From Hymenobacter busanensis (GTDB lineage: Bacteria; Bacteroidota; Bacteroidia; Cytophagales; Hymenobacteraceae), in NCBI RefSeq assembly GCF_008727865.1, contig NZ_VTWU01000003.1, positions 62,001 through 126,000 of the forward strand: a stretch of DNA of 64,000 bases, read 5' to 3'. The notes under the pieces were generated by a model. That model saw nothing but the letters and a program-made list of their open reading frames with translations, ran no database searches and had not been told where the DNA came from. Positions 1-64,000 of the stretch are shown here, in pieces (position 1 is the stretch's first letter; the number at the start of each line of letters is the position of its first letter). Made by a program: the position numbers and the translations under genes.

Positions 1-52
1 TAAACGCATCGAGCCCCGAAACCACAGCAGGTTTCGGGGCTCGATGCGTTTA
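1..52 (-). terminator. Perfect 23-bp hairpin downstream of glyS
   Basis: Positions 1-23 pair without mismatch with 30-52 around a 6-base loop. It lies 18 bases past the glyS stop on the minus strand, so terminator or 3'-end protection is the natural reading. The T-run is weak, and the element may continue beyond the left edge. Confidence 0.7.
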
Positions 53-70
53 GCTGCATGAAAAACCGCT

Positions 71-1582
71 CTACAGCTGCTCGAAAATGCGCGAGAGGCT
101 CACGGCTTCGCCGATGTAGCCGCGCAGCTCGCTGATAGGCATGCGCGTCTGCTCGCGCGAGTCGCGGTGGCGCACCGTCACGGTGTCGTCTTCCAGCGTC
201 TGGTGGTCGACGGCAATGCAGAAAGGCGTGCCGATGAGGTCTTGGCGGGTGTAGCGCGTGCCGATGCTGTCCTTCTCCTCCACCACCAGGCGGAAGTCGT
301 GGCGCAGCGCGTTGTAAATTTCGTTGGCCTTGTCGGGCAGGCCGTCCTTTTTCACCAGCGGGAAAATGGCGGCTTTCACGGGCGCCACGGCCGGGTGCAG
401 CTTCAGGAACTTGCGCGTCTTGGTCTGCTCGCCTTCGGTAATGGTTTCCTCCTGGTAGGCCTGGCAGAGCGTGGCCAGGAACAGACGGTCGGCGCCCACG
501 GAGGTTTCCACCACGTAGGGCACGTAGTTGCCGTAGGGCTTGCCCGTTTCGGGGTTCACGTCGTTGTCGAAGTACTGCTGTTTCTTCCGACTCAGCGTCT
601 GGTGCTGGGTCAGGTCGAAGTCGGAGCGGGAGTGGATACCCTCGATTTCCTTGAAGCCAAAGGGGAATTCGTACTCAATGTCGACGGCGGCCTTGGCGTA
701 GTGGGCCAGCTTGTCGTGGTCGTGAAAGCGCAGCTTCTCGGCGGGCAGGCCCATCACCTCGTGCCAACGGCGGCGCGTGGCTTTCCAGTGCTCATACCAC
801 TCGCCCTCGGTGCCGGGGCGCACGAAGAACTGCATTTCCATCTGCTCGAACTCTCGCATGCGGAAGATGAACTGGCGGGCCACAATCTCGTTGCGGAAGG
901 CCTTGCCGATCTGGGCAATGCCAAACGGCACCTTCTGGCGCGCCGATTTCTGCACGTTCAGGAAGTTGACAAAAATGCCCTGGGCGGTTTCGGGCCGCAG
1001 GTAAATCTGGCTCGAATCTCCGGCTACGGCGCCCACCTGCGTCGAAAACATCAGGTTGAACTGGCGCACATCGGTCCAGTTGGCCGTCTTGGAAATCGGG
1101 CAGAGGATTTTCTCATCGAGAATGAGCTGCTTGACGCCGGCTAGGTCTTCGGCCGTAAGCAGGCGGCCCATTTCAGCCAGCAAGGCGTCGGCGCGGGGCT
1201 TGTCGCCGGCGTTTTCGTACTCGGCGGCTTTCTCCTCGATGAGCACGTCGGCGCGGTAGCGCTTCTTGCTGTCGAGGTTGTCGATGAGCGGGTCGGAAAA
1301 GCCGTCGACGTGGCCGGAGGCTTTCCAGGTGAGCGGGTGCATGAAGATGGCCGCATCGATGCCCACCACGTTCTGGTTGAGCTGCGTCATGGCCTTCCAC
1401 CACAGTTGCTTGAGGTTATTTTTCAGCTCCACGCCGTTGGGGCCGTAGTCGTACACGGCGGCCAGGCCGTCGTAGATTTCGGAGGAGGGGAACACGAAGC
1501 CGTATTCCTTGGCGTGCGACACGATATCGGCCAGCGTATTTTCGGCCGTATTGGCGGCGGTTTTCTGCGCGGGGTTGCTCAT
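71..1582 (-). CDS. glyS: Glycyl-tRNA synthetase (class II, single-chain type)
   Basis: Charges tRNA-Gly with glycine in the cytoplasm. The 503-residue protein has the layout of the alpha2-type (eukaryote/archaea-like) GlyRS rather than the split GlyQ/GlyS type: an N-terminal GFVFPSSEIY segment near residue 28, the class II core around RPETAQGIF (near 197) and GKAFRNEI (near 227), and a C-terminal anticodon-binding domain starting near KLHPAVAPVK. Length is normal. The ATG is the only plausible start because the next Met is in the catalytic fold. A TACTTTTG -7 element lies only 8 bases upstream of it (1590-1597), so the message may be nearly leaderless. It is transcribed away from the candidate origin to its right. 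Confidence 0.97.
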   Translation of the reverse strand: MSNPAQKTAANTAENTLADIVSHAKEYGFVFPSSEIYDGLAAVYDYGPNGVELKNNLKQLWWKAMTQLNQNVVGIDAAIFMHPLTWKASGHVDGFSDPLIDNLDSKKRYRADVLIEEKAAEYENAGDKPRADALLAEMGRLLTAEDLAGVKQLILDEKILCPISKTANWTDVRQFNLMFSTQVGAVAGDSSQIYLRPETAQGIFVNFLNVQKSARQKVPFGIAQIGKAFRNEIVARQFIFRMREFEQMEMQFFVRPGTEGEWYEHWKATRRRWHEVMGLPAEKLRFHDHDKLAHYAKAAVDIEYEFPFGFKEIEGIHSRSDFDLTQHQTLSRKKQQYFDNDVNPETGKPYGNYVPYVVETSVGADRLFLATLCQAYQEETITEGEQTKTRKFLKLHPAVAPVKAAIFPLVKKDGLPDKANEIYNALRHDFRLVVEEKDSIGTRYTRQDLIGTPFCIAVDHQTLEDDTVTVRHRDSREQTRMPISELRGYIGEAVSLSRIFEQL

Positions 1583-1589
1583 AGTGAGG

Positions 1590-1597
1590 CAAAAGTA
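1590..1597 (-). promoter_or_regulatory. -7 element (TACTTTTG) for glyS
   Basis: Matches the Bacteroidota TAnnTTTG -7 consensus. It ends 7 bases before the glyS ATG, leaving almost no 5' leader. No clear TTG -33 element is at the usual spacing. Confidence 0.45.
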
Positions 1598-1703
1598 CGG
1601 CTTCCGCCAAAAGCCTGCGCACTAAACTTTTTATAGAAGCAATGGTACAAGGCCTGTGCTTGCAGCACGGTCGAGCCCCGGTTCGGATAACAATTTCATA
1701 ATC

Positions 1704-1733
1704 TTGCGCCCCCCTGGTGCTGCAGTACTTTTG
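1704..1733 (+). promoter_or_regulatory. Bacteroidota-type promoter of the phosphate transporter
   Basis: TTG at 1704-1706, a 19-base spacer, then TACTTTTG at 1726-1733. This fits the -33/-7 promoter class of Bacteroidota and lies 35 bases before the ATG of the PiT gene. Confidence 0.6.
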
Positions 1734-1768
1734 GCCGGCCTAACTTTTGCTCACCTAATTTCCCCTAT

Positions 1769-3169
1769 ATGTTTGGCTTAGAGCCTCAAGTGCTCCTGCT
1801 GCTGCTGGTGTGCCTGGTTGCTGCTTGCGCGTTCGAATTCGTCAACGGCTTCCACGACACCGCCAACGCGGTAGCAACCGTCATTTACACCAATACCCTG
1901 CGGCCGTGGGTAGCCGTGGTGTGGTCGGCGTTCTGGAACTTCATCGGCGTGTTTGGCGGCGGCATCACCGTGGCCATGGGCATCGTGTACCTGCTGCCCG
2001 TCGAGAGTCTGGTCGATCAGAACATCTACCACGGCATTGCCATGGTGGGCGCCCTCATTCTGGCGGCCATCATCTGGAACGTGGGCACGTGGTACTACGG
2101 CATTCCAGCTTCCTCGTCGCACGCGCTCATCGGCTCCATTCTGGGCGTGGGCATTGCCTACTCGCTGCTGCCCGACTCGGGCGGCGCGGCCGTGAACTGG
2201 AGCAAAGCCACCGAAACCGGCATTGCGCTGCTGGTAGGCCCGTTGTTCGGCTTCACGCTCACCATCATCCTGATGTTTGTGCTCAAGCGCTTCGTGCGCA
2301 ACAAGGCCATCTTCAAGGAGCCGCACAAGCGCAAGCCCCCACCCCTCTGGATTCGCCTGATTCTGATTGGCACCTGCACGGCCGTGAGCTACTTCCACGG
2401 CTCTAACGACGGCCAGAAAGGCGTGGGCCTGGTGATGCTGATCCTCATCGGCATCGTACCCTTCAAATTTGCCCTCGACGAGTCGAAAAACCCGCTGGAC
2501 ATGCGCGGTTCGCTGGCGCAGGTAGAGCTGGTGATGGGCCGCGTAAATGCCGCCGAGCTGGCTCCCGACGAGCAAAAAGCCCTGGCTGAAATCAAAACGC
2601 AGACCAACAGCCTCGACCAGATTTTTGCGGGCAAAACCTACGTTAAAGAACTGCCCGAGGCCGACCGTTTCCGCATCCGCAAGGCCATTCTGCTGGTTTA
2701 CAACCGGGCCAAGAAAATCATGGGCAGCGAACGGGTCAGCCTCAGCCCGCAAGACCGCTCGGCCTACGAAAATGCCATCAAAAACATGCGCTCCTTCACC
2801 GACTACGCTCCGTGGGAAGTGTTGCTGATGGTGTCGTTGTCGCTGGCCGTGGGTACCATGGTGGGCTGGCAGCGCATCGTCAAAACCATTGGCGAGCGAA
2901 TCGGCAAAGAACACCTGACATATGCCCAAGGGGCCTCGTCGGAACTGGTGGCAGCGGCGATGATTGGGGCTAGCACCCAACTCGGCCTGCCGTCGTCCAC
3001 CACGCACGTGCTGTCGTCGGCCATTGCGGGCTCCATGGTGGCCAACCGCGGCATTCGCAACCTAAACCCGCAGATGGTGCGCAACATTGCCCTGGCCTGG
3101 GTGCTTACGTTGCCCGTTACGATGGTGCTGGCGGGCGTGCTGTTTCTGCTGTTTCGCACGCTCATGTAG
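1769..3169 (+). CDS. pitA: Inorganic phosphate transporter, PiT family
   Basis: Cation-coupled low-affinity phosphate uptake across the inner membrane. The 466-residue protein has both PiT half-repeats: NGFHDTANAVA at residues 26-36 and HGSNDGQKGVG near 210, plus the C-terminal GLPSSTTHVLSSA segment near 405. About ten hydrophobic helices are visible. A charged stretch of about 100 residues (roughly 245-345) separates the halves, as in many Bacteroidota PiT proteins, and probably sits in the cytoplasm. It has its own promoter and a strong terminator, so it is monocistronic. No phosphate-specific regulator or PhoU-like gene is adjacent. Confidence 0.93.
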   Translation: MFGLEPQVLLLLLVCLVAACAFEFVNGFHDTANAVATVIYTNTLRPWVAVVWSAFWNFIGVFGGGITVAMGIVYLLPVESLVDQNIYHGIAMVGALILAAIIWNVGTWYYGIPASSSHALIGSILGVGIAYSLLPDSGGAAVNWSKATETGIALLVGPLFGFTLTIILMFVLKRFVRNKAIFKEPHKRKPPPLWIRLILIGTCTAVSYFHGSNDGQKGVGLVMLILIGIVPFKFALDESKNPLDMRGSLAQVELVMGRVNAAELAPDEQKALAEIKTQTNSLDQIFAGKTYVKELPEADRFRIRKAILLVYNRAKKIMGSERVSLSPQDRSAYENAIKNMRSFTDYAPWEVLLMVSLSLAVGTMVGWQRIVKTIGERIGKEHLTYAQGASSELVAAAMIGASTQLGLPSSTTHVLSSAIAGSMVANRGIRNLNPQMVRNIALAWVLTLPVTMVLAGVLFLLFRTLM

Positions 3170-3195
3170 TGCCCCTACCCTTCTTGATTAGGCAC

Positions 3196-3227
3196 AAAAA
3201 AGCCGCTCCTGCTGGGGCGGCTTTTTT
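3196..3227 (+). terminator. Rho-independent terminator after the PiT gene
   Basis: An 11-bp stem (3196-3206 with 3217-3227) of the A6-GCCGC/GCGGC-T6 type. The flanking A and T runs allow it to work on both strands. Confidence 0.85.
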
Positions 3228-3319
3228 GTTTGCGCTGAGGCGATTCAACCAACCGCCTTATACGGAAAGTTGGCTTATTCCGGTTGCAATTGCACCTCTC
3301 TATCTTTGCTTTCAAGCAC

Positions 3320-3362
3320 TTATCCACTTATCAACAGGCAAAAACCGCTGTTTTGTGGAAAA
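3320..3362. other. Small DnaA-box-like cluster
   Basis: TTATCCACT (3320-3328) and TTATCAACA (3328-3336) each differ by one base from TTWTNCACA. TGTGGAAAA (3354-3362) is an exact match on the reverse strand. The cluster lies in a gene-free gap between the PiT terminator and a convergent gene, 1.2 kb from the main candidate origin. Confidence 0.4.
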
Positions 3363-3370
3363 CCTTGGCT

Positions 3371-3850
3371 TTAAGCCGGCCATTGCACTTCGAGGTCGTC
3401 GTTTATGAACACTCCGAAATTGACGAACTGCAGTTGGTCTTCGTCAAAGTAAAGGTCAATCATTTCCTTCTCGTACGAGAGGCGCACCTCGCCGGTATCC
3501 ACCTTCTCAATCTCGGGCTGCTGGTGGCCGTGGCGCTTCATCAAGGCCTGGATTTCCTCCAGCGACTTGCCCTGAATCGGCTCGCCGTAGAGGCTCATGC
3601 CGGGGTGGTCGGTTTCGATGCAGGAGAGACGGTAGTCGTCTTCGCGGTCGAAGTAAAGCGAGTAGCCTTCTTCGAGGTAGTTCCAGGCTTGGTGCTCAAA
3701 CTCGTCGTCGTCTTCCGACTCCTCGATTTCCTCCGGCTCACCCATCAGGGCGCGCACTTCGTCCATCTTGGCGCCGAACTTGAGCGGGCCCATGCCCTGG
3801 CCCAATACGATTTCGTTTTCTTCGGTGCTGCGGGGTTGGGGCGTGTTCAT
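3371..3850 (-). CDS. Acidic conserved hypothetical protein
   Basis: A 159-residue, strongly acidic soluble protein with no signal peptide or membrane segment. Near residue 18 it has GQGMGPLKFGAKMDEVRAL followed by MGEP, the shape of a G-x-x-M-x-E-V-x-x-L-x-G-x-P turn-helix motif. A related helix (GKSLEEIQALM) recurs near residue 93. The run EESEDDDEFEH near 43 is a low-complexity acidic linker. I do not recognise a named family. A TACCTTTA element (3882-3889, minus strand) is a one-mismatch -7 candidate upstream. It may be a small immunity-like or adaptor protein, but nothing nearby supports a specific role. Confidence 0.75.
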   Translation of the reverse strand: MNTPQPRSTEENEIVLGQGMGPLKFGAKMDEVRALMGEPEEIEESEDDDEFEHQAWNYLEEGYSLYFDREDDYRLSCIETDHPGMSLYGEPIQGKSLEEIQALMKRHGHQQPEIEKVDTGEVRLSYEKEMIDLYFDEDQLQFVNFGVFINDDLEVQWPA

Positions 3851-3984
3851 GTTGCGTGGTCGTAGGGGGTTGATGGCGGGGTAAAGGTATGCGTTCGGTT
3901 GCCTGATACCAGTTTTCCGTTGCCGGTTGTCAGTTGTGCGTTATCAGAATGGTCTGGCACGAACTGGCAACCCCAACTGGTAGC

Positions 3985-4476
3985 TCATTTGCCGTAGCGC
4001 TCCACGAAGCGGGTCTTCTGCGCAACATAGTCGGGGTGGTGCTGGGCCTCGTCCCATTTGGCTTTAAAAATGGCTGCCGCTTCGGCTTTCGCGGGGTCTT
4101 CGGGGCTGCGCGGCAGCTCGGGCCGGCCATGGGCGCCGCTTTGGCCCTTCTTGTCTTCGGGCACGGGGCCGGCGTACTTCTTGCCGCCGCGGTGGTTTGC
4201 GTAGCGCCTAGCCCGCGTAAAGCCCATTTGCAGGAACTTCCGGGCCATGTCGGCCCCCACGAAATCTTCGGCCTTCAGGTAATCCAGAAACTGCTGGTAA
4301 ATGGTTTCCGACGATTGCCGGGCCAGCTCGGGCGTGCGGAAGCGCCAATGCGGCAGGATTTCGCCCTTGTAGGGCTGCACCAGCAACACGCCCTGCTCGC
4401 CTTTGCCCACGCGGTACAGCTCGGGGTGCTGGCGAAAGTCAACGTGGCGAAAGTCGAGGTTGTAGTCAAACGGCAT
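3985..4476 (-). CDS. DUF4385 family protein
   Basis: A 163-residue cytoplasmic protein of unknown function. It carries the features I know for DUF4385: an N-terminal LDFRHVDFRQHPELYRVGKG block, GEILPHWRFRTP, DMARKFLQMGFTRARRYANH, and PVPEDKKGQSGAHGRPEL. I chose the ATG at 4476 because the homologous block begins there. The frame stays open upstream to 4581, but that part is arginine- and glycine-rich and not family-like. It lies between the candidate origin and the acidic hypothetical gene and is separated from the origin region by a hairpin at 4561-4607. Confidence 0.88.
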   Translation of the reverse strand: MPFDYNLDFRHVDFRQHPELYRVGKGEQGVLLVQPYKGEILPHWRFRTPELARQSSETIYQQFLDYLKAEDFVGADMARKFLQMGFTRARRYANHRGGKKYAGPVPEDKKGQSGAHGRPELPRSPEDPAKAEAAAIFKAKWDEAQHHPDYVAQKTRFVERYGK

Positions 4477-4560
4477 AGGCAAGGGCAACGAGCAGCCCGC
4501 ATATACGAAACCCCGACCCGAAAAGTGACTTTTTCCACGGGCTGGGGTGTGGAAAGGTGG

Positions 4561-4607
4561 AAAAAAGCCGCCGCGGTGCACTGGCAGCGCGCCGCCGCGG
4601 CTTTTTT
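4561..4607. terminator. Bidirectional terminator-like hairpin left of the candidate origin
   Basis: A6-GCCGC (4561-4571) pairs with GCGGC-T6 (4597-4607) around a 25-base loop. No gene ends here, so it may shield the gene-free segment to its right from transcription. Confidence 0.55.
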
Positions 4608-4718
4608 CCGGGCGCAGCTCTTTTCTGGGTTGCGCGCTTTCCGACCACCCTTCTTCTGCTCGGCTCCGGGCGTTTCCCAGACCGGGAATTTTTCATCCGG
4701 CCGAGTTTTCCACCTGCC

Positions 4719-4760
4719 TAATAACTTTTCATTAAATAAAATTTTAAGAAATTCTTTTTG
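4719..4760. other. A/T-rich tract, candidate DNA-unwinding element
   Basis: 37 of 42 bases are A or T in a sequence that is otherwise strongly GC-rich. It directly precedes the densest part of the DnaA-box-like cluster, which begins 26 bases to the right. Confidence 0.55.
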
Positions 4761-4785
4761 TCCCCCGTCGTAGAGTGCGTTGATA

Positions 4786-5113
4786 AGTGGATAAAAAACG
4801 GGGTTATACACACGGCTTGATAACATGTGTACAAGAACGGGTTTATGCACCGACTATCAACAGGGTATGTGTATTACATAGGTATGAATACCAGTGAATT
4901 AATAGATTTTTTCACAATCCACAGGCTTGTGCACAGCCACTGAAATACACATACCTCAGCAGCGTGGATAAGGGATGAATCGGGGGAAAGTTGTCCACGC
5001 TTGTGCACAGCCTTCAGGCACTGATAGCGGCTGCAAACGGCCAAAAAAACTTGTCCCCTATTTCTCCACGGCCGTCCACACGTTATCCGTCGATTATCCA
5101 CAGGTTATCCGCA
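4786..5113. other. oriC: Candidate chromosomal replication origin (DnaA-box cluster)
   Basis: Two exact DnaA boxes are present: TTATACACA at 4804-4812 and TTATCCACA at 5094-5102. Eight one-mismatch boxes relative to TTWTNCACA begin at 4786, 4826, 4843, 4868, 4927, 4963, 5001 and 5105, on both strands; two of them are the partly palindromic TTGTGCACA. Further one-mismatch copies lie at 4531, 4548 and 4706. The segment has no convincing gene from 4477 to 5266, borders an A/T-rich tract (4719-4760) and is bracketed by hairpins at 4561-4607 and 5221-5251. Against it: dnaA is not in the window, and genes from 5.3 to 18 kb all run toward it. The identification is inference from motif clustering. 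Confidence 0.65.
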
Positions 5114-5220
5114 GGTTAGGGGAAAAGCCCGAAACGATGGAAAAACAGCGCTGTTGATAACGCGTAACCAATCTGATTATCAGGCGGAAGTTACTTCCTG
5201 CACCGGCTTTGGAACGCAAA

Positions 5221-5251
5221 AAAGCCCCGCCACTTCGCGTGACGGGGCTTT
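5221..5251 (-). terminator. Terminator of the Ig-like lipoprotein gene
   Basis: A 13-bp stem with one mismatch (5221-5233 with 5239-5251). The minus strand runs into T6 after it, just past the stop at 5267. Confidence 0.8.
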
Positions 5252-5266
5252 AGCTAAATGTGTGGC

Positions 5267-6883
5267 TTAAAAAGCGAGTACCAGGTTCTCTATGTCCCAG
5301 TTGGCGCGCACCTGCTGCTGCTGCGGAAACAGGTATACGGGCTCGGGCGGTACCCGCAGCTTTGGGTCGCCCCCGCGCCACCGGCCGTCGTTGTCGGCGT
5401 CGATGAGGGCGCGCAGGCGGTAGTTACCGGGGGCCAGATTATCGAAGCGGAACGTGCGCGGGCTTTGCAGCGTGGTTATCACCTGGTAATTCTGATCGAG
5501 CAACTGCAGCTCAAACCGCTTGGCCGTGGTTTGCACCGTGCCCGAAAGGCTGCCGGTGGTCGATTCTTCGGTGACGAGCAGCCGCACCGGGCGCAGGCCC
5601 AGCGGCTGCCCGCTAACGGGAACGATGGCCGTGCTATCGGGCACAAACGTGACGACGCGGCGGGCCTTGGTATTCACGTTGATGGTCAACAGCCGCCGAT
5701 CGGGGCTCAGGAACGCATCGGCAGGGCTGCGCAGCGGGCGGCGAGAGGTCGAGTCCTCGACCAGCGTACCCACCGGCTTGCTAGGCGCCAGTTGCACCGG
5801 TTCGTTGAATTGCAGGCGCAGCTGCCCGTTGCGGTAAATGCTGCGCGGGGTTTCGACGACGGTATACTGCGGCCCGCGGCGTTTGGGCTCTTGCCCGTCG
5901 AACTTCACGTTCACGGTGTCGCGGCCCACGTTGCCCACACTATCGGTAGCGGCCAGTACGTAGCGGCCCGCTCCCAGCAGCGGCGTGCGTTGCAGCACGG
6001 CGGTGCGGCCGTTTTCGGCCAGGAACGTAGCGGCCACGAGGGCCGGATTGACCGGCTGGCCCAGCGCAGTGAGAGTAAGCTGCCGCAGGCCTTCGTTGTA
6101 GCTGATGCGAAATTGCTGGGTGTTGCCCTGCTGGCTCAGAATAAGCGGGCGGCGCGAGTCGGGGCGTACCGAGCGCAGCACCAGCGAATCGAGGCCGCGG
6201 CGGATTAGCACGGGCTCGGGCAGGTAGGCAATGCGCTCGGGCTCGTCGAAGCGGCTGTTCTGGTTTTTGTCGACCAGCGCGTAGAGGCGGTAGCGGCCCT
6301 CGCGCAGGTTGCGCAGCCGAAACGTGCCGGCTTTGTCGGTGCGGCCGGCGTAGAACGGGCGGCTGCGCTTCACGTCGGCGGTATCGTCGGCGGGGTACAG
6401 CGCAACCAGAGCTTCCGCTTCGGGCTGCCCGTTGAGTAGCTGCGTGACGGAACCCGCTACCGAGCCTGAGTCCAGGGCCGCGCCGGTGCTGAAGGCCACC
6501 ACCACTTCGGCGGCTTTGTTGCTTTCGGTGATGTCGGAAATCGATTCGCCGAAATTGAACACATAGGTGGTATTCTCGGCAAACGGCTTCTCGAAGCGCA
6601 GCTCAATGGCGTTGCGCTCCTCGCGCACCTTGTAGCGGTTGTCGTCGGCCAAGGAAGGCGTCACGAGCAGATTTTTGCTTAGCTCTTTCACCTGCACTTG
6701 CTCCGAAAACTCCAGCCGCAGGGTTTGGCCAGCCACGCGGGTAGCGCCGTTTTTGGGCTCGGTACTCACCAGCGTGGGCGCCACGGTGTCGCGGGCGCCG
6801 CCTTCGGGCGAGCTGATGGCCGCGCATCCGGCCAACCACAACCCGGCCGGCAGGCACCATAGCAGACTAACGCGAACGGACAT
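5267..6883 (-). CDS. Ig-like (Big_5-type) domain lipoprotein
   Basis: A 538-residue predicted lipoprotein. From the ATG at 6883 the signal peptide ends in LWLAGC with the lipid-bearing Cys at about 20. The N-terminal domain (about 31-135) reads as a bacterial Ig-like fold: APTLVSTEPKNGA, LRLEFSEQV, YVFNFGESI. The middle has a carboxypeptidase-regulatory-like module around DKAGTFRLRNLREGRYRLYAL, and a similar LAPGNYRLRALIDADNDGRW segment lies near the C terminus. These suggest an outer-membrane or periplasmic structural protein rather than an enzyme. Its start overlaps the end of the upstream small membrane gene by 17 bases, so the two are probably translationally coupled. The frame is open further upstream, but the lipobox decides the start. 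Confidence 0.85.
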   Translation of the reverse strand: MSVRVSLLWCLPAGLWLAGCAAISSPEGGARDTVAPTLVSTEPKNGATRVAGQTLRLEFSEQVQVKELSKNLLVTPSLADDNRYKVREERNAIELRFEKPFAENTTYVFNFGESISDITESNKAAEVVVAFSTGAALDSGSVAGSVTQLLNGQPEAEALVALYPADDTADVKRSRPFYAGRTDKAGTFRLRNLREGRYRLYALVDKNQNSRFDEPERIAYLPEPVLIRRGLDSLVLRSVRPDSRRPLILSQQGNTQQFRISYNEGLRQLTLTALGQPVNPALVAATFLAENGRTAVLQRTPLLGAGRYVLAATDSVGNVGRDTVNVKFDGQEPKRRGPQYTVVETPRSIYRNGQLRLQFNEPVQLAPSKPVGTLVEDSTSRRPLRSPADAFLSPDRRLLTINVNTKARRVVTFVPDSTAIVPVSGQPLGLRPVRLLVTEESTTGSLSGTVQTTAKRFELQLLDQNYQVITTLQSPRTFRFDNLAPGNYRLRALIDADNDGRWRGGDPKLRVPPEPVYLFPQQQQVRANWDIENLVLAF

Positions 6884-7151
6884 TGTAGAGCAGTAAAGTG
6901 GAAAGCGTGATGAGGGCGCAGGCGCCCACAATAATCCAGCGGGTGCGCGGACGCAGAGGCGTTTCCGGGGCGTCGGGCACAAGGCTGGCCGCCGCGGCCT
7001 GCACCGAATCGGGCCGCACCACGCCGGGCGCTACCGCCACCGAATCGGGCCGCGCCGTTGGGGTTTGCGCCATTGCCGGCGCGCCGCGGCCCAGCACCAA
7101 CGCGGCGCTCAGGCACACGGCCGACCAGGCTAAAGCGTAACGAAACGGCAT
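6867..7151 (-). CDS. Small secreted/membrane-anchored hypothetical protein
   Basis: A 94-residue protein with an N-terminal signal peptide (hydrophobic core about 8-20, likely cleavage after APAMA), a proline- and alanine-rich middle, and a C-terminal membrane helix (about 72-89, WIIVGACALITLSTLLLY) followed by a short basic tail. I recognise no family. It overlaps the lipoprotein gene by 17 bases and is therefore probably its operon partner. It could be a membrane tether or small assembly factor, but the sequence does not tell. Confidence 0.7.
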   Translation of the reverse strand: MPFRYALAWSAVCLSAALVLGRGAPAMAQTPTARPDSVAVAPGVVRPDSVQAAAASLVPDAPETPLRPRTRWIIVGACALITLSTLLLYNVRSR

Positions 7152-7196
7152 AGGCGCAACATAACAAACGCAAAAGTAGCAGTTGCGGAGGCGCTC

Positions 7197-8111
7197 CTAC
7201 CCTTTCGCAGAGGCCGCAGCGGTTTTGCCCGCTACGTAAATCAGGCTGGAATATTGCCCGCCGTGCTGCGCCGCCTGTTGGTTGGACTTGTAGCCGGCTT
7301 TGAACGCGGCCAGCAAACCGGCGTCGCGCTCGGCGCGGTACCGCTCGCTGAGCATGCTCACGTAGTAGGCATCGAGCACCAGCGGCAGGGTGTGGCGCAC
7401 CTGCATGCGGTGCTTGCGCAGCAGCTTGCCGATGGTTTGGGGCGTGAAGTGGTAGAGGTGGCGCGGCACGTCGTAGGCGGCCCATTGCTCGCGGTAATAC
7501 TGCGCGTCGGGGCTTTCGGCGTTGGGCACGGCAATGATGAGCACGCCGTCGGGCTTGAGGAGCTGGGTGAGCTGCGCCAGCGTTTCGTTGAGCGTGTGCA
7601 CGTGCTCCAGTACGTGCCAGAGCGTAATGGCATCGAACGAGCCGGGGGCGAACTGGCCGAGGTCGTGGGCACCGATGGGTTGACCGGTGCGCTGCCGGGC
7701 CTGCTCGCGGGCCACGTCGCTGGGCTCGATGCCCGATACCTGCCAGCCGACTTTCTGGCAGGCTTCCAAAAAGTAGCCAGTGCCGCAGCCGTAGTCGAGC
7801 AGGTAGCCGCGACGGGGCGCCATTTTGTTTACCAGCTTCACCTTGTGGCGCATGGTGTAGAGCCGTGCCAGTTGGTAGAGCTTGTTGGTGAGGCCCTTGC
7901 TGGTGTCGGAGTGCGACACGTAGTCCTCACTTTCGTAGTAGCGGCCAATGCTCTGGGCGTCGGGGCGCGGGTTGGTGAGCTGAAAGCCGCAGCTCGTGCA
8001 CTGCACGATGGCGAAGCTCTCGTGGCTGACGGAATAGTCTTCGACCACCATTTTGGGGCGGAAGTCGCTTTTCCCGCACACCGGGCACTGTTCAACGCGT
8101 TCGTAGGACAC
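7197..8111 (-). CDS. Class I SAM-dependent methyltransferase with N-terminal zinc ribbon
   Basis: A 304-residue protein if it starts at the GTG at 8111. The N terminus has a CPVC...CTSC zinc ribbon (about 8-41), followed by the SAM-binding motif LLDYGCGTGYF (about 104-114), GIEPSD, and LWHVLEHV with the LLKPDGVLIIAVPN strand. This matches Methyltransf_23-type enzymes often found with cell-surface glycan or secondary-product genes; the substrate cannot be read. The open frame extends to an ATG at 8252, but that stretch is not conserved-looking and contains the -7 element TATTTTTG (8177-8184), so I start downstream at GTG (TTG at 8117 is an alternative). Confidence 0.88.
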   Translation of the reverse strand: MSYERVEQCPVCGKSDFRPKMVVEDYSVSHESFAIVQCTSCGFQLTNPRPDAQSIGRYYESEDYVSHSDTSKGLTNKLYQLARLYTMRHKVKLVNKMAPRRGYLLDYGCGTGYFLEACQKVGWQVSGIEPSDVAREQARQRTGQPIGAHDLGQFAPGSFDAITLWHVLEHVHTLNETLAQLTQLLKPDGVLIIAVPNAESPDAQYYREQWAAYDVPRHLYHFTPQTIGKLLRKHRMQVRHTLPLVLDAYYVSMLSERYRAERDAGLLAAFKAGYKSNQQAAQHGGQYSSLIYVAGKTAAASAKG

Positions 8112-8176
8112 CAACAAGCAATTCAGACGGCAAACAAAAAACAGCCGAACGCGGGCGCCGGCTGCGACTACAGCTA

Positions 8177-8184
8177 CAAAAATA
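8177..8184 (-). promoter_or_regulatory. -7 element (TATTTTTG) for the methyltransferase gene
   Basis: Matches TAnnTTTG and lies about 60 bases before the proposed GTG start. It argues against the more distal ATG. No -33 TTG is at ideal spacing. Confidence 0.4.
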
Positions 8185-8284
8185 GCGGTTTGGGCAATGG
8201 GATGGGTGAGAGTTTGGGCAAGTGGTGACCGGTAACGCGCGAGGGGAGCCACCCGGCACCGGGAGTAATGCTCGCAAGCAGGCT

Positions 8285-8578
8285 CACAATGGCCACTGAC
8301 AAGCGCACAATGGGCTTTGCCGACCTCACAACGGCTGGTGATGAGTGCACAATGGCTGCTGTCGAGCTCACAATACTCGCTGCCGACCGCACAACGCCTG
8401 CTGTCAGCCTCACAATGCTCGGTGACAACCTCACAACGGCCTGAGTCAAGTGAGCAACAGCTTCTGCCGACTGCACAATGGACTTTGCCTACTTCACAAC
8501 GGCTGGTGTTGACCTCACAATGGCTGGTGTCAAGCTTGCAATGGTCAGTGTCAACCGTACAATTGCTGCTGGCAGGTC
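8285..8578. repeat. Degenerate 21-bp tandem repeat array, 14 copies
   Basis: Fourteen contiguous units of exactly 21 bases. Each begins CACAAY or a close variant and continues with a GGCTGSTGTCRA-like core. Units start at 8285, 8306, 8327, 8348, 8369, 8390, 8411, 8432, 8453, 8474, 8495, 8516, 8537 and 8558. Copies differ at several positions but indels are absent, so reading frames stay open on both strands with a 7-residue period (for example AIVRSTP on the minus strand). No start or ribosome site makes a gene convincing. The array fills the gap between the methyltransferase gene and an inner-membrane protein gene. Confidence 0.9.
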
Positions 8579-8601
8579 TGCAGAGGCGTCAGCCACTCCG
8601 C

Positions 8602-8988
8602 TTACATATTGTTCACGCCCGGTGGGTCGCCGACCGAAGCTGCCCCGCCGAATACGAGCATGGCTACCACGAAGCTTCCACCAACGAGCACCAGCAACGT
8701 CCAGACGGTGAACAGCAGCCACACCACGGCCCGACCGAAAAGCCGGTGCCAGGCGGCCCGCACCGTACCAACAAAGCCCCAGAATGCCAGCGGTGCTTGC
8801 AAAGCCCAGGCGGCCATAGCAAGGTTGTCAGCCCAGATAAAATCGGGCGGCCACGGATGGCCCCACTTCAAGGCGAAGACGCAGAGCAGGGCCAGCCCAA
8901 AGAGGCCGCTTAAACCAACAACCAGCCCAGCAAACCAACCCAGGTGGTCGGCTGGCCGGGCTGGCGGCAACGCGGCGGTAGGCTCCAT
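8602..8988 (-). CDS. Small inner-membrane protein, unknown function
   Basis: A 128-residue protein with an N-terminal Pro/Ala-rich stretch and three predicted membrane helices (about 17-42, 58-78, 88-115). I recognise no family. It starts 9 bases after the mnmG stop and on the same strand, so it is probably the last gene of the mnmG transcript. The 21-bp repeat array begins directly past its 3' end. No charged catalytic motif is visible in the loops. Confidence 0.75.
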   Translation of the reverse strand: MEPTAALPPARPADHLGWFAGLVVGLSGLFGLALLCVFALKWGHPWPPDFIWADNLAMAAWALQAPLAFWGFVGTVRAAWHRLFGRAVVWLLFTVWTLLVLVGGSFVVAMLVFGGAASVGDPPGVNNM

Positions 8989-8997
8989 GCCTATCCC

Positions 8998-10863
8998 CTA
9001 TTTACCCAGATACACCATCAGCACCGAAATATCGGCGGGCGAGATGCCGCTAATGCGCGAGGCTTGCCCAATGGTTTCGGGCTGCACCTTCAGCAGCTTT
9101 TCGCGGGCTTCGTGCGAGAGGGCGGGCATGGCTTTGTAGTCGAGCCGGCCCACGATGCGCAGGTCTTCCAGCTGGCCCATACGTTCGGCCTGCTGGTGCT
9201 CCTTCTCAATGTAGGTTTCGTACTTGACGTGGATGCTGGCCTGCTCCAGCACCTCGGCGCCGTACTGGCCCAGGTGCTCGTGCAGCTCCGGCAGGGCGCG
9301 CTGCAGGTCGGGCAAATCCAGCTGCGGGCGGCGCAGCAGGTTCACCACGCGAGTTTTCTCGTGGATGGGGGCCGAACCCAGCTCTTCCAGCAGACCGTTG
9401 ATTTCGCCCGGCTCCACCGGCTTTTTGCTGAGGTAGTCGAGTACGTCGGCGGTTTGCTGGCGCTTCTGCTCCACGCGGGCCATGCGCTCATCCGAGGCCA
9501 GCCCGAGCTTGTGGGCCAGCGGGGTGAGGCGCAGGTCGGCGTTGTCCTGGCGCAGCAGGATGCGGTGCTCGGCGCGGCTGGTGAACATGCGGTAAGGCTC
9601 GTCGGTGCCCTTGTTCACCAGGTCGTCGATGAGCACGCCAATGTAGGCCTCGGAGCGGCGCAGAATAAACGGCTCCAGCTCCCGCACCCGCTGGTGGGCG
9701 TTGATGCCGGCCATCAGGCCCTGGCAGGCGGCTTCCTCGTAGCCCGTCGTGCCGTTGATCTGGCCGGCGAAGTAGAGGTTGCGCACCGGCTTGGTTTCCA
9801 GCGTGAGGTGCAGCTGTGTCGGCGGAAAGAAGTCGTACTCGATGGCGTAGCCGGGGCGGAACATCTTCGCGTTTTCAAAGCCCGCAATCTGGCGCAGGGC
9901 CTCGTACTGCACGTCTTCGGGCAGGCTGCTGCTAAAGCCGTTCACGTACACTTCCACCGTGCTCCAGCCCTCGGGCTCCACGAAAATCTGGTGGCGGTCC
10001 TTGTCGGCGAAGCGGTTGATTTTGTCCTCCACCGAGGGGCAGTAGCGCGGCCCCAGACCCTTGATGCGGCCCTGGAACATCGGCGACTTTTCGAAGCCGG
10101 TGCGCAGGATGTCGTGCACCTTCTCGTTGGTGTAGGTGATGTAGCAGGGGCGCTGCTTGCTCAGAGTGGGCGTGTCGAGGTAGGAGAACTTGCTCGGGTT
10201 TTCGTCGCCGGCCTGCTCTTCCATCTTCGAGTAGTCGAGGGTGCGGCCGTCCACCCGGGGCGGGGTGCCCGTCTTCATGCGGCCCGTCTCGAAGCCCAGC
10301 TCCCGCAACTGCTCGGTGATGCCGGTGCTCTTGCGCTCCGCGGCGCGGCCACCGCCGAAGTTTTTCTCGCCGATGTGGATGAGCCCGTTCAGGAAGGTGC
10401 CGTTGGTGAGCACCACCGTTTTGCTCCGGAACTCGATGCCCAGCTGGGTGCGCACGCCCACGCAGGTGCCGTCTTCCACCAGCAGGCCGGTCACGGCCTC
10501 CTGCCAGAAGTCCACGTTGCGGATGCCTTCCAGGGTCAGGCGCCACTCTTCGGCAAAGCGCATCCGGTCGCTCTGCGCCCGCGGGCTCCACATGGCGGGG
10601 CCCTTCGAGCGGTTGAGCATCCGGAACTGAATCATCGTCTTGTCGGTGATGATGCCCGACTGCCCGCCCAGCGCGTCCACCTCCCGCACGATCTGCCCCT
10701 TGGCCACCCCGCCCATAGCCGGGTTGCACGACATCTGCGCGATGGTGTTCATGTTCATGGTCACGAGCAGCACCGAGGAGCCAAGATTGGCGGCCGCGGC
10801 GGCAGCTTCGCAGCCGGCGTGGCCGGCGCCTACCACAATTACATCGTATTCCTGGGTCAGCAT
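8998..10863 (-). CDS. mnmG: tRNA uridine-5-carboxymethylaminomethyl(34) synthesis enzyme MnmG
   Basis: FAD-dependent subunit of the MnmE-MnmG complex that installs the cmnm5 group on the wobble uridine of some tRNAs, using methylenetetrahydrofolate, in the cytoplasm. The 621-residue length is normal. It has the N-terminal dinucleotide-binding motif VVGAGHAGCEAA (10-21), MSCNPAMGG near 44, the conserved GRYCP-like segment GPRYCPSVEDK near 275, a GQINGTTGYEEAA block near 370, and the C-terminal helical MnmE-binding region. It is followed at 9 bases by a small membrane gene. MnmE is not in the window. Confidence 0.98.
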   Translation of the reverse strand: MLTQEYDVIVVGAGHAGCEAAAAAANLGSSVLLVTMNMNTIAQMSCNPAMGGVAKGQIVREVDALGGQSGIITDKTMIQFRMLNRSKGPAMWSPRAQSDRMRFAEEWRLTLEGIRNVDFWQEAVTGLLVEDGTCVGVRTQLGIEFRSKTVVLTNGTFLNGLIHIGEKNFGGGRAAERKSTGITEQLRELGFETGRMKTGTPPRVDGRTLDYSKMEEQAGDENPSKFSYLDTPTLSKQRPCYITYTNEKVHDILRTGFEKSPMFQGRIKGLGPRYCPSVEDKINRFADKDRHQIFVEPEGWSTVEVYVNGFSSSLPEDVQYEALRQIAGFENAKMFRPGYAIEYDFFPPTQLHLTLETKPVRNLYFAGQINGTTGYEEAACQGLMAGINAHQRVRELEPFILRRSEAYIGVLIDDLVNKGTDEPYRMFTSRAEHRILLRQDNADLRLTPLAHKLGLASDERMARVEQKRQQTADVLDYLSKKPVEPGEINGLLEELGSAPIHEKTRVVNLLRRPQLDLPDLQRALPELHEHLGQYGAEVLEQASIHVKYETYIEKEHQQAERMGQLEDLRIVGRLDYKAMPALSHEAREKLLKVQPETIGQASRISGISPADISVLMVYLGK

Positions 10864-10932
10864 AGCTGGGAAGGGTTGTTGCTTCGGAGGGTATGAACAG
10901 GTGCGGCCGGGGTTTTGTGCCGAAATGCAAAA

Positions 10933-10960
10933 AACCGTTTCTGCGTTGGCAGAACCGGTT
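10933..10960 (-). terminator. Terminator of the aminoacyl-transferase gene
   Basis: A 12-bp stem with one mismatch and a 4-base loop (10933-10944 with 10949-10960), followed by T6 on the minus strand. It separates the transferase gene from mnmG. Confidence 0.75.
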
Positions 10961-11046
10961 TAGAAATCAACTCGCAACAAGCCGCGTAACCCGCTCAGAA
11001 CGTGCGCAAAGATACGTACTGCTTGGCTTTGTGCGCGGGTCACCGG

Positions 11047-11778
11047 TTATTCCGGGTCCTCGGCATCCATTTCCAGCGCCAGCCAGTCGCGCATCAGCTC
11101 GGCCGATTGCGCGGCAACTACGTCCCAGGAAAACGGCAGCCAGCGGCCGGCAATGCAGTCAAATACCTCCGTAGCAGCCGGGCAGGCGAATAGCTTGTAG
11201 TCGAACTTGGGATAGGCGTGCACCACGTAGCCGGGGTAGTAATACGTTTTTTCCTGCTGCCGGGCGTAGTTGATTTTGAGCAGCATGAGGTACTTGCCCA
11301 GGCTGTGCTTGCGGTAGGCCGGGTCGTAGAAGTTCATGATGCCCGCCAAGGTGTGGGTACCGCTATCGAAAATCCCTACCGCAATCAGCTGCTGGCCGTC
11401 GTAGACTTCGAGAGCCTCGGTGGGAAAGGCGTTATGCGGCGCGCCGGCCAGCAAAAAAGCCTCCACGGTTTCGGGCGCGTCGAAGTCGATGGACTGGTAA
11501 TAGCGGCTGTACAGGGCCTCGTACTGCTCGGTGAGCTGAAACGAGCGACGCCGCACGGTAAACTGCTCGTTGAGGCGCAACAGGCGGCGCTGCGTGGGCC
11601 CAAAGGTGACGCTGGCCAGGTTCAGGCGCAGCCAGTGCACGGTGTATATCTCGTCGTTGATGGGCAGAAACCGGCAGGTAAACAGGTTCTGGTGCATCCG
11701 GTAATACCCCTGGCTCAGGTAAAAATCGAGCACGTTGCCGGGAATGATAACGGACGAAGAAGTGGGCGTGGCAGACAT
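11047..11778 (-). CDS. Arginyl/leucyl-tRNA--protein transferase family (Ate1/Bpt-like)
   Basis: Would transfer an amino acid from charged tRNA to the N terminus of proteins, marking them for N-degron proteolysis. In the 243-residue product (ATG at 11778; another at 11793) I see the N-terminal block RLNLASVTFGPTQRRLLRLN, which parallels the basic SQRR-x-L-x-R-N motif of Ate1/Bpt, and a C-terminal GNAT-like domain with LGKYLML and YYYPGYVVHAYPKFDYK, close to the YY-L-G-Y-I-H-x-x-P-K-M-x-Y-K motif. The N-terminal Cys pair of classical Ate1 is not evident. The amino acid donated cannot be decided from sequence. Confidence 0.78.
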   Translation of the reverse strand: MSATPTSSSVIIPGNVLDFYLSQGYYRMHQNLFTCRFLPINDEIYTVHWLRLNLASVTFGPTQRRLLRLNEQFTVRRRSFQLTEQYEALYSRYYQSIDFDAPETVEAFLLAGAPHNAFPTEALEVYDGQQLIAVGIFDSGTHTLAGIMNFYDPAYRKHSLGKYLMLLKINYARQQEKTYYYPGYVVHAYPKFDYKLFACPAATEVFDCIAGRWLPFSWDVVAAQSAELMRDWLALEMDAEDPE

Positions 11779-11802
11779 AACTGATGAAAGCACCGATAAA
11801 GC

Positions 11803-11828
11803 AAACGCCCGCAGTTGGGCGGGCGTTT
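11803..11828 (-). terminator. Hairpin downstream of ybeY
   Basis: A perfect 10-bp stem (11803-11812 with 11819-11828) and 6-base loop, 25 bases past the ybeY stop. The T-run is interrupted (TTTGCTTTA on the minus strand), so termination may be partial. Confidence 0.6.
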
Positions 11829-11852
11829 ACAAATAACAAAAGCTAGCAGGCT

Positions 11853-12353
11853 TTAAAAAGTGCGCAACGAGAGGCAATCGTCCTCTTTCTTGCGCATGGC
11901 CGTCTGGCTCAGCAGGTCTTTGTCCTTGTAGCCCAGCAGGTGCAGCACGCCGTGAATCATCACGCGGTGCAGCTCGTCGCGGAACGAGACGTGGTGCGTC
12001 TCGGCGTTTTCCCTGATGCGGTCGATGGAAATGAACACGTCGCCCTCGATGATGTCGGCGTCGTCGGCGTTGTCGAAGGTGATGACGTCGGTGTAGGTGT
12101 CGTGGTCGAGGTACTCTACGTTGACCTTGTGGAGGAACTCGTCGGAGCAGAAGATGTAGGTCAGCTGCACGATTTTGTGCTCGTGCACCTGGGCCACGCG
12201 CTCAATCCACTCCGTCAGTGCGGTGGCGTCGGACAGCTCAAAATCCACGTCCTCGACCACAAACTCGATGCCCGGTGCGTCGTGCATGGGGTCGTAAGCA
12301 TCGTCCTCGTCGAAGGAGCGAGGCGGCAGCTGGGCGTCGTCGGCAGAAGTCAA
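11853..12353 (-). CDS. ybeY: rRNA maturation endoribonuclease YbeY
   Basis: Metal-dependent endoribonuclease involved in 16S rRNA 3'-end maturation and ribosome quality control. The 166-residue protein has an N-terminal acidic extension of about 25 residues, then the UPF0054 fold with YTDVITFDN near 87, GDVFISIDRI near 104, and the metal motif HGVLHLLGYKDK near the C terminus. The first two His ligands are present, but the third, usually in DH, is replaced by KD. I recall this substitution from other Bacteroidota YbeY. It is in a same-strand series: DUF4175 protein, GHKL ATPase (21-base gap), ybeY. Confidence 0.95.
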   Translation of the reverse strand: MTSADDAQLPPRSFDEDDAYDPMHDAPGIEFVVEDVDFELSDATALTEWIERVAQVHEHKIVQLTYIFCSDEFLHKVNVEYLDHDTYTDVITFDNADDADIIEGDVFISIDRIRENAETHHVSFRDELHRVMIHGVLHLLGYKDKDLLSQTAMRKKEDDCLSLRTF

Positions 12354-12374
12354 GGGGCGGGCTGAGCTAAAGGA

Positions 12375-12824
12375 TTAGGAGGCGACGGCGTGGCCGTTGA
12401 CGCCGCTGCCGTTGGAGCTAGCGGGCGGCAGGAAGAACGTCAGCTCCACCTTGCGGCCGTCGTTGGTAAACTCCACTTCGTCGGCCAGGTGGCGGATGAG
12501 GAAGATGCCGCGGCCACCGGGGTTTTCCAGGTTTTCAGGCGCCGTGGGGTCGAGAAGGTTCGTGAAGTCGAACCCAGGACCCTGGTCTTCTACCTCGAAA
12601 GTGACGCGGTTGTCGTCCACGGTCAGCGCGAGCTGCACGTTTTTGTCCTTGTCGAACTTGTTGCCGTGGCGGATGGCGTTGTTCACGGCCTCCGTGACGG
12701 CCACCATGATGTTGCCGTAGATGTCGTCTTCGATATGGAAAGTTTCCTTCGAATTATCGATGAAACTCTCGACCACGCGGATGTTTTCGACGAGGGAAGG
12801 AATCTGGATTCTGACCTGCTTCAT
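12375..12824 (-). CDS. GHKL-fold ATP-binding protein, RsbW-like
   Basis: A 149-residue stand-alone histidine-kinase-type ATPase domain. It has the N box VTEAVNNAIRHGN (about 43-55), G1 box DQGPGFD (about 79-85) and G2 box GGRGIFLIR (about 103-111). Such single-domain proteins act as anti-sigma or anti-anti-sigma kinases in partner-switching systems, phosphorylating a STAS protein on serine. No STAS or sigma factor gene is adjacent, so the partner is unknown. The gene sits between a DUF4175 gene and ybeY with 39- and 21-base gaps, which suggests co-transcription. Confidence 0.88.
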   Translation of the reverse strand: MKQVRIQIPSLVENIRVVESFIDNSKETFHIEDDIYGNIMVAVTEAVNNAIRHGNKFDKDKNVQLALTVDDNRVTFEVEDQGPGFDFTNLLDPTAPENLENPGGRGIFLIRHLADEVEFTNDGRKVELTFFLPPASSNGSGVNGHAVAS

Positions 12825-12863
12825 GGAGTGGAAAAAGGCGGCGGGGCGTAAAAGTAGGCAGCG

Positions 12864-15800
12864 TTATTTCATTTTCTGAAAATACTCGCTCACCTCCCGC
12901 TGATAATACGGAGTGAGGGCCGGGGGAACCGTGCGAAGAAGCTCCGTTTGGCGCTGCCGCTCCTGCTTGTATTTCTCGAACGCGGGCGGAAACCCCGGCG
13001 GCACCGTGCGGGCCGTTTCGGCTTCGCGCTTGTTGTCGAGGTCCCGCTCCCGGGCCGATTTTTCGGCTTCGAGAAGGCGGCTCAGGATCTGACGCTGGCG
13101 CATAACGGTTTGCTCCGTCAAGCGTTTGTTTACGAGGTCCGTTTCCGTTTGTTCCATCATTTTTTTCAGGTCGCCGAGGCCGCCCATGCCTTGGTCGCCC
13201 TTGCCGTCCTTCTTCCCGTTCTTGCCTTCTTTGCCGGCCTGTTGCATTTTTTCCAGCTCCTGCAGGGCCTGGCGCAGCATCTGCTGCTGCGCCGCCATTT
13301 TGGCTAGCTCCTCCGAGAGTTGCCGGCCCGATTTGCCGCTTTGCTGAAGCTGCTGAATCTGCTGGTTGAGCTGCTCCTGCAGCTTGCCCATCTGGCCGGG
13401 GCTGGAGCCGGGGTTCTGACCTTTCTTCTTCTTGCCGGGCTTGCCGCTGCCGCTGCTCTTGGCCTGCTGACCCTGGCGCATTTGCTCCTGCATCTGCTTG
13501 AGGGCATCGTTGAGCATCAGGGCCAGGTTGTTCATGCTCGTCATGGCCAGTTGCTGGTTGCCGGTGGCGCGGCCCACGTTGCGCTGGCGCAGCTGCTCCA
13601 TGGCCTGGTCCATCTGGCCGTTCATCTCGCCCACCTCGCGCGTCACGAAGCTCTGAAGTTGAAAAACCTTCTTGGCCAGGGCATAGAGCGAGTCCTGAAT
13701 AACTACGGCGTCGTCGCGGAGCTTGCGCTGGGTCTGGCTCAGCTGCACAAAGCGCGGGTCCGACTGATCGACCTGCCGAAAATCCTTCATCAGGCTTTCC
13801 TGGTCGAAGCTCAGCTTGAGCAGGTTTTCGAGGATGTCGCGCAGGTCGTCGATGTTCTGCTGCTGCTGGTCCGATTCGCCCTCCTCCATCTGCTGGCGCA
13901 TCTTCTGCGCCATTTCCTTCATGTTTTTGGCCGCGTCCTTCTGGTTCTGGCTGGCCTTTTGATTCTGGTTTTTGGAGAGCTGCTCTTGGCTGTCCTGCAT
14001 CTGCTGGTCTACCTGCTGCTGCTCCTGCTGCATGGGGTCGAGGTTGTTCTGGTGGTCGAGGTCCTGGTCGAGCTTCTGGGCTTCCTTCAGTTCCTTTTTC
14101 ACTTCCTCGAAAGCCTTTTGGGCTTCCTGCTGCTGCTGTTTGAGCTGTTCGTTTTCCTGCTTGCGCTGGTCGTTGGGCTTGTCGGCGGCTTTTTCGGTTT
14201 TCTCGGCCAGCTTCTGCTCCTGCTCAGCCAGCTTTTCAAGCTGCTCGGTGGCGCTTTCCATCTTCTGCTCCAGCTGCAATTGCTTGAACATGTCGAGGGC
14301 GCGCTCCAACTCTTTCTGCAGCGTCTGCTCCTTGTTTTCGAGCTGGTCGAGGAGCTTCTGCATGTCCATGTTGGGCGCCTTCTGCTGCTCCAGCATCTTT
14401 TGCAGCTCCTCGTAGAGCTTCTTGGTTTTCTCGTCGAGCAAGGAGTCCATCAGCTTTTGCAGCTCCTGGGCCTTTTCGGCCAACTGCTCGCTGCGTGGGT
14501 CGAGCTGGTTTTGCTTCTGCTGAAGCTGTTCAAACATCTGCTTCATGTCCTGCAGCTGGGCGTCCATCTGCAGCTTCTGATCAAGCAAATCCTTCAGCTC
14601 TTTGCGGTCCGAAAAGCTCAGCTCGCGCTTGGTCTTGAGCTTGTCCTGGGCCTTGGCCAGCTCCCGCTGCATCTTCTCCGATTGCTTTTGGGCGCTGCTC
14701 AGCTGGCTCTGCATCGAGTTGGAGGTGGCATTGAGCTGCTCGCGCAGCTCGGCGCGGCTCGGCAGGCGGTACATCAGAGGCCGGGTGCGGGTACTCTTGG
14801 CGCCGTGCAGGCCATCGTTGTCCCATACCTCCACGGCGTATTCCAGCTGCTGGCCGGGCTGCAGGTGCAGCGGCGCTAAATCCCACTGGTGCGTGTAGGT
14901 CTGGTTCGGGCCACTGCCCGTGAGGCGCAGCGGGGCCGTGCGCCACGTGCCGGGCTGCCGGGCAGTGCCGGTGCGGTAGTGCAGCGCCAGGCGCGTCAGG
15001 CCGTAGTCGTCTTGCAGCGTGCCGGCCAGGGCCAGGTAGCGCTGCGTGGCAGTGTCGGCAAAGGCTTCCACGGTGATGCTCGGCGCTTGGTCGGGCACTA
15101 CGGTCAGCTGGTATTCGATTGGGTCGCGGTTCGGGCCGGTGGCGGCGTTGCGCAGCTGCACCCGGTAGGTCTGGCTGCGCAGGGCCGGGCGCGTGAGCGT
15201 GAATTGCTCGTCGTCGGCCGCGGTGGCAGCTACGGTTTCGGCGGGGTCGAGGAACTGCAGCTGCACCGCGTCGGTGGCGGCAGTATTGAACTGCCACGTG
15301 AGGCGGGTGCCCTCGGGCACGGTCAGGTTGCCGTCGTTGGGCAGGGTTTCGGTGGCGCGGCGCAAGTAGGCCGGGTATTCGGCGCGCACGGCAAAGTCGC
15401 GCAGGTTGGGGCGCTCCAGCACGCGCAGCTCGTAGTCGTCGGAGGTGAAGCCGGCGGCACCCAGCTGAAACGCCACGTTGCGCTGGGGCTGCTGAAACGT
15501 GTAGGCAAAGCGGCCGGGCGCCACCTTGGTCAGGCGCCGCTCGTGGCCGTCGATGAGCAAGTTCACGGCATCGGGCATAGCGTCGCCTTCGATGCGCACT
15601 TCCAGCTTGAAATCTTCGTTTTTGAAGGTTTTCAGTTGCTTGTTTTCCACCACAAACCGGAACGGCATGGGGCGCTTGTAGGCACGGCTGTAGTGAAAAA
15701 TGCGCTCGGTGCCCTGCACAAACAGCGCGGGCCACACCAGCAGCAGCACGGCGGCCACGCCGGCCGGCACGGCGGCGTACTTCCACAGCGGCCGGGTTTC

Positions 15801-16286
15801 TTCCTTAATGCGGATGCGCTCGGCAAACTCCAGGCCCGAGAGCTGGCCGGCGCGCTGCTCCAGGCTGGCCGCAATCAGGGCGTTGTCGCGGGCCTGGCCT
15901 TGCAGCTGCAGCGCGTTTAGGAGCTTGTCCTGCACTTCTGGAAACAGCTGGCCCACGCGCTGGGCGGCTTGCTCGTCGGAGAGCAGGCGGCGCAGGTTGG
16001 TGAGGGCCGCCAGCGGCTGCCAGATCCAGTGCACAAACGCCCACACCGTGAGGCCCAGAAAGCCAAACAGCAGCCCGCCGCGCACCCAGGTAGGCAGGTA
16101 CAGGAAGTACTCCAGCAGATTGAAAACGACAAACAGCGTCAGCAGCAGGCCGCCGGCCACGAGGGCCCCGCGCACCAGCAGACTGAGGTAGAACTTGCGC
16201 TTGAAGCCTTCCAGGTGCTGACGCACGGCCTGCCAGCCCGCGGGCGCGGCAGCGGAGGTAGTAGGGAGAACGGGCGTTGCCGGCAT
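12864..16286 (-). CDS. DUF4175 family giant membrane protein with coiled-coil domain
   Basis: A 1140-residue envelope protein. Two hydrophobic helices lie near residues 37-60 and 66-92 and a third near 168-190; these are followed by several beta-rich Ig-like segments (about 200-500) that probably face the periplasm. From about 505 to 1060 the protein is dominated by Gln, Lys and Glu and looks like a very long coiled coil (KQSEKMQRELAKAQDKLK, QQQEAQKAFEEVKKELKEA), with a Gly/Lys linker (GSGKPGKKKKG) near 945. This is the DUF4175 layout I know from Bacteroidota, where it neighbours an ATPase-like gene and ybeY. Function is unknown; a structural or mechanosensing envelope role is inference. Confidence 0.9.
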   Translation of the reverse strand: MPATPVLPTTSAAAPAGWQAVRQHLEGFKRKFYLSLLVRGALVAGGLLLTLFVVFNLLEYFLYLPTWVRGGLLFGFLGLTVWAFVHWIWQPLAALTNLRRLLSDEQAAQRVGQLFPEVQDKLLNALQLQGQARDNALIAASLEQRAGQLSGLEFAERIRIKEETRPLWKYAAVPAGVAAVLLLVWPALFVQGTERIFHYSRAYKRPMPFRFVVENKQLKTFKNEDFKLEVRIEGDAMPDAVNLLIDGHERRLTKVAPGRFAYTFQQPQRNVAFQLGAAGFTSDDYELRVLERPNLRDFAVRAEYPAYLRRATETLPNDGNLTVPEGTRLTWQFNTAATDAVQLQFLDPAETVAATAADDEQFTLTRPALRSQTYRVQLRNAATGPNRDPIEYQLTVVPDQAPSITVEAFADTATQRYLALAGTLQDDYGLTRLALHYRTGTARQPGTWRTAPLRLTGSGPNQTYTHQWDLAPLHLQPGQQLEYAVEVWDNDGLHGAKSTRTRPLMYRLPSRAELREQLNATSNSMQSQLSSAQKQSEKMQRELAKAQDKLKTKRELSFSDRKELKDLLDQKLQMDAQLQDMKQMFEQLQQKQNQLDPRSEQLAEKAQELQKLMDSLLDEKTKKLYEELQKMLEQQKAPNMDMQKLLDQLENKEQTLQKELERALDMFKQLQLEQKMESATEQLEKLAEQEQKLAEKTEKAADKPNDQRKQENEQLKQQQQEAQKAFEEVKKELKEAQKLDQDLDHQNNLDPMQQEQQQVDQQMQDSQEQLSKNQNQKASQNQKDAAKNMKEMAQKMRQQMEEGESDQQQQNIDDLRDILENLLKLSFDQESLMKDFRQVDQSDPRFVQLSQTQRKLRDDAVVIQDSLYALAKKVFQLQSFVTREVGEMNGQMDQAMEQLRQRNVGRATGNQQLAMTSMNNLALMLNDALKQMQEQMRQGQQAKSSGSGKPGKKKKGQNPGSSPGQMGKLQEQLNQQIQQLQQSGKSGRQLSEELAKMAAQQQMLRQALQELEKMQQAGKEGKNGKKDGKGDQGMGGLGDLKKMMEQTETDLVNKRLTEQTVMRQRQILSRLLEAEKSARERDLDNKREAETARTVPPGFPPAFEKYKQERQRQTELLRTVPPALTPYYQREVSEYFQKMK

Positions 16287-16428
16287 GGCGAACTGGGTTC
16301 GTCGAAAGAGAAATCAGGAACAGGAAAGATACGGCGAAACCGGCCGCCCCGCTGGACACCAGCCTAGCCCTTGAGCTAGTAACCGCGCCGCGCCCGAAAA
16401 AATTGCCGGATCCGCCGTGCCGCGCCGA

Positions 16429-17193
16429 TTAAGCCAGCTCCACGTAGGCCGGGCAGTGGTCGGAGTGCACCGCATCGGGTAACAGACCGGCCGCCGCGAG
16501 GCGAGGTTGCAGGCGGTTGTCGGCCAGCAGGTAATCGAGGCGCCAGCCCACGTTGCGGGAGCGGCTGCCGGCGCGGTAGCTCCACCAGGAATAGTGGTGG
16601 GGCTCGTCGCCGCGGTGGTGGCGGAAGGAATCGGTAAAGCCGTCGGCGAGCAGCTGGGCAAACCAGGCGCGCTCTTCGGGCGTGTAGCCGGGCGTGTTCT
16701 GGTTGGCTTTGGGATTGTGCAGGTCGAGGGGCGTGGGGCAGCAGTTGAAGTCGCCGGCAATAACGAGCGGCGGCACCGAGTCGCGCAGGGACTTCACGTA
16801 GGTGGAAAACCACGCCAGCCATTCCAGCTTGAACTGTTGCCGCTCGGGGCTGCTCGTGCCCGAGGGCATGTACACGTTCAGCACCGCAAAGCCGTCGAAA
16901 TCGAGGCGCAGGGTGCGACCCTCGAAGTCATAGGCCTCGTGCCCGCAGCCAAGGGTCACGCTCTTCGGCGGCTGCTTGCTGAAGGTGGCCACGCCGCTGT
17001 AGCCCGGTTTCTGGGCCGGGTACAGATAGGCGTGGTAACCCAGGGCCTCAAAACCCGCTACGTCCAGCGCGTCGCGCCCGGCCTTGATTTCCTGCAGGCA
17101 GAGCACGTCGGGGTTGGCTTCGCGTACCCAATCGAGCAGACCCTTGCCCATAGCCGAGCGCAGCCCGTTGACGTTGTAACTGATGATTTTCAA
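16429..17193 (-). CDS. xth: Exodeoxyribonuclease III (AP endonuclease)
   Basis: Mg-dependent 3'-5' exonuclease and AP endonuclease for base excision repair. About 254 residues, normal for the family. Conserved features: LKIISYNVNGLR at the N terminus, LCLQEIKA (metal-binding Glu), YSGVATFSK, the NVYMPSG loop, GDFNCCP, and the C-terminal RLDYLLA and HSDHCPAYVEL (catalytic Asp-His). The family start falls at the residue encoded by TTG at 17193; the frame also has an ATG at 17244, which would add 17 unconserved residues in a repeat-like region. It follows two small genes on the same strand. Confidence 0.93.
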   Translation of the reverse strand: MKIISYNVNGLRSAMGKGLLDWVREANPDVLCLQEIKAGRDALDVAGFEALGYHAYLYPAQKPGYSGVATFSKQPPKSVTLGCGHEAYDFEGRTLRLDFDGFAVLNVYMPSGTSSPERQQFKLEWLAWFSTYVKSLRDSVPPLVIAGDFNCCPTPLDLHNPKANQNTPGYTPEERAWFAQLLADGFTDSFRHHRGDEPHHYSWWSYRAGSRSRNVGWRLDYLLADNRLQPRLAAAGLLPDAVHSDHCPAYVELA

Positions 17194-17211
17194 CGTGTTG
17201 AATTGTTCAAT

Positions 17212-17272
17212 GGCCGAATGGCTAAATGGCTGATCAGGCACCAAGAGCGACCAACCATCTAGCCATTCAGCC
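17212..17272. repeat. Imperfect inverted repeat built from AATGGCTGA-like units
   Basis: 17212-17224 pairs with 17260-17272 with one mismatch across a 35-base loop that holds another AATGGCTGA-type unit. It lies between the 17275 stop and xth, so it may act as a weak terminator or mRNA-end structure. Confidence 0.5.
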
Positions 17273-17274
17273 TT

Positions 17275-17640
17275 TTAGCTATTTAAATCCTCGTGCTGGG
17301 CGAAGTACTCCAGAATGTGCCATTTCAGCATGCGCTCCTGCTCCTTGAGGCTGGCAAACGGCACGGGATTCAGCAGGCGGTAGTGCGGCCAGCCGTCCTC
17401 GTCCACGCGCTCCAACTCGTAGTGCCCCGAGAGGCTGAAGAGCTTGCAGGTGGCAATGTGCATCAGGTCCTGCTTCTGCTCTTTCGAAAACGGCCCGGCG
17501 CCCTGGCCCAACTCCTGCACGCCAATGAGCAGCAGCAGCGCGTTCAGATCGGGCTTCTTGCCGAACCGCTCGCGCATCTGCGTCATCAGCTCCCACCAGC
17601 GGTGTTCAAACTGTGCCTCGGTTTCCTGCGGGTTCAGCAT
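17275..17640 (-). CDS. Conserved hypothetical protein
   Basis: A 121-residue soluble protein, mostly helical, without signal peptide or recognisable catalytic motif. The middle reads PDLNALLLLIGVQELGQG, and the second half has KQDLMHIATCKLFSLSGHYEL, a pattern I associate with small uncharacterised Bacteroidota proteins. It starts 3 bases after the stop of the AhpD-like gene, so the two are almost certainly co-transcribed and may act together. I cannot assign a function. Confidence 0.75.
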   Translation of the reverse strand: MLNPQETEAQFEHRWWELMTQMRERFGKKPDLNALLLLIGVQELGQGAGPFSKEQKQDLMHIATCKLFSLSGHYELERVDEDGWPHYRLLNPVPFASLKEQERMLKWHILEYFAQHEDLNS

Positions 17641-17643
17641 GGC

Positions 17644-18024
17644 TTAAGCAGTGTGCTCGGCGTGGGCCGGCGCCGGCTGGGCCGATTCTTCCTTCAGGGC
17701 TTCCCAGTACTCCACGGCCCGGCGGAAGTGCGGAATGACGATGCTGCCGCCGATGAGGTTGGCAATGGCAAACACCTCGTATACCTCCGCGTCGGTGAGG
17801 CCTTCCTCGTAGCACTTGCCCAGGTGGTACTTGATGCAGTCGTCGCAGCGCAGCACCATGGAGCAGGCCAGGCCCACAATTTCCTTGGTTTTCACGTCCA
17901 GCGCGCCGGCCTGGTAGGTGTTCGTGTCGAGGTTGAAGAAGCGCTTGATGACTTTGTTATCCGCCGCCATGATCTTTTCGTTCATGCGCGAGCGGTAATC
18001 GTTGAATTCGGTGACGAGGCTCAT
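17644..18024 (-). CDS. Carboxymuconolactone decarboxylase family protein (AhpD-like)
   Basis: A 126-residue all-helical protein. It carries the CMD/AhpD signature with the redox pair CDDCIKYH (Cys at about 59 and 62, His at 66) after EIVGLACSMVLR, and the following GLTDAEVYEVFAIANLIGGS helix pair. Family members act in alkyl-hydroperoxide defence or as gamma-carboxymuconolactone decarboxylases; the CxxC-x2-H arrangement favours a redox role. It overlaps no gene and leads into a hypothetical gene 3 bases later. It is divergent from comF. Confidence 0.9.
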   Translation of the reverse strand: MSLVTEFNDYRSRMNEKIMAADNKVIKRFFNLDTNTYQAGALDVKTKEIVGLACSMVLRCDDCIKYHLGKCYEEGLTDAEVYEVFAIANLIGGSIVIPHFRRAVEYWEALKEESAQPAPAHAEHTA

Positions 18025-18189
18025 GGGGAGTGGTAAGTAGAACGTATTCGGCCCGCAGGCCCGGCCAGATAATGGCTTTTCTGGCGCAAAGGTTTACATT
18101 AAGCAGCAATTACCGCCGCCTGGGTTTGGGTTGCTACCAGAACCGCCCCGGCCGCGCCCGTTTAGGTACTCTATCCTTCTCACCGGTTT

Positions 18190-18891
18190 ATGCTGCAAAC
18201 TGCGCTATCCGATTTTGTTTCGCTGATTTTTCCCCACACCTGCCTGGCCTGCCAGCAGCCTTTGGCGCGCGGTGAAACGCACATTTGCACTGGCTGCCGC
18301 ACTCAACTGCCCTATACCGACTACCACCGCCTCTCCCCCACCGACAACCCGCTGCTGCGCCGTTTCTGGGGGCGCGTGCCGGTGCACTACGCCCTTAGCT
18401 ACCTGCGTTTCCTGCGGCGCGGCCGCGTGCAGCACCTGCTGCACCAGCTTAAGTACCAGGGCCAGCGCGAAGTCGGCTCGGCGCTGGGCCTAATGTACGG
18501 GCAGGAGCTAGCCGATTCCGAACTCGTCACCGGCATCGACCTCATCGTGCCCGTGCCGCTGCACCCGCGCAAGCTGGCCAAGCGCGGCTACAACCAGTCC
18601 GACTCCTTCGCCGAAGGCCTCGCCCAGAGCCTGCAGGTGCCCTGGAGTGCCACCGGCCTGCACCGCACCAGCTACACCGTGTCGCAAACGCGCAAGACAC
18701 GCGCCGAGCGGTGGGAGAACGTGGCCGACGTGTTCGGCGTCAGCAAGCCCGACACCGTGCAGGGCCAGCACGTGCTAGTGGTCGACGATGTGCTGACCAC
18801 CGGCGCCACGCTGGAAGCCTGCGCCATCAAGCTGCTTGATGCCGGCGCCGCCAAGGTCAGCATTGCCACCATCGCGTGTGCCGATCGGTAA
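18190..18891 (+). CDS. comF: ComF family amidophosphoribosyltransferase-like protein
   Basis: A 233-residue ComF homologue. The N-terminal zinc finger has Cys18, Cys21, Cys33 and Cys36. The C-terminal phosphoribosyltransferase domain carries DLIVPVPLHPRKLAKRGYNQ and the PRPP loop VLVVDDVLTTGAT (about 198-210). ComF acts in natural DNA uptake in several bacteria, probably with the single-strand DNA translocation machinery, though its chemistry is unclear. No other competence gene is close. A perfect 15-bp hairpin terminates it. Confidence 0.93.
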   Translation: MLQTALSDFVSLIFPHTCLACQQPLARGETHICTGCRTQLPYTDYHRLSPTDNPLLRRFWGRVPVHYALSYLRFLRRGRVQHLLHQLKYQGQREVGSALGLMYGQELADSELVTGIDLIVPVPLHPRKLAKRGYNQSDSFAEGLAQSLQVPWSATGLHRTSYTVSQTRKTRAERWENVADVFGVSKPDTVQGQHVLVVDDVLTTGATLEACAIKLLDAGAAKVSIATIACADR

Positions 18892-18911
18892 CCTCAACCC
18901 GCCAGAAACGG

Positions 18912-18945
18912 ACAACGGCCCGGACTCTGCAGTCCGGGCCGTTGT
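18912..18945. terminator. Bidirectional terminator between comF and the gldJ-like gene
   Basis: A perfect 15-bp stem with a CTGC loop (18912-18926 with 18931-18945) between two convergent genes. Confidence 0.85.
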
Positions 18946-18966
18946 GTTTGCTAGGAAACCGTTGGC

Positions 18967-20235
18967 TTACTTGTTCGAGCCGGGGTTGATCATGGCGCAG
19001 CGGAAACCGATGGTAGCCGTGGCCGAGTCTTCGCCCATGAAGCGGCGCGTGCCGGGCGACAACCAGTAGGCTACGTCTTTCCACGAGCCGCCTTTGTACA
19101 CGCGCACGTGGTCGTCGATGAGCGACTGGTAACCCTTCTTGTCGTACTTGTCGGCTTCGTCGAGCACGCCGTTGCGACGGAAGGGGTTCAGGTCTTCCAT
19201 GTCTTCGTAGGAGAGCGGGCGGTACACGTCCTGCACCCACTCGTTCACGTTGCCGGCCATGTTGTAGAGGCCGTAGTCGTTGGGCGGGTAGGCGTAGATG
19301 TACTCCGTAATCATGGCGCCGTCGTTCAGGCTACCGGCAATACCGGCGTAGTCACCGCGGCCGCGCTTGAAGTTGGCCAGGAACTGGCCCATCTTCTGGC
19401 CGTAGGGGTTACGCACCTGGCGGCCGTCCCACGGGTACACGCGCTTGTTCTCCTGGTTTTCGTTGCCGGTTTCCTGCGTGCCGATCATGGCTTGCGCAGC
19501 GTACTCCCACTCGGCCTCGGTGGGCAGGCGGTAGTTGGGCAGCGTGTTGCCGTTTTCGATGGCAATGCGGGTTTTGCCTTCGCCGTCGCCAGCACCAGCG
19601 TCCGTGCCTTCGGCGCCGTCGCCGGCATCAGCAGCTTTCTTCTTTTTCTTGAACAGGCCACCGCCCGAGCTGCCACCGGTATCGGCACCAGCAGCCAGGT
19701 TTTCGTTCACCTTGGCCGTACGCCAGGTGCAGTAGTCGTTGGCCTGCAGCCAGCTCACACCCACTACCGGGAAGTAGCGGAAGCCGGGGTAACGCAGGTA
19801 GTAGTCCACGTACGGGTCGTTGAACGACAGGTCGCGGGCCCACACGGCGGTGTCGGGCAGGGCCGACTGGTAGAACTCCTCAGAGGAGTCTTTACGAACG
19901 TAGTGGAGGTATTCGAGCCAGTGAATGTTGGCTACTTCGGCTTCGTCCATGTAGAACGAGGCCACGGTTACGGTGCGCTCGAGGTTGTCGTGGGTCATGG
20001 CCACGTCTTCTTCGCCCGAGCCCAAAACCGTACGGCCACCCTCGATAAATACGAGACCGGGGCCTTCCGGAATGCCTTGGTAGTCAGCAACCTTCATGCC
20101 TTCCTCGGTGTTGTACTCAATGCCCGTGGTGGACGAGTACTTACCGGGCTTCTGGGCCGACGGCGGACCGCTTTTGCAAGCCGACAGGGCGCAGGCGCCA
20201 ACGACGGCTAAACGCAGGTACTTGGAAAGATTCAT
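18967..20235 (-). CDS. gldJ: GldJ-like gliding-motility / type IX secretion lipoprotein (SUMF1 fold)
   Basis: A 422-residue lipoprotein (lipobox ending LSAC, Cys20) with a formylglycine-generating-enzyme fold. Matches to GldJ that I recognise: GPGLVFIEGG, SFYMDEAEVANIHWLEYL, SALPDTAVW, YLRYPGFRYFPVVGVSW, YRLPTEAEWEYAA and NVNEWVQDVYRPL. GldJ and GldK are paralogous; the SALPDTAVW...YFPVVGVSW segment favours GldJ. A Gly/Lys/Asp-rich insert (about 195-232) interrupts the fold. In gliding bacteria GldJ stabilises the T9SS core and supports motility, located at the outer membrane facing the periplasm. A PorP/SprF-type gene lies 71 bases upstream on the same strand. Confidence 0.82.
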   Translation of the reverse strand: MNLSKYLRLAVVGACALSACKSGPPSAQKPGKYSSTTGIEYNTEEGMKVADYQGIPEGPGLVFIEGGRTVLGSGEEDVAMTHDNLERTVTVASFYMDEAEVANIHWLEYLHYVRKDSSEEFYQSALPDTAVWARDLSFNDPYVDYYLRYPGFRYFPVVGVSWLQANDYCTWRTAKVNENLAAGADTGGSSGGGLFKKKKKAADAGDGAEGTDAGAGDGEGKTRIAIENGNTLPNYRLPTEAEWEYAAQAMIGTQETGNENQENKRVYPWDGRQVRNPYGQKMGQFLANFKRGRGDYAGIAGSLNDGAMITEYIYAYPPNDYGLYNMAGNVNEWVQDVYRPLSYEDMEDLNPFRRNGVLDEADKYDKKGYQSLIDDHVRVYKGGSWKDVAYWLSPGTRRFMGEDSATATIGFRCAMINPGSNK

Positions 20236-20291
20236 ACTTGTTTATGTGGAACTCCTTGAGCGAAAAAGGCTTGACTAGGGCAAAGTGGTTG

Positions 20292-20322
20292 CAATATTAC
20301 TGATTTTCAAAAGGTGGGGCAA
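20292..20322 (-). promoter_or_regulatory. Possible promoter of the gldJ-like gene
   Basis: TTG (20322-20320), a 20-base spacer, then TAATATTG (20299-20292), which differs by one base from TAnnTTTG. The -33 part lies within the 3' end of the upstream porP-like gene, so transcription may be both independent and read-through. Confidence 0.35.
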
Positions 20323-21389
20323 GGTGGTGCAGTGTAATTTTTGCGGCGCAACCTCCGCTTCGCTGCTTCAATCAAATCAAACTTGGTTAAGGCCAATGTT
20401 ATTTCGTGGGCGCCGCCCGTCTCGCGACTGAACCGGCTGAGGCTCACGTCGTAACTGTAACCGAACCGAAAGCCGCTCCATGTTAGGCCGAGCAGCGCTA
20501 CGAGGGTTTGTTGGGCATTTCCGGGGCCCGGCAGAGCGCCGCGCCAGAGCAAACCAGCCGTGAGGGGCGAGTTGGTGCCGTACACGCCCAACTCCAGCCG
20601 CTGCGAACCGCCTTGGTAAGTGTAGCTGCCGGTGGGCGCCAAACTGACCTCGCGGTACTCGCGCTTTACCGTCGTTTTCACGAAATAGTGCTTGTAGCCG
20701 CCGTGCACCGCCAGCCGGAAGGGCAGCACGGCATCGGAGGCCACGCCCACCTGCGGCTGGTTGACGTGGTGGATGGCCAAGCCGCCCCAGGTGTTGGGGG
20801 TGTAGAACAGCCCGCCGAGGCCGAGCGTGAGGTAGCGCACCGGGTCGTATACCAAGGGCTCGGCGGAAGTGCCGGTGGGTTGGCCGTTGTCGTCGATTTG
20901 GTCGCCGAAGAGCAGGTTGCCGTAGCTGATGCGCTGCGAGCCATAGGCGGCATGGGCGCCGCCGCTCACGTACAAATCCTGCGAAAGGCGGGCGTGGTAG
21001 GCGTAGGTAAAGCCGGCTTCGAGGCGCGTCAGGTTCAGCCCCCCGCCGCGGTCGGCATTGACGAGCAGGCCCACGGCGCTGCGCTGGTCGCGCAGGCGGT
21101 AGTCGGCGGCGAGCTGGCTGGTTTGCAACGAGCCGATGAGGGTGGGATATTGATTGCGGTAGGCCAGCGCGATGCTGGCGTCGTCGAAGAGGCCGGTGAA
21201 GGCCGGGTTCAGGTGCAGCCGCGTGGCGTAGGGCTGCGAGAAATACACATCCTGCGCCTGCGTGCTGGCGGCAGTCAACGCACTCAGTCCCACCACTACA
21301 GCCGCCCCGAATGCACGCGGGTACCGGCCTGCCGACGGAGGCCGGCGGCGCAGGAAGCGGCGCAGAAAACGGGTGGGTGGCATACGCAA
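20307..21389 (-). CDS. PorP/SprF family type IX secretion membrane protein
   Basis: A 360-residue outer-membrane beta-barrel of the PorP/SprF family, which helps T9SS cargo such as adhesins reach or attach to the surface. It has a basic N terminus, a signal sequence ending near ASTQA, the diagnostic QDVYFSQPYATRLHLNPAFTG segment, YRNQYP, and the family-typical C terminus with basic residues followed by CPTF. Upstream of gldJ on the same strand, it suggests a small T9SS module. SprF proteins often pair with one large adhesin; none is adjacent here. Confidence 0.92.
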   Translation of the reverse strand: MRMPPTRFLRRFLRRRPPSAGRYPRAFGAAVVVGLSALTAASTQAQDVYFSQPYATRLHLNPAFTGLFDDASIALAYRNQYPTLIGSLQTSQLAADYRLRDQRSAVGLLVNADRGGGLNLTRLEAGFTYAYHARLSQDLYVSGGAHAAYGSQRISYGNLLFGDQIDDNGQPTGTSAEPLVYDPVRYLTLGLGGLFYTPNTWGGLAIHHVNQPQVGVASDAVLPFRLAVHGGYKHYFVKTTVKREYREVSLAPTGSYTYQGGSQRLELGVYGTNSPLTAGLLWRGALPGPGNAQQTLVALLGLTWSGFRFGYSYDVSLSRFSRETGGAHEITLALTKFDLIEAAKRRLRRKNYTAPPCPTF

Positions 21390-21535
21390 CGATTGTAACG
21401 CGGCCGGGCTCTGGTTTGGTGTGCGGTGCGGGGTGGCGGAACTAAAATTGCAACTTCGCTCCTGTTAATCCTGATGAGCTTCTTCGCCGCGGGCGGCCGC
21501 CGGGCCGTTTGCGCTTCGCCTTCACCCCTTTAGCC

Positions 21536-24500
21536 ATGCGAAAATTTTTTCTGGGTCTGCTGATTTTCCTCGTCGTGCTCGTGGCAGCCGTGGCCCTCAC
21601 CCCTATTCTGTTCAAAGACAAGCTCAAGGCCGCCCTCGACCGGCAGCTGGCCCAAAAGCTGTCGGCCAAGGTGGAGTACAGCCCCGAAAACGTGGGCGTG
21701 AGCCTCTTCCGCACCTTCCCCGATCTGGCGCTGAGCATCGAGCAGCTGCGCGTCATCGGGCAGGACTCGTTTGCCACCGACACCCTGGCGTATCTGCCGC
21801 GCATCGACATCGGGCTCGATCTGATGAGCGTCGTGCGCGGTGAGCAGATCAAGATCAACTCGGTAAACCTGGAGCAGCCCGACATTCATGCCCACGTGCT
21901 GAAAAGCGGGCGGGCCAACTGGGACATCGTCATTCCCGATTCGGCGCTGGCCGAGCAGGGCAAGGACACCAGTGCCATCAAGCTCACCATCAAGGGCTGG
22001 AAGATTGACAACGGCCGCGTGAGCTACGAAGACCAGAGCCTCCCGTTTGCCATGGAGCTGCGCGGCGTGAACCACTCCGGTGCGGGCGACTTCGCCCAAA
22101 ACATCTTCGACATGACCTCGCAAACCACCGCGCAGGCCCTGACGATGAGCTACGACGGTACCACCTACCTCGACAAAAAGCAGCTGACGGCCGACGTGAC
22201 AATGGGCATGAACCTGGACAAGATGCTGTTTACGTTCAAAGACAACCAGGTGCGCCTGAACGACTTCCCGTTCAGCTTCGACGGTGATATTGGCCTGCCC
22301 AACGCCACCGACATTACCTACGACCTCACCTTCAAGGCCCTCGAAACCGACTTCAAGAACATCCTGAGTTTGGTGCCGGGCGTGTTTACCGACAAGTTCA
22401 AGAACATCGAGACGAGCGGCAAGGTGGCCTTTTCGGGCTATGCCAAGGGCGTGCAGAACGACGTGCAGATGCCGGGCTACGGCGTGAACCTGCAGATCAA
22501 AAACGGCATGTTCCACTACCCCGACCTGCCGCAGGCCGCCCGCAACATCAACGTGGACATGGTGGTGGACAACCCCTCGGGTTTCACCAACAACGTGAAA
22601 GTAAACGTGAAGCAGTTTCACCTCGACCTCGGCAAAAACCCCATCGACGGCAACGTGGCCATCGACGGGCTGGAGCCGATGAAGGTAGACGGCCGCGTGA
22701 AGGCCAACGTGGACCTGGCCGAAATGATGAAAGTGTACCCGGTGCAGGATCTGATTCTGCGCGGGCAGCTGTTTGTGGACGCCACGGCCAAAGGCACCTA
22801 CTCGAAGACGCAGATGCCCGTGACCCGCGCCGCCATGCGCCTGACGAGCGGTTACGTGAAGAGCAAGCAGTTTCCGGCCCCCATCGAAAACCTGACTTTG
22901 AACGGCACCGTGACCAACACCACCGGGCAGGTGAATGACACGCGCATCGACATTCCGCAGTTTCGGATGCTGCTCGACGGCGAGCCGCTGGAAGGCCGCG
23001 TGGCCGCCCAGAACATCAACAAACCCGTGTTCGACGCCAACATCAAGGGCATCATCGACCTGACCAAAATCACCAAAATCTTCCCGCTCGAAGGCATGAC
23101 GGTGACCGGCCGCCTGAACGGCAACATTGCCGCCAAGGGCAAGATGGCCGACATCGAGGCCGGGCGCTACCAGAGCGTAGTGGCCTCGGGAACCGTGAAT
23201 GCGCAGAACGTGACCTACAAAAGCGCCGACTTGCCGCAGGGCGTGAAGGTGACGCAGGCCACGGCCACGTTCAACAACGACCAGATTGTGCTCCAGAACA
23301 TGACGGGCTTTGCCGGTACGTCGGACATTGCTGCCTCGGGCACCATCTCCAACTACATGGGCTACCTCTTCACGCCCGGCCAGAGCCTGCGCGGCACCGT
23401 GAACGTGAATTCGCGCCGCTTCAACGTGAACGAGTGGATGGTGGAAGGCCCCACCGGCCAGCCGTCAGCTGGCGCCAAAACCGCCGCCAAAGCCCCCGCC
23501 ACGCCCACTGCGGCCGACGGCGTGCTGGAAATTCCGAAGTTCTTCGACCTGAACCTGAACGCCAACGTGGGCCAGGTGGTGTACGACAACCTCAAGCTCG
23601 ACAACCTGAAAGGCACGCTGGCGGTGAAAGACCAGGCCGTGAGCCTCAACGGATTGACGTTTAACACCCTCGGCGGTAACTTCGCCACCACCGGCAGCTA
23701 CAACAGCCGCGACCTGGCCCACCCGAAGTTCAACCTCGGGCTGAACATCAAGAACCTGGATTTCCAGAACGCCTTTGCCTCTTTCAACTCGGTGAAAAAG
23801 CTGCTGCCGCTCGCCTCGCAGGTCGAGGGCATCTTCGGCACGAACTTCAACGTGAGCGGCGAAATGGGCCAGGACATGATGCCCGTGTACAGCACGCTCA
23901 CCGGTAAAGGCGTGTTTGAGGTGGTGCGCGCCGCCGTGGGCGCCTCGCCGGGCCTGGCCAAAATCAGTAACCTCACGCAGCTGCAGGAGCTGAAAAGCTT
24001 CGTGGTAAACAACAAAGACGTGGCCGCCGAAATGCTCAACGGCAACTTCATCGTGAAACCCTTCGATTTCACCGTGGGCCAGATCAAGAGCACCCTGGGT
24101 GGCTCCAGCAACATCGGCGGAGGCATGGAATACGTGATGGCGCTGGACGTACCCACCGGCAAAGTGGGCAACCAGCTCAACGCCAAACTCACCCAGCTCA
24201 CCGGCGTGCAAGACATCAAAGGCACCGAGCGGGTGACCATCGGCCTGAAAATCGGCGGTACGCTCACCAACCCCGACATTCGCCTGACCACCGGCAGCGT
24301 GAAAGCCCAGGCCAAGGACGTCGCTAAAAACTTGGTGACGAGCATGGTGCAAAGCAAAATGGACGACGCCAAGCTGAAGCTGGCCGCCAAAAGCCAGGTA
24401 GCGCAAGACAGCGCCCGGCGGGAGCTGGAACGCCGGCAGCAGGAGCTGCAGGCCAAGGCAGCCCAGGAAATCGAGAAAAAGCGCCTCGAAGCCGAAGCCA

Positions 24501-24622
24501 AGCTCAAGCAGAAAGCCAAAGAAGGCCTCGGCAACCTGTTTGGCAAGCCCAAAAAGCTCGCTGCCCCCGCCACGCCGCCCGCTACGCCTACCGAGCCCGA
24601 TACCGCCAAGGCCGGCAACTAA
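21536..24622 (+). CDS. AsmA-like envelope protein
   Basis: A 1028-residue AsmA family protein. One N-terminal helix (about 3-22, FFLGLLIFLVVLVAAVAL) anchors it in the inner membrane; the rest is a long repeat of beta-strands in the periplasm typical of bridge-like lipid-transfer proteins (AsmA/TamB/VPS13-like). An AsmA_2-type C-terminal domain is visible near GTNFNVSGEMGQDMMPVYS. The last 110 residues form an Ala/Lys/Glu-rich charged helix and a Pro/Ala tail. I chose ATG 21536 because the hydrophobic anchor follows directly; a start at 21509 adds 9 residues. A perfect 16-bp terminator follows. Confidence 0.92.
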   Translation: MRKFFLGLLIFLVVLVAAVALTPILFKDKLKAALDRQLAQKLSAKVEYSPENVGVSLFRTFPDLALSIEQLRVIGQDSFATDTLAYLPRIDIGLDLMSVVRGEQIKINSVNLEQPDIHAHVLKSGRANWDIVIPDSALAEQGKDTSAIKLTIKGWKIDNGRVSYEDQSLPFAMELRGVNHSGAGDFAQNIFDMTSQTTAQALTMSYDGTTYLDKKQLTADVTMGMNLDKMLFTFKDNQVRLNDFPFSFDGDIGLPNATDITYDLTFKALETDFKNILSLVPGVFTDKFKNIETSGKVAFSGYAKGVQNDVQMPGYGVNLQIKNGMFHYPDLPQAARNINVDMVVDNPSGFTNNVKVNVKQFHLDLGKNPIDGNVAIDGLEPMKVDGRVKANVDLAEMMKVYPVQDLILRGQLFVDATAKGTYSKTQMPVTRAAMRLTSGYVKSKQFPAPIENLTLNGTVTNTTGQVNDTRIDIPQFRMLLDGEPLEGRVAAQNINKPVFDANIKGIIDLTKITKIFPLEGMTVTGRLNGNIAAKGKMADIEAGRYQSVVASGTVNAQNVTYKSADLPQGVKVTQATATFNNDQIVLQNMTGFAGTSDIAASGTISNYMGYLFTPGQSLRGTVNVNSRRFNVNEWMVEGPTGQPSAGAKTAAKAPATPTAADGVLEIPKFFDLNLNANVGQVVYDNLKLDNLKGTLAVKDQAVSLNGLTFNTLGGNFATTGSYNSRDLAHPKFNLGLNIKNLDFQNAFASFNSVKKLLPLASQVEGIFGTNFNVSGEMGQDMMPVYSTLTGKGVFEVVRAAVGASPGLAKISNLTQLQELKSFVVNNKDVAAEMLNGNFIVKPFDFTVGQIKSTLGGSSNIGGGMEYVMALDVPTGKVGNQLNAKLTQLTGVQDIKGTERVTIGLKIGGTLTNPDIRLTTGSVKAQAKDVAKNLVTSMVQSKMDDAKLKLAAKSQVAQDSARRELERRQQELQAKAAQEIEKKRLEAEAKLKQKAKEGLGNLFGKPKKLAAPATPPATPTEPDTAKAGN

Positions 24623-24639
24623 GCCTGCCTGCCGCTGCC

Positions 24640-24676
24640 AAACCGGCCCGCTTGCCCTGCGCAAGCGGGCCGGTTT
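24640..24676 (+). terminator. Rho-independent terminator of the asmA-like gene
   Basis: A perfect 16-bp stem (24640-24655 with 24661-24676), 5-base loop, running into T5. Confidence 0.9.
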
Positions 24677-24832
24677 TTGTTTGGGGCTGTATCATTTTGA
24701 GCGGTACCTGCGTTTGAGCAACTACAATACCTGGCAGATGAATGGTATATTTATTGCCTAAGGTATTAGTAGCGACGTCTGAATGCAGACCGTACTTGTA
24801 CTTTTCTTTCACGCACTTTCCTTCCACCGACA

Positions 24833-25675
24833 ATGAATCTGAAATTCCCCCTTTACGCCCTAGCCCTCGGCGCGGTCCTGAGCTTGGGTAGCTGCAGCAA
24901 CGACAACGACAGCAGCAACAGCTCCAAACTGGAAGTGCGGTTGATGGATGCGCCCGGCGACTTTCAGCAAGTGTCGCTCGATGTGCGGCAGATTGAGGTG
25001 CATCTGAAAGACGAAGGCAACCCCGACGGCTGGCAAACATTGCCCTTCACCGCCCAGGCCATCAACGTGCTCGACTACGTGAACGGCCGCTCGGCCCTGC
25101 TCGTCAGCACCGATTTCGCGCCCGGCGACCTGAAGGAAATCCGCCTGATTCTGGGCCCCGACAGCTACGTTATTGGCACCGACGGCCAGCGCTACGACCT
25201 GAAAACACCCAGCGGCCAGACCTCGGGCGTGAAGCTCCGGCTCGACAAAGCCACCCTGCGCCAGCGCGAAACCTTCCAGTTGCTGCTCGATTTCGACGTG
25301 GCCCGCTCGATTGTGGAGCGCGGCAACTGGAAAGCGGGCAACGACAAAAAAGAGCGGTACCTGCTCAAGCCCGTCATTCGGGTAGTGGCCCAGGACATCA
25401 ACGGTGGCCTGCGCGGTACCGTGACGCCCGCCGCGGCCTTGCCGCAGGTGCTGGCCATTCGCCGCTCCATCACGCCGGCCGATACGTTTAGCACCCGCGC
25501 CGATGCCTCGGGCGCTTACCAGCTCTTCGGCCTGCCTTCGGGGACCTACGCCCTCAAATACTTCCCCACCACTGCCGCGCCCACGGGCCAACCGGCCTAC
25601 CAGACCAAAGAAGTCGGTGGCGTGGTAGTCGTCAACAACCAAGTGACGACCGTTAATCCGGTTTCGTTGAACTAA
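24833..25675 (+). CDS. DUF4382 domain lipoprotein
   Basis: A 280-residue lipoprotein (signal peptide ending LGSC, Cys21). Residues about 32-185 form the DUF4382 domain: LEVRLMDAPGDFQQVSLDVR, INVLDYVNG, LLVSTDFAPGDLKEIRLILG and LLDFDVARSIV. A carboxypeptidase-regulatory-like beta-sandwich follows (GLRGTVTPA to GLPSGTYALKYFP). Such proteins are common single-copy envelope lipoproteins in Bacteroidota; the role is unknown. It is monocistronic between two strong terminators, with a 156-base A/T-rich leader region upstream. Confidence 0.88.
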   Translation: MNLKFPLYALALGAVLSLGSCSNDNDSSNSSKLEVRLMDAPGDFQQVSLDVRQIEVHLKDEGNPDGWQTLPFTAQAINVLDYVNGRSALLVSTDFAPGDLKEIRLILGPDSYVIGTDGQRYDLKTPSGQTSGVKLRLDKATLRQRETFQLLLDFDVARSIVERGNWKAGNDKKERYLLKPVIRVVAQDINGGLRGTVTPAAALPQVLAIRRSITPADTFSTRADASGAYQLFGLPSGTYALKYFPTTAAPTGQPAYQTKEVGGVVVVNNQVTTVNPVSLN

Positions 25676-25693
25676 GGCCCCGATTTCGCCAAC

Positions 25694-25729
25694 AAAAAGC
25701 CCGCTGACGTGCTCGTCAGCGGGCTTTTT
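25694..25729 (+). terminator. Rho-independent terminator of the DUF4382 gene
   Basis: A perfect 16-bp stem (25694-25709 with 25714-25729), TGCT loop, with long A and T runs on either side so it can also serve the convergent gene. Confidence 0.9.
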
Positions 25730-25751
25730 TTATGTCAACTGTTTGGGCTAG

Positions 25752-26378
25752 CTAGGCAAGGCGCTGCACCAGTTCGAGCAGTTCCAGCTGGGTGCTGCGC
25801 GTTTTGTCTTTGGCGTACCAGCCGTGAACCTGCTCGGCGTATTCTTCGTGGGTAGCACCCGCGGCTTTTAGGCGCAGCAGCAGCTCCTGGGCTTGCGCCG
25901 GGCGCGGGCCCCAGGTAGCGGCCTCGGTGAGCGTGTCGGCGTGCAGCACCACCAGCTTGGGAATCGAGCGGCTGACACCGCCGGTCAGGTAGCGGTCCAT
26001 CAAGTCGAGGTTGTCGTCGCGCAGCAGGTAACGGTCGGTGAGGTGGCCGTTGCTGGCCGAGGCCACGGCGTGCAGCACGGGCACAATCTGGGCCGCGTCG
26101 CCGCACCAGCCTTCGGTAAGCACCAGCCACACGTAGCGCTGCCGAAGCTGCGCCACCGCGGCTTGCAGCTCGGGCAGCACCGTCACGGTTTTGTCGAGCC
26201 GCTGCATGCGCTGCAGGTTCAGCTGGGCGTAGCGCGTCAGGTCTTCCGATTGGTTGGGGCCGGTGGTGCGGCCTTGCGCCAGCAGCTCATCAATCAGCTG
26301 GCGGTAGGCGGCGTAGGTATAGGCCCCGGCCAAACGCTCAGAGGTTATAACGGACGCAGAAGCAGTGGTTTCGGACAT
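25752..26378 (-). CDS. Thioredoxin family protein (atypical active site)
   Basis: A 208-residue cytoplasmic protein. A helical N-terminal part of about 80 residues precedes a thioredoxin-like fold with LVLTEGWCGDAAQIVPVL, where the usual CxxC is reduced to a single Cys (CGDA), then DNLDLMDRYLT and the cis-Pro loop SIPKLVVLHAD. This matches the Thioredoxin_9-type proteins I know from Bacteroidota. With one Cys it is more likely a thiol-binding or bacillithiol/CoA-related protein than a disulfide reductase. The ATG at 26378 is preferred; one at 26399 adds 7 residues. Confidence 0.85.
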   Translation of the reverse strand: MSETTASASVITSERLAGAYTYAAYRQLIDELLAQGRTTGPNQSEDLTRYAQLNLQRMQRLDKTVTVLPELQAAVAQLRQRYVWLVLTEGWCGDAAQIVPVLHAVASASNGHLTDRYLLRDDNLDLMDRYLTGGVSRSIPKLVVLHADTLTEAATWGPRPAQAQELLLRLKAAGATHEEYAEQVHGWYAKDKTRSTQLELLELVQRLA

Positions 26379-26401
26379 GACGGGCGGAAAGGAGTCCACA
26401 A

Positions 26402-26428
26402 AAAACCCTTCCGCGGCCGAAGGGTTTT
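26402..26428 (-). terminator. Terminator downstream of the dinB-like gene
   Basis: A 10-bp perfect stem (26402-26411 with 26419-26428) running into T6 on the minus strand, between the DinB-like gene and the thioredoxin-like gene. Confidence 0.8.
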
Positions 26429-26452
26429 GAAACGCGCAAAAACGCGGGCGGG

Positions 26453-26950
26453 CTACAGGCTGGGCACGCTCGCGGCCGTGGCCGACAACTCGCGGCAGTA
26501 CGTGATAAAATCGGTGTTGATGGGTTCCAGCCCGTTGGCGCGCAGGTCGGTAGCCACCTGGGCGCGGTGGTAGTTGCCGTGCACGCAGGCGTGGGTCAGA
26601 ATGTCGGATACCTGACTGGTATAGGCTTGGTTTTGCGAGTTGGTGTAGCTGATGAGCCGGTGTAACTCCTGGTCGTCGGCCTGCTGGGTGTAGTTGTGCA
26701 AAGAGGGCGAGGTTTGCAGGTGCAGCTTGTGCAGGCCGGCCAAATCATGCTCCTGCCACACTTTCACCGGGCTTTGGGTGTCGGTGAGGCGGGCCAGCCA
26801 AATGGCTTGGGCGTTGAGGGCGTGGCTGAAGAGGCGCAGCGTGCGTTCGGGCAGCTGCTGACCGGCAGCCACCAGGCCGTCGAGGTGCGCGAGGAGTTTG
26901 GCATTGGCCCACACGGTGTAGGCGCCCAGCTTTTCGAGCGTGTTGATCAT
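26453..26950 (-). CDS. DinB family protein
   Basis: A 165-residue four-helix-bundle protein of the DinB/YfiT superfamily. His residues fit the metal triad: one in LFSHALNAQAIWLARL (about 43) and two in LTHACVHGNYHRAQV (about 125-129). Members are metal-binding enzymes, often thiol- (bacillithiol-) dependent S-transferases, or proteins of unknown chemistry. It ends before a terminator, and the thioredoxin-like gene starts 75 bases further on the same strand; a functional pairing through low-molecular-weight thiols is possible but speculative. Confidence 0.88.
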   Translation of the reverse strand: MINTLEKLGAYTVWANAKLLAHLDGLVAAGQQLPERTLRLFSHALNAQAIWLARLTDTQSPVKVWQEHDLAGLHKLHLQTSPSLHNYTQQADDQELHRLISYTNSQNQAYTSQVSDILTHACVHGNYHRAQVATDLRANGLEPINTDFITYCRELSATAASVPSL

Positions 26951-27065
26951 GGGTAGTTGAAGGGCTGGATGGGCGGCTAGCGGAAAGGCTGGCGCATGAA
27001 TCGGACGTGGGCTTCAATTCGCCCACATTCAGTCGCTCAGCTGCCAGGCTAGCGCAGCATCGGTT

Positions 27066-27536
27066 TTACTTCTGGCGTGGGTCCTGCCACACCAATTGTT
27101 CGTTGGTTCGTTTCTTCTCAAAATCGGCGCAATTTCCGTCGCCGCGGCCGGTAATGCCTCCATCGGGCTGGCACAAAACTACGCCCTTGGCATCGTAGAG
27201 GGTGCTGAAATTGTCGCAACACGGGGCCGATTCGAAGTACACAGTCTGGCCGTTGTACTCGTAGCTCATGATGCGGATGGGCGGGTTGGCCACTTTTGCG
27301 GCCATGTGCTGGCTGATTTTGTCGTCGAGCCACTGCGGGCGGTTGCGCTTATCGAACGCCACCTGCGGGCCATCGGGCACGGGCGTGGTGGTGGGCACGG
27401 TGGTCGGCGCGGGCGTCGACGGGTTGGCCGTGGCCCGCGGCTCCGAGGTGTCGGTGGGCGTGGTCAGGTCGACGTGGCGGGCGCAGGACCCAGCCAGCAA
27501 CAGGGCGCCAAGGGCAAAAGTGAATACGCGAGGCAT
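27066..27536 (-). CDS. Small lipoprotein, DUF6970-like
   Basis: A 156-residue lipoprotein (lipobox LAGSC near 18). After a Thr/Pro-rich linker (about 25-55) comes a compact domain with [24 protein letters not shown], a Cys pair, then [19 protein letters not shown]. The paired Cys and the PDGG-x-TGRGDG motif are the pattern I recall for Bacteroidota lipoproteins annotated DUF6970; the link is from memory. The start at 27536 is fixed by the lipobox, although the frame is open antisense to kptA. A TACATTTG -7 element lies 23 bases upstream. It is divergent from kptA. Confidence 0.82.
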
Positions 27537-27558
27537 CGGTTCTTCGTCGGAAAGGCGG

Positions 27559-27566
27559 CAAATGTA
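27559..27566 (-). promoter_or_regulatory. -7 element (TACATTTG) of the small lipoprotein gene
   Basis: Exact TAnnTTTG match, 23 bases before the ATG at 27536. It supports that start over the much longer open frame. Confidence 0.5.
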
Positions 27567-27632
27567 CAACTTGACCGCCCGAAGCCGGACGGACCCGCAA
27601 CGCGGCCTTTCACATACGCAATCCTCTGGGCT

Positions 27633-28187
27633 ATGGCTACCTCCGACCCCCACCGTCACCTCAGCAAGTTCCTCTCGCTGGTGCTGCGCCACCAGCCCGA
27701 TACCATTGGCCTCTCGCTCGATGCGCAAGGTTGGGCCGACGTGGACGAGCTGCTTCGGCGCCTCGCCGAGCACAACCACCCCACCACCCGAACCGAGCTG
27801 GATGCACTCGTGGCCAACAGCGACAAACAGCGTTTCGCCTTTAGCCCCGACGGCCAGCGCATTCGGGCCAACCAGGGTCATTCCGTCGAAGTCGACCTTG
27901 GCTACACGCCCCAAACGCCGCCCGAAGTGCTCTACCACGGCACCGCCGAGCGCAACCTGGCCGCCATTCAAGCCAGCGGCCTCGTGCGGCAGCAGCGCCA
28001 CCACGTGCACCTTTCGCCCGACGCGGCCACGGCGCACCGCGTGGGCCAGCGCCACGGCCGCCCCGTGGTGCTACCCGTAGCCGCCGCCGACATGGCCCGC
28101 CAAGGCCACGCGTTTTTTCTCTCCGACAACGGCGTGTGGCTGACCGAGGCCGTGCCGCCGCAGTTCATCACGTTTCCGACTGGGTAA
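27633..28187 (+). CDS. kptA: RNA 2'-phosphotransferase KptA/Tpt1
   Basis: Transfers the 2'-phosphate from RNA to NAD+, yielding ADP-ribose 1'',2''-cyclic phosphate and nicotinamide. In eukaryotes this completes tRNA splicing; in bacteria the target is unclear. The 184-residue protein has the family blocks [51 protein letters not shown] and HVHLSPD, including the Arg/His NAD-contacting residues. The ATG at 27633 begins the conserved domain; the frame is open far upstream but there overlaps the divergent lipoprotein gene. No RNA ligase gene is near. Confidence 0.95.
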
Positions 28188-28198
28188 TACTGCTGCGC

Positions 28199-28612
28199 CT
28201 ACCACCACTGCTGCACGGCCGCCCACAGCGGCGGGCCCAGAATGAGTAAGCCCACGGCCGCGGCGGCTATGCCCATCAGCAACACGGCGCCCGCGGCAAT
28301 GTCTTTCACGCGGCCGGCCAGCGGGTGGTAGTCCGGCGACACCAGATTGACGAGCGTTTCCAGGGCTGTGTTCAGCATTTCTGCCGTCCATACCGCCCCA
28401 ATCGCCAGCGCCAGCACGGCCCAGTCGTGGCGCGAGAGGGGCAGCCACAAGCCGAGCGCCACCACCGCCACCGTGGCCCAGGCATGAAAGCGCATGTGCG
28501 GCTCCGTGCGCAGCGCGGCCCAAATACCGTTGAAGGCAAAGCCAAACGAGGCCACCTCGCGCTGCCAGCGGCGCGGTGGTCGGGTGGGAGGCAGCTCAGC
28601 CACGGCTGTCAA
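28199..28612 (-). CDS. dgkA: Diacylglycerol kinase / undecaprenol kinase family protein
   Basis: Small integral membrane kinase (137 residues, three helices) that phosphorylates diacylglycerol or undecaprenol at the inner membrane. The signature E-x-LNTA-x-E is present as AEMLNTALETLVNL, followed by AGRVKDIAAGAVLL. The N-terminal SFGFAFNGIWAALRTEPHMR matches the amphipathic surface helix. The start overlaps the end of the upstream GNAT gene by 17 bases, so they are translationally coupled. In this lineage the undecaprenol role (lipid carrier recycling) is as likely as DAG. Confidence 0.9.
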   Translation of the reverse strand: MTAVAELPPTRPPRRWQREVASFGFAFNGIWAALRTEPHMRFHAWATVAVVALGLWLPLSRHDWAVLALAIGAVWTAEMLNTALETLVNLVSPDYHPLAGRVKDIAAGAVLLMGIAAAAVGLLILGPPLWAAVQQWW

Positions 28613-29192
28613 ATTCGCGGAACACCGTCAGGCGCAGCTTGTCCCATTCGGGCTTTAGAATGCTGAAATACACCGTGTCGCGGCGCAGGCCGCCCTGCGT
28701 AATGCAGTGGCTGCGCAAAGTGCCTTCTTCCACCGCACCCATGCGGCGCATGGCTTCCTGCGACTTGTGGTTGCGGGCGTCGGTTTTCAGCTCCACCCGC
28801 TCGCAGCCCAGCTCGCCAAAGGCGTATTTGAGCAGCAGGTGCTTGGCGGCACGGTTCAGGCCGGTGCGTTGGAAGTCGCGCCCCAGCCACGTCCAGCCGA
28901 TTTCCAGGCGCCGGTCGGGCAGGGCAAACGAGCCGTAGCTGGTGCTGCCCACCACGCGGCCGGTTTCTAGGTCGATAATGGCGAAGGGGTAGCGCCGGCC
29001 AGCCTCGCGGTCCTGAAGGGTTTGGCTGAGGTACGCTGCCAGCGCCACGTTATCCTGCGGAGCGGGCGTAAGCGTGTAGCGCCAAATGTCGGCATCGAAG
29101 GCCACGCGCTTGAGGTCCTCGAAGTCGGCGGCATCGAGCGGGCGCAGGCGCACGCGGCTATTTTCCAGCGTAATACAGCGCGAACAGTCCAT
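28596..29192 (-). CDS. GNAT family N-acetyltransferase (RimJ/RimL-like)
   Basis: A 198-residue acetyltransferase of the Acetyltransf_3 type. Visible: RVRLRPLDAADFEDLKRVA at the N terminus, LETGRVVGSTSYGSF, LEIGWTWLGRDFQRTGLNRAAKHLLLKYAFGE (beta4 and the acetyl-CoA pyrophosphate loop), and DARNHKSQEAMRRMGAVEEG. It would use acetyl-CoA to modify an amine, possibly a ribosomal protein N terminus or small molecule. It overlaps dgkA by 17 bases. A long inverted repeat lies just upstream. Confidence 0.9.
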   Translation of the reverse strand: MDCSRCITLENSRVRLRPLDAADFEDLKRVAFDADIWRYTLTPAPQDNVALAAYLSQTLQDREAGRRYPFAIIDLETGRVVGSTSYGSFALPDRRLEIGWTWLGRDFQRTGLNRAAKHLLLKYAFGELGCERVELKTDARNHKSQEAMRRMGAVEEGTLRSHCITQGGLRRDTVYFSILKPEWDKLRLTVFREFDSRG

Positions 29193-29224
29193 TCAGGGGC
29201 AAGGATAAACGCGAGGTGAAAAAA

Positions 29225-29329
29225 GAACGTCATGCCGAGCCCCGCGAAGTATCCCTCCTGCTTTGCCCGGTAGTGGTGTGCTATCCGACGGCGTGGTAGA
29301 GATGCTTCGCGGGGCTCAGCATGACGTTC
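29225..29329. repeat. Long intergenic inverted repeat (25-bp arms)
   Basis: 29225-29249 pairs with 29305-29329 with one mismatch; 55 bases lie between. The outer end is GAACGTCATGC and the inner end CCCCGCGAAG. The pattern, read outward as CATGCTGAGC..GCGAAGCATC, resembles dispersed palindromic elements I associate with Hymenobacter-type genomes. It sits between the GNAT gene and prfA and may double as the prfA terminator. Confidence 0.75.
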
Positions 29330-29351
29330 AGAATGAGGTTGTGGTTGACGC

Positions 29352-30425
29352 TTACGCCGTGGTGCCTTCTTTCAGGCGCTCGGCGCTTTCGGCCAAGCGC
29401 AGTTGCTCCACGAAGTCGTCGATGTTGCCGTCCATCACCGAACTCAGGTTGTACACCGTGTAGCCGATGCGGTGGTCGGTCACGCGGCCCTGCGGGTAGT
29501 TGTAGGTGCGGATTTTGTCGGACCGGTCGCCGCCGCCAATCATGCTCTTGCGGGTGGCGCCTTCGGCCTCGTTTTTCTTGGCCAGCTCAATCTCGTAGAT
29601 GCGCGAACGAAGCACCTGCAGGGCTTTGTCGAAGTTCTTGAGCTGCGACTTTTGGTCCTGGCACTGGGCCACGATGCCGGTGGGCAAGTGCGTCAGGCGC
29701 ACGGCCGAGTAGGTGGTGTTTACCGACTGTCCGCCGGGGCCCGACGACATAAACAGGTCCTTGCGCACCTCGTTCATGTCGATTTCCACGTCCAGCTCTT
29801 CGGCTTCGGGCATTACCACCACCGAGGCCACGGAGGTGTGAATGCGGCCCTGCGTTTCGGTGGCCGGCACGCGCTGCACGCGGTGCACGCCCGACTCGAA
29901 CTTGAGCTTGCCGTACACGTCTTCGCCGCGCAGGGCCAGAATAATTTCCTTGTAGCCACCCGCCGTGCCTTCCATGGCGTCGATAAGCTCCATTTTCAGG
30001 TTGTGTTTTTCGGCGTAGCGCATGTACATGCGCTGCAGGTCGCCGGCAAACAGGGCCGCTTCGTCGCCGCCCGCGCCAGCCCGAATTTCCATGATGATGT
30101 CCTTGCTGTCGTTGGGGTCCTTGGGCAGCAACAGGTCTTTAATCACGGCTTCCAGGCGCTCCTGCTCGGGCAAGAGCGAGTCGAGCTCTTCCTTGGCCAT
30201 TTCGCGGAACTCCTGGTCCTTCTCGGTGGCAATGACCTCGCGGGCGTTTTCGATGTTGCTGAGCACCTGCTGGTAAGCACGGTACTCGGTCACAATCTTG
30301 TTGAGGTCTTTGTATTCCTTATTGAGGGCCTTGTAGCGTTTCATGTCGCTCATCACGTCCTGGTCCAGCAGCTGCTGGCTCACGTCGTTAAAGCGCTGAT
30401 TGATGGCCTCTAGTTTATCAAGCAT
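29352..30425 (-). CDS. prfA: Peptide chain release factor 1
   Basis: Recognises UAA and UAG stop codons and triggers peptide release on the ribosome. 357 residues, normal length. The GGQ motif is at about 231-233 (SSGPGGQSVNTTYSAVRLTH). The PxT-type codon-recognition element is PATETQGR (about 182-189). The N-terminal helical domain and conserved C-terminal RTYNYPQGRVTDHR are present. ATG 30425 (MLDKLEAINQ) matches family starts; an upstream in-frame ATG at 30464 lies inside the -7 element (30462-30469) and is rejected. It is divergent from a haem-domain lipoprotein gene. Confidence 0.97.
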   Translation of the reverse strand: MLDKLEAINQRFNDVSQQLLDQDVMSDMKRYKALNKEYKDLNKIVTEYRAYQQVLSNIENAREVIATEKDQEFREMAKEELDSLLPEQERLEAVIKDLLLPKDPNDSKDIIMEIRAGAGGDEAALFAGDLQRMYMRYAEKHNLKMELIDAMEGTAGGYKEIILALRGEDVYGKLKFESGVHRVQRVPATETQGRIHTSVASVVVMPEAEELDVEIDMNEVRKDLFMSSGPGGQSVNTTYSAVRLTHLPTGIVAQCQDQKSQLKNFDKALQVLRSRIYEIELAKKNEAEGATRKSMIGGGDRSDKIRTYNYPQGRVTDHRIGYTVYNLSSVMDGNIDDFVEQLRLAESAERLKEGTTA

Positions 30426-30453
30426 TGGTCGTCGGCGTCCGCAAGTTGAGCGG

Positions 30454-30469
30454 TACTTTTGCAAAGGTA
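30454..30469. promoter_or_regulatory. Overlapping divergent -7 elements (prfA and haem lipoprotein)
   Basis: TACTTTTGCAAAGGTA contains TACTTTTG (30454-30461) reading right and TACCTTTG (30469-30462) reading left, back to back with no gap. Each matches TAnnTTTG, so two RNA polymerases could not sit there together. Neither has an ideal -33 TTG. Confidence 0.5.
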
Positions 30470-30524
30470 CAAAACCCGCCGGGGCCGTAGGATGGTTCCG
30501 GCCCTACCTTGCCTCCCGCTGCCT

Positions 30525-31169
30525 ATGCCCCGTTTGCCGCGTCCGCTGCTGTTGCTCTCGTTTGCACTTGGCCTCGGTGCCTGCCGCCCCGACCAGGTTG
30601 AACACCTCGAAAACACCCAGGAAATAGCCCGCGAAGCCGAAAACTGGTCGCCCAAGCGCATTCTGCCTGCGCAGCTGCTGCAGGCCGCGCACTGGGCCGG
30701 CGACTCGCTCACCCGCACGGCCGACCGCGCCTGGCGGGCCAAGCTGGCCGAGCGCCTGCGCGCCGGCGGCGTAGAAGCCGCCCACCCCTACTGCCAGCCC
30801 GAAAAGCTGCCGCAAGTTGTCACGCTGGCCCACGAGCTGGAAGCCACGCCCCGCCGCGAGCTGTTGCCCGCCCGCTTCATCACCGAAGCCGACTCGGTGC
30901 AGGTGCTGCGCCCCACTGCCGACGAATACGTGCTGCGCTACCCGCTGGTGCTGCTGCCCAACGAGGTGTGCCTGAAATGCCACGGCCAAGTGGGCACCGA
31001 CCTCGGCCCCGCCGACGCCCAGCTGCTAGCCACCGCCTACCCTGGCCAGAAACTCACCGGCTACGCGCCCGGTCAGCTCATCGGCCGCTGGAATATCTCC
31101 GTCACGCGCCGCGGCGTGGCCGAGTTCTACACCATGAAAACGCGCAAGATCGTGAAGCGGCGCCGGTAA
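30525..31169 (+). CDS. Tll0287-like (DUF3365) haem-domain lipoprotein
   Basis: A 214-residue lipoprotein (MPRLPRPLLLLSFALGLGAC, Cys20). The domain resembles Tll0287/DUF3365: PAQLLQAAH near 45, the repetitive helical N-terminal half, FITEADSVQVLRP, then LLPNEVCLKCHGQVG with a c-type haem motif Cys149-x-x-Cys152-His153, followed by GQLIGRWNISVTRRG. Periplasmic single-haem proteins of this kind are proposed redox or gas sensors. ATG 30525 is fixed by the lipobox; an ATG at 30492 is less likely. It is divergent from prfA with a shared promoter core. Confidence 0.85.
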   Translation: MPRLPRPLLLLSFALGLGACRPDQVEHLENTQEIAREAENWSPKRILPAQLLQAAHWAGDSLTRTADRAWRAKLAERLRAGGVEAAHPYCQPEKLPQVVTLAHELEATPRRELLPARFITEADSVQVLRPTADEYVLRYPLVLLPNEVCLKCHGQVGTDLGPADAQLLATAYPGQKLTGYAPGQLIGRWNISVTRRGVAEFYTMKTRKIVKRRR

Positions 31170-31177
31170 GAAACGCT

Positions 31178-31185
31178 TCTATATT
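31178..31185 (+). promoter_or_regulatory. -7 element (TATATTTG) of the MORN-type gene
   Basis: Exact TAnnTTTG match, 36 bases before the ATG at 31222 and just after the stop of the preceding gene. It suggests an independent transcript. Confidence 0.5.
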
Positions 31186-31221
31186 TGTCTGCTATTATTG
31201 AAAAAGACCATCGGTGACTTC

Positions 31222-32388
31222 ATGAAAACTACCGGAATACTGTTATCCTGTTTAAGCGTAGCGCTGTTAATAAAAGAGCCGGCTCAGGCCCAGCGCAAGC
31301 CTGCCGCTACACCGGTTACTATCAAGGATTGCTACCGCGTTGTCCAAAACGACAGCGTGCAGTTCTTTTACAACGGTTCGTACCAGTTGATGCCCGTTGC
31401 GTGCGGCGACATTGTGCGCGCCTGCCGCGTTAACGGACAAGGCAATCTGGAAGGACGAATAGAAGACCGGTTGGTGGAAAACCAGCACGTCGTTCTACGC
31501 GGCCATTATGTCAATAATATACGTCACGGCGCATTTGAAATGCTACACCCTGCAACGGGCAAGCCGCTTTGGCAAGGTGCTTTTATACAAGGAAAACCTA
31601 CGGGTGAGTGGAAGTACTGGTATGACGACGCCAGGCCCAAGCAAGTGTTGCGCTACACCGACAATGGCCTAGAGTTGCTTCAATGTTGGGACGAAAAAGG
31701 CCAGCAGATTCTGACGAACGGGAACGGTGCATGGCTGGATGCGGGTGGCGTAAGCCAAGGTGGTACAGTCGTAAATGGGCGCCCCCACGGCCGATGGGAA
31801 GCTCATACCCGGCCTCATCTAGGGAATGAGTCCCGACTTCTTACCACAGAATTCTTTGAGTACGGGCGCCTGATGCACGGCACCTTGGCTACCAATGCTC
31901 AAGGGGAGGGGACTACCTACCAAGGCGAGTCGCGGTTGCTGCCGCTACAGCCCGAAGGCAGCTACATGACCGCCGAAAGTTTCGTGTTGAGTGCACTCAA
32001 CTGCGAACAGATGCTGGCTCTACGTGCCAAACAAAGCACCACTACCAACCCAATCTGGCCCAAGGGAGCCGACGATTTTCGCCAGCTGCTGAATAAACAG
32101 CTGCAAGCACAAGCGGCACTGTGGCCGCAAAACGTTTCCCAGGTGATTGTGAGGGCCGACATTACTACCTCCGGCAAGCTGTTTAACATTCGCAGCGAAG
32201 GAGTGCGCAACAGCGTAGCAAAGCAGTGGCTTGAAGGATTAGACCTGTGGAAGCCCGCTGTATGGGAAGGCAAGTTGCGTCCCGGCGGCCTGTTTCTGAA
32301 GCTGGAGCGTGAAGCGCCAGATAAATGGAACATTCAAATCGAAACCAGCACGTTGGATCAGGGCTATATTTCCTCGGGCGCTCAATAA
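31222..32388 (+). CDS. Secreted MORN-repeat-like protein with TonB-C-like tail
   Basis: A 388-residue protein with a signal peptide (cleavage near EPAQAQ). The middle shows MORN/YwqK-type repeats: HGAFEMLHP, GKPTGEWKYWYDD, NGRPHGRWEAH. The last 100 residues have SQVIVRADITTSGKLFNIR and WLEGLDLWKPAVWEGKLRPGG, like the beta-helix-beta of a TonB C-terminal fold, but no membrane anchor or Pro-rich bridge is present. It is likely periplasmic or outer-membrane associated. Codon use is less GC-biased than neighbours (TTA, ATA and AAT are frequent), so it may be recently acquired or fast evolving. A TTG at 31198 is an alternative start. Confidence 0.75.
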   Translation: MKTTGILLSCLSVALLIKEPAQAQRKPAATPVTIKDCYRVVQNDSVQFFYNGSYQLMPVACGDIVRACRVNGQGNLEGRIEDRLVENQHVVLRGHYVNNIRHGAFEMLHPATGKPLWQGAFIQGKPTGEWKYWYDDARPKQVLRYTDNGLELLQCWDEKGQQILTNGNGAWLDAGGVSQGGTVVNGRPHGRWEAHTRPHLGNESRLLTTEFFEYGRLMHGTLATNAQGEGTTYQGESRLLPLQPEGSYMTAESFVLSALNCEQMLALRAKQSTTTNPIWPKGADDFRQLLNKQLQAQAALWPQNVSQVIVRADITTSGKLFNIRSEGVRNSVAKQWLEGLDLWKPAVWEGKLRPGGLFLKLEREAPDKWNIQIETSTLDQGYISSGAQ

Positions 32389-32485
32389 GCTTCTCAAGTA
32401 GGCTTCGTGTAGGCGCGGAGTTGATTTCAGCCTTCGAGCACCCTCGCTTCTAACCTTCTGCCCCGTTTCGCAGTTTGCGCCCAGT

Positions 32486-33757
32486 ATGAACGCTCCCGCT
32501 GACTCCGCGCAACTGCCCGTGCTCATCATCGGGGCCGGCATGGCCGGCCTCACCTGTGCCTGCTACCTGTACCGCGCCGGCCGCGCCGTGCACGTGCTCG
32601 ACGCCGCCGACGCCGTGGGCGGCCGCGTGCGCACCGACCTCACGCCCGACGGCTTTCGTCTCGACCGCGGCTTTCAGGTGCTGCTCACGGCCTATCCCGA
32701 GGTGCAGCGCATGATTGACTACGGCGCCCTGCAACTGAACGCGTTTACCTCGGGCGCCGTCATTCGGCTGCCCGAAGGCCGCGAAACCACCCTGCGCAAC
32801 CCGTTGCGGCAGCCGCTGCGGGCCCTTGGGGCCGTGGGCGCCCCCATCGGCAGCATGGCCGACAAGCTGCGCATTGTGAGCCTGGCTCAGCACGTGCGCC
32901 AGCACAGCAGCGACGAGCTGCTGCGTCGCGAAGCCACCGACACGCTGACTTTCCTGCGGCGCTATGGCTGGAGCGAGCGGATGATTGACACGTTCTTCCG
33001 GCCGTTTTTCGGCGGCATCTACCTCGACCGGGAGCTGACCACGGCCAGCAACTTCTTCGAGTTCGTGTTCAAGCAGTTTGCCGAAGGCGACGCCGCGCTG
33101 CCCGCCCGCGGCATGCAAACCATTCCCGAGCAGCTGGCCGCTCGCCTGCCCGCCGGCGCCGTGGAGCTGCACGCCCGCGTAACAGCCATCGACGGCCACA
33201 CGGTGCGGCTAGCCGATGGCCGTACCCTGCGTGGCCGCGCCGTGGTGCTGGCCACCGACGGCCCGGCCGCCCAGCATCTCGTGCCGCAGCTTGCCGCGGC
33301 CGAACCGCAGGCTTCCCGCCAAACTACCTGCACCTATTTTGCCGCCGACCGCTCGCCCGGCCGCGGCGACGGGCTCCTGCGCCTCAACGCCACCCCCAGC
33401 GCCCTGGCCCACAACGTGGCCTTTCCGTCCGATGTCGCGCCCGAGTACGCGCCCGTCGGCCAAACGCTGGTGTCCGTTAGTACCCACGGCGACTACGGCC
33501 TGAGCGACGATGCGCTGGCCGAGCGTCTGCGACTGGAGCTGACGGCGTGGTTCGGGCACGGCGTGGCCGGTTGGCGCCGCCTGGGCACCTATCACATTCA
33601 GCACGCGCTGCCGGCGTACGAAGCCGGCCAGCCAGTGCAGCTGCCGCTGGAGCTGACCGAGGGCCTCTACCGTTGCGGCGACTGGGCCTCCTATCCGTCG
33701 CTGAATGCGGCCATGGCCACGGGCCGGCAAGTGGCCGAGCGGCTATTGGCTCAGTAG
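32486..33757 (+). CDS. NAD(P)/FAD-dependent amine-oxidase-type oxidoreductase
   Basis: A 423-residue flavoprotein of the amine oxidase/protoporphyrinogen oxidase/phytoene desaturase superfamily. The N-terminal Rossmann motif is VLIIGAGMAGLTCACYLYRAG (about 12-32) with VLDAADAVGGRVRTD at the ribose-binding strand. The C-terminal FAD motif is GLYRCGDWASYPSLNAAMATGRQVA. The middle substrate domain has FFRPFFGGIYLDREL. These soluble homologues often desaturate isoprenoids or porphyrinogens, but no carotenoid gene is close, so the substrate is unknown. Confidence 0.9.
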   Translation: MNAPADSAQLPVLIIGAGMAGLTCACYLYRAGRAVHVLDAADAVGGRVRTDLTPDGFRLDRGFQVLLTAYPEVQRMIDYGALQLNAFTSGAVIRLPEGRETTLRNPLRQPLRALGAVGAPIGSMADKLRIVSLAQHVRQHSSDELLRREATDTLTFLRRYGWSERMIDTFFRPFFGGIYLDRELTTASNFFEFVFKQFAEGDAALPARGMQTIPEQLAARLPAGAVELHARVTAIDGHTVRLADGRTLRGRAVVLATDGPAAQHLVPQLAAAEPQASRQTTCTYFAADRSPGRGDGLLRLNATPSALAHNVAFPSDVAPEYAPVGQTLVSVSTHGDYGLSDDALAERLRLELTAWFGHGVAGWRRLGTYHIQHALPAYEAGQPVQLPLELTEGLYRCGDWASYPSLNAAMATGRQVAERLLAQ

Positions 33758-33773
33758 TAACGCGGAGCAGATG

Positions 33774-34118
33774 CTACTGCCAGTCGGCATCGGCGGCAGG
33801 GTGGCGGCGGACCCAGGCTTCGAGTTGGGCCGCACGGGCGCGTTGGCGTGTCAGCTCGTACTGCAACTGCTCCAGGCGCTGGCGCATGGTCAGCACCAGG
33901 TCTATGCCTTCGGGCGACAAGTCCAGGTCGTGGTGCAGGCGGGCAAGGCGGGCCAGGTGCTCGGCTTCGTCTTCGATGAGGGGCTCGGGCGCTTGCGTGG
34001 CGGCGGCGCTCAGCCGTAGCAGGCCCAGGTCGGCCAGTTCGCGCAGGGCGTCTTCCGACAGGCCGTAGGTGCTGGCACAGTCGCGGAACGTGAGGGTGAT
34101 GAAGTGCGTGGTAGGCAT
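33774..34118 (-). CDS. cbpM: Chaperone modulator CbpM family protein
   Basis: A 114-residue MerR-like helical protein that in other bacteria binds and inhibits the DnaJ-like CbpA. It shows ITLTFRDCASTYGLSEDALRELADLGLL (winged helix) and DLDLSPEGIDLVLTMRQRLEQLQYEL (dimerisation helix). It lies directly downstream of cbpA on the same strand. The ATG at 34118 fits family starts; a GTG at 34142 overlapping the cbpA stop (TAGTG) would allow coupled translation with 8 extra residues. Confidence 0.88.
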   Translation of the reverse strand: MPTTHFITLTFRDCASTYGLSEDALRELADLGLLRLSAAATQAPEPLIEDEAEHLARLARLHHDLDLSPEGIDLVLTMRQRLEQLQYELTRQRARAAQLEAWVRRHPAADADWQ

Positions 34119-34141
34119 GGCTGAGAGTATCGGGGGAAGCA

Positions 34142-35089
34142 CTACGACGGGATGCCCACGGTTTCGCCGCGCAACTGGGCCAGCTGCTGAAACAGGGCTT
34201 TTTCTTCGGCCGTGAGCTGCTGCGGAAGCTGCACTTGCAGGTGCACGTACAAGTCGCCAAACTGCCCGGCTTGGCGGTAAAGCGGGAAGCCTTTGCCGCG
34301 CAGCCGCAGCTTGGTGCCGTTGGGTGTTTCGGGCTTCAGCTTGATTTTCACGGGCCCCGACAGCGTTTCCACCGTCTGCTCGCCGCCCAGTACGGCGCGG
34401 TACAAACTCACGGGCACGTCCATGGTCAGGTCGGCGCCGGTGCGCACGTAGCGGGCATCGGGCAGCACGCGGAAAGTGATGAACAACGAGCCGGTGGGGC
34501 CGCCGTTGCGGCCGGGGGCGCCTTGGTCGCGCAGCCGAATGGTTTGGCCGTCTTCCACGCCCGGCTGAATGGTGAGGCGCAGCTTTTTGTCGCCCACCGT
34601 CACGGTGCGCGGGCCGCCGTGGTAAGCTTCTTCCAGCGTCAGCTCCATATCGGCGCGGTAGTCGTGGCCGGCTGCCGGGCGCGGGCCGCCGGCGCGTCCG
34701 CCGCCCATGTTGCCGAAGATGGAGCTGAAAAAGTCGGAGAAGTCGCCGCCTTCATCGCCAAAGCCCCCAAACCCACCGCCGCCAAAGCCGCTCTGCCCGG
34801 CATACTGCGACCAGTCGAATCCGCCTCCGCCCTGACCGCCGCGGCCGGCGCCGGCCTGCTGGTAGCGCTGCCAGTCGGCGCCCAGCTGGTCATACTTCTT
34901 GCGCTTTTCATCGTCGCTGAGGACCTCGTGGGCCTCATTGGCTTCCTTGAACTTGCGTTCGGCCTCGGCGTCGTTGGGGTTCACGTCGGGGTGGTACTGG
35001 CGGGCCAGCTTGCGGTACGCCTTCTTAATCTGGTCTTTGGTGGCGTTTTTCTCCACCCCCAGCACCTTGTAGTAGTCTTTGTAGTCCAT
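34142..35089 (-). CDS. cbpA: DnaJ-like co-chaperone CbpA
   Basis: A 315-residue class II J-protein that stimulates DnaK. The J domain (1-70) has the HPD motif at 33-35 ([11 protein letters not shown]). A Gly/Phe-rich region (about 78-135) follows; the zinc-finger Cys repeats of DnaJ are absent, as expected for CbpA. Two C-terminal substrate-binding beta domains include [28 protein letters not shown], and [23 protein letters not shown]. It pairs with the cbpM gene downstream. In E. coli CbpA also binds curved DNA; that role is not shown by the sequence. Confidence 0.95.
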
Positions 35090-35096
35090 GGTCGTC

Positions 35097-35190
35097 GGTG
35101 ATTAGGTAAGTACGTGATTCGGTGATTAAGATGGAAGCCTACGGTTCTGTGCCCCGCTTCTCAATCACCCAATACCCCTTACCCAATTAC
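35097..35190. repeat. Imperfect inverted repeat of GTGATTNGGTAAG units
   Basis: 35097-35110 and 35178-35190 are inverted copies with two mismatches, and a further GTGATTCGGTGATTAAG copy lies inside. The element occupies the gap between the DUF3140 gene and cbpA and may be a degenerate terminator. Confidence 0.45.
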
Positions 35191-35522
35191 TTTTTGAGCG
35201 GGTCGTGGCCCCAGTTCATGAGCGAGTAGCGCCAGCGGGAGGTTTTGACGTCCTCGGCGTGGTGCGGCCCCTGGGCCAAGTGGCGGCTCACGTAGCTGTG
35301 CACCTTGTGCATGTGCGCTTCGTCATCAGCCGTTAGGTCGGCTTGCGGCTTGCGCAAAATCTCCACGATGCGCCGCCCGGAGTGGTGGCCGATGCTTTCC
35401 CCGTCGCCGTTGTCCTGCCCCACCGACTTCGATTCGGCGGTTTGCAGCCAGCGGTCCAACTCGGCGGCGGTCATGTTGACATCGTGTTTGAACTGGGCGT
35501 GGATGGAGGACGCAGCGGTCAT
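35187..35522 (-). CDS. DUF3140 family protein
   Basis: A 111-residue soluble protein. The motifs HHSGRRIVEILRKP, DLTADDEAHMHKVHSYVSRHLAQGP and the C-terminal TSRWRYSLMNWGHDPLKK are those I know for DUF3140, a small family in many bacteria with no experimentally fixed role. The ATG at 35522 begins the conserved part; the frame is open further upstream but overlaps the divergent gene's promoter and coding region. The family has been suggested to bind DNA on structural grounds; I treat that as unproven. Confidence 0.88.
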   Translation of the reverse strand: MTAASSIHAQFKHDVNMTAAELDRWLQTAESKSVGQDNGDGESIGHHSGRRIVEILRKPQADLTADDEAHMHKVHSYVSRHLAQGPHHAEDVKTSRWRYSLMNWGHDPLKK

Positions 35523-35682
35523 ACGGAAACGAGCATTGAGGATTGAACGAAAAGCAGGACTTGGCCCGTTTGTTGCCAACGAACCGACTGGCCGTAGGGT
35601 TATTCTCATTTTCTGCGGAATAACATTTGTTGCGCCAAACCGGTATATTACAACCTCTTTTCCCCTCACTTTTCCACTCTCC

Positions 35683-36093
35683 ATGAAGCTGTTCACAACT
35701 CTTTTGACAGTGGCGCTGCTGGCGGCGGGCCTCTCGACCCAAGCCCAGACCAAGCCTGCCGCCCGGCGCACGCCTCCGCCCCGCCCCGTAGTAAAAAACG
35801 CCGGCGTGCGCGACGGCGTGATGATGGTTGATGGCAAAGTGATGCTCACCGAAAACGGCCACACCAACCAGCTGGCCGAGCCCCGCACCCTCACCAACGG
35901 CACCAAGATTGCCGCCGATGGCACCGTAACCAAGGCCGACGGCAGCACCGTGACGCTGGTAAACGGCGACTACATGTCGTTGAGCGGCCGCCTGACCACC
36001 GCCGCCATGAAGGCCGAGCAGGACAGCCTCATGCAGGCCGCCAAAATGGACCCGAAAGGCAAAATGAAAATGAAGAAGAAAGGCAAGAACTAA
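35683..36093 (+). CDS. Secreted DUF6799-like protein with DG-repeat motif
   Basis: A 136-residue secreted protein (signal peptide, cleavage near STQA/QT). The mature part has short beta-turn repeats: GVMMVDGKVMLTENGH, TLTNGTKIAADGTVTKADGS and VTLVNGDYMSLSGR. This DG/NG repeat pattern matches proteins annotated DUF6799, which I recall as small Bacteroidota periplasmic proteins. The C terminus is very basic and methionine-rich (PKGKMKMKKKGKN), a possible metal- or surface-binding tail. It is monocistronic with a strong terminator. Confidence 0.8.
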   Translation: MKLFTTLLTVALLAAGLSTQAQTKPAARRTPPPRPVVKNAGVRDGVMMVDGKVMLTENGHTNQLAEPRTLTNGTKIAADGTVTKADGSTVTLVNGDYMSLSGRLTTAAMKAEQDSLMQAAKMDPKGKMKMKKKGKN

Positions 36094-36111
36094 GCTTGTC
36101 TTCTCACAAGC

Positions 36112-36144
36112 AAAAAGCCCGCGGCAAACTGCCGCGGGCTTTTT
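36112..36144 (+). terminator. Bidirectional rho-independent terminator
   Basis: A perfect 15-bp stem with a 3-base loop (36112-36126 with 36130-36144), A5 before and T6 after, between convergent genes. Confidence 0.9.
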
Positions 36145-36165
36145 TGTGGCTTTTAGTGCGGCTCG

Positions 36166-36360
36166 TTAGGTCGTGTAGTCGGCCAGAATAAGGCGCACTT
36201 CGGCTTCATCCTTGGCCTCCACCACCTCGTCGATGACGAACTGAATTTCGGCCTCATTCCAGCCTTGGCTTTCGGCGGCTTTCACAAACTGGCCAAGGGC
36301 TTTGAAACGGTCTATTACGGGGGCTGGCATCGCCCAGGTTACTTTTTTGCGGATGCGCAT
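36166..36360 (-). CDS. Small conserved hypothetical protein
   Basis: A 64-residue soluble protein: a basic N terminus (MRIRKKVTW) followed by three likely helices ([40 protein letters not shown]). It has no signal peptide and no catalytic motif. I do not recognise the family, although the clean start, the terminator directly past its stop, and coding-like composition support a real gene. It is 24 bases downstream of the RlpA-like gene on the same strand, so it is probably co-transcribed with it. Confidence 0.7.
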
Positions 36361-36384
36361 ACAGGCTACAGGTTAGAGTCGGGG

Positions 36385-36792
36385 CTACTTGCCACGGGCG
36401 GGCTTTACCACGCGCAGCTTCACAGGGGCTAGGCCGTCGTCGAGGCCTATTTTGTGGGCCGCTTTCTTTGAGAGGTCCACAATGCGGCCTTTCACGTGCG
36501 GGCCCCGGTCGTTTATGCGCACTTTCACCGACTGGTGCGTTTCGGTGTTGGTTACGCGCACCACCGTGCCGAAAGGCAGGGTTTTGTGGGCCGCTGTCAT
36601 CTTACCGGGCCGGTACGGCTCGCCGCTGGCCGTGGCCCGGCCGTTGAATTTGTCGGCGTAGAACGAGGCCTTGCCCGACTCGGTGAACCCTCGGCCGCCG
36701 GCGCAACCCGTGAGCCACAGTGCCCCCACGACCAGCCACCAACTGCGGCGCACGGTGTGGGGCAAGAGATTAGCAAAAACAGACAAAGGCAT
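36385..36792 (-). CDS. rlpA: RlpA-like double-psi beta-barrel lipoprotein
   Basis: A 135-residue lipoprotein (lipobox LTGC) with one RlpA DPBB domain: GKASFYADKFNGRATASGE, the catalytic-type Asp in INDRGPHVKGRIVDLSKKAA, and TLPFGTVVRVTN. RlpA proteins are septal lytic transglycosylases that cleave denuded glycan strands in some species, or structural outer-membrane proteins in others. There is no SPOR domain, so septal targeting by denuded glycan is not predicted. Start ATG 36792; one at 36807 adds 5 residues. The gene downstream of GH25 lysozyme suggests a local cell-wall theme. Confidence 0.9.
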   Translation of the reverse strand: MPLSVFANLLPHTVRRSWWLVVGALWLTGCAGGRGFTESGKASFYADKFNGRATASGEPYRPGKMTAAHKTLPFGTVVRVTNTETHQSVKVRINDRGPHVKGRIVDLSKKAAHKIGLDDGLAPVKLRVVKPARGK

Positions 36793-36849
36793 AGGCAAAA
36801 CGTGCACGATGACCGGAAAATAGCTCGGCTATACGCAAGATAAGCCCAA

Positions 36850-37719
36850 CTAGCGCAAGCTGCCGGTGGCTGTGGCACCGGGCCGCACACGGCTGCGGGC
36901 TGGAATGCGCAAGGCCATCAACCCCTCAAACGAACCTTGGTACACGTTGAAATCGACCGTGCCGCGGATGCCGGGCACGTAGGCTTCGTCGGAGTGCTGC
37001 CAGATGATCCAGCGTTTGCGCGGCAGGGCGGGCTTTTCCACCTCGTAATGCGCCAGCCAGAGCGGGTATTTATCGAAGTGCCCGGCCAGGTAGCGTTGGT
37101 AGAAGCTGTAGTTGGAGTAAAGAATGGGCCGCACGCCGTAGTGCCGCTCCACCAGCCGCAACCACGTGCCAATGTGGCGCCGCATTACGGCTACATCGTG
37201 AAACTCGGGGGCTTCCACGTCGAGCACGGGCGGCAGGTCGCCGGGCTGCAGGGGCACGGTTTTCACGAACAGGTTGGCCTGCTCGGTACCGTCGTAGTTG
37301 GGCTGAAAATAGTGGTAGGCGCCGCAGTAGAGGCCCGCCGCGCGGGCCTCGCGCCAGTTGCGCGCAAAGCGAGGGTCGCGCATACTCACCCCTTCCGACG
37401 CTTTAATGAAAGCAAAGCGCACGTTGTGCCGGGCTACCAGGGGCCAGTCGATTTTGCCTTGGTAGTACGATACGTCGATGCCGTGCACGGTGTACCCATC
37501 CAGCAACGGGGTTTTTTCGTGGCCGGTGAGGCTGTTGGCCGTGAACGTTGCCCAGGCCCGCCGCGCGTAGCGGTTGATCTGGCGGCGGTAGTGCCAGTAG
37601 CCCAGGCTCGAAATCAGCAGCCCCAGCAACAGGCCCACCAGCAGCACCGCGCGCCACGACGACCGACGGGGCGGACGGCGCGGAACAGAGCGGGCGGTGG
37701 AACGGCGGGGACGGGTCAT
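36850..37719 (-). CDS. GH25 family lysozyme, membrane-anchored
   Basis: A 289-residue muramidase-type protein. An Arg-rich N terminus precedes one membrane helix (about 24-40, AVLLVGLLLGLLISSLGYW), then the GH25 barrel: VHGIDVSYYQGKIDWPLV with the first catalytic-site Asp, FAFIKASEG, DLPPVLDVEAP with the Asp/Glu pair, WLAHYEV, and WQHSDEAYVPGIRGTVDFNVYQG. Single-anchored GH25 enzymes are common in Bacteroidota and cut peptidoglycan from the periplasmic side. The start at 37719 is preferred over 37740 because the -7 element TATCTTTG (37738-37745) overlaps the latter. Confidence 0.93.
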   Translation of the reverse strand: MTRPRRSTARSVPRRPPRRSSWRAVLLVGLLLGLLISSLGYWHYRRQINRYARRAWATFTANSLTGHEKTPLLDGYTVHGIDVSYYQGKIDWPLVARHNVRFAFIKASEGVSMRDPRFARNWREARAAGLYCGAYHYFQPNYDGTEQANLFVKTVPLQPGDLPPVLDVEAPEFHDVAVMRRHIGTWLRLVERHYGVRPILYSNYSFYQRYLAGHFDKYPLWLAHYEVEKPALPRKRWIIWQHSDEAYVPGIRGTVDFNVYQGSFEGLMALRIPARSRVRPGATATGSLR

Positions 37720-37737
37720 GGGCAAATGGGCCAGCGG

Positions 37738-37745
37738 CAAAGATA
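37738..37745 (-). promoter_or_regulatory. -7 element (TATCTTTG) of the GH25 gene
   Basis: Exact TAnnTTTG match 18 bases before the ATG at 37719. A TTG lies 15 bases further upstream, shorter than usual spacing. Confidence 0.5.
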
Positions 37746-37831
37746 ACGTTGCCTGCTACCCAACTCGTGCCCACTGCCCCCGCCGGATGCCCCGGAACCT
37801 GTACTTTTAGCCGTTCCCATTCTTCTGCCCA

Positions 37832-38158
37832 ATGGCTACCCCCACGCCCGAACGCTCCCGTTTATCCGTTTTTCTGGCCGGCCTGGGCTGTTTCGTGGCC
37901 TTCGAAACGGTGGCGTTTTTCCTGTTGCGCTGGGCCGTATCGGGCCTGGGCGAAAGCAACCAGATGCAACCCGAAAACACCATTGTGGCCAACTGGGTGA
38001 AAACCACCGTGTTTTTGCTGCTGCACCTCACGCTGGTCGTCGTGGCGGTGCTCACGCTCAGCAACGCCCTGCCGCGGCGCTACCGCGGCCAGATCATGGG
38101 CTGGTTTTACCTCTCCCTGGTCACTATGTTCTTGCTGCTCGGGCCGTTGTTTGAGTAA
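37832..38158 (+). CDS. Small inner-membrane protein
   Basis: A 108-residue protein with three predicted helices (about 13-35, 55-76, 86-105). The loop between helices one and two is rich in Asn, Gln and Glu. No family is recognised. It has its own near-consensus -7 element (TACTTTTA, 37802-37809) and stands alone between the divergent GH25 gene and the convergent Hsp20 gene. A structural or regulatory role cannot be chosen. Confidence 0.75.
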   Translation: MATPTPERSRLSVFLAGLGCFVAFETVAFFLLRWAVSGLGESNQMQPENTIVANWVKTTVFLLLHLTLVVVAVLTLSNALPRRYRGQIMGWFYLSLVTMFLLLGPLFE

Positions 38159-38195
38159 GCAGCTAGCCTACCGGGTACCATCTGGCAACAAAAAA

Positions 38196-38218
38196 GCCAC
38201 TGCGGGCGAGGCAGTGGC
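38196..38218 (-). terminator. Terminator downstream of the Hsp20 gene
   Basis: An 8-bp perfect stem (38196-38203 with 38211-38218) followed by T6 on the minus strand, 73 bases past the Hsp20 stop. Confidence 0.75.
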
Positions 38219-38290
38219 GGTGAAACCATGGGTGCCGGTCGGTCCCGGCGGTATATATAGGCAAGTGAAGAAAGTCGGGGTCGGGCGCGC

Positions 38291-38674
38291 TTAGCGGCGC
38301 TTGATGTCGATTTCGCGGCGCCGGTCGGTCGGATTCTCGAACGGGATGCGCACTTTCAGCTCGCCGTTTTCGTGCACGGCGTCGATGCGGTGCAGGTCGA
38401 GGGCGGGTGGCAGCTCGAAGGTGTGCACGAAGAGCGGGGCAGCCAGCGCGGCCTCGGGCTCGTGGCGGAATTCGGCGTACACCGTCAGGCGGTTGTTATC
38501 GAGCACCACGTGAAATCTCTCGGAATCTACCGTGGGCAGGGCCACGCTGATGACCACACCCCGGGCTTGCTTTTCGAGGTTCAGTTTGGGCTGGGCAACG
38601 CCGCCGCCCAAGGTGTTGAGCAGGTCGAGCTGGGGCAAAAAATTTCGGATGGTATTTCGGCTGATCAGGTTCAT
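38291..38674 (-). CDS. Small heat-shock protein, Hsp20/alpha-crystallin family
   Basis: A 127-residue ATP-independent holdase. The alpha-crystallin domain spans about 35-127: GVVISVALPTVDSERFHVVLDNNRLTVYAEF, FELPPALDLHRIDAVHENGELKVRIPF, ending in basic DIKRR. The short N terminus is hydrophobic and the I-x-I tail is reduced to IDIKR. The ATG at 38674 is selected by an AGGAGG sequence 9 bases upstream (38684-38689), a perfect Shine-Dalgarno that is rare in Bacteroidota; the frame opens to 38725 but without any such site. No CIRCE operator is visible. Confidence 0.9.
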   Translation of the reverse strand: MNLISRNTIRNFLPQLDLLNTLGGGVAQPKLNLEKQARGVVISVALPTVDSERFHVVLDNNRLTVYAEFRHEPEAALAAPLFVHTFELPPALDLHRIDAVHENGELKVRIPFENPTDRRREIDIKRR

Positions 38675-38683
38675 GGGATGAGT

Positions 38684-38689
38684 CCTCCT
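38684..38689 (-). promoter_or_regulatory. Strong Shine-Dalgarno (AGGAGG) of the Hsp20 gene
   Basis: Perfect AGGAGG on the minus strand with a 9-base spacer to ATG 38674. Bacteroidota genes mostly lack such sites, so this one decides the start and may raise stress expression. Confidence 0.75.
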
Positions 38690-38883
38690 AGTTCTGTCGT
38701 TCAGGAGCTTATAGACAAACAGCATACCAACATTGCTACCTGTAAAAAGGTAGGCGTGCCGAGTAGTTTGGGCGTCAAAGTGGCACAGAAATCAGCTCGA
38801 GCACTGCCATAGGGCGCCAGCTTGACAGCCACAAAGCAGGGCCGTGCGTATAGTCCGCAACTGCCACCTACCCTGCTGCCGCT

Positions 38884-39585
38884 ATGCTTGCCTACCACTC
38901 TTTTGCCACCACGCGCACGGCCCGCTACGCCTTGCTGGGCCAGCCGTCGGCCGCCGTGCGCACCGTCTGGTTCTGCCTCCACGACGCCGACCAGACCATA
39001 GATGATTTGGCGGCGCAACTGGCTCCAATGGCCAACACTCCCGAGCACTTATTGGTGCTGCCCGAGGCGTTGTCGCGCTATGCCCTGCCGGGGGCCACGC
39101 CGGCCCAGGCGCCGCAGCCGGCCGCTGCATGGCTGGCCCCCGGCAGCGGCGACCTGCTGCCCGATTTGCTGGACCTCACCGCCTACCTCGATGCCCTGGC
39201 GGCCGACATTATGGCGCAATGCCCGCCCGATACGCCGCTCACCGTGCTGGGCTGCGGGCAGGGCGCGGCCGCCGCGTGCCGCTGGCTGTCGGGCAGCCGC
39301 ACCGCCTACGAGCGGCTGATTCTGTACGCCGCCGTATTCCCGCCCGATTTTGACCGCCGTGCCACGCTGGTTGCGCTGCCCGAGCGCCCGGTTACCGTCG
39401 TGTCGACCACCGTGGATACGCTTACGCCTGAAGCTGCGGGCAACGGGCTCCTGCAGGATTTGCTGGACGTGGGGTTGCCGGCCGGCTTACGCCACGTGGT
39501 TCCGGGCCCCATTACGCTGGCGGCACTGAGTCCGGTAGAAGCGCCCACCGCCGCACATGAGCCCGAGCCCAATCCGACGGAATAA
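38884..39585 (+). CDS. Alpha/beta-hydrolase-fold protein lacking the nucleophilic serine
   Basis: A 233-residue homologue of small carboxylesterase/phospholipase proteins. Strand order and motifs fit the family (TVWFCLHDADQ, LLVLPEALSRY, LTAYLDALAADI, LTVLGCGQGAAAACRWL), but the nucleophile elbow that should read G-x-S-x-G is G123-C-G-Q-G127, so residue 125 (codon GGG, 39256-39258) is Gly. The oxyanion HG is HD (33-34). A His remains near 199. This looks like a catalytically dead paralogue, perhaps a binding protein. Fold assignment is solid; the function is open. It is convergent with a VOC gene. Confidence 0.85.
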   Translation: MLAYHSFATTRTARYALLGQPSAAVRTVWFCLHDADQTIDDLAAQLAPMANTPEHLLVLPEALSRYALPGATPAQAPQPAAAWLAPGSGDLLPDLLDLTAYLDALAADIMAQCPPDTPLTVLGCGQGAAAACRWLSGSRTAYERLILYAAVFPPDFDRRATLVALPERPVTVVSTTVDTLTPEAAGNGLLQDLLDVGLPAGLRHVVPGPITLAALSPVEAPTAAHEPEPNPTE

Positions 39586-39605
39586 CACCACCACCCTGCA
39601 AGCCG

Positions 39606-39974
39606 CTACGAAGCCGGCGGCAGCGCGAAGTGCGGGTTCTGAATAATGCCTACCACGTTGCCGAATGGGTCCAGCACGGAGCCGAGCAGGATTCCGCTGC
39701 CTACATCCTGAATGGCCTCGTGCGCGGGCACGCCCAGTTCCAGCAGCCGCGCAAATGCCGCGTGGGCATCGGCAACGCCCCAGTAGGTGGTGGGGCCACC
39801 GGGGCTGGCAGCCGAGCCGTCGGGGTCGAGGCCCAGCTCGTAGCCGCCCACATTGTAGCCTACATAAAAAGGCTCGTCGAAATACGGCTCTTGGTTGAGC
39901 AATGCGCTGTACCACGCCTTGGCGCGAGCTAAGTCGTTGACAGGATACACAATAGTGCGGAGGCCTTGGAACAT
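39606..39974 (-). CDS. VOC (glyoxalase/bleomycin-resistance fold) family protein
   Basis: A 122-residue vicinal-oxygen-chelate protein with two beta-alpha-beta-beta-beta halves: RTIVYPVNDLARAKAWYSALLN, YELGLDP, TTYWGVADAHAAFARLLELG and LLGSVLDPFGNVVGIIQNP. Single-chain VOC proteins bind a divalent metal and act on, or sequester, small molecules. The substrate cannot be inferred. An A/T-rich region separates it from the divergent SRPBCC gene. Confidence 0.9.
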   Translation of the reverse strand: MFQGLRTIVYPVNDLARAKAWYSALLNQEPYFDEPFYVGYNVGGYELGLDPDGSAASPGGPTTYWGVADAHAAFARLLELGVPAHEAIQDVGSGILLGSVLDPFGNVVGIIQNPHFALPPAS

Positions 39975-40036
39975 GGGGGAAGGAGTGAGGTGAAAAGTTT
40001 TGCTAATATAAATAGTAAAATGCTAAATATTGTCTA

Positions 40037-40069
40037 CCTTGAATGCGAAATAAAAGCTCACATTCAAGG
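40037..40069. promoter_or_regulatory. Perfect 9-bp inverted repeat, possible operator
   Basis: CCTTGAATG (40037-40045) and CATTCAAGG (40061-40069) are inverted copies with 15 bases between, directly before the ATG of the SRPBCC gene (40072). Spacing suits a dimeric regulator; a hairpin masking the start is the alternative. Confidence 0.45.
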
Positions 40070-40071
40070 CC

Positions 40072-40623
40072 ATGAACATGCTGAAGAAAATTAGTTTGGG
40101 GTTATTGGGACTGGTAATCGGGCTGGCGGTGGTTGGTTTTCTGCTGCCGCGTCAGGTGCACGTCGAACGTTCACTGACGATGCAGGCGCCGCCCGAGGCA
40201 GTGTACGAGCAAATAAACACACTGCGCAACTGGGAAGGATGGTCGCCGTGGCACAAGATCGACCCGCAAATGAAACTCTCGTACGCTGGGCCGGCATCGG
40301 GGGTGGGCGCCAGCTACTCGTGGCTGAGCAACCACTCGCAGGTGGGCAACGGTACATTGCGCATCAAGCAGGCGGTGCCCAACCAGCGCATCGACACCGA
40401 AATGGACTTTGATGGCCAGGGCCTCGGCTATTCGACGTACTTCTTCGTGCCCGAAGGCCAAGCCACCAAGGTAACCTGGACGATGGACAGCGACATGGGC
40501 CTGAACCCGGCTGCCCGCTACATGGGCCTGTTCATGGACGGCTTGGTGGGCGACGACTTCGAGCGCGGCCTGCACAACCTGCAGCAGGTGGTGGAAAGCA
40601 AGCCCGCTGCCGTAGTACGGTAG
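40072..40623 (+). CDS. SRPBCC (polyketide cyclase-like) family protein
   Basis: A 183-residue protein: one N-terminal membrane helix (about 7-26, SLGLLGLVIGLAVVGFLL), then a START-like hydrophobic-cavity fold with VERSLTMQAPPEAVYEQINTLRNWEGWSPW, typical of the membrane-anchored polyketide_cyc2 subset. The domain probably faces the periplasm and binds a hydrophobic ligand. A second ATG at 40078 is possible. The inverted repeat 3 bases before the start suggests regulation. A PPK2 gene follows 51 bases later on the same strand. Confidence 0.88.
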   Translation: MNMLKKISLGLLGLVIGLAVVGFLLPRQVHVERSLTMQAPPEAVYEQINTLRNWEGWSPWHKIDPQMKLSYAGPASGVGASYSWLSNHSQVGNGTLRIKQAVPNQRIDTEMDFDGQGLGYSTYFFVPEGQATKVTWTMDSDMGLNPAARYMGLFMDGLVGDDFERGLHNLQQVVESKPAAVVR

Positions 40624-40674
40624 GCCGTTGACGGGGCCCACAGCCGGTTTCGGCCGGCTTGCGTTTATTGCCTC

Positions 40675-41448
40675 ATGCCCACCACTACTCCAGCCTTCGA
40701 CCTGACCAAGCTGCCCACCCGCGCCCCGGCCGGCGTGCACAAAGACGACGTGAAGCGCGAAATGAAGCGCATTCACGAAGACCTGGTGGAGCTGCAAAAC
40801 AGCCTCTACGCCGAAAACCGCCGTAGCGTGCTGGTGGTGCTGCAAGGCATGGACGCCAGCGGCAAAGACGGCCTGATCCGGCGGGTGTTCAGCGGGCTGA
40901 ACCCGCAGGGCGTGCGGGTGCATTCCTTCAAGGAGCCCACCGACGAAGAGCTGGCGCACGACTTTCTGTGGCGCGTGCATGCCCAAGCCCCGCGGCACGG
41001 CATGATTCAGGTGTTCAACCGCTCCCACTACGAGGACGTGCTCATTACGCGGGTGCAGAAGCTGGTGTCGACCGAGGAAGCACGGCGCCGGTTTACGGCC
41101 ATCAACGCGTTTGAGAAGCTCTTGCAGCAGGCCGGCACCACGGTGCTCAAGTTCTACCTGCACGTATCGGAAGAAGAGCAGCGCGCCCGGCTGCAGGAGC
41201 GCCTCACCGACCCGGCCAAGCAGTGGAAATACGAAGCCGGCGACGACGCCAAAGCCAACCAATGGCCGGCCTACCGCCTCGTATACGAAGACGTATTTCG
41301 CCACTGCAGCCCGGCCAGCTGCCCCTGGCACATTGTGCCAGCCGACCAAAACTGGTACAAGGCCTACGAGGTAGCTCACCGGCTGCGCGACACCCTGCGC
41401 GAGTTGAACCCGCGCTACCCCCAAGCCAAGCACGAGCGGCCCAAATAG
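40675..41448 (+). CDS. ppk2: PPK2 family polyphosphate:nucleotide phosphotransferase
   Basis: Soluble kinase that moves phosphate between polyphosphate and nucleotides. The 257-residue single-domain form has the Walker A-type GMDASGKDG (58-66), NPQGVRVHSFKEPT, FLWRVHAQAP, and the Walker B region VFNRSHYEDVLITRV, followed by the lid-module Arg residues (ARLQERLTDPAKQWKY). It fits the TIGR03709-type subgroup. Whether it makes polyphosphate or regenerates NDP/NTP cannot be decided. No ppk1 or ppx gene is near. Confidence 0.93.
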   Translation: MPTTTPAFDLTKLPTRAPAGVHKDDVKREMKRIHEDLVELQNSLYAENRRSVLVVLQGMDASGKDGLIRRVFSGLNPQGVRVHSFKEPTDEELAHDFLWRVHAQAPRHGMIQVFNRSHYEDVLITRVQKLVSTEEARRRFTAINAFEKLLQQAGTTVLKFYLHVSEEEQRARLQERLTDPAKQWKYEAGDDAKANQWPAYRLVYEDVFRHCSPASCPWHIVPADQNWYKAYEVAHRLRDTLRELNPRYPQAKHERPK

Positions 41449-41571
41449 CCGGGCGCGGCGCCGTGGCTCGGGCCCGAACATATTCACAACATCTTTGCAT
41501 CCGGCGGCGCATCAGGCACTTGGGCCTGAGAATACAGTCAGGCCGGCGTCGGTTTCCGACGCAGCTTGCCG

Positions 41572-41579
41572 TATTTTTG
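41572..41579 (+). promoter_or_regulatory. -7 element (TATTTTTG) of the MFS exporter gene
   Basis: Exact TAnnTTTG match, 22 bases before the ATG at 41602, which supports that start over an upstream in-frame ATG at 41566. Confidence 0.5.
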
Positions 41580-41601
41580 CCGCTTCCTTTTCTTCTGCGC
41601 T

Positions 41602-42864
41602 ATGGCCGACAAACGACAGGCAGCCCTGGGGTTTATCTTCATTACCCTCCTTATCGACGTCATCGGGTTCGGCATCATCATTCCGGTGCTGCCCAAGCTC
41701 ATCAGCCAGCTGACCGGTGAGCCGCTGAGCGCGGCCGCGCGGTACGGCGGCTGGCTCATGTTTGCCTTTGCCGGCATGCAGTTCCTGTTTTCGCCGGTGC
41801 TCGGCAACCTGTCCGACCAATTCGGCCGGCGGCCGGTGCTGCTCACGGCCCTGTTCGGTTTCGGGCTCGACTACCTGTTTCTGGCCTTTGCGCCGAGCGT
41901 GGAATGGCTGTTTGTGGGCCGCGTTATTGCGGGCATCACCGGCGCTAGCTTCACCACGGCCTCGGCCTACATTGCCGACATCAGCACGCCGGAGAATCGG
42001 GCCCAGAACTTCGGCATGATCGGGGCCGCTTTCGGGCTGGGCTTCATCATTGGGCCGGTCATCGGGGGCTTGCTGGGTCACTACGGGGCGCGGGTGCCGT
42101 TTCTGGCCGCCGCCGGCCTGTCGCTGCTCAACTGGCTCTACGGCTTTTTTGTGCTGCCCGAGTCGCTGCCGAAAGAGAACCGCCGGCCCTTCGACTGGAA
42201 GCGCGCCAACCCGATCGGCTCGTTGCGGCAGCTGCGCAAGTACCCCGTTATTTTGGGCATGGTGGCGTCGTTGGTGCTGGTGTACATTGCCGCCCACGCT
42301 ACCCAAAGCACGTGGTCGTACTTCACCATGTACCAGTTTCACTGGAACGAAAAGTGGGTGGGCTACTCGCTGGGCGCCGTGGGGCTGATGACGGCCTTGG
42401 TGCAGGGCGTGCTCATTCGCTACATCAACCCCAAGCTGGGGCCGAAACGCTCGGTGTTTCTGGGGCTGGGCTTCTACGCGCTGGGCTTTCTGCTGTTCGC
42501 CTTTGCGGGCCAATCCTGGATGATGTTCGTGTTTCTGGTGCCCTACTGCCTGGGCGGCATTGCGGGGCCGGCGTTGCAGGGCATTATGTCGGGGCAAGTG
42601 CCGCCCACCGAGCAGGGCGAGCTGCAAGGCGCCCTCACCAGCCTGATGAGCGTTACGTCCATCATCGGGCCGCCGCTGATGACCAACCTGTTTGCCTACT
42701 TCACCGGGACCAGCGCGCCGGTGCACTTTCCCGGTGCCGCTTTCCTGGCCGGAGCGGTGCTGACGGTCATCAGCCTGCTGCTGGCCATGCGTTCCTTGGC
42801 GCACTACCACCCGCCGGTGGCCGCCGTGCCCGCCGCAGAGCCCGAGGCAGTGCTGGCCGAGTAA
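41602..42864 (+). CDS. MFS transporter, TetA/TCR-like drug:H+ antiporter
   Basis: A 420-residue 12-helix MFS protein of the tetracycline-resistance-like group. Helix 1 holds the D-x-x-G-x-G-x-x-x-P signature [18 protein letters not shown]; loop 2-3 has [14 protein letters not shown] (motif A); helix 4 has [12 protein letters not shown]; helix 5 carries motif C-like [16 protein letters not shown], which marks antiporters. The substrate is unknown, and resemblance to TetA does not prove tetracycline export. Regulatory genes are absent nearby. Confidence 0.9.
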
Positions 42865-42878
42865 GTGTCATGCTACTA

Positions 42879-42965
42879 TTGTCCTTCTGAGGAGCGCGCA
42901 GGACCTTTTTCCGTTAGCATGTATCGTGCAGCGGCAAGAAGGTCCTTCGCATTGCTTAGGAAGAC
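42879..42965. repeat. Imperfect intergenic inverted repeat
   Basis: The left arm (TCCTTCTGAGG..AGGACCTTTTT) and right arm (AAGAAGGTCCTTCGC..CTTAGGA) are imperfect reverse complements with a central loop. It looks like a decayed dispersed palindrome related in style to the element at 29225-29329, and lies between the MFS gene and a GNAT gene. Confidence 0.45.
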
Positions 42966-42995
42966 CACCATCAGCCACCCACAACTATAAGCCTC

Positions 42996-43523
42996 ATGCT
43001 TTCCATTCGCCGCGCCACCGTGGCCGACCTTCCGGCCATCTTGGGCATTATCCGTCGGGTGGTGCCCGTGATGAACGCCGCCGGCAATTTTCAGTGGGAA
43101 GGCGACTACCCCAACGAGGCCGTGTTTCGGCAGGACATTGAGCGCAACCAGCTGTGGGTGGCCGAGCTGGAAGACGGCCAGCTGGCCGGCGTGGCCGCCC
43201 TCACCACCGACCAAGACCCCGAATACGCCCAGGCCGACTGGGACGCCACCGCGCCGGCCGTCGTTACGCACCGCCTCGCCGTCGACCCCGCCGCGCAGGG
43301 CCGGGGCGTGGCAGCCGCGCTGCTGCAGCAGGCCGAAGTGCTGGCCCGCGAGTGGAATCTGCATTTGCTGCGCGTGGATACCAACTCCGAAAACCAAGCC
43401 ACGCAACGCCTTTTCCCGAAGCTCGGCTACCGGTTTGCGGGCGAAATCGGGCTGGGGTTTCGACCGGGGCTGCGGTTCTTCTGCTACGAAAAGCAGCTGC
43501 CGCTCGAGCCGACAACATCTTAG
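42996..43523 (+). CDS. GNAT family N-acetyltransferase
   Basis: A 175-residue acetyltransferase: MLSIRRATVADLPAILGIIR at the N terminus, THRLAVDPAAQGRGVAAALLQQAEV as the acetyl-CoA loop (V-x-P-x-x-Q-G-x-G), and LLRVDTNSENQATQRLFPKLGYRFAG for the C-terminal half. Substrate unknown. A second frame is open across this gene but carries no known domain. It lies between an intergenic palindrome and an old-yellow-enzyme gene on the same strand. Confidence 0.93.
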   Translation: MLSIRRATVADLPAILGIIRRVVPVMNAAGNFQWEGDYPNEAVFRQDIERNQLWVAELEDGQLAGVAALTTDQDPEYAQADWDATAPAVVTHRLAVDPAAQGRGVAAALLQQAEVLAREWNLHLLRVDTNSENQATQRLFPKLGYRFAGEIGLGFRPGLRFFCYEKQLPLEPTTS

Positions 43524-43680
43524 CACGTTCTGCCGGGGCCGCAACAGTCCTCGGCCGCCTGAGCAGGTAACATCCCGGATGGTCTGGCCGTTGGGCAAGG
43601 GGCAGCGGCGACGAACGGACAAAACCCAGGCGCCGGGGCTGCTGTTTGCCACTGTCACGCCGCATTTTCCATTCGATTCT

Positions 43681-44754
43681 ATGTCCGTCAGCCTGTTCTC
43701 GCCGCTCACCCTGCGCGGCATCACCCTGAAAAACCGCATTGCCGTGTCGCCGATGTGCGAATACAGCAGCGTCGACGGCTTTGCCAACGATTGGCACCTG
43801 GTGCATTTGGGCAGCCGGGCCGTGGGCGGGGCGGGCCTGGTGCTCACCGAAGCCGCGGCCGTGTCGCCGGAAGGCCGCATCACGCCCGACGATTTGGGCA
43901 TCTGGAAAGCCGAGCACGTACCGTTTTTGCAGCGCATCACGGCCTTCATCGAGGGGCAGGGCGCGGTAGCCGGCATTCAGCTGGCCCATGCGGGGCGCAA
44001 AGCCAGCCACGCCAGTCCTTGGAAAGGCGGCGCCGAAGTACCCGAAACCGCCGGCGGCTGGCGCACCGTGGCGCCCAGCGCCCTGCCCTTCACCGACGGC
44101 GAAACCCCACCCCTGGCCCTCGATGAAGCCGGAATACAGAAGGTAGTGGCCGATTTTCGGGCCGCGGCGGTGCGGTCGTTGGAAGCGGGTTTTCGGGTAA
44201 TTGAGCTGCACGCGGCCCACGGCTACCTGCTGCACGAGTTCCTCTCGCCGCTCAGCAACCAACGTACCGACGCCTACGGCGGCTCGTTCGAGAACCGCAT
44301 TCGGCTGCTGCTGGACGTAACCGACGCCACCCGCGCCGTGTGGCCCGAGCAGCACCCGCTGCTGGTGCGCATTTCGGCTACCGACTGGACCGAGGGCGGC
44401 TGGACCATCGACGACTCGGTGGCACTGGCAGCGGTGCTCAAAACCCGCGGCGTCGATTTGATTGACTGCTCCACCGGCGGCAACGTGCCCCGCGCCGCCA
44501 TTCCCGTCGGTCCGCTTTACCAGGTACCGTTTGCCGAGCGCGTGAAGCAGGAAACCGGCGTGCCGACCGGCGCCGTGGGTCTGATTACCACGCCCGCCGA
44601 AGCCGAAAGCATCATCGGCCAGGGACAGGCCGACCTCGTGCTGCTGGCCCGCGAGCTGCTGCGCGACCCGTATTTCCCGTTGCGCGCCGCCCACGAGTTG
44701 CACGCCGAGGTGCAATGGCCCGAGCAATACGTGCGCGCCAAGCCCCGGCAGTAG
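43681..44754 (+). CDS. namA: NADH:flavin oxidoreductase, YqjM-type old yellow enzyme
   Basis: A 357-residue FMN-containing ene-reductase of the thermophilic-like (YqjM) class. It has LFSPLTLRGITLKNRIAVSPMCEYSS (the Cys that tunes FMN), AGGAGLVLTEAAAV-like AVGGAGLVLTEAAAV, QLAHAGRKAS, the paired substrate His in IELHAAHGYLLHEFLSPLSN, the NRIRLLLDV segment, and GLITTPAEAE for FMN phosphate binding. It reduces activated C=C bonds with NAD(P)H; the physiological substrate is unknown, often linked to electrophile detoxification. The frame is open far upstream, but the conserved start is ATG 43681. Confidence 0.95.
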   Translation: MSVSLFSPLTLRGITLKNRIAVSPMCEYSSVDGFANDWHLVHLGSRAVGGAGLVLTEAAAVSPEGRITPDDLGIWKAEHVPFLQRITAFIEGQGAVAGIQLAHAGRKASHASPWKGGAEVPETAGGWRTVAPSALPFTDGETPPLALDEAGIQKVVADFRAAAVRSLEAGFRVIELHAAHGYLLHEFLSPLSNQRTDAYGGSFENRIRLLLDVTDATRAVWPEQHPLLVRISATDWTEGGWTIDDSVALAAVLKTRGVDLIDCSTGGNVPRAAIPVGPLYQVPFAERVKQETGVPTGAVGLITTPAEAESIIGQGQADLVLLARELLRDPYFPLRAAHELHAEVQWPEQYVRAKPRQ

Positions 44755-44823
44755 GCAACTCCTGCGGCCTGTGCCCGGTCACGGGCGCAGGTTGCGCAAG
44801 CCGGGTCGATGTCGACCCTGAGC

Positions 44824-45025
44824 AAAAACCATCGTCCGGAAGCCCGGAAGAACCTGCCGAGCCTCCGGACAATCGTGCGGAGGCCGGGTCGACGTCCACC
44901 CTGGCTCCGGACGATTGTCCGAAAGCCGGGTAGCATCTTCCGAGGCCCCGGACAATCGTCCGGATGCAGAGTCAGGATCCACCCTGCTTCCGGACAATCG
45001 TCCGGAAGCAGGGTGGACTCATTCG
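44824..45025. repeat. 41-42-bp tandem repeat array with internal palindromes
   Basis: About five units start at 44824, 44865, 44907, 44948 and 44990, with a worn copy before 44824. Each carries a version of CCGGACAATCGTCCGG, itself a 6-bp inverted repeat around AATC, then a GCCGGGTCGAC..CCACCCTG stretch. Period 41-42 bp and base substitutions indicate an old minisatellite. The array separates the convergent old-yellow-enzyme and pirin genes. Both strands are open across it, but no ORF looks genuine. Confidence 0.88.
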
Positions 45026-45032
45026 AATACGT

Positions 45033-45887
45033 CTACTCCTGCCAAGTGCCGAATTTGCCGGCCTGGTAATCCTGATAGGCCTGCCGGATTTCATCCTCGG
45101 AGTTCATCACGAACGGTCCATAGGCCACAATTGGCTCGTTGAACGGCTCGGCGTGGCCAAGCAGCAACAGGGCGTCGTCGAGGGCTTCGATGTGCAAGTC
45201 GTCGCCGTCGTGGTTGAACTCGGTGAGGTAATGGGCCTGGGTTTCCTGCCCGTTCACACGCAGGCGGCCCCGAATGGTGTAGAAGAAAATGCTGCGCGCG
45301 GCCGGAATGGAGAGGTTGAGCTGCCCGCCGGCCCGAAGGTCGATGGTGGCCAGCTGCATGTCGGTGAGGGGCTGCACGGCGCCGGGCGTGCCCTCCCAGG
45401 TGCCCGCCACGGCGTGGATGGTCACGCGGCCGTGGTCGGCGGAAACCTCCGGAATGTCGGCTTTCTGCAGGCCGATGTACTTCGGGGCTACCATCTTGTG
45501 CCGGGCGGGCAGGTTCACCCACAGCTGCAGAATCTCCAGCGGGCCGCCCTGCTCTTTGAACTTGTCGGACGAAATCTCGGAGTGAATCAGGCCGCTGCCG
45601 GCCGTCATCCACTGAATGCCGCCGGCCTCGATGACGCTCTGGTGCCCGCCGCTGTCCTGGTGCATGATGTCGCCGGCCACGATGAAGGTCACCGTTTCGA
45701 AGCCCCGGTGCGGGTGCGGGCCGAAGGGCAGGCCGCGGTTGTGGGGCCGGTACACCTGCGGGCCGTGGTGGTTGAGAAACAAAAACGGGTCGATGTGCTC
45801 CACGTTTTGGGTTGGCAGCGCCCGATAGGTGGTCAGGTCGGCAATGGGGGCGCTAACGGCGCGGTGCTGTTGCTTGATGGTGCGCAT
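45033..45887 (-). CDS. Pirin family protein
   Basis: A 284-residue bicupin. The N-terminal cupin has the iron site as GPHPHRGFETVTFIVAG and GSGLIHSE, preceded by IDPFLFLNHHGP. The C-terminal cupin contains IFFYTIRGRLRVNG and the pirin tail PFNEPIVAYGPFVMN. Pirins are Fe-containing, sometimes quercetinase enzymes or redox-linked regulators. Start ATG 45887 (MRTIKQQHRAVS) is preferred; an upstream in-frame start at 45932 adds 15 residues. It reads toward the tandem repeat array. Confidence 0.92.
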   Translation of the reverse strand: MRTIKQQHRAVSAPIADLTTYRALPTQNVEHIDPFLFLNHHGPQVYRPHNRGLPFGPHPHRGFETVTFIVAGDIMHQDSGGHQSVIEAGGIQWMTAGSGLIHSEISSDKFKEQGGPLEILQLWVNLPARHKMVAPKYIGLQKADIPEVSADHGRVTIHAVAGTWEGTPGAVQPLTDMQLATIDLRAGGQLNLSIPAARSIFFYTIRGRLRVNGQETQAHYLTEFNHDGDDLHIEALDDALLLLGHAEPFNEPIVAYGPFVMNSEDEIRQAYQDYQAGKFGTWQE

Positions 45888-46055
45888 GGGCAGTAGGGCA
45901 GGGGTGGGGCGCGGTAAGGCGTGGACAAGCAATACTGCCTGACCGGGCCGGATGTTTGCGCCCGGGCTCGGTGTCCGGCGAAATTCGAGGTTGCAGCCAA
46001 ACTTGTTCGGCGGAGTCTTTGAGCTTCCCAGCGAATTTTCCCCTTGACCGAGCGT

Positions 46056-48176
46056 ATGAACAAAACCTGCCTGCCGCGCACCGTACTGGCATTGTCGGGG
46101 CTGATGCTGGCCGGCTGTGCCGCCAGCAACACGGCCAGCACCTCATCGGCTACTACCCCAACTGTTACGGCTACGGCCCAGGCGGCCCCGGCGGCTGAAC
46201 CCGTGCTGAAAGGCATCGGCCTCGACCCCGCCGACATGAACCCCGCCGTGTCGCCGTGCGACGACTTCTACCATTTTTCGGGCGGCAACTGGCTCAAGAA
46301 CAACCCCGTGCCCAGCTACGCCACCCGTTGGGGCCCGCGCAACCTGCTCGGCGACCGGACGCAAACCCTGCTGCGCCAGATTCTGGAAGAAGCCGCCGCC
46401 AATACCAGCGCCCCCAAAGGCAGCAACCTGCAGAAAGTGGGCGACTACTACGCCTCGGCCATGGACACCGTGGCCATCGAAAAGGCTGGCATTGCGCTCC
46501 TCAAGCCCGAGCTGGACCGCATTGCGGCCGTGAAAGACCTGCGCGGGCTGCAGGACATCATTGCCCGCCAGAAGCTGCTGCAAACCGGCGCCTATTTCGG
46601 CGCTGGGGTAGATGTAGACGAGAAGCAGACCACCCAATACGCCGTGGGCCTCTACCAGGGCGGCCTCACCCTGCCCAACCGCGACTACTACTTCAAGCAG
46701 GACGCGCGCACCGAGAGCATCCGGGCGGCCTACCGGAAGTACCTCACCAACATGTTTGCCCTGCTGGGCGACAACGCGGCCACGGCCCAGAAAAACGCCG
46801 CCACCGTGGAGCGCCTCGAAACGCGCCTCGCCAAGGCGGCCCGCACGCCCGTGGAACTGCGCGACCCGCAGGCCAACTACAACAAGATGACGCTGGCCGA
46901 GGCGCAGAAAAAGTACCCTAACCTGAACCTGCCGCGCATCTTGGCCGATTTGCAGCTGGCCTCGGCCCAGGAGGTGATTGTGGGCCAGCCCGCATTTTTC
47001 GACGAGGTGAATGCCTTGCTGAAAGCCGAGCCCCTGGCCGATCAGAAAACCTACCTGCGCTGGCACCTGGTGCGCTCCACGGCCTCGGCCCTGCCCAAGG
47101 CGTTTGTCGACGAGTCGTTCCGCTTCTCGCAGGCGCTGGGCGGCACCAAGCAGCTGACCACCCGCTGGAAACGCATGCTGGCCTCCACCGACAACGCCCT
47201 GGGCGAAGCCTTCGGCCAGCTCTACGTCGACAAGGCGTTTTCGCCGGCGGCCAAGCAAAAGGCGCTGGACATGGTCAACAACATCAAGGCCTCGATGGCC
47301 GAGCACATCCAGACCAACACCTGGATGAGCGCGCCCACCAAGCAGGAAGCCCTGAAAAAGCTCAACGCCCTGCGCGTGAAAATCGGCTACCCCGATAAGT
47401 GGAAGGACTACTCGGCGCTGAACGTTTCGCGCGACTCGTACTTGAAAAATCTGCTGGCGGCCCGCGAGTGGGACTACCGGCAGGAGGTCAAGAAATTCGG
47501 CGGCCCCATCGACCGCAACGAGTGGGGCATGACGCCCTCCACCATCAACGCCTACTACAACCCGCCGATGAACGAAATCGTGTTTCCGGCCGGGTATCTG
47601 CAGCCCCCTTTCTTCGACCCCAACGCCGACGATGCCGTGAACTACGGTGCCATTGGCGGGGTGATGGGCCACGAAATGACCCACGGTTTCGACGACCAGG
47701 GCCGCCAATACGATGCCGAAGGCACCCTGCGCGACTGGTGGACCAAGGAAGACAACGACGAGTTCAACCGCCGCGCCGCTATTGTGGGCACGCAGTACTC
47801 GGCCTTCTCCCCGCTCGATTCGGTGTACGTGAACGGCAAGCTCACGATGGGCGAAAACCTGGCCGACTTCGCGGGCCTCACCATTGTGTACGGCGCCCTG
47901 CAGAAGCAGCTGCAGCAAAAATACGGCAACGGCCCGCGCCCCAAATACGACGGGTTTACGCCCGAGCAGCGCTTCTTCCTCTCGTGGGCCCAGCTACGCC
48001 GCTCCAACATTCGGCCCGAGGCCCTGCGCCAGCAAATCCTGACCGACCCTCACTCGCCCGACCAGTACCGCACCATCGGTCCGCTAATGAACATGCCCCA
48101 GTTCTACGAGGCCTTCGGCTGCCAGCCCGGCCAGAAAATGGTGCGCGCCGAAGCCGACCGCGCCAAAATCTGGTAA
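46056..48176 (+). CDS. M13 family zinc metallopeptidase, lipoprotein
   Basis: A 706-residue neprilysin-like oligopeptidase. The signal peptide ends in LAGC, so it is probably tethered to the outer membrane facing the periplasm or surface. The zinc site HEMTH is at about 539-543, with downstream Glu in GENLADFAGL and the substrate-binding NAYYNPPMNEIVFPAG before it. C-terminal ARG-binding-type RSNIRPEALRQQ and a terminal AKIW (in place of the usual CxxW) complete the fold. Length is normal. ATG 46056; a TTG at 46044 is less likely. Confidence 0.95.
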   Translation: MNKTCLPRTVLALSGLMLAGCAASNTASTSSATTPTVTATAQAAPAAEPVLKGIGLDPADMNPAVSPCDDFYHFSGGNWLKNNPVPSYATRWGPRNLLGDRTQTLLRQILEEAAANTSAPKGSNLQKVGDYYASAMDTVAIEKAGIALLKPELDRIAAVKDLRGLQDIIARQKLLQTGAYFGAGVDVDEKQTTQYAVGLYQGGLTLPNRDYYFKQDARTESIRAAYRKYLTNMFALLGDNAATAQKNAATVERLETRLAKAARTPVELRDPQANYNKMTLAEAQKKYPNLNLPRILADLQLASAQEVIVGQPAFFDEVNALLKAEPLADQKTYLRWHLVRSTASALPKAFVDESFRFSQALGGTKQLTTRWKRMLASTDNALGEAFGQLYVDKAFSPAAKQKALDMVNNIKASMAEHIQTNTWMSAPTKQEALKKLNALRVKIGYPDKWKDYSALNVSRDSYLKNLLAAREWDYRQEVKKFGGPIDRNEWGMTPSTINAYYNPPMNEIVFPAGYLQPPFFDPNADDAVNYGAIGGVMGHEMTHGFDDQGRQYDAEGTLRDWWTKEDNDEFNRRAAIVGTQYSAFSPLDSVYVNGKLTMGENLADFAGLTIVYGALQKQLQQKYGNGPRPKYDGFTPEQRFFLSWAQLRRSNIRPEALRQQILTDPHSPDQYRTIGPLMNMPQFYEAFGCQPGQKMVRAEADRAKIW

Positions 48177-48264
48177 AGCCGCTCTGCGCTATTTCAACAC
48201 ACAACAGGCCGCTCGACACCGTGTCGGGCGGCCTGTTTGGGTATTGGGTTTCCGAAAAGCAACC

Positions 48265-50004
48265 CTACGGCTGCGCGCGGCCCAAGCCGAAGAGCCAACC
48301 CAAGTAGCCCGGCAGCGTGCGGGCGGGTTTCTCGGCGGTGGGCTGCTGGGCCGGGCGGCGGGCTTTAGCACGGGCCGAGGCTTTGCGACTGGTGGCTTGC
48401 GTGGCGGGCTTGGCCTTTTGCGCGATTACCGCCGGCGCCACCGGCAGGCGGAACGCTACCGAGGGGCTGCCTTCCAGCGCGTACACCGGCAGGTGGTTGG
48501 TGGCCTCGCTCTGGTTGTAGGCCAGCACTTGGGCGTAGTACGTCTTGCCCGGCGTCAGGTGGCCGACGATGACGGTGCTGTCGGGGCCGGCTTCTACCAC
48601 AAAACTGCCGTGGCCGAGGGCCGCGCCGTAGCCGAACGTGCTGCTGGCGGCATACAGCTGGCCGTCGAGCGGGCGGGCCTGGGCGGGGCTGCCCTCGTGC
48701 ACGACCACCAGGTTATGGGTGCCGTTGCCGGGCGTCCAGGTCAGGCGGGCGGTGCCGTTGAGGGTGGGCTGGGCACGGAGTTGCGCGGGCTGGCGGTCGG
48801 GCGGGAGCAGGTCGAGCGTGGGCCAGTCGTTGGTGCTCTTGATGCAGTCCCAGCCCAGTTCTTCGAGGTCGTTCCAGAAGCGGTTGGGCGCAGGGCAGCC
48901 GTTGAGCAGAATGGCCCAGGTATAGCCTTCGTTGTTGGTGGCCACGCAGCTGGCCGTGCCGTCGAGGCTGCCCGTGTGCCAGCGCACCCGGCCCTTGTTC
49001 ACCATCCAGCCCTTGGCGTAGCGGCGGTTGTTGTCGGAGGGCTGGAGCATGGTGGCCACGCTGGCCGGCGTCAGCAGATCGGGGTGGGAGGGCGAGCCGT
49101 CGATGGCCAACAGGAGCCGCACCAAGTCGCGGGCCGAAAACACCCAGCCGCCGTGGGCGTTCATAGCTTCGAGGTTGCGGCCACCGTAGGGCATGGCTAC
49201 CTGCTTGCCGGTGCCGTAGCAGGAGGCATCGTGCTCGTTGCTGAAGTACTCGGCTTCGAAGGGCAGCTTGTTGGCCAGCAGGTTGCGGCCGAGGTGGGCT
49301 TCGTGCACGCCGCTAGGCGCCAGCACGTGCTGCTGCACCCATTGCTCGTAGGGCTGGTGCGTCACGCTTTCGAGCACCTTGCCCAGAATCAGGTAGCCGA
49401 TGTTGGAGTAAGCAAAGCGGCTGCCGGGGTCGAAATCGAGGCCTTTGGCGAGCAGAAAGCGCACCAGCGTGGAGTCGCCCACGGGGTTGGGGGCGTGCAG
49501 CGTTTCGGCCACGTGCAGCGGAAACTCAATGGGGTCGGAGCCGGGGAAGCCGTCGACACCGGCGTTGCGGTTCCAGCCGGCGGCGTGCTCCAGCAGCTGC
49601 TGCACCGTAATGTCGTAGATGCGCGCATCGGTTACCGCATCGGTATAGTAGGCGTTCTGTAAGTAGCCTTCGGGGCCGAATACCTTGTGGTCGAGGCTAA
49701 GGCGGCCGTCTTCCACCAGCTTCATGATGGCCACGGCCGTCACGGGTTTCGATACGCTGGCTACCCGCAGCTGGTGGGCCGGCTGCATGGGCTCGGTGCG
49801 GGTGAGGTCGGCGTAGCCAAAGCCGCGGGCATACACCAGCTTGCCATGCCGGCTGATGGCCACCGACGCGCCTGGGACCTTCCAACGCTGCATAAACTTC
49901 CCCACCAAGGCGTCGCACGCGGCCAGCTGCGGAACCGGAATGCCTGTTTGCGCCAGCGCCGGAACCGCCAGCAGGCCCCACAGCAGGACCAGTAATTTCT
50001 TCAC
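48265..50004 (-). CDS. Secreted serine hydrolase (class C beta-lactamase family) with FnIII-like tail
   Basis: About 579 residues from the GTG at 50004 (a TTG at 50031 is the alternative). A signal peptide (MKKLLVLLWGLLAVPALA) is followed by the penicillin-binding-like domain: nucleophile motif SVSK (about 83-86), YSN in RFAYSNIGYL, and HTG in RWHTGSLDG. A fibronectin-III-like module follows (about 405-505, TPGKTYYAQVLAYNQSE), then a basic Ala/Lys/Arg tail. Members hydrolyse beta-lactams, D-amino-acid peptides or esters; resistance should not be assumed. Confidence 0.88.
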   Translation of the reverse strand: MKKLLVLLWGLLAVPALAQTGIPVPQLAACDALVGKFMQRWKVPGASVAISRHGKLVYARGFGYADLTRTEPMQPAHQLRVASVSKPVTAVAIMKLVEDGRLSLDHKVFGPEGYLQNAYYTDAVTDARIYDITVQQLLEHAAGWNRNAGVDGFPGSDPIEFPLHVAETLHAPNPVGDSTLVRFLLAKGLDFDPGSRFAYSNIGYLILGKVLESVTHQPYEQWVQQHVLAPSGVHEAHLGRNLLANKLPFEAEYFSNEHDASCYGTGKQVAMPYGGRNLEAMNAHGGWVFSARDLVRLLLAIDGSPSHPDLLTPASVATMLQPSDNNRRYAKGWMVNKGRVRWHTGSLDGTASCVATNNEGYTWAILLNGCPAPNRFWNDLEELGWDCIKSTNDWPTLDLLPPDRQPAQLRAQPTLNGTARLTWTPGNGTHNLVVVHEGSPAQARPLDGQLYAASSTFGYGAALGHGSFVVEAGPDSTVIVGHLTPGKTYYAQVLAYNQSEATNHLPVYALEGSPSVAFRLPVAPAVIAQKAKPATQATSRKASARAKARRPAQQPTAEKPARTLPGYLGWLFGLGRAQP

Positions 50005-50031
50005 CAACCCAACAAAGCAAAAGACACGCAA

Positions 50032-50409
50032 AAACGGCCTGCAAGCGCCGTGGCAATACTTCGACTGTTACTCCAAGTTTATGTAGTTTTTTCGAGGAAA
50101 TGGTAAGCTGAAAAGAACAAAAAATTGGACGTTTTTGTGAAGTTTGAATAGTGTAAGGTGCGCTCCAGCAAGCAGTTATGCATCAACTGCCTCGCGTCTT
50201 CGCCTCCGCAGCAGCGTAGCGTAACCTAGCGTGAAGGCGTGTGCTATATGGCCCAGGTCCGTCAGCTGGTTTTAGCAGAACACCTTGCTCACCGCTCACG
50301 CTTTCACCGCTTCTTGCAGCGCCTGCCGTCCAAGCCGCAAGGCGTGCGGCCGTGAAGCCCGAATTTCTATCTTCGGCGCTCCATTTTTCCTCATTTCACT
50401 CCTTACTCT
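50032..50409. other. Gene-free intergenic region
   Basis: 378 bases between divergent genes. Only short open frames (13 codons or so) are seen. It is A/T-richer near 50080-50160. Near-consensus -7 elements occur on both sides (TATCTTCG near 50375 for the + gene; TAAACTTG on the minus strand near 50080) but none is convincing. Confidence 0.6.
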
Positions 50410-51384
50410 ATGTTGCGTAACGCTTGCTCTTTAACGCGTTCTTACACCCACCTGTGCCTGCTGATTCTGCTGATGCTGACCGCGCAGCCGCTGCTGGCCC
50501 AGCGCAAAGCCACCGCGCTGGCCAACGGCACGTCCACGCTGGTTACCACCGACGGCGTGAAGCTGTATGCCCGCGTGGCCGGCACCGGTTTGCCCTGCCT
50601 GTTCGTGCACGGCGGCCCCGGCTCCGGCAGCTACGGCCTGGAGGCGCTGGGCGGCAAGGCCCTCGAAGACAAGCTGCAGATGGTGTACCTCGACCAGCGC
50701 GGCAGCGGCCGCTCCGCCTCAGACCCCAAGCAGAACTACAGCCTCGACCGCATGATCCAGGACCTGGAAGAAGTGCGCGAGCAACTGCACGTCGACAAAT
50801 GGGTGGTCATGTCGCACTCGTTCGGCGGCATCATTGCTACGGCCTACGCCCAAAAGCACCCCGAGCACGTGCAGGCTATGGTGCTGGTCAACAGCATTCT
50901 GAACCTGCCGGGCACCATGGAAAGCACTGCCGCCTACGGCTACTCCCTGCTGCCCGAAGCCGGCCGCCCGCCCCTCGACCCGGCCGCGCCGCTGCCCCAG
51001 CGCTGGGGCATGGTCATGAGCCTGCTGGGCCAGCAAAAGCTCATGGGCAAGCTCATGTACGTAACCGACACCGCCGCCGCCCGGGCCAGCAAAGTGGTGC
51101 GCAGCATGCCCCTGAACCAGGACTTCGCCTCGGCCGTGTACCAGCAGAAAGTGCCCGAGTACCTCGGCGACTTCACGCCGGCTTCGGCCAAGCTTACCAT
51201 GCCCGTGCTGGTACTCACCGGCCGCGAAGATTACGTAACCGGCCCCGAACACTACAAAACGTTCCGCTTTCCCAACCAGCAGGCCGTGGTGTTGCCCGGC
51301 AAGCACTATCCCTTCCTCGAAAACCCGAAGGAGTTCAACCAAGCCGTAGCCGGCTTCGTGCGCAAGCTGCCGCGCAAAGCCTAA
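50410..51384 (+). CDS. Secreted alpha/beta hydrolase (proline iminopeptidase-like, S33)
   Basis: A 324-residue protein with a signal peptide (cleavage near PLLAQ). The S33-type core has the oxyanion HGGPGSG (about 69-75), YLDQRGSGRS, the nucleophile elbow SHSFGG with Ser in the elbow near 137, Asp in TGREDYVTG and His in PGKHYPFLE. All catalytic residues are present, unlike the protein at 38884. Related enzymes release N-terminal proline or hydrolyse esters; the N-terminal export signal points to a periplasmic role. A perfect 17-bp terminator follows. Confidence 0.9.
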   Translation: MLRNACSLTRSYTHLCLLILLMLTAQPLLAQRKATALANGTSTLVTTDGVKLYARVAGTGLPCLFVHGGPGSGSYGLEALGGKALEDKLQMVYLDQRGSGRSASDPKQNYSLDRMIQDLEEVREQLHVDKWVVMSHSFGGIIATAYAQKHPEHVQAMVLVNSILNLPGTMESTAAYGYSLLPEAGRPPLDPAAPLPQRWGMVMSLLGQQKLMGKLMYVTDTAAARASKVVRSMPLNQDFASAVYQQKVPEYLGDFTPASAKLTMPVLVLTGREDYVTGPEHYKTFRFPNQQAVVLPGKHYPFLENPKEFNQAVAGFVRKLPRKA

Positions 51385-51399
51385 GCACCACACGCGCCC

Positions 51400-51445
51400 A
51401 ACGCCAACGCGGCGCGTTCCAGTCGGAGCGCGCCGCGTTGGCGTT
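51400..51445 (+). terminator. Terminator of the S33-type hydrolase gene
   Basis: A perfect 17-bp stem (51400-51416 with 51429-51445) and 12-base loop, followed by a short T-run. It also lies just past the stop of the convergent VapA-like gene. Confidence 0.85.
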
Positions 51446-51482
51446 TGTTTTCGGGGGAGAAGAAGGGCGAAGGACTAGGAAT

Positions 51483-51938
51483 TTACTGCCAGCTGCCGGT
51501 GCCGCCGCCAATGCCGTTGACGGTGGACACACTACCGGAGTGGAAGCTGCCGAGCAGGTTGCTGAAACGGTCGAAGAAATTGATGTTGGTGTACTCTTCC
51601 GCTACGTTGAACTGGATACTCGTGGTGTCGCGGTAGAGCCGGTCCAAATCGGAGGTGTACACGGCCCCGTACAGGGCCCCGGCGCCTGGCGACGACAGCG
51701 CACCGCCTTTGCCGTTGAAGGTCTTGCCCCCGTCGATGTACACTTGAAACTGCATGTAGAAGGCCAGGCTCACCACGTTGCCTTTGGCCGGATAGTGCTT
51801 GGTGGTCGTCAGAATGGTGTGCACGGCCGCATTGAGGTCCTCGGGCTCCAGCACTCCTTCCATGGCCGCGCGGAAGTCTTCAGCTACCTGCTCTTTGTTG
51901 ATCGAGGACGAACGAGCCATAGTTAACAAGGTACTCAT
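51483..51938 (-). CDS. VapA/VapB-family (Rhodococcus equi virulence-associated) homologue
   Basis: A 151-residue protein whose C-terminal 100 residues carry the Vap beta-barrel motifs I know: NVVSLAFYMQFQVYIDGG, FNGKGGALSSPGAGALYG, VYTSDLDRLYRDT, YTNINFFDRFSNLLGSFHSG and the terminal GIGGGTGSW. In Rhodococcus equi, VapA is secreted and alters host endolysosomes. Here there is no N-terminal signal peptide, so the protein may be cytoplasmic or use another route. ATG 51938 is likely; 51920 is possible. It is flanked by an A/T-rich patch (51960-52200) and an exporter gene. Family assignment is by motif from memory. Confidence 0.82.
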   Translation of the reverse strand: MSTLLTMARSSSINKEQVAEDFRAAMEGVLEPEDLNAAVHTILTTTKHYPAKGNVVSLAFYMQFQVYIDGGKTFNGKGGALSSPGAGALYGAVYTSDLDRLYRDTTSIQFNVAEEYTNINFFDRFSNLLGSFHSGSVSTVNGIGGGTGSWQ

Positions 51939-51959
51939 GGGCTGAGAGGGTAGAGGGCG

Positions 51960-52210
51960 GAATACTACCCCCAAATCTGCACCATTATCAACAAGCCAAC
52001 CAGGAAGCATAAGTACCAAGCGTGACTAGCATATTTGGTGTATGAAATAGCGCTATTGATTGATTGCGCTAGGCAATAGCTTGGAATAAAAGGTTTTTGA
52101 TTCACTATGAATGGGAGTATACTAACCGCTCTGTGACAATACACCTTGGCACTGCCCGATGAAATGCCACCGATAATTGCTTCGCTTAAGTGCAAGTCTT
52201 TAGGCGCTGA
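51960..52210. other. A/T-rich intergenic patch
   Basis: Between the VapA-like gene and the next MFS gene, the 120 bases 52021-52140 have only 46 G or C (38%), far below the surroundings. A perfect 12-bp palindrome AATAGCGCTATT is at 52046-52057. No gene fits. It may be the regulatory region of the VapA-like gene or a remnant of transferred DNA. Confidence 0.6.
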
Positions 52211-52336
52211 AAGGCTGCTTCTGCTGACAAGCATCAGCCGGGCGCAGCCGAGCAAACGGGCAACCCGCTTTCCGGGCTTTGCCGTACGCAGCTTAGCTGC
52301 CCGACACCCATTGCCGGGTGGGTTTGGCTTGTCTCT

Positions 52337-53998
52337 ATGTCCACTTCGCCTGCTGCCAGCGCACCGCAACCCCAAGCCACCCTGGCCACGCCCTTCACCT
52401 ACGCCGTGTTCCGGGCCATCTGGATTGCCTCGGTGGTATCCAACATCGGAACTTGGATGCAGAACGTGGCCGGGGTGTGGCTGGTCACCACGCTCACTAC
52501 CTCGGCCCTGCTGGTGGCCCTGATGCAGACGGCCACCAGCCTCCCTTCGTTTCTGCTGAGCATGCCCGCCGGCGCCATCGGCGACTTGGTCGACCGGCGC
52601 AAGCTGCTGCTCGTCACGCAAGGGTTCATGGGCGTGGTGGCGTTCGGGTTGGGCGCCCTCACGCTCCTGGGCGAAATATCGGCCCTGGGCGTGCTGGCCT
52701 TCACGTTTCTGCTGGGCATTGGGGCCGCCCTGAACGCGCCCATCTGGCAAACCGTGACGACGGAGCTGGTGCCGCGGCCGGTGCTGCCGTTTGCCATTAC
52801 CCTCAACGGCGTAAGCAACAACATTGCGCGGGCCATGGGGCCGGCCATCGGCGGCGTTATCATTGCCTACTACTCGCCCGGCTGGGTGTTTCTGCTGAAC
52901 GGCATTTCGTTTGTGGCCACTTGGCTGGTGGTATACCGCTGGCGGCGCCCCGCCGAAATCAGTAGCGGACCTGCCGAAAACTTCATCGGCGCACTGCGGG
53001 CGGGCATGCGGTACGTGCAGTACTCGCCGGCCATCTACGCGGTGCTGGTGCGCACGTTTGGGTTTTCGTTTGGCGCCAGCGCCATGTGGGCGCTGTTGTC
53101 GGTGGTCACGGCCCGGCGGCTGCACCTCAGCTCGGGTTCCTACGGCGTGCTGCTGTCGTGGCTGGGGGCGGGCGCCATTACGGGCGCCCTGCTGATGGGC
53201 CGCGCCGGGCACCGGCTCAACTTCAACCAGCGCGTGCTGCTGGGCACGCTGGTGTTTGTGGGTACCAATGTGGCCCTGGCGCTGGTGCCCTCGGAGTATG
53301 GCTTGTTTCCGGTTATGTTCCTCTCGGGCATTGCCTGGCTCATGGTCATGACGAGCTTCAGCACCACCGTACAATTGCACGTGCCCAAGTGGGTGCAGGC
53401 CCGGGTGGTGAGCATGTACATGCTGGTATTTCAGGCCGGGCTGTCGGTAGGCAGTATTGTGTGGGGCGAGCTGGCCGACCGCGTGAGCCTGCAAACGGCG
53501 CTGCTGGGCGCCGCCGGCTGGATGCTCCTGAGCATGACGCTGGCTCTGCCTTTTCCTATGCGCCAGCCCGAAGGCCTCGACCTCACGCCCGCCGAAAACT
53601 GGCCCGATCCGGCCGTGGAAGGCGAGGCTATCGACCCCGACGACGGCCCGGTGGTGGTGATGATTGAGTACCAGGTGCCCGCTGCCGACCAGCCCGCGTT
53701 TCGGCAGGCGGTGGAGCGCCTTACCCGCCTGCGCCTGCGCGACGGTGCCCTGCGGGCCGGCGTGTTTACCGATGTGGCCCGGCCCGAACAGATTACCGAG
53801 TTTTTCTACGTGGCCACCTGGGGCGAACATCAGCGTCAGCACCACCGCTTCACGCGCGAAGACCAAGCCGTGGAAGCCCAGGTGCGGCAGTTTCATACGA
53901 ATTCGGAACCGCCGCGCGTTACTCATTTTCTGGCTTTCCCCAGAACGCCCAACGTGGAGGTGGCCACCCCGTTCGAAACCATGGAAGGCCAGCAGTAA
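52337..53998 (+). CDS. MFS exporter (EntS-like) fused to a monooxygenase-like domain
   Basis: A 553-residue protein. Residues about 20-420 form a 12-helix MFS_3-type transporter (FRAIWIASVVSNIGTWMQNVAGVWL, GAIGDLVDRRKLLLVTQG, QARVVSMYMLVFQAGLSVG), similar to enterobactin exporters. After a Pro/Asp linker (AENWPDPAVEGEAIDPDDG), residues about 440-540 fold like an antibiotic-biosynthesis monooxygenase/ABM ferredoxin-like domain (VVVMIEYQVPAADQPAFRQAVERLTRLRLRDGALRAGVF, then YVATWGEHQRQHHRFT). This fusion is a known MFS_3 architecture. It could couple export to ligand modification; no siderophore cluster is near. Confidence 0.9.
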   Translation: MSTSPAASAPQPQATLATPFTYAVFRAIWIASVVSNIGTWMQNVAGVWLVTTLTTSALLVALMQTATSLPSFLLSMPAGAIGDLVDRRKLLLVTQGFMGVVAFGLGALTLLGEISALGVLAFTFLLGIGAALNAPIWQTVTTELVPRPVLPFAITLNGVSNNIARAMGPAIGGVIIAYYSPGWVFLLNGISFVATWLVVYRWRRPAEISSGPAENFIGALRAGMRYVQYSPAIYAVLVRTFGFSFGASAMWALLSVVTARRLHLSSGSYGVLLSWLGAGAITGALLMGRAGHRLNFNQRVLLGTLVFVGTNVALALVPSEYGLFPVMFLSGIAWLMVMTSFSTTVQLHVPKWVQARVVSMYMLVFQAGLSVGSIVWGELADRVSLQTALLGAAGWMLLSMTLALPFPMRQPEGLDLTPAENWPDPAVEGEAIDPDDGPVVVMIEYQVPAADQPAFRQAVERLTRLRLRDGALRAGVFTDVARPEQITEFFYVATWGEHQRQHHRFTREDQAVEAQVRQFHTNSEPPRVTHFLAFPRTPNVEVATPFETMEGQQ

Positions 53999-54132
53999 AC
54001 ACCCGGCCTGGATTTTGCGGTGCGGTCGGTTCCATCTGCCTTGGCACCAATGTCGTATAGAGCCTTAACGGCCTTGGTGCCCGCGCTGTCAGCGGCGCTT
54101 TTTTTGTCCATTTTCATCTTTTGCTTCCGCGT

Positions 54133-54450
54133 ATGCCCAGACTCCTTCTCCTGCTGCTAGGTGCCTTGCTGGTACTGGCAGAACCTGCTTTGGCCCTGGC
54201 CGAAGCACCAGCCGACGCTGCTATGGCCACCACGGAAGCTGTTGCCGCCGCCCCCGACGAGGCGACCAGCATTCCGCGCCCCCGCTACAAGCGCTACCGC
54301 GGCAACAGCCGCCGCGCTTATCGCCGGAACGTGCTCCGTCGCCTCGGAGCCAAGAAAACCACCAAGACCAAAGTTAAAACCAAAGCCGCGCCGCGCCGCC
54401 GCGGTACCGTTACCATCGACGAGCCGGTACGGAATGGCGTGGTGAAATAA
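54133..54450 (+). CDS. Small basic secreted protein
   Basis: A 105-residue protein: signal peptide (LLLLLLGALLVLAEPALALA), an Ala/Asp spacer, then an intensely basic mature part (about 50-90, RPRYKRYRGNSRRAYRRN and KKTTKTKVKTKAAPRRRG). It has no recognised domain. The charge suggests binding to nucleic acid, LPS or the cell wall. An in-frame TTG at 54121 is an alternative start. A perfect 29-bp hairpin follows. Such small cationic exported proteins occur in many Bacteroidota without known function. Confidence 0.72.
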   Translation: MPRLLLLLLGALLVLAEPALALAEAPADAAMATTEAVAAAPDEATSIPRPRYKRYRGNSRRAYRRNVLRRLGAKKTTKTKVKTKAAPRRRGTVTIDEPVRNGVVK

Positions 54451-54470
54451 GCCTGCGGGCTTTGTTCACC

Positions 54471-54539
54471 GGCCGCTACAAAGCAACTGGCCGCCCGCAT
54501 CCTCTGAGGGTGCGGGCGGCCAGTTGCTTTGTAGCGGCC
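54471..54539. terminator. Very long perfect hairpin (29-bp stem)
   Basis: 54471-54499 pairs perfectly with 54511-54539 around an 11-base loop whose ends (CCTC/GAGG) can extend pairing. It lies between two convergent genes, so a bidirectional terminator is likely, but the stem is far longer than termination needs and T-runs are weak. Confidence 0.75.
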
Positions 54540-54590
54540 AAGCCGGATTTGCACCCGGCTCAACGTACTTATTCAGAGAACCCGCAGGAG

Positions 54591-55556
54591 TTACTCAATC
54601 ACCTGCGTGGGGTCCCAGCCGCGAAACGCAGCGGCGGGTGTGTACAGCGCGGCTTGCTTGGCATTGAGCTGCTTCGACCAGAGGGCACGCTTCTTCGGGG
54701 CCGCACCATCGCCTTTGGTTTTGAACTCGGCAAAAAACGCGTCCTGCTTGTTGTCTTCCTTGCCCCAATGGTCCCAGCCTTTGGGCTTGATGACGTTGCT
54801 CATTTCGCAGTTGAGAAACACGGTTTTGGCAAAGGGTTTCCAGGGGCGGGCCAGAAAATACGACTCCTGCGGGGCGTCGCCCACTATTTTGCAGCGCTGA
54901 AACACAAATCCGTAGCTCACCGTGTCGGGGGTAGAAGGCGCGAGCATGCAGGTGCCTTTGGGCTTGCAGTACAGCGTGCAGTCTTCAAACCACGCGGTGG
55001 CCGAGCCCAGGATGAAATCGGTAGTGCCTTCGATGTAGCAGTCTTTGTAGTATTGCCGGCTGCCGTACCCGTAGGGGTACAGCGTATCGCGGAAGCCCAG
55101 GAAGCGGCAGCGCCGAAACTGGGCTTTGTCGCCGTATACCCACATGGCCGGGGCCTGGCCCGCTAGCCCGGCAGAGTTTTGGAACGTGATATTCTCGGCC
55201 GAGAAGTTGTTGCCGAACACGCGAAACGAGGAGGCTTCGGAAGTGCCAAGGGGCTCGGTACCGTCGGCCGTCACGCGGCCGTTGTAGTCGTCGTACACGA
55301 GCACGGTGTTTTCCAGGTCTTCGCCCACCAGCTTCACGAAATTCTGCTTCTTGGCCAGATTGAGCTTTTCCTTGTAGGTGCCCTTCTTGATGAAAATGGT
55401 AATGGGCGTGGTGTTGTTAAACGGCACTGCGTTGAGCGCGGCTTGCACGGTGCGGTAGGTGCCGCTGCCGTCTTGCGCTACCGTGATGGGCTGCACTTGG
55501 CCAAAACCGGCGAGGAAGCTCACACACAGCAACCAGGTAAGTAGTACTTTTTTCAT
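54591..55556 (-). CDS. Secreted pectinesterase (CE8 family)
   Basis: A 321-residue enzyme that removes methyl esters from pectin. Signal peptide (MKKVLLTWLLCVSFLAGFG), then the parallel beta-helix with family signatures: GSGTYRTVQAALNAVP, FIKKGTYKEKLN, NITFQNSAG, FLGFRDTLY (first catalytic Asp), GTTDFILGSATAWFEDC (second Asp) and LARPWKPFAK (Arg). All active-site residues are present. No T9SS tail is seen, so it is probably periplasmic or freely secreted. No other pectin-degradation gene is nearby. The leader region upstream (55557-55868) is A/T-rich. Confidence 0.93.
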   Translation of the reverse strand: MKKVLLTWLLCVSFLAGFGQVQPITVAQDGSGTYRTVQAALNAVPFNNTTPITIFIKKGTYKEKLNLAKKQNFVKLVGEDLENTVLVYDDYNGRVTADGTEPLGTSEASSFRVFGNNFSAENITFQNSAGLAGQAPAMWVYGDKAQFRRCRFLGFRDTLYPYGYGSRQYYKDCYIEGTTDFILGSATAWFEDCTLYCKPKGTCMLAPSTPDTVSYGFVFQRCKIVGDAPQESYFLARPWKPFAKTVFLNCEMSNVIKPKGWDHWGKEDNKQDAFFAEFKTKGDGAAPKKRALWSKQLNAKQAALYTPAAAFRGWDPTQVIE

Positions 55557-55868
55557 ATAAAAAGAAATGGTTGGGAGAAAGAAGTGTTTTCAATTGAAAG
55601 AGACAAAGCTCCGTGGGCAAGTAGAGGCGCGGTAGGTGTGTAGGTAAACGGTGGCCAAAATAGTGCTTTTTTCAACTCAAAAAGCGGTTGTTATGCTTGC
55701 GTAACAAACTTCGGCCCCGTAACAATGTAGGATTCGCAAAGAATGGTTACCTAAATTTCGACGGAATACCTAAAACAGGTGTTTTTGCACGAAAAGAAGT
55801 TAATGAACGTGCTTCCTGTGGATTGAGATATTGTTGACTTTGGCGCGCAACTCAACACCCGGAAAAAG
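55557..55868. other. A/T-rich leader and intergenic region
   Basis: About 310 bases upstream of the pectinesterase. A weak -7 candidate (TATTTTG, minus strand near 55665) follows a TTTTTG 15 bases upstream. No ORF is convincing. A perfect 32-bp hairpin begins at its right border. Confidence 0.5.
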
Positions 55869-55936
55869 AAACGGTGCCCGGTTCCGGCAGCAGTCGTTGT
55901 GTTCACAACGACTGCTGCCGGAACCGGGCACCGTTT
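55869..55936 (-). terminator. Very long perfect hairpin (32-bp stem)
   Basis: 55869-55900 pairs without mismatch with 55905-55936 around a GTTC loop. On the minus strand it is followed by TTTCTTTTT, 34 bases past the stop of the small secreted gene at 55970. It may be a terminator, but its length also suits an RNA-processing or IS-end-like element. Confidence 0.75.
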
Positions 55937-55969
55937 TCAGGCGTGCCGCAAAAGCAGAGGGAATGCGGG

Positions 55970-56359
55970 CTAGCGCGAGGCCGTAACGGGGTGCAGTTCT
56001 GCTACCCGCTCGGTAGAGGCCGTCTGCAGGTTCAAATCGATGCGGTGCGTCTCGGCACCCAGCTTCACCACGAAGGCGTATTGACCATCGGGCAGCTCCT
56101 GCACGTTGAGCTTGCGGCCAAACGAAGGACGGGAGCTGATACCTTGGTACAGCAGCTTATTGTCGCTCAGGCGAACGAGCTGTACTCGGCCTCGTTGCAA
56201 CGTGGGGTTGCTCACGCGCACCGTGTACACACGGTCGCCTACTTGGTCGACGTAGACGCGCTGGGCGGATGGGGTTTCGGCCTGGGCTGCCGAGGTTAGG
56301 CCCAGGCTGGAGCCGGCTACAAACAGGAGAGCGGCGGCGGTTTGCAAAAGCGTTTTCAT
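55970..56359 (-). CDS. Small secreted beta-sandwich-like protein, paralogue A
   Basis: A 129-residue secreted protein (signal peptide ending ...SAAQA). The mature part carries VYVDQVGDRVYTVRVSNP, RVQLVRLSDNKLLYQG and GRKLNVQELPDGQYAFVVKLG, ending in HRIDLNLQT. The second half resembles the strand pattern of T9SS C-terminal sorting domains (a turn with DGQY then alternating strands), but there is no Gly-Pro-rich stem and the protein is nothing but this module. A close paralogue lies at 58666-59073. The function is unknown; a surface or assembly role is inference. Confidence 0.75.
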   Translation of the reverse strand: MKTLLQTAAALLFVAGSSLGLTSAAQAETPSAQRVYVDQVGDRVYTVRVSNPTLQRGRVQLVRLSDNKLLYQGISSRPSFGRKLNVQELPDGQYAFVVKLGAETHRIDLNLQTASTERVAELHPVTASR

Positions 56360-56758
56360 AGCGGTAGGGTGTGAAGGGTGAAGTTGGAGGCAAGCGGCCT
56401 GCCGGGCAGGAAACGTTGTCGCCTAACTGAGCGTAAAGTTGGCGCGCTGGCTGCGTATTCCTTGTCACATGATGATGTAAGCGCCTGATTGACTGCAGAG
56501 CCGGCCGTGCAGCCGAGAAGCCGGCAGATACCCTTTCAGGGAAGCCAATGAGACGATTTTGCAGTAGTCGGAAGCCTGGCATGCCGTTTTGCTGGGATGC
56601 CGCAGGGTACATCAATATGTGTGCAGGTGGGCACTGTTCAACAACAGTTGCCGCCCGTTTGGCCGCCGCGTATTGACTCTTCATGTGGGCCGGGGCTACG
56701 TATTGGCCTGGCTCTTCCTAAACTCGTCCGGGTAGCTCCGGCAGCCCACCCAACAAAA

Positions 56759-56788
56759 CGGCCCGACTGCAGCAGTGCAGTCGGGCCG
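56759..56788 (-). terminator. Terminator of the SBBP-repeat gene
   Basis: A perfect 13-bp stem with a GCAG loop (56759-56771 with 56776-56788) running into TTTT on the minus strand, 38 bases past the stop. Confidence 0.8.
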
Positions 56789-56825
56789 GGCTTTGGAAGT
56801 GGCACCGCCACGTCGATGGTTGAGA

Positions 56826-58469
56826 CTACTCTACTTGCAGCGTGGTGGTGGAGTGCTGTCCGGTGGTGGCTGTGTAGTGCACTTGGTAAAGACCTGCGGC
56901 CAATGCCCCCACAGGCAAGGGCATGTCGCGCTGAGCACCGCTATACGGCCAGGCGCCAAGCTGTTGCCCCAGCGTATTAACCAGCGTCACCTGACCGGCC
57001 GGAAGCCCGGCTTCAAAGCGCAGAGTAATTTGCTGGTGAGCTGGGTTGGGGAAAACGCTGAGGCTGCCGGCGGGCAGTGCCTGCGCTGGGCGGGTGGCAG
57101 TTACGCTACTCAGCAGCTTGGCCACGTATGCATCGGTCCCGCCCGCACTGGGAAGCGAAGTCCCGCCGAAAGCAGCGGTGCCGCTGAAGGTGCCGGTCAC
57201 GTACACGTTGCCAGCGGCATCGAGCGAGATGCTGCGGCCCTGATCGGCACCGTTGCCCCCGGCCTGGGCTACCCATTGCAGGGCCCCGGTGCTGCTGTAC
57301 TTGCTCACGTACACATCGGTGCCCCCCCGGCCGGTGAGGGTAGTGGTGCCGAAGGTTGCGTTGCCAGAAACCATGTTAACCACGTAGATATTGGAACCGA
57401 GGCCGGCAAGCTCCCAGGCATAATCGGTGGCGGCTCCACCGGCGGCTTGGGCCCACAGCGGGGTGCCGGTGGGGCCTAGTTTGGCTACAAATACATCGTA
57501 GCTGTTGTTTTGGCTGGTGTAGGTGTTGCTGGCAAAGGCAAAGCCCCCGCTGAAAATACCTGACACGTAGACGTTGCTCGTAGCATCAATGTAAAGATCC
57601 AGCCCCGTTTCTTCGCCGCTGCCGCCGAGGCGCTGCGCCCATTGCGGCACGCCCAGCGGGTTGTACTTCACCGCGTAGGCATCGGAAGCGCCTTGCATAG
57701 TGAGCGTGAGTGTGCCAAAAGTAGGAGCAGCCGTGTACTCGCCTGTGACGTACACGTTGCCCTGGGCATCAAGTGCTACGCCTTGATTGTATTCCATGTC
57801 GGTGCTGCCACCGGATACTGCCCACCTGACGTTGCCTTGTGTATCGTATCGCGCCAGAAACATATCGGCAGCGCCGCGGCTGGTTAGGGTCGTGGCGCCG
57901 ATGGTGAGGGAGCTTTGGAAGTCGCCCATGATGCAAACGTCGCCGGCAGTACTTACTGCTACAGCGTTGGCGTTGGACGCTACTTGGCGCACCCATTGCA
58001 CCACGCCTTGCTCGTTGAGCTTAACCAAAAACGTATGAAGAGCACTTGCTGGAGCAGTGATGCTGATTCCGCCAAAGGTTATGGTTTGGTTGAAGTTGCC
58101 CGCCAGATAAATGTTGCGGTCTGGGTCAGTAGCCACACCTACGGTGGCCTTGTAGCCAGCACCGGTGCCCTGCACTGCCCACGTTACGTTCCCTTGCGGG
58201 TTGTATTTGGCCACGAATACGCTGGTGGCCGTGGCACCGCCGGGAGCCGATAAACTCACCGAGCCAAAGCTCGCCGACCCGGTAAAAGTCCCTGACGTAA
58301 TAACGTTGCGGGCTGTGTCTACGCTTATTCCTGTTCCGTTGTCGGCACCTGCGCCTCCGGCTTGGCGGGCAAAAGACCAGGCGGGTGGCGTTTGGGCCGA
58401 TACGGTGCCGCTTGCAAGGGCAATCAATGCAATCAGAAAACAGAGGGTACGAACAGTAGAGAAGCGCAT
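56826..58469 (-). CDS. SBBP-repeat protein with T9SS sorting domain
   Basis: A 547-residue secreted protein. After the signal peptide (MRFSTVRTLCFLIALIALASGTVSA) come eight or so SBBP-type beta-propeller repeats, each with GNVYVTG-like and YN-x-x-G-x-x-x-WA motifs (for example AKYNPQGNVTWAVQGTG, DAQGNVYVTGEYTAAPTFG). The last 75 residues form a type A sorting domain: SVFPNPAHQQITLRFEAGLPAG, ending in the hydrophobic TTTLQVE. It should be exported by the T9SS to the surface. The start at 58469 is set by the signal peptide. A strongly A/T-rich leader (58495-58552) precedes it. Confidence 0.93.
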   Translation of the reverse strand: MRFSTVRTLCFLIALIALASGTVSAQTPPAWSFARQAGGAGADNGTGISVDTARNVITSGTFTGSASFGSVSLSAPGGATATSVFVAKYNPQGNVTWAVQGTGAGYKATVGVATDPDRNIYLAGNFNQTITFGGISITAPASALHTFLVKLNEQGVVQWVRQVASNANAVAVSTAGDVCIMGDFQSSLTIGATTLTSRGAADMFLARYDTQGNVRWAVSGGSTDMEYNQGVALDAQGNVYVTGEYTAAPTFGTLTLTMQGASDAYAVKYNPLGVPQWAQRLGGSGEETGLDLYIDATSNVYVSGIFSGGFAFASNTYTSQNNSYDVFVAKLGPTGTPLWAQAAGGAATDYAWELAGLGSNIYVVNMVSGNATFGTTTLTGRGGTDVYVSKYSSTGALQWVAQAGGNGADQGRSISLDAAGNVYVTGTFSGTAAFGGTSLPSAGGTDAYVAKLLSSVTATRPAQALPAGSLSVFPNPAHQQITLRFEAGLPAGQVTLVNTLGQQLGAWPYSGAQRDMPLPVGALAAGLYQVHYTATTGQHSTTTLQVE

Positions 58470-58601
58470 AGCAAAAACCGAAAAGGTGAGAAGATGATCG
58501 AATATATAGTTATTGTTATAGTTTAAATATTTTATTTTATAAATGGCATGATTGAGCCTGTCGAGAGGCAACGCCGGAAACAGGCTTCCTGCTTACGCAA
58601 A

Positions 58602-58628
58602 AGCGCCACGACCTTGGGCCGTGGCGCT
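58602..58628 (-). terminator. Hairpin downstream of paralogue B
   Basis: A perfect 9-bp stem (58602-58610 with 58620-58628) followed by TTTT on the minus strand, 38 bases past the stop. Confidence 0.7.
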
Positions 58629-58665
58629 ACTTGGCGGGTTGAATTGTGTGGCCGCAGCCAGTAAC

Positions 58666-59073
58666 CTATTGGTTGGCCGCCATTGCTGTCATCGACACCG
58701 AGCCCAGGCGGGTAGAGCGCTGCACCGTGGTGTGAATGTCGAGGGTGTAGCGGTGAATGTCTTTGCCCACGCGCACGACAAAGGCGTACTGACCGTCGTT
58801 GAGCTCTTTCACGTTGAGCTTCCGCCCCGAAGACGGCTTGAAGTTGACGTCGCGGTACAGCACTTTGTTGTCGCTCAGGCGCACCAGCTTCATTTCGCTA
58901 CGCTCGAGGTGGGGGTTGCTGGCCCGCACAACGTAGGTGAAGTCGGCAACTTGTTGCACCGACACCGGCTGGGGCACGCCTGATGATTGGGCCTGCGCCG
59001 ACGAGGTGAATCCCAGGCCGGCGCAGGCAGCCAGAAGGAAGAGGCGGGAAACGGGAAGCAAATGCGTTTTCAT
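58666..59073 (-). CDS. Small secreted beta-sandwich-like protein, paralogue B
   Basis: A 135-residue secreted protein (signal peptide ending ...SSAQAQ). The mature part aligns throughout with the protein at 55970-56359: VQQVADFTYVVRASNP, KLVRLSDNKVLYRDV and GRKLNVKELNDGQYAFVVRVG, ending in HRYTLDIHT. The start at 59073 is selected by the signal peptide; the frame is open to 59202 but without a promoter or signal. The pair flank the SBBP-repeat T9SS cargo and all three face the same way, so they may be related accessories. Function unknown. Confidence 0.75.
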   Translation of the reverse strand: MKTHLLPVSRLFLLAACAGLGFTSSAQAQSSGVPQPVSVQQVADFTYVVRASNPHLERSEMKLVRLSDNKVLYRDVNFKPSSGRKLNVKELNDGQYAFVVRVGKDIHRYTLDIHTTVQRSTRLGSVSMTAMAANQ

Positions 59074-59358
59074 AGCGTGGTAGGGTAAGCGGGTTGGGGT
59101 TGGAAAAGACTGCCAGCCCAAGGGCGGGGCAGGTACGCGTGTGTATGACATAGGCGCGTATTTGGCCCCAACGGTTGCCCAGACTTCTATATATAATTTC
59201 ATGATTATAAGGGTGCTGCTACAGCTGCGGCAGTGTGCAAACTACATAGGCCTTCACAGCCTGGAAACGCACATGGCGGAACGGGGTCAGCGCAAAAAAA
59301 AATGCCGGATAGAGTCTATCCGGCACCGGTGGTATCGTTCGTCGTTTTCCGCAGGCTG

Positions 59359-60657
59359 CTACCACGAGCCGCTGTTGCTGCTGTCGTCATCGAAGCCGCC
59401 TCCGCCAGTGTTGTCGGACGAAGAATCGTCGTAGGACGAGGCGTTGTCATCCGAGGAAAAGTAATCGGGCGAATCTCCCGGCACGGCTTCGTCGGAGAAG
59501 TAGTCGGGGGCGTTGGCATCGGAGGCGTAGTCGTTGCCGCCGTCGGGGTTGTTCAGAATTGGGAAGCCGCCCGCAGCGGCGGCCGCACCGGGAGGCTCCG
59601 TGGGCAGCGGCGGAGTCGTGTGCGCGTCGTTGTAGTTGTCGGCGTGGCCGGAGTCGTGGCCCGAGGCCATGCGGTTGCCGATGTAGGCACCGGCCGCGGC
59701 GGCCGCACCCGTCAGCAGCGCCCCGCCCAAGCCGCTGCCCCCGCCGCCAATGCCGCCACCGGCGCGGTTGGGGTAGAAGTCGGGTGCGGGTTGGGTGGCC
59801 GGCCCGCGGCGGTAACCGCCTGCCGGACCGTAGCCACCAGCCGGGCCGGTAGGTTGAGTAGGCAGAAAATCGTGTGCGGTGCTGGGGGCCGCCGTGCGTC
59901 GCCGGAACAAGCGCAGCAGTAGCCATACCCCGCCCCCGAGTACCAGTGCGCCCAGCGCCATAGCGCCGAGGCTAAACCCAAGACCCGGCCCAGTGGGCTC
60001 GGGCTGCACCGACGGCGAAAACGGCGCTTCTTCCGGCGCGGCCGCGGGCGCATCGGGCAGCTCGGCGGCTGGCGACTCGGCCGCCAAACCGCTACCGCTG
60101 CCTTCGGGAGTGGCAGGTGTTTCGGCCGCGCCGGGCGCGGTGCCGCGCGGGGCCGAAGCGGGGTTGGCGGCCAGCATCAGCGTATTGAGCCCGGCCCGCA
60201 AACCGGCGAAGTAGTTGCCCTGCTTGAAGCTGGGCGTCATTTGCTGGCCGATGACGCGCGCCGTCAGCTCGGGCGTAATCTGTTGGCGCAGGCCGCTGCC
60301 GGCCTGAATACTAACCTGACGCTCCTGCCCGGCCAGCAATACCACCACGCCGTTGTTTTTGTCGCGCTGGCCCACGCCCCAGGCTTCGCCCAATTCCCGG
60401 GCGTACTCGGCCACGGGCCGGCCGCCGAGGGTGGGCACGGTCACGACGACCACTTGGGTGCCGGTGTTGTCGGCGTAGCGGCGCAGGCCGCGCTCCAGCG
60501 TTTGGGCGTCGGCGGGCCGCAGCAGCTGGGCCTGGTCGGTTACGAACGTAAACGGGGTGGGGCGCGGCGGCAGCTCAGCGGCCGGGGCCGCCAACAGCGG
60601 CCGACTCCCGAAGGTGACCAGCAGGAACCCAAAAGCGAGAAGCAGGAAGCGGTACAT
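59359..60657 (-). CDS. TPM-domain (TLP18.3/Psb32-like) membrane protein
   Basis: A 432-residue protein: signal peptide (MYRFLLLAFGFLLVTFGSRPLLA), then the TPM domain (about 30-165) with VTDQAQLLRPADAQTLERGLRRY, GTQVVVVTVPTLGGRPVAEYARELGEAWGVG and NNGVVVLLAGQERQVSIQAGSG. A Pro/Ala linker, one membrane helix (about 228-250), and a long Gly-rich then Ser/Asp-rich tail (about 280-432) follow. The TPM domain is a Rossmann-like protein-interaction or phosphatase-like module; the cytoplasmic tail may be disordered. Related proteins act in membrane-protein quality control. Partner genes are not evident. Confidence 0.9.
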   Translation of the reverse strand: MYRFLLLAFGFLLVTFGSRPLLAAPAAELPPRPTPFTFVTDQAQLLRPADAQTLERGLRRYADNTGTQVVVVTVPTLGGRPVAEYARELGEAWGVGQRDKNNGVVVLLAGQERQVSIQAGSGLRQQITPELTARVIGQQMTPSFKQGNYFAGLRAGLNTLMLAANPASAPRGTAPGAAETPATPEGSGSGLAAESPAAELPDAPAAAPEEAPFSPSVQPEPTGPGLGFSLGAMALGALVLGGGVWLLLRLFRRRTAAPSTAHDFLPTQPTGPAGGYGPAGGYRRGPATQPAPDFYPNRAGGGIGGGGSGLGGALLTGAAAAAGAYIGNRMASGHDSGHADNYNDAHTTPPLPTEPPGAAAAAGGFPILNNPDGGNDYASDANAPDYFSDEAVPGDSPDYFSSDDNASSYDDSSSDNTGGGGFDDDSSNSGSW

Positions 60658-60739
60658 AAGACGGCGCGTAAGGCATCAAACATCAACGAGCGGCTTTCCT
60701 TGTACGCCCGGCGTTGGGGTTTGGCTACGCGCCGGACCG

Positions 60740-61027
60740 CTATTCGGCCGGGGTGGCCGGGGCGGCGGGCGGGGGCAGCAGGGTTTCGGCCATGCTTTTC
60801 AGGTCCAACTCGTCCACAAAGCCGTCGGCTACGGTGAGGATGGAAAAGAGGTAGCGGCGCAGCGCGGCCGGCTCGGGGCGCGGGTGCTGCAGGGCGGCCT
60901 GCACCAGGTGCAGCGAGAGGTCGGCCAGGATAAGCTTTTTGCGCTCCAGCGCGTCGGTGGCGCTGGCGGCGGCGGTTTCTGTAAGGGCGTGGGCCTGGTG
61001 CACGAGCTGCAGGATGGGTTCTGACAT
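60740..61027 (-). CDS. Small helical hypothetical protein
   Basis: A 95-residue soluble protein with two long helices and a Pro/Ala-rich tail. Motifs seen: ALTETAAASATDALERKKLILADLSLHLVQAAL and ALRRYLFSILTVADGFVDEL. No family recognised. It begins 34 bases after the divergent promoter region and stands alone. I hold it as a gene because of clean coding composition and no overlap with another, but without homologue support. Confidence 0.6.
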   Translation of the reverse strand: MSEPILQLVHQAHALTETAAASATDALERKKLILADLSLHLVQAALQHPRPEPAALRRYLFSILTVADGFVDELDLKSMAETLLPPPAAPATPAE

Positions 61028-61205
61028 ACGGGGACGGGGGCGGTAGTAAGCGGCAGGAGATGCTTGGTAACCGCCGCCGCGGCGGGTTGTTGCAAAGCGA
61101 AAAGCTACTCAACCGCTGCAAACTTGCCGGTGCGTTGCCAGGCACGCAACAGCAGGTAAAAACCCTTTGCCCGCGGCGGGGTTACTATGCCGCTTTCCGC
61201 TGCCC

Positions 61206-61640
61206 ATGCTTGCATCTGCTACCCGTATCTACTTTGAAAACGCCGCGGGCCGGCTCACCGAAGACCCCGACGGCTTCCTGCGCGCCGTGTGGAGCCCCGG
61301 CTACCGGCGGCCGGGCGAGGCCCAGGCGCTGTTCACGCACATGGCCCAGGCCCTGCGCCAGCGCGGCTGGAGCCGCATCTTCATCGACCAGCGCCACATG
61401 CAGCCCTTCTCGCCGGCCGAGCAAGACTGGGTAGCCACCCACTGGCTGCCGGCGGCCGTGCGCGAGAGCGGCTACCGCCACGGGGCCGTGCTGGTGTCGC
61501 CCAGCGTGATGGTGCGCCTGGCCACGGCCTACATTACCACCCAGGTGCAAAACCTACCCCTCACGTACTTCTCCAGCGAAACCGAAGCCGAGGCCCTGGC
61601 CTGGCTACGCGCCCAGCCGGCCACGCCCTCAGGGTATTAG
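61206..61640 (+). CDS. STAS/SpoIIAA-like hypothetical protein
   Basis: A 144-residue soluble protein. Core segments LTEDPDGFLRAVWSPGYRRPGEAQALFTHMAQALRQRGWSRIFIDQRHMQPF look like a STAS or SpoIIAA-like alpha/beta fold: a strand, a charged helix, another strand and an acidic loop. Similar Hymenobacter-type proteins of about 140 residues are common; function unknown. The ATG at 61206 begins the conserved part; 61167 adds 13 residues. Convergent with the glycine-rich surface protein gene. Confidence 0.7.
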   Translation: MLASATRIYFENAAGRLTEDPDGFLRAVWSPGYRRPGEAQALFTHMAQALRQRGWSRIFIDQRHMQPFSPAEQDWVATHWLPAAVRESGYRHGAVLVSPSVMVRLATAYITTQVQNLPLTYFSSETEAEALAWLRAQPATPSGY

Positions 61641-61650
61641 CGCAAAAAAA

Positions 61651-61673
61651 CGCCCCTGCGACGAGCAGAGGCG
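61651..61673. terminator. Hairpin between convergent genes
   Basis: A 9-bp stem with one mismatch (61651-61659 with 61665-61673). T7 follows on the minus strand, favouring termination of the leftward gene. Confidence 0.7.
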
Positions 61674-61698
61674 CTTTTCGAGGGCTGACGGCCGCGGG

Positions 61699-63624
61699 CT
61701 ACTCCCGATACATAATCAGAATGCGGGCGGTCTTGTTGAACACGCCGCTGGAGTTGCCGCTGTTGCCGGTCTGCAGCACCACGTTGTCGTTGTTGATGTA
61801 CACGCCGTAGAGCACACCGGTGTTGAGCGTGAAACCGGGCGGAATGTAGTCGGCCCCCACGGTGACCATGGCCGTGACGCTCACGATTTTGCTTTCGTCG
61901 AGGCCGTGGGCCACGAAGGTCTGGCCCTGCCCGTTGAAGAGGGTGCCGGTGAGGGCCAGCGTTTTGAGGGCCGGGGCGTTGGCGCCCAGCTTGGTGAAGC
62001 CGTTTACTTCCAGCTTGGCCCCGGCCGTGGCAGTGCCGATGCCCACGTTGCCGGCCGAGGGGTTCAGCAGCAGGCTGCCGCCCGCGGCGGTGTTTTCCAC
62101 CACCGTCGAGGTGCCGCCGGCCGTGGCCGGGCGCACAATCAGGTTGGAGCCGTTGTGGTCCAGCTTCAGCGACTGCGCCGTGCTGCTGCCGCTCAGCGTC
62201 ACCTGCAGCCCGTTTTCGGTGGGGGCGGCAGGGGCCACGGTGGCGCGGTAGGCGGTGCCCGGCGTGCCGGCGCCCAGCAGCACCTGGCCGCCGCTGCCGA
62301 TGCTCAGGCCGGTGCTGCCGTTGTTGCCCACCAGCTGGTTGCCGTTCAGGTCGAGGTTGCCGCCCACCTCCAGTTTGTTGGCGGTGGCAACGGCGCCGGT
62401 ACTGGAAATACTGATGCCGGTGGTACCGCCATTGCCCACCAAGCTATAAGCCGACAAATCCAACCGGTTGCCCATCGTCAGCACGCCGGTGTTGCCGATG
62501 CTCAGGCCGCGGGTGCCGCCGTTGCCCACCAGCTTGTAGGTGCCCAGGTCCAGGTTTTGGGTGGCGGTGTGGCTGCCCAGGTTGTCGCCGGGCACGTTCA
62601 CGAAGTTGCTGCCGTCGAGCACCGGGGCGGGCAGCACGGGGCTCAAGCGCACGTATCCGTCGCCCACTTGCGTGCCCTGCGTGTGCACCACCTCGGTAGT
62701 GGCCGAGGCCAGCGCAAACGACGAGCCGCCGCCGCCGCCACCGCCGATGAAGGAATCGGATCCGCCGCCCCCGCCGCCGTAGTAACCGCCCCCGCCGCCC
62801 CCGGCACCGGAGCCCCCCGCACCACCCGCACCGAGGGCGCCCGGCTGACCGGGCCCGGCAAACGTACCGGTACCGCCGGCACCCGGGCCGGTTTGCGTGC
62901 CACCCCCACCGCCACTCGCGCCATTGCCGTTGCCCCCGGCGCAGGCCGTCAGCCCGCCGCCGCAGCCCCCGTTGTTGCTGAGCTCGGAGCCGCCCCCGCC
63001 GCCGCCCGCTACCAACACCCGGTTGGTGAGGGCCGTGCCGCCCCGGCGGATGTCGGAGGCACCGCCACCACCGCCGGCGCCGCCGTTGTAGCCGTTTTTG
63101 CCCCCCACATAAATCGTCAGCACTTCGCCGGGCGTTACCGGCAGCTGGGCCTGCACCCGGCCGCCGTTGCCAGCGGTTATGGTGGTGCCAAAGCCGCTGT
63201 TGCCGCCCGCGCCGGCCAGGTCGACGCGCAGCCGGGAGATGCCCGCGGGCACGGTATAGGTTTGGGGCGCGCCGGTGTAGGCAAAGGCGGCGGTGCCGTA
63301 GGCGTTGGGCGCGTAGCTACCGGCTGGCACCGATTCGGCCAAATACGCCTGCCAGAACGTGCCGTTCCACACGTTGAGCGCCCCGGTGGTGGTGTTGAAG
63401 ATGGTGAGACCGGGCGCAGGGCTGGCTATCAGGTTGCGGGCGGCCTCGTCTAGCCGCGGGGGCAGCAGGCCCTTGCTGGCCGACTGCACCTCCAGCGCGG
63501 CCGACGAATGGGGAGTAGCGGTGCCAATGCCCACCGCGCCCGGCGTTTGGGCGCGGGCCGCCGACCAGGACAACAACAAACAGGTAAACACGCCCACCGG
63601 GCGCAATAGGTAACGGTGCAGCAT
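61699..63624 (-). CDS. Glycine-rich surface protein with ALK/LTK-like region and tail-fibre-like repeats
   Basis: A 641-residue secreted protein. Signal peptide (cleavage near SAARAQ), an N-terminal segment GIGTATPHSSAALEVQSASKG (typical of Bacteroidota exoproteins), an Ig-like strand set, then a very Gly-rich domain (about 165-310) with GASDIRRGGTALTNRVLVAGGGGGG, the pattern of the receptor-tyrosine-kinase glycine-rich domain in ALK/LTK. Then three repeats of LVGNGGTxGLSIxxTG..., like phage tail fibre or adhesin modules, and a C-terminal GIGTATAGAKLEVNGF block. No T9SS tail is clear. A TATTTTTG -7 element lies at 63692-63699. Confidence 0.85.
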   Translation of the reverse strand: MLHRYLLRPVGVFTCLLLSWSAARAQTPGAVGIGTATPHSSAALEVQSASKGLLPPRLDEAARNLIASPAPGLTIFNTTTGALNVWNGTFWQAYLAESVPAGSYAPNAYGTAAFAYTGAPQTYTVPAGISRLRVDLAGAGGNSGFGTTITAGNGGRVQAQLPVTPGEVLTIYVGGKNGYNGGAGGGGGASDIRRGGTALTNRVLVAGGGGGGSELSNNGGCGGGLTACAGGNGNGASGGGGGTQTGPGAGGTGTFAGPGQPGALGAGGAGGSGAGGGGGGYYGGGGGGSDSFIGGGGGGGSSFALASATTEVVHTQGTQVGDGYVRLSPVLPAPVLDGSNFVNVPGDNLGSHTATQNLDLGTYKLVGNGGTRGLSIGNTGVLTMGNRLDLSAYSLVGNGGTTGISISSTGAVATANKLEVGGNLDLNGNQLVGNNGSTGLSIGSGGQVLLGAGTPGTAYRATVAPAAPTENGLQVTLSGSSTAQSLKLDHNGSNLIVRPATAGGTSTVVENTAAGGSLLLNPSAGNVGIGTATAGAKLEVNGFTKLGANAPALKTLALTGTLFNGQGQTFVAHGLDESKIVSVTAMVTVGADYIPPGFTLNTGVLYGVYINNDNVVLQTGNSGNSSGVFNKTARILIMYRE

Positions 63625-63691
63625 AGCGAACAGCAGTAGTGGGGGTACACAGGTACTGGTTCGGCACAGCTAGCTGGGAGCCAGTATCATT

Positions 63692-63724
63692 CAAAAATAT
63701 CATCGGTCTTGCAAAAAATGGCAA
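63692..63724 (-). promoter_or_regulatory. Promoter of the glycine-rich protein gene
   Basis: TATTTTTG (63699-63692) with TTG 22 bases upstream (63724-63722). This leaves a leader of about 60 bases before the ATG at 63624. Confidence 0.45.
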
Positions 63725-63739
63725 TCGGCCGTACAAAAA

Positions 63740-63769
63740 CGGCCCGGCTGCAGGGCTGCAACCGGGCCG
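63740..63769 (-). terminator. Terminator of the right-edge gene
   Basis: 63740-63752 pairs with 63757-63769 with one bulged A and runs into T5 on the minus strand, 28 bases past the stop at 63798. Confidence 0.75.
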
Positions 63770-63797
63770 GTAGGGCCGGAAATACAAGGGCCGGGCC

Positions 63798-64000
63798 TTA
63801 CCCCCCAAACGACTCCTTCTGGAAGCCCATGCCGCGCAACTCGGCCTCCCAGGTATCGGGGAAGTTGGCCTTCACGTGGTGAATGATGGCCCGCAGGGCC
63901 TTGCGCACCTGCGCCTCGCCCTGGTCCTTGGCGTCCACTTTCTGGCTCCGCTCGCCGCTGGTGTCGAGGCTTTTTTTCACCAGCTGCTGGTACTCGGTGG
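63798..64000 (-). CDS. Hypothetical protein, N-terminal part missing (cut by right edge)
   Basis: At least 67 codons read into the right edge without a stop, ending ...KANFPDTWEAELRGMGFQKESFGG. A GTG at 63980 could serve as a start, but residues TEYQQL immediately upstream continue the same helical pattern, so I treat it as partial. Helical, charged (KVDAKDQGEAQVRKALRAII); no family recognised. A terminator follows its stop. Confidence 0.6.
   Translation of the reverse strand, partial: TEYQQLVKKSLDTSGERSQKVDAKDQGEAQVRKALRAIIHHVKANFPDTWEAELRGMGFQKESFGG

Follow-up and report, generated by a model that had tools for sequence, protein, structure and literature searches.

The segment that separates a DUF4385 gene from the gene of an Ig-like domain protein in this window (the whole stretch of 64,000 nucleotides that was analysed) is very probably the chromosomal replication origin (oriC), judging from its sequence and its counterparts in relatives, and it is distant from dnaA. 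A chromosomal origin away from dnaA had already been proposed in the preliminary description of this DNA. The proposal is supported by the GC skew of related chromosomes, by the position of parS, by conservation, and by a single strong match of a core profile in the genome, which is not independent of the conservation evidence. As an oriC the segment is ordinary in kind, and it is perhaps already present in origin databases. Ori-Finder 2022 is described as allowing indicator genes other than dnaA (PMC10225481), and an oriC plasmid has been used in Cytophaga hutchinsonii (PMC5288383). In a literature search of partial coverage, we recognised no description of a Hymenobacter oriC, of the two-sided core or of the satellite element discussed below.

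Position of the segment on the chromosome

As the genome is a draft of 11 contigs, with the segment on a contig of 721 kb (C5), a skew fit was possible only on relatives. In the first 400 of the 721 kb, where the reach to the left of the segment is only 66 kb, there is no clear skew flip. GC skew was one of the checks named in the preliminary description, and we fitted it together with a gene-strand term (from an ORF heuristic) to 40 evenly spaced 20-kb stretches per chromosome in three relatives whose counterpart of the segment had been located, namely G005, G020, and the complete Hymenobacter sp. BT18. Each of the three chromosomes has a skew transition there, and the homologous spot falls inside the supported interval every time. 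The skew supports 3.18 to 3.70 Mb (or 2.74 to 2.94 Mb) in G005, where the homologous segment lies at 3.41 Mb; 1.80 to 2.04 and 2.18 to 2.28 Mb in G020, with the segment at 2.008 Mb; and 2.36 to 2.58 Mb in BT18, with the segment at 2.454 Mb. The log-likelihood loss at the homologous place is 0.80, 0.00, and 0.25 for G005, G020, and BT18, respectively. At dnaA, about 0.95 to 1.2 Mb away (contig C1 of G005 being taken as circular), it is 10.3, 14.0, and 16.2, and gene-strand-corrected GC skew thus rejects dnaA as the origin in all three chromosomes. The replichore skew itself is weak (amplitude about 0.015), and the supported interval spans 17%, 7%, and 5% of the chromosome in G005, G020, and BT18, respectively. 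The skew evidence is strong, yet its resolution is coarser than base level and a second interval is allowed in G005. Analyses of skew, growth rate (read depth), or strand bias in these bacteria should therefore use the locus of the segment and not dnaA.

As had been stated before, dnaA is absent from the window; it was found on another contig. In two near-complete relatives (G004:C1 and G005:C1) dnaA stands at the start of the main contig, with its domain match from base 559, as if the records had been rotated to dnaA; in G005 some 0.95 Mb would separate it from the inferred origin, provided that the contig is circular. Apart from dnaA, the genome of Litoribacter populi (L175) has eight extra matches to the Bac_DnaA domain. 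They fall into two groups of four that score identically, which is what we would presumably expect of repeated IstB-like ATPases of insertion elements.

The exact parS palindrome TGTTNCACGTGNAACA occurs once per genome in five of five genomes, always 20.8 to 24.0 kb from the segment. Sites with one mismatch also lie mostly near the segment, apart from one distant exception in G005. Only exact sites were counted, since the backward-read control gives a one-mismatch site in four of the five genomes. Among the four ORFs scanned next to the parS of this genome, there are no ParA or ParB genes.

The gene order around the segment is conserved as well. On the left lies the DUF4385 gene (3985 to 4476, minus strand; Pfam E value 4.6e-69 from residue 39 of a longer ORF), which likely begins at the in-frame ATG at 4474 to 4476, the listed ORF extending to a GTG at 4581. 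On the right, all on the minus strand, are the gene of the Ig-like (Big_5) domain protein (5267 to 6982), which is the usual right neighbour of the origin, a methyltransferase gene (7197 to 8252), both assigned by Pfam and synteny, and the landmark gene mnmG (gidA; 8998 to 10863; Pfam GIDA, 1.1e-164), the methyltransferase gene standing between mnmG and the origin. It had been objected that the genes from 5.3 to 18 kb point to the segment, and this is correct: the Pfam-matched genes at 5267 to 16286 and 17644 to 18024 are all on the minus strand, and two further ORFs on the minus strand, in the range from 16.3 to 17.7 kb, are without a Pfam match. We compared 80 named loci around mnmG: in 46 of them five or more boxes cluster from a point 2.1 to 3.5 kb past the 3' end of mnmG, and in 44 of these 46 the methyltransferase and Big_5 genes lie between mnmG and the cluster. 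The objection from gene direction weighs little because this same order is found in nearly all the cluster-bearing loci. The other 34 mnmG loci have no cluster of five boxes; 12 of them hold less than 4 kb past mnmG, 5 are Pontibacter or Rufibacter loci that retain the core, and the remainder belong mostly to other lineages (Saprospiraceae, Chitinophagales, Flavobacteriales), in which the origin may be located elsewhere. At the DNA level the segment is matched in 14 of 57 other genomes, among them all 7 others of its own genus; the matches in G040 and G052, counted among the 14, are merely 23 and 43 bases long.

Origins beside dnaA are common in general, and the true origin might lie there, in which case the segment would be a large DnaA-titration or regulatory cluster. 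Boxes accumulated near oriC are indeed described as able to titrate DnaA in E. coli (PMC12371093). We consider this explanation very unlikely, as the skew rejects dnaA in every chromosome fitted, the 3.5-kb dnaA locus of this genome holds just two scattered boxes, and the exact parS site is near the segment and not near dnaA. Plasmid origins also carry DnaA boxes and an A/T tract, so the segment could in principle belong to an integrated or extrachromosomal element and serve as its origin. Syntenic conservation already contradicts this, with an identical gene position in other genera, and so do the housekeeping neighbours (mnmG, a tRNA synthetase gene, and ybeY) on a 721-kb contig and the position within the skew interval of the relatives; we regard an element origin as practically negligible. 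The chromosomal origin is the reading that we retain.

Anatomy and conservation of the core

The best 42-base stretch, at 4718 to 4759 (no strand), is 88% A/T, the G+C content of the window being 62%. It is the tract that had been reported beside the box cluster, it is central in the conserved core, and from its composition it is the presumed DNA unwinding element (DUE). Adjoining it is the DnaA-box array (4786 to 5160, no strand), the predicted DnaA oligomerisation region, which has 6 to 12 boxes depending on the consensus. Compared with TTATNCACA, there are 2 exact sites (4804 and 5094) and 10 with one mismatch, so the earlier count of two exact and eight one-mismatch boxes was right to slightly low. 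With the strict consensus TTATCCACA, only 5094 is exact and five sites in the segment have one mismatch. When boxes are defined as TTRTNCACA or as TTATCCACA allowing a single mismatch, the segment has nine. Simulated segments with its own dinucleotides (n = 2,000) reached at most three, and that in 1 of the 2,000, and the densest 450-base cluster across 60 simulated 64-kb windows had two, indicating that the cluster is beyond chance. TTRTNCACA occurs 105 times genome-wide (both strands, self-complementary sites being counted once for clustering), with 5 occurrences in 299 bases of the segment and at most 2 per 500 bases elsewhere among the places listed.

Next to the A/T tract, and aimed at it, are two tandem DnaA boxes on the minus strand (4778 to 4794), of which the box at 4786 to 4794 matches in 8 of 9 letters and that at 4778 to 4786 in 7 of 9, with an overlap of 1 base. 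The same pair recurs in the alignment of 36 cores. On this side the alignment also places a CYTAATAAC element at 4767 to 4775 (minus strand), which is degenerate in this genome and better kept in relatives. The far-side arm, on the plus strand at 4706 to 4725, faces the tract with a DnaA-like box TTTTCCACC (4706 to 4714) and CCTAATAAC (4717 to 4725). Both borders have terminator-like hairpins, as had been noticed before: an inverted repeat with A and T runs at 4559 to 4609 on the left (25-nucleotide arms, 88% complementary) and one at 5221 to 5251 on the right, behind the gene at 5267 to 6982 (13-nucleotide arms, 92% complementary), neither being assigned a strand. A further inverted repeat of 15 bases (4864 to 4878 and 4941 to 4955; 93%, arms 62 bases apart) is present inside the box array.

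The consensus of the 36 aligned cores reads TTATCCAC(T/A)TATCCACAG-CCCTAATAAC, followed by the A/T-rich stretch and then by TTATTAG and TGTGGATAA facing back. From these cores, the window among them, we built a sequence-only profile (R1). In the whole genome it matches at 4700 to 4800 on the minus strand with an E value of 8.8e-14; the other matches are the opposite strand at the same place (E value 0.04) and, as the best other place, the satellite (E value 0.15). Matches to R1 also occur in 146 of 192 genomes from the order at an E value of at most 0.01 (drafts included), 98 of 296 genomes of the phylum at an E value of at most 0.001, and 52 of 52 chosen genomes of the family, sets that overlap or include this genome and some of which may contain sequences used to build the profile. 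The gene context of the matches was checked in the named loci only. The profile thus supplies a candidate origin for most genomes of the order. In the Pontibacter and Rufibacter loci (L126 and L128 to L131), the core is kept and canonical DnaA boxes are few, so that counting boxes alone misses these loci; their DnaA-box consensus may have drifted. In L131 an IS1-type transposase gene (14610 to 15311) stands between the Big_5 gene and the core.

Within the Hymenobacteraceae, boxes face inward on both sides of the A/T tract, with a strong TTATTAG motif on the far side and a relaxed one on the near side. Among 14 loci of this family (L118 to L131), the motif is present on the far side in 11, on the near side in 5, and on both sides in 3, with mostly a relaxed CTAAYRAC on the near side; this genome itself has a perfect copy on the far side and a degenerate one on the near side. 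Of 36 loci picked as best scoring, 30 also have an R1 match on the opposite strand, which is partial in two of them. Over 47 cores the inverted far-side arm has a mean score of 13.6, compared with 12.3 for a direct control and 11.3 for shuffles, with P values that overstate the difference, as the 47 cores are related sequences. The near-side motif is found in 24 of the 47 cores (1.0 expected). When 7 of 8 letters are required, 14 cores have the inverted motif on the far side (5.5 expected), no better than the 13 of the control in direct orientation, and a two-sided symmetry across the whole order is therefore not supported.

From this anatomy we infer DnaA binding, unwinding, helicase loading, and segregation at the segment. 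DnaA would occupy the array at 4786 to 5160 and the tandem boxes and would open the A/T tract, after which two helicases would load and replication would proceed in both directions. The edge motifs TTATTAG and CTAATAA may be grip points of DnaA on the opened strands. The terminator-like hairpins would exclude neighbouring transcription, and the parS site about 24 kb away would allow ParB to separate the new origins.

A three-box satellite beside the probable origin

The runner-up of R1, which a pattern search also finds, is an element on the plus strand at 3320 to 3362 that consists of a TTATCCACT/TTATCAACA tandem pair, a 17-base spacer, and an inverted box TGTGGAAAA. It is about 1.4 kb from the origin core and is flanked by a phosphate-transporter gene (1769 to 3169, plus strand) and an unnamed gene (3371 to 3850, minus strand) whose 3' ends converge on it, a location that makes a role as a promoter element unlikely. 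When a spacer of 13 to 24 bases was allowed, the pattern was found in 69 of 150 genomes of the family, one copy each, and the backward-read control gave none in the same 150. The carriers are all 8 genomes of its own genus (this one included), 60 of 68 of genus g5, and 1 of 74 elsewhere. We infer that g5 is Hymenobacter, because the core position in G590 matches that of BT18. The single carrier from another genus (G512) is doubtful as a true one, its match lying 552 kb from its core; this match (G512:C1:2557767-2557809) also has a 17-base spacer and may be a chance occurrence or a distant control site. No satellite boxes are present in the same gap in Rufibacter L126 or Adhaeribacter L127.

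In 67 of the 69 genomes (23 plus 44 of 46 measured), 1.18 to 1.66 kb separate the satellite from the core, with an outlier at 7.3 kb in G580, and in 46 genomes the strand of the satellite is always opposite to that of the core match. The spacer is 17 bases long in all 69 carriers and comprises 68 distinct sequences; average identity is 47% over the whole spacer and 32% over its middle six bases. Runs of A/T are located at positions 4 to 7 and 15 to 17, their centres 10.5 bases apart. A length that is constant while the sequence is nearly free indicates a fixed protein-DNA geometry. We presume from these sequences that the satellite is a second conserved DnaA site tied to the origin. Its geometry suggests that it probably tunes the active DnaA available to the origin, and a function in DnaA control, positive or negative, is likely. 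The satellite is a ready test, outside the Proteobacteria, for origin-linked control of DnaA by box geometry.

A more specific model can be put forward tentatively, as one that is rather unlikely to be right in full: that in Hymenobacter and its sister genus a one-per-genome element of rigid geometry at the side of oriC, made of a tandem pair of boxes, a 17-base spacer whose two A/T runs are separated by one helical turn, and one opposed box, would reset the nucleotide state of DnaA as DARS and datA do, having evolved separately from the gammaproteobacterial sites, and that box arms facing each other would open the origin from its two sides. A serious possibility is that the satellite has no part in the DnaA nucleotide state, acting only as a sink for DnaA or being the eroded second part of a bipartite origin. 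Three boxes beside oriC would double at once after initiation, which suits a sink; a sink, however, does not need a fixed spacing, and the spacing does not vary in any carrier. Bipartite origins occur in Bacillus subtilis and Helicobacter pylori (PMC10316083), yet by eye there is no conserved A/T tract beside the satellite in the sequences inspected, of which L120 has an A/T-rich stretch. Inheritance alone could also keep a length constant, and 68 of the 69 carriers come from just two genera, which are related. We think this improbable, because the middle of the spacer has diverged while its length and A/T runs stay, and because the distance between satellite and core has itself varied over the 67 genomes.

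Comparison with known systems

The oriC of E. coli lies between mnmG and mioC, distant from dnaA. Like it, the segment has a box array beside an A/T-rich element, with mnmG nearby and dnaA elsewhere. Unlike in E. coli, the origin here follows the 3' end of mnmG after two intervening genes, and the boxes of the Hymenobacteraceae face inward on both sides of the A/T tract. Against the E. coli oriC, DARS1, and DARS2 loci, R1 gave no match up to an E value of 1. The distance from TTATTAG to the TGTGGATAA box is 13 bases in E. coli oriC, compared with 2 to 3 bases or slightly more to the far-side box here. In the unwinding element, TTATT is described as a motif of the E. coli type (PMC10316083), and as TTATTAG precedes the E. 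coli oriC box, a role of TTATTAG in gripping the opened strand is plausible by analogy.

The tandem boxes that point at the unwinding element resemble those of the basal unwinding system of the B. subtilis type (BUS), which is made up of tandem boxes, a spacer, and DnaA-trios. In BUS the outer tandem box is reported to be the better match (PMC8287927), and the same holds for the outer box in the window. The published criterion for BUS further asks for three or more 3'-NAN-5' trios no more than 16 bases away from a box (PMC8287927). Runs of at least three trios are present in 10 of the 32 cores that could be read out of 35 (L181, L191, and L192 were left out), compared with 13.4 expected from shuffles; they are not enriched and give no support to a trio-type unwinding module. 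This genome has one run of three trios on the 4706 side and none on the tandem side.

The E. coli positions used for comparison with the satellite are those in K-12 that we take to be DARS1 and DARS2. The DARS cores are described as triplets of boxes in which the first points against the second and third (PMC5742627), and their facing pair as essential (PMC10380432). The satellite likewise has three boxes at fixed spacing, one of them opposed to a tandem pair, with a convergent facing pair. The start-to-start distances differ, being 14 and 12 in DARS1 and DARS2 and 26 and 8 in the satellite, and unlike DARS the satellite is located 1.2 to 1.7 kb from oriC. As it has the topology of DARS without the spacing of DARS, we have not filed it as one; conservation of the DARS2 core is reported to be confined to relatives of E. 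coli among the gammaproteobacteria (PMC4245941). The other E. coli site, datA, is a non-coding DnaA-box site on the origin side that is duplicated early, and its essential boxes are described as sharing one direction and needing IHF (PMC5742627). The boxes of the satellite are opposed; it is likewise a non-coding box site, and its position next to oriC is closer to that of datA.
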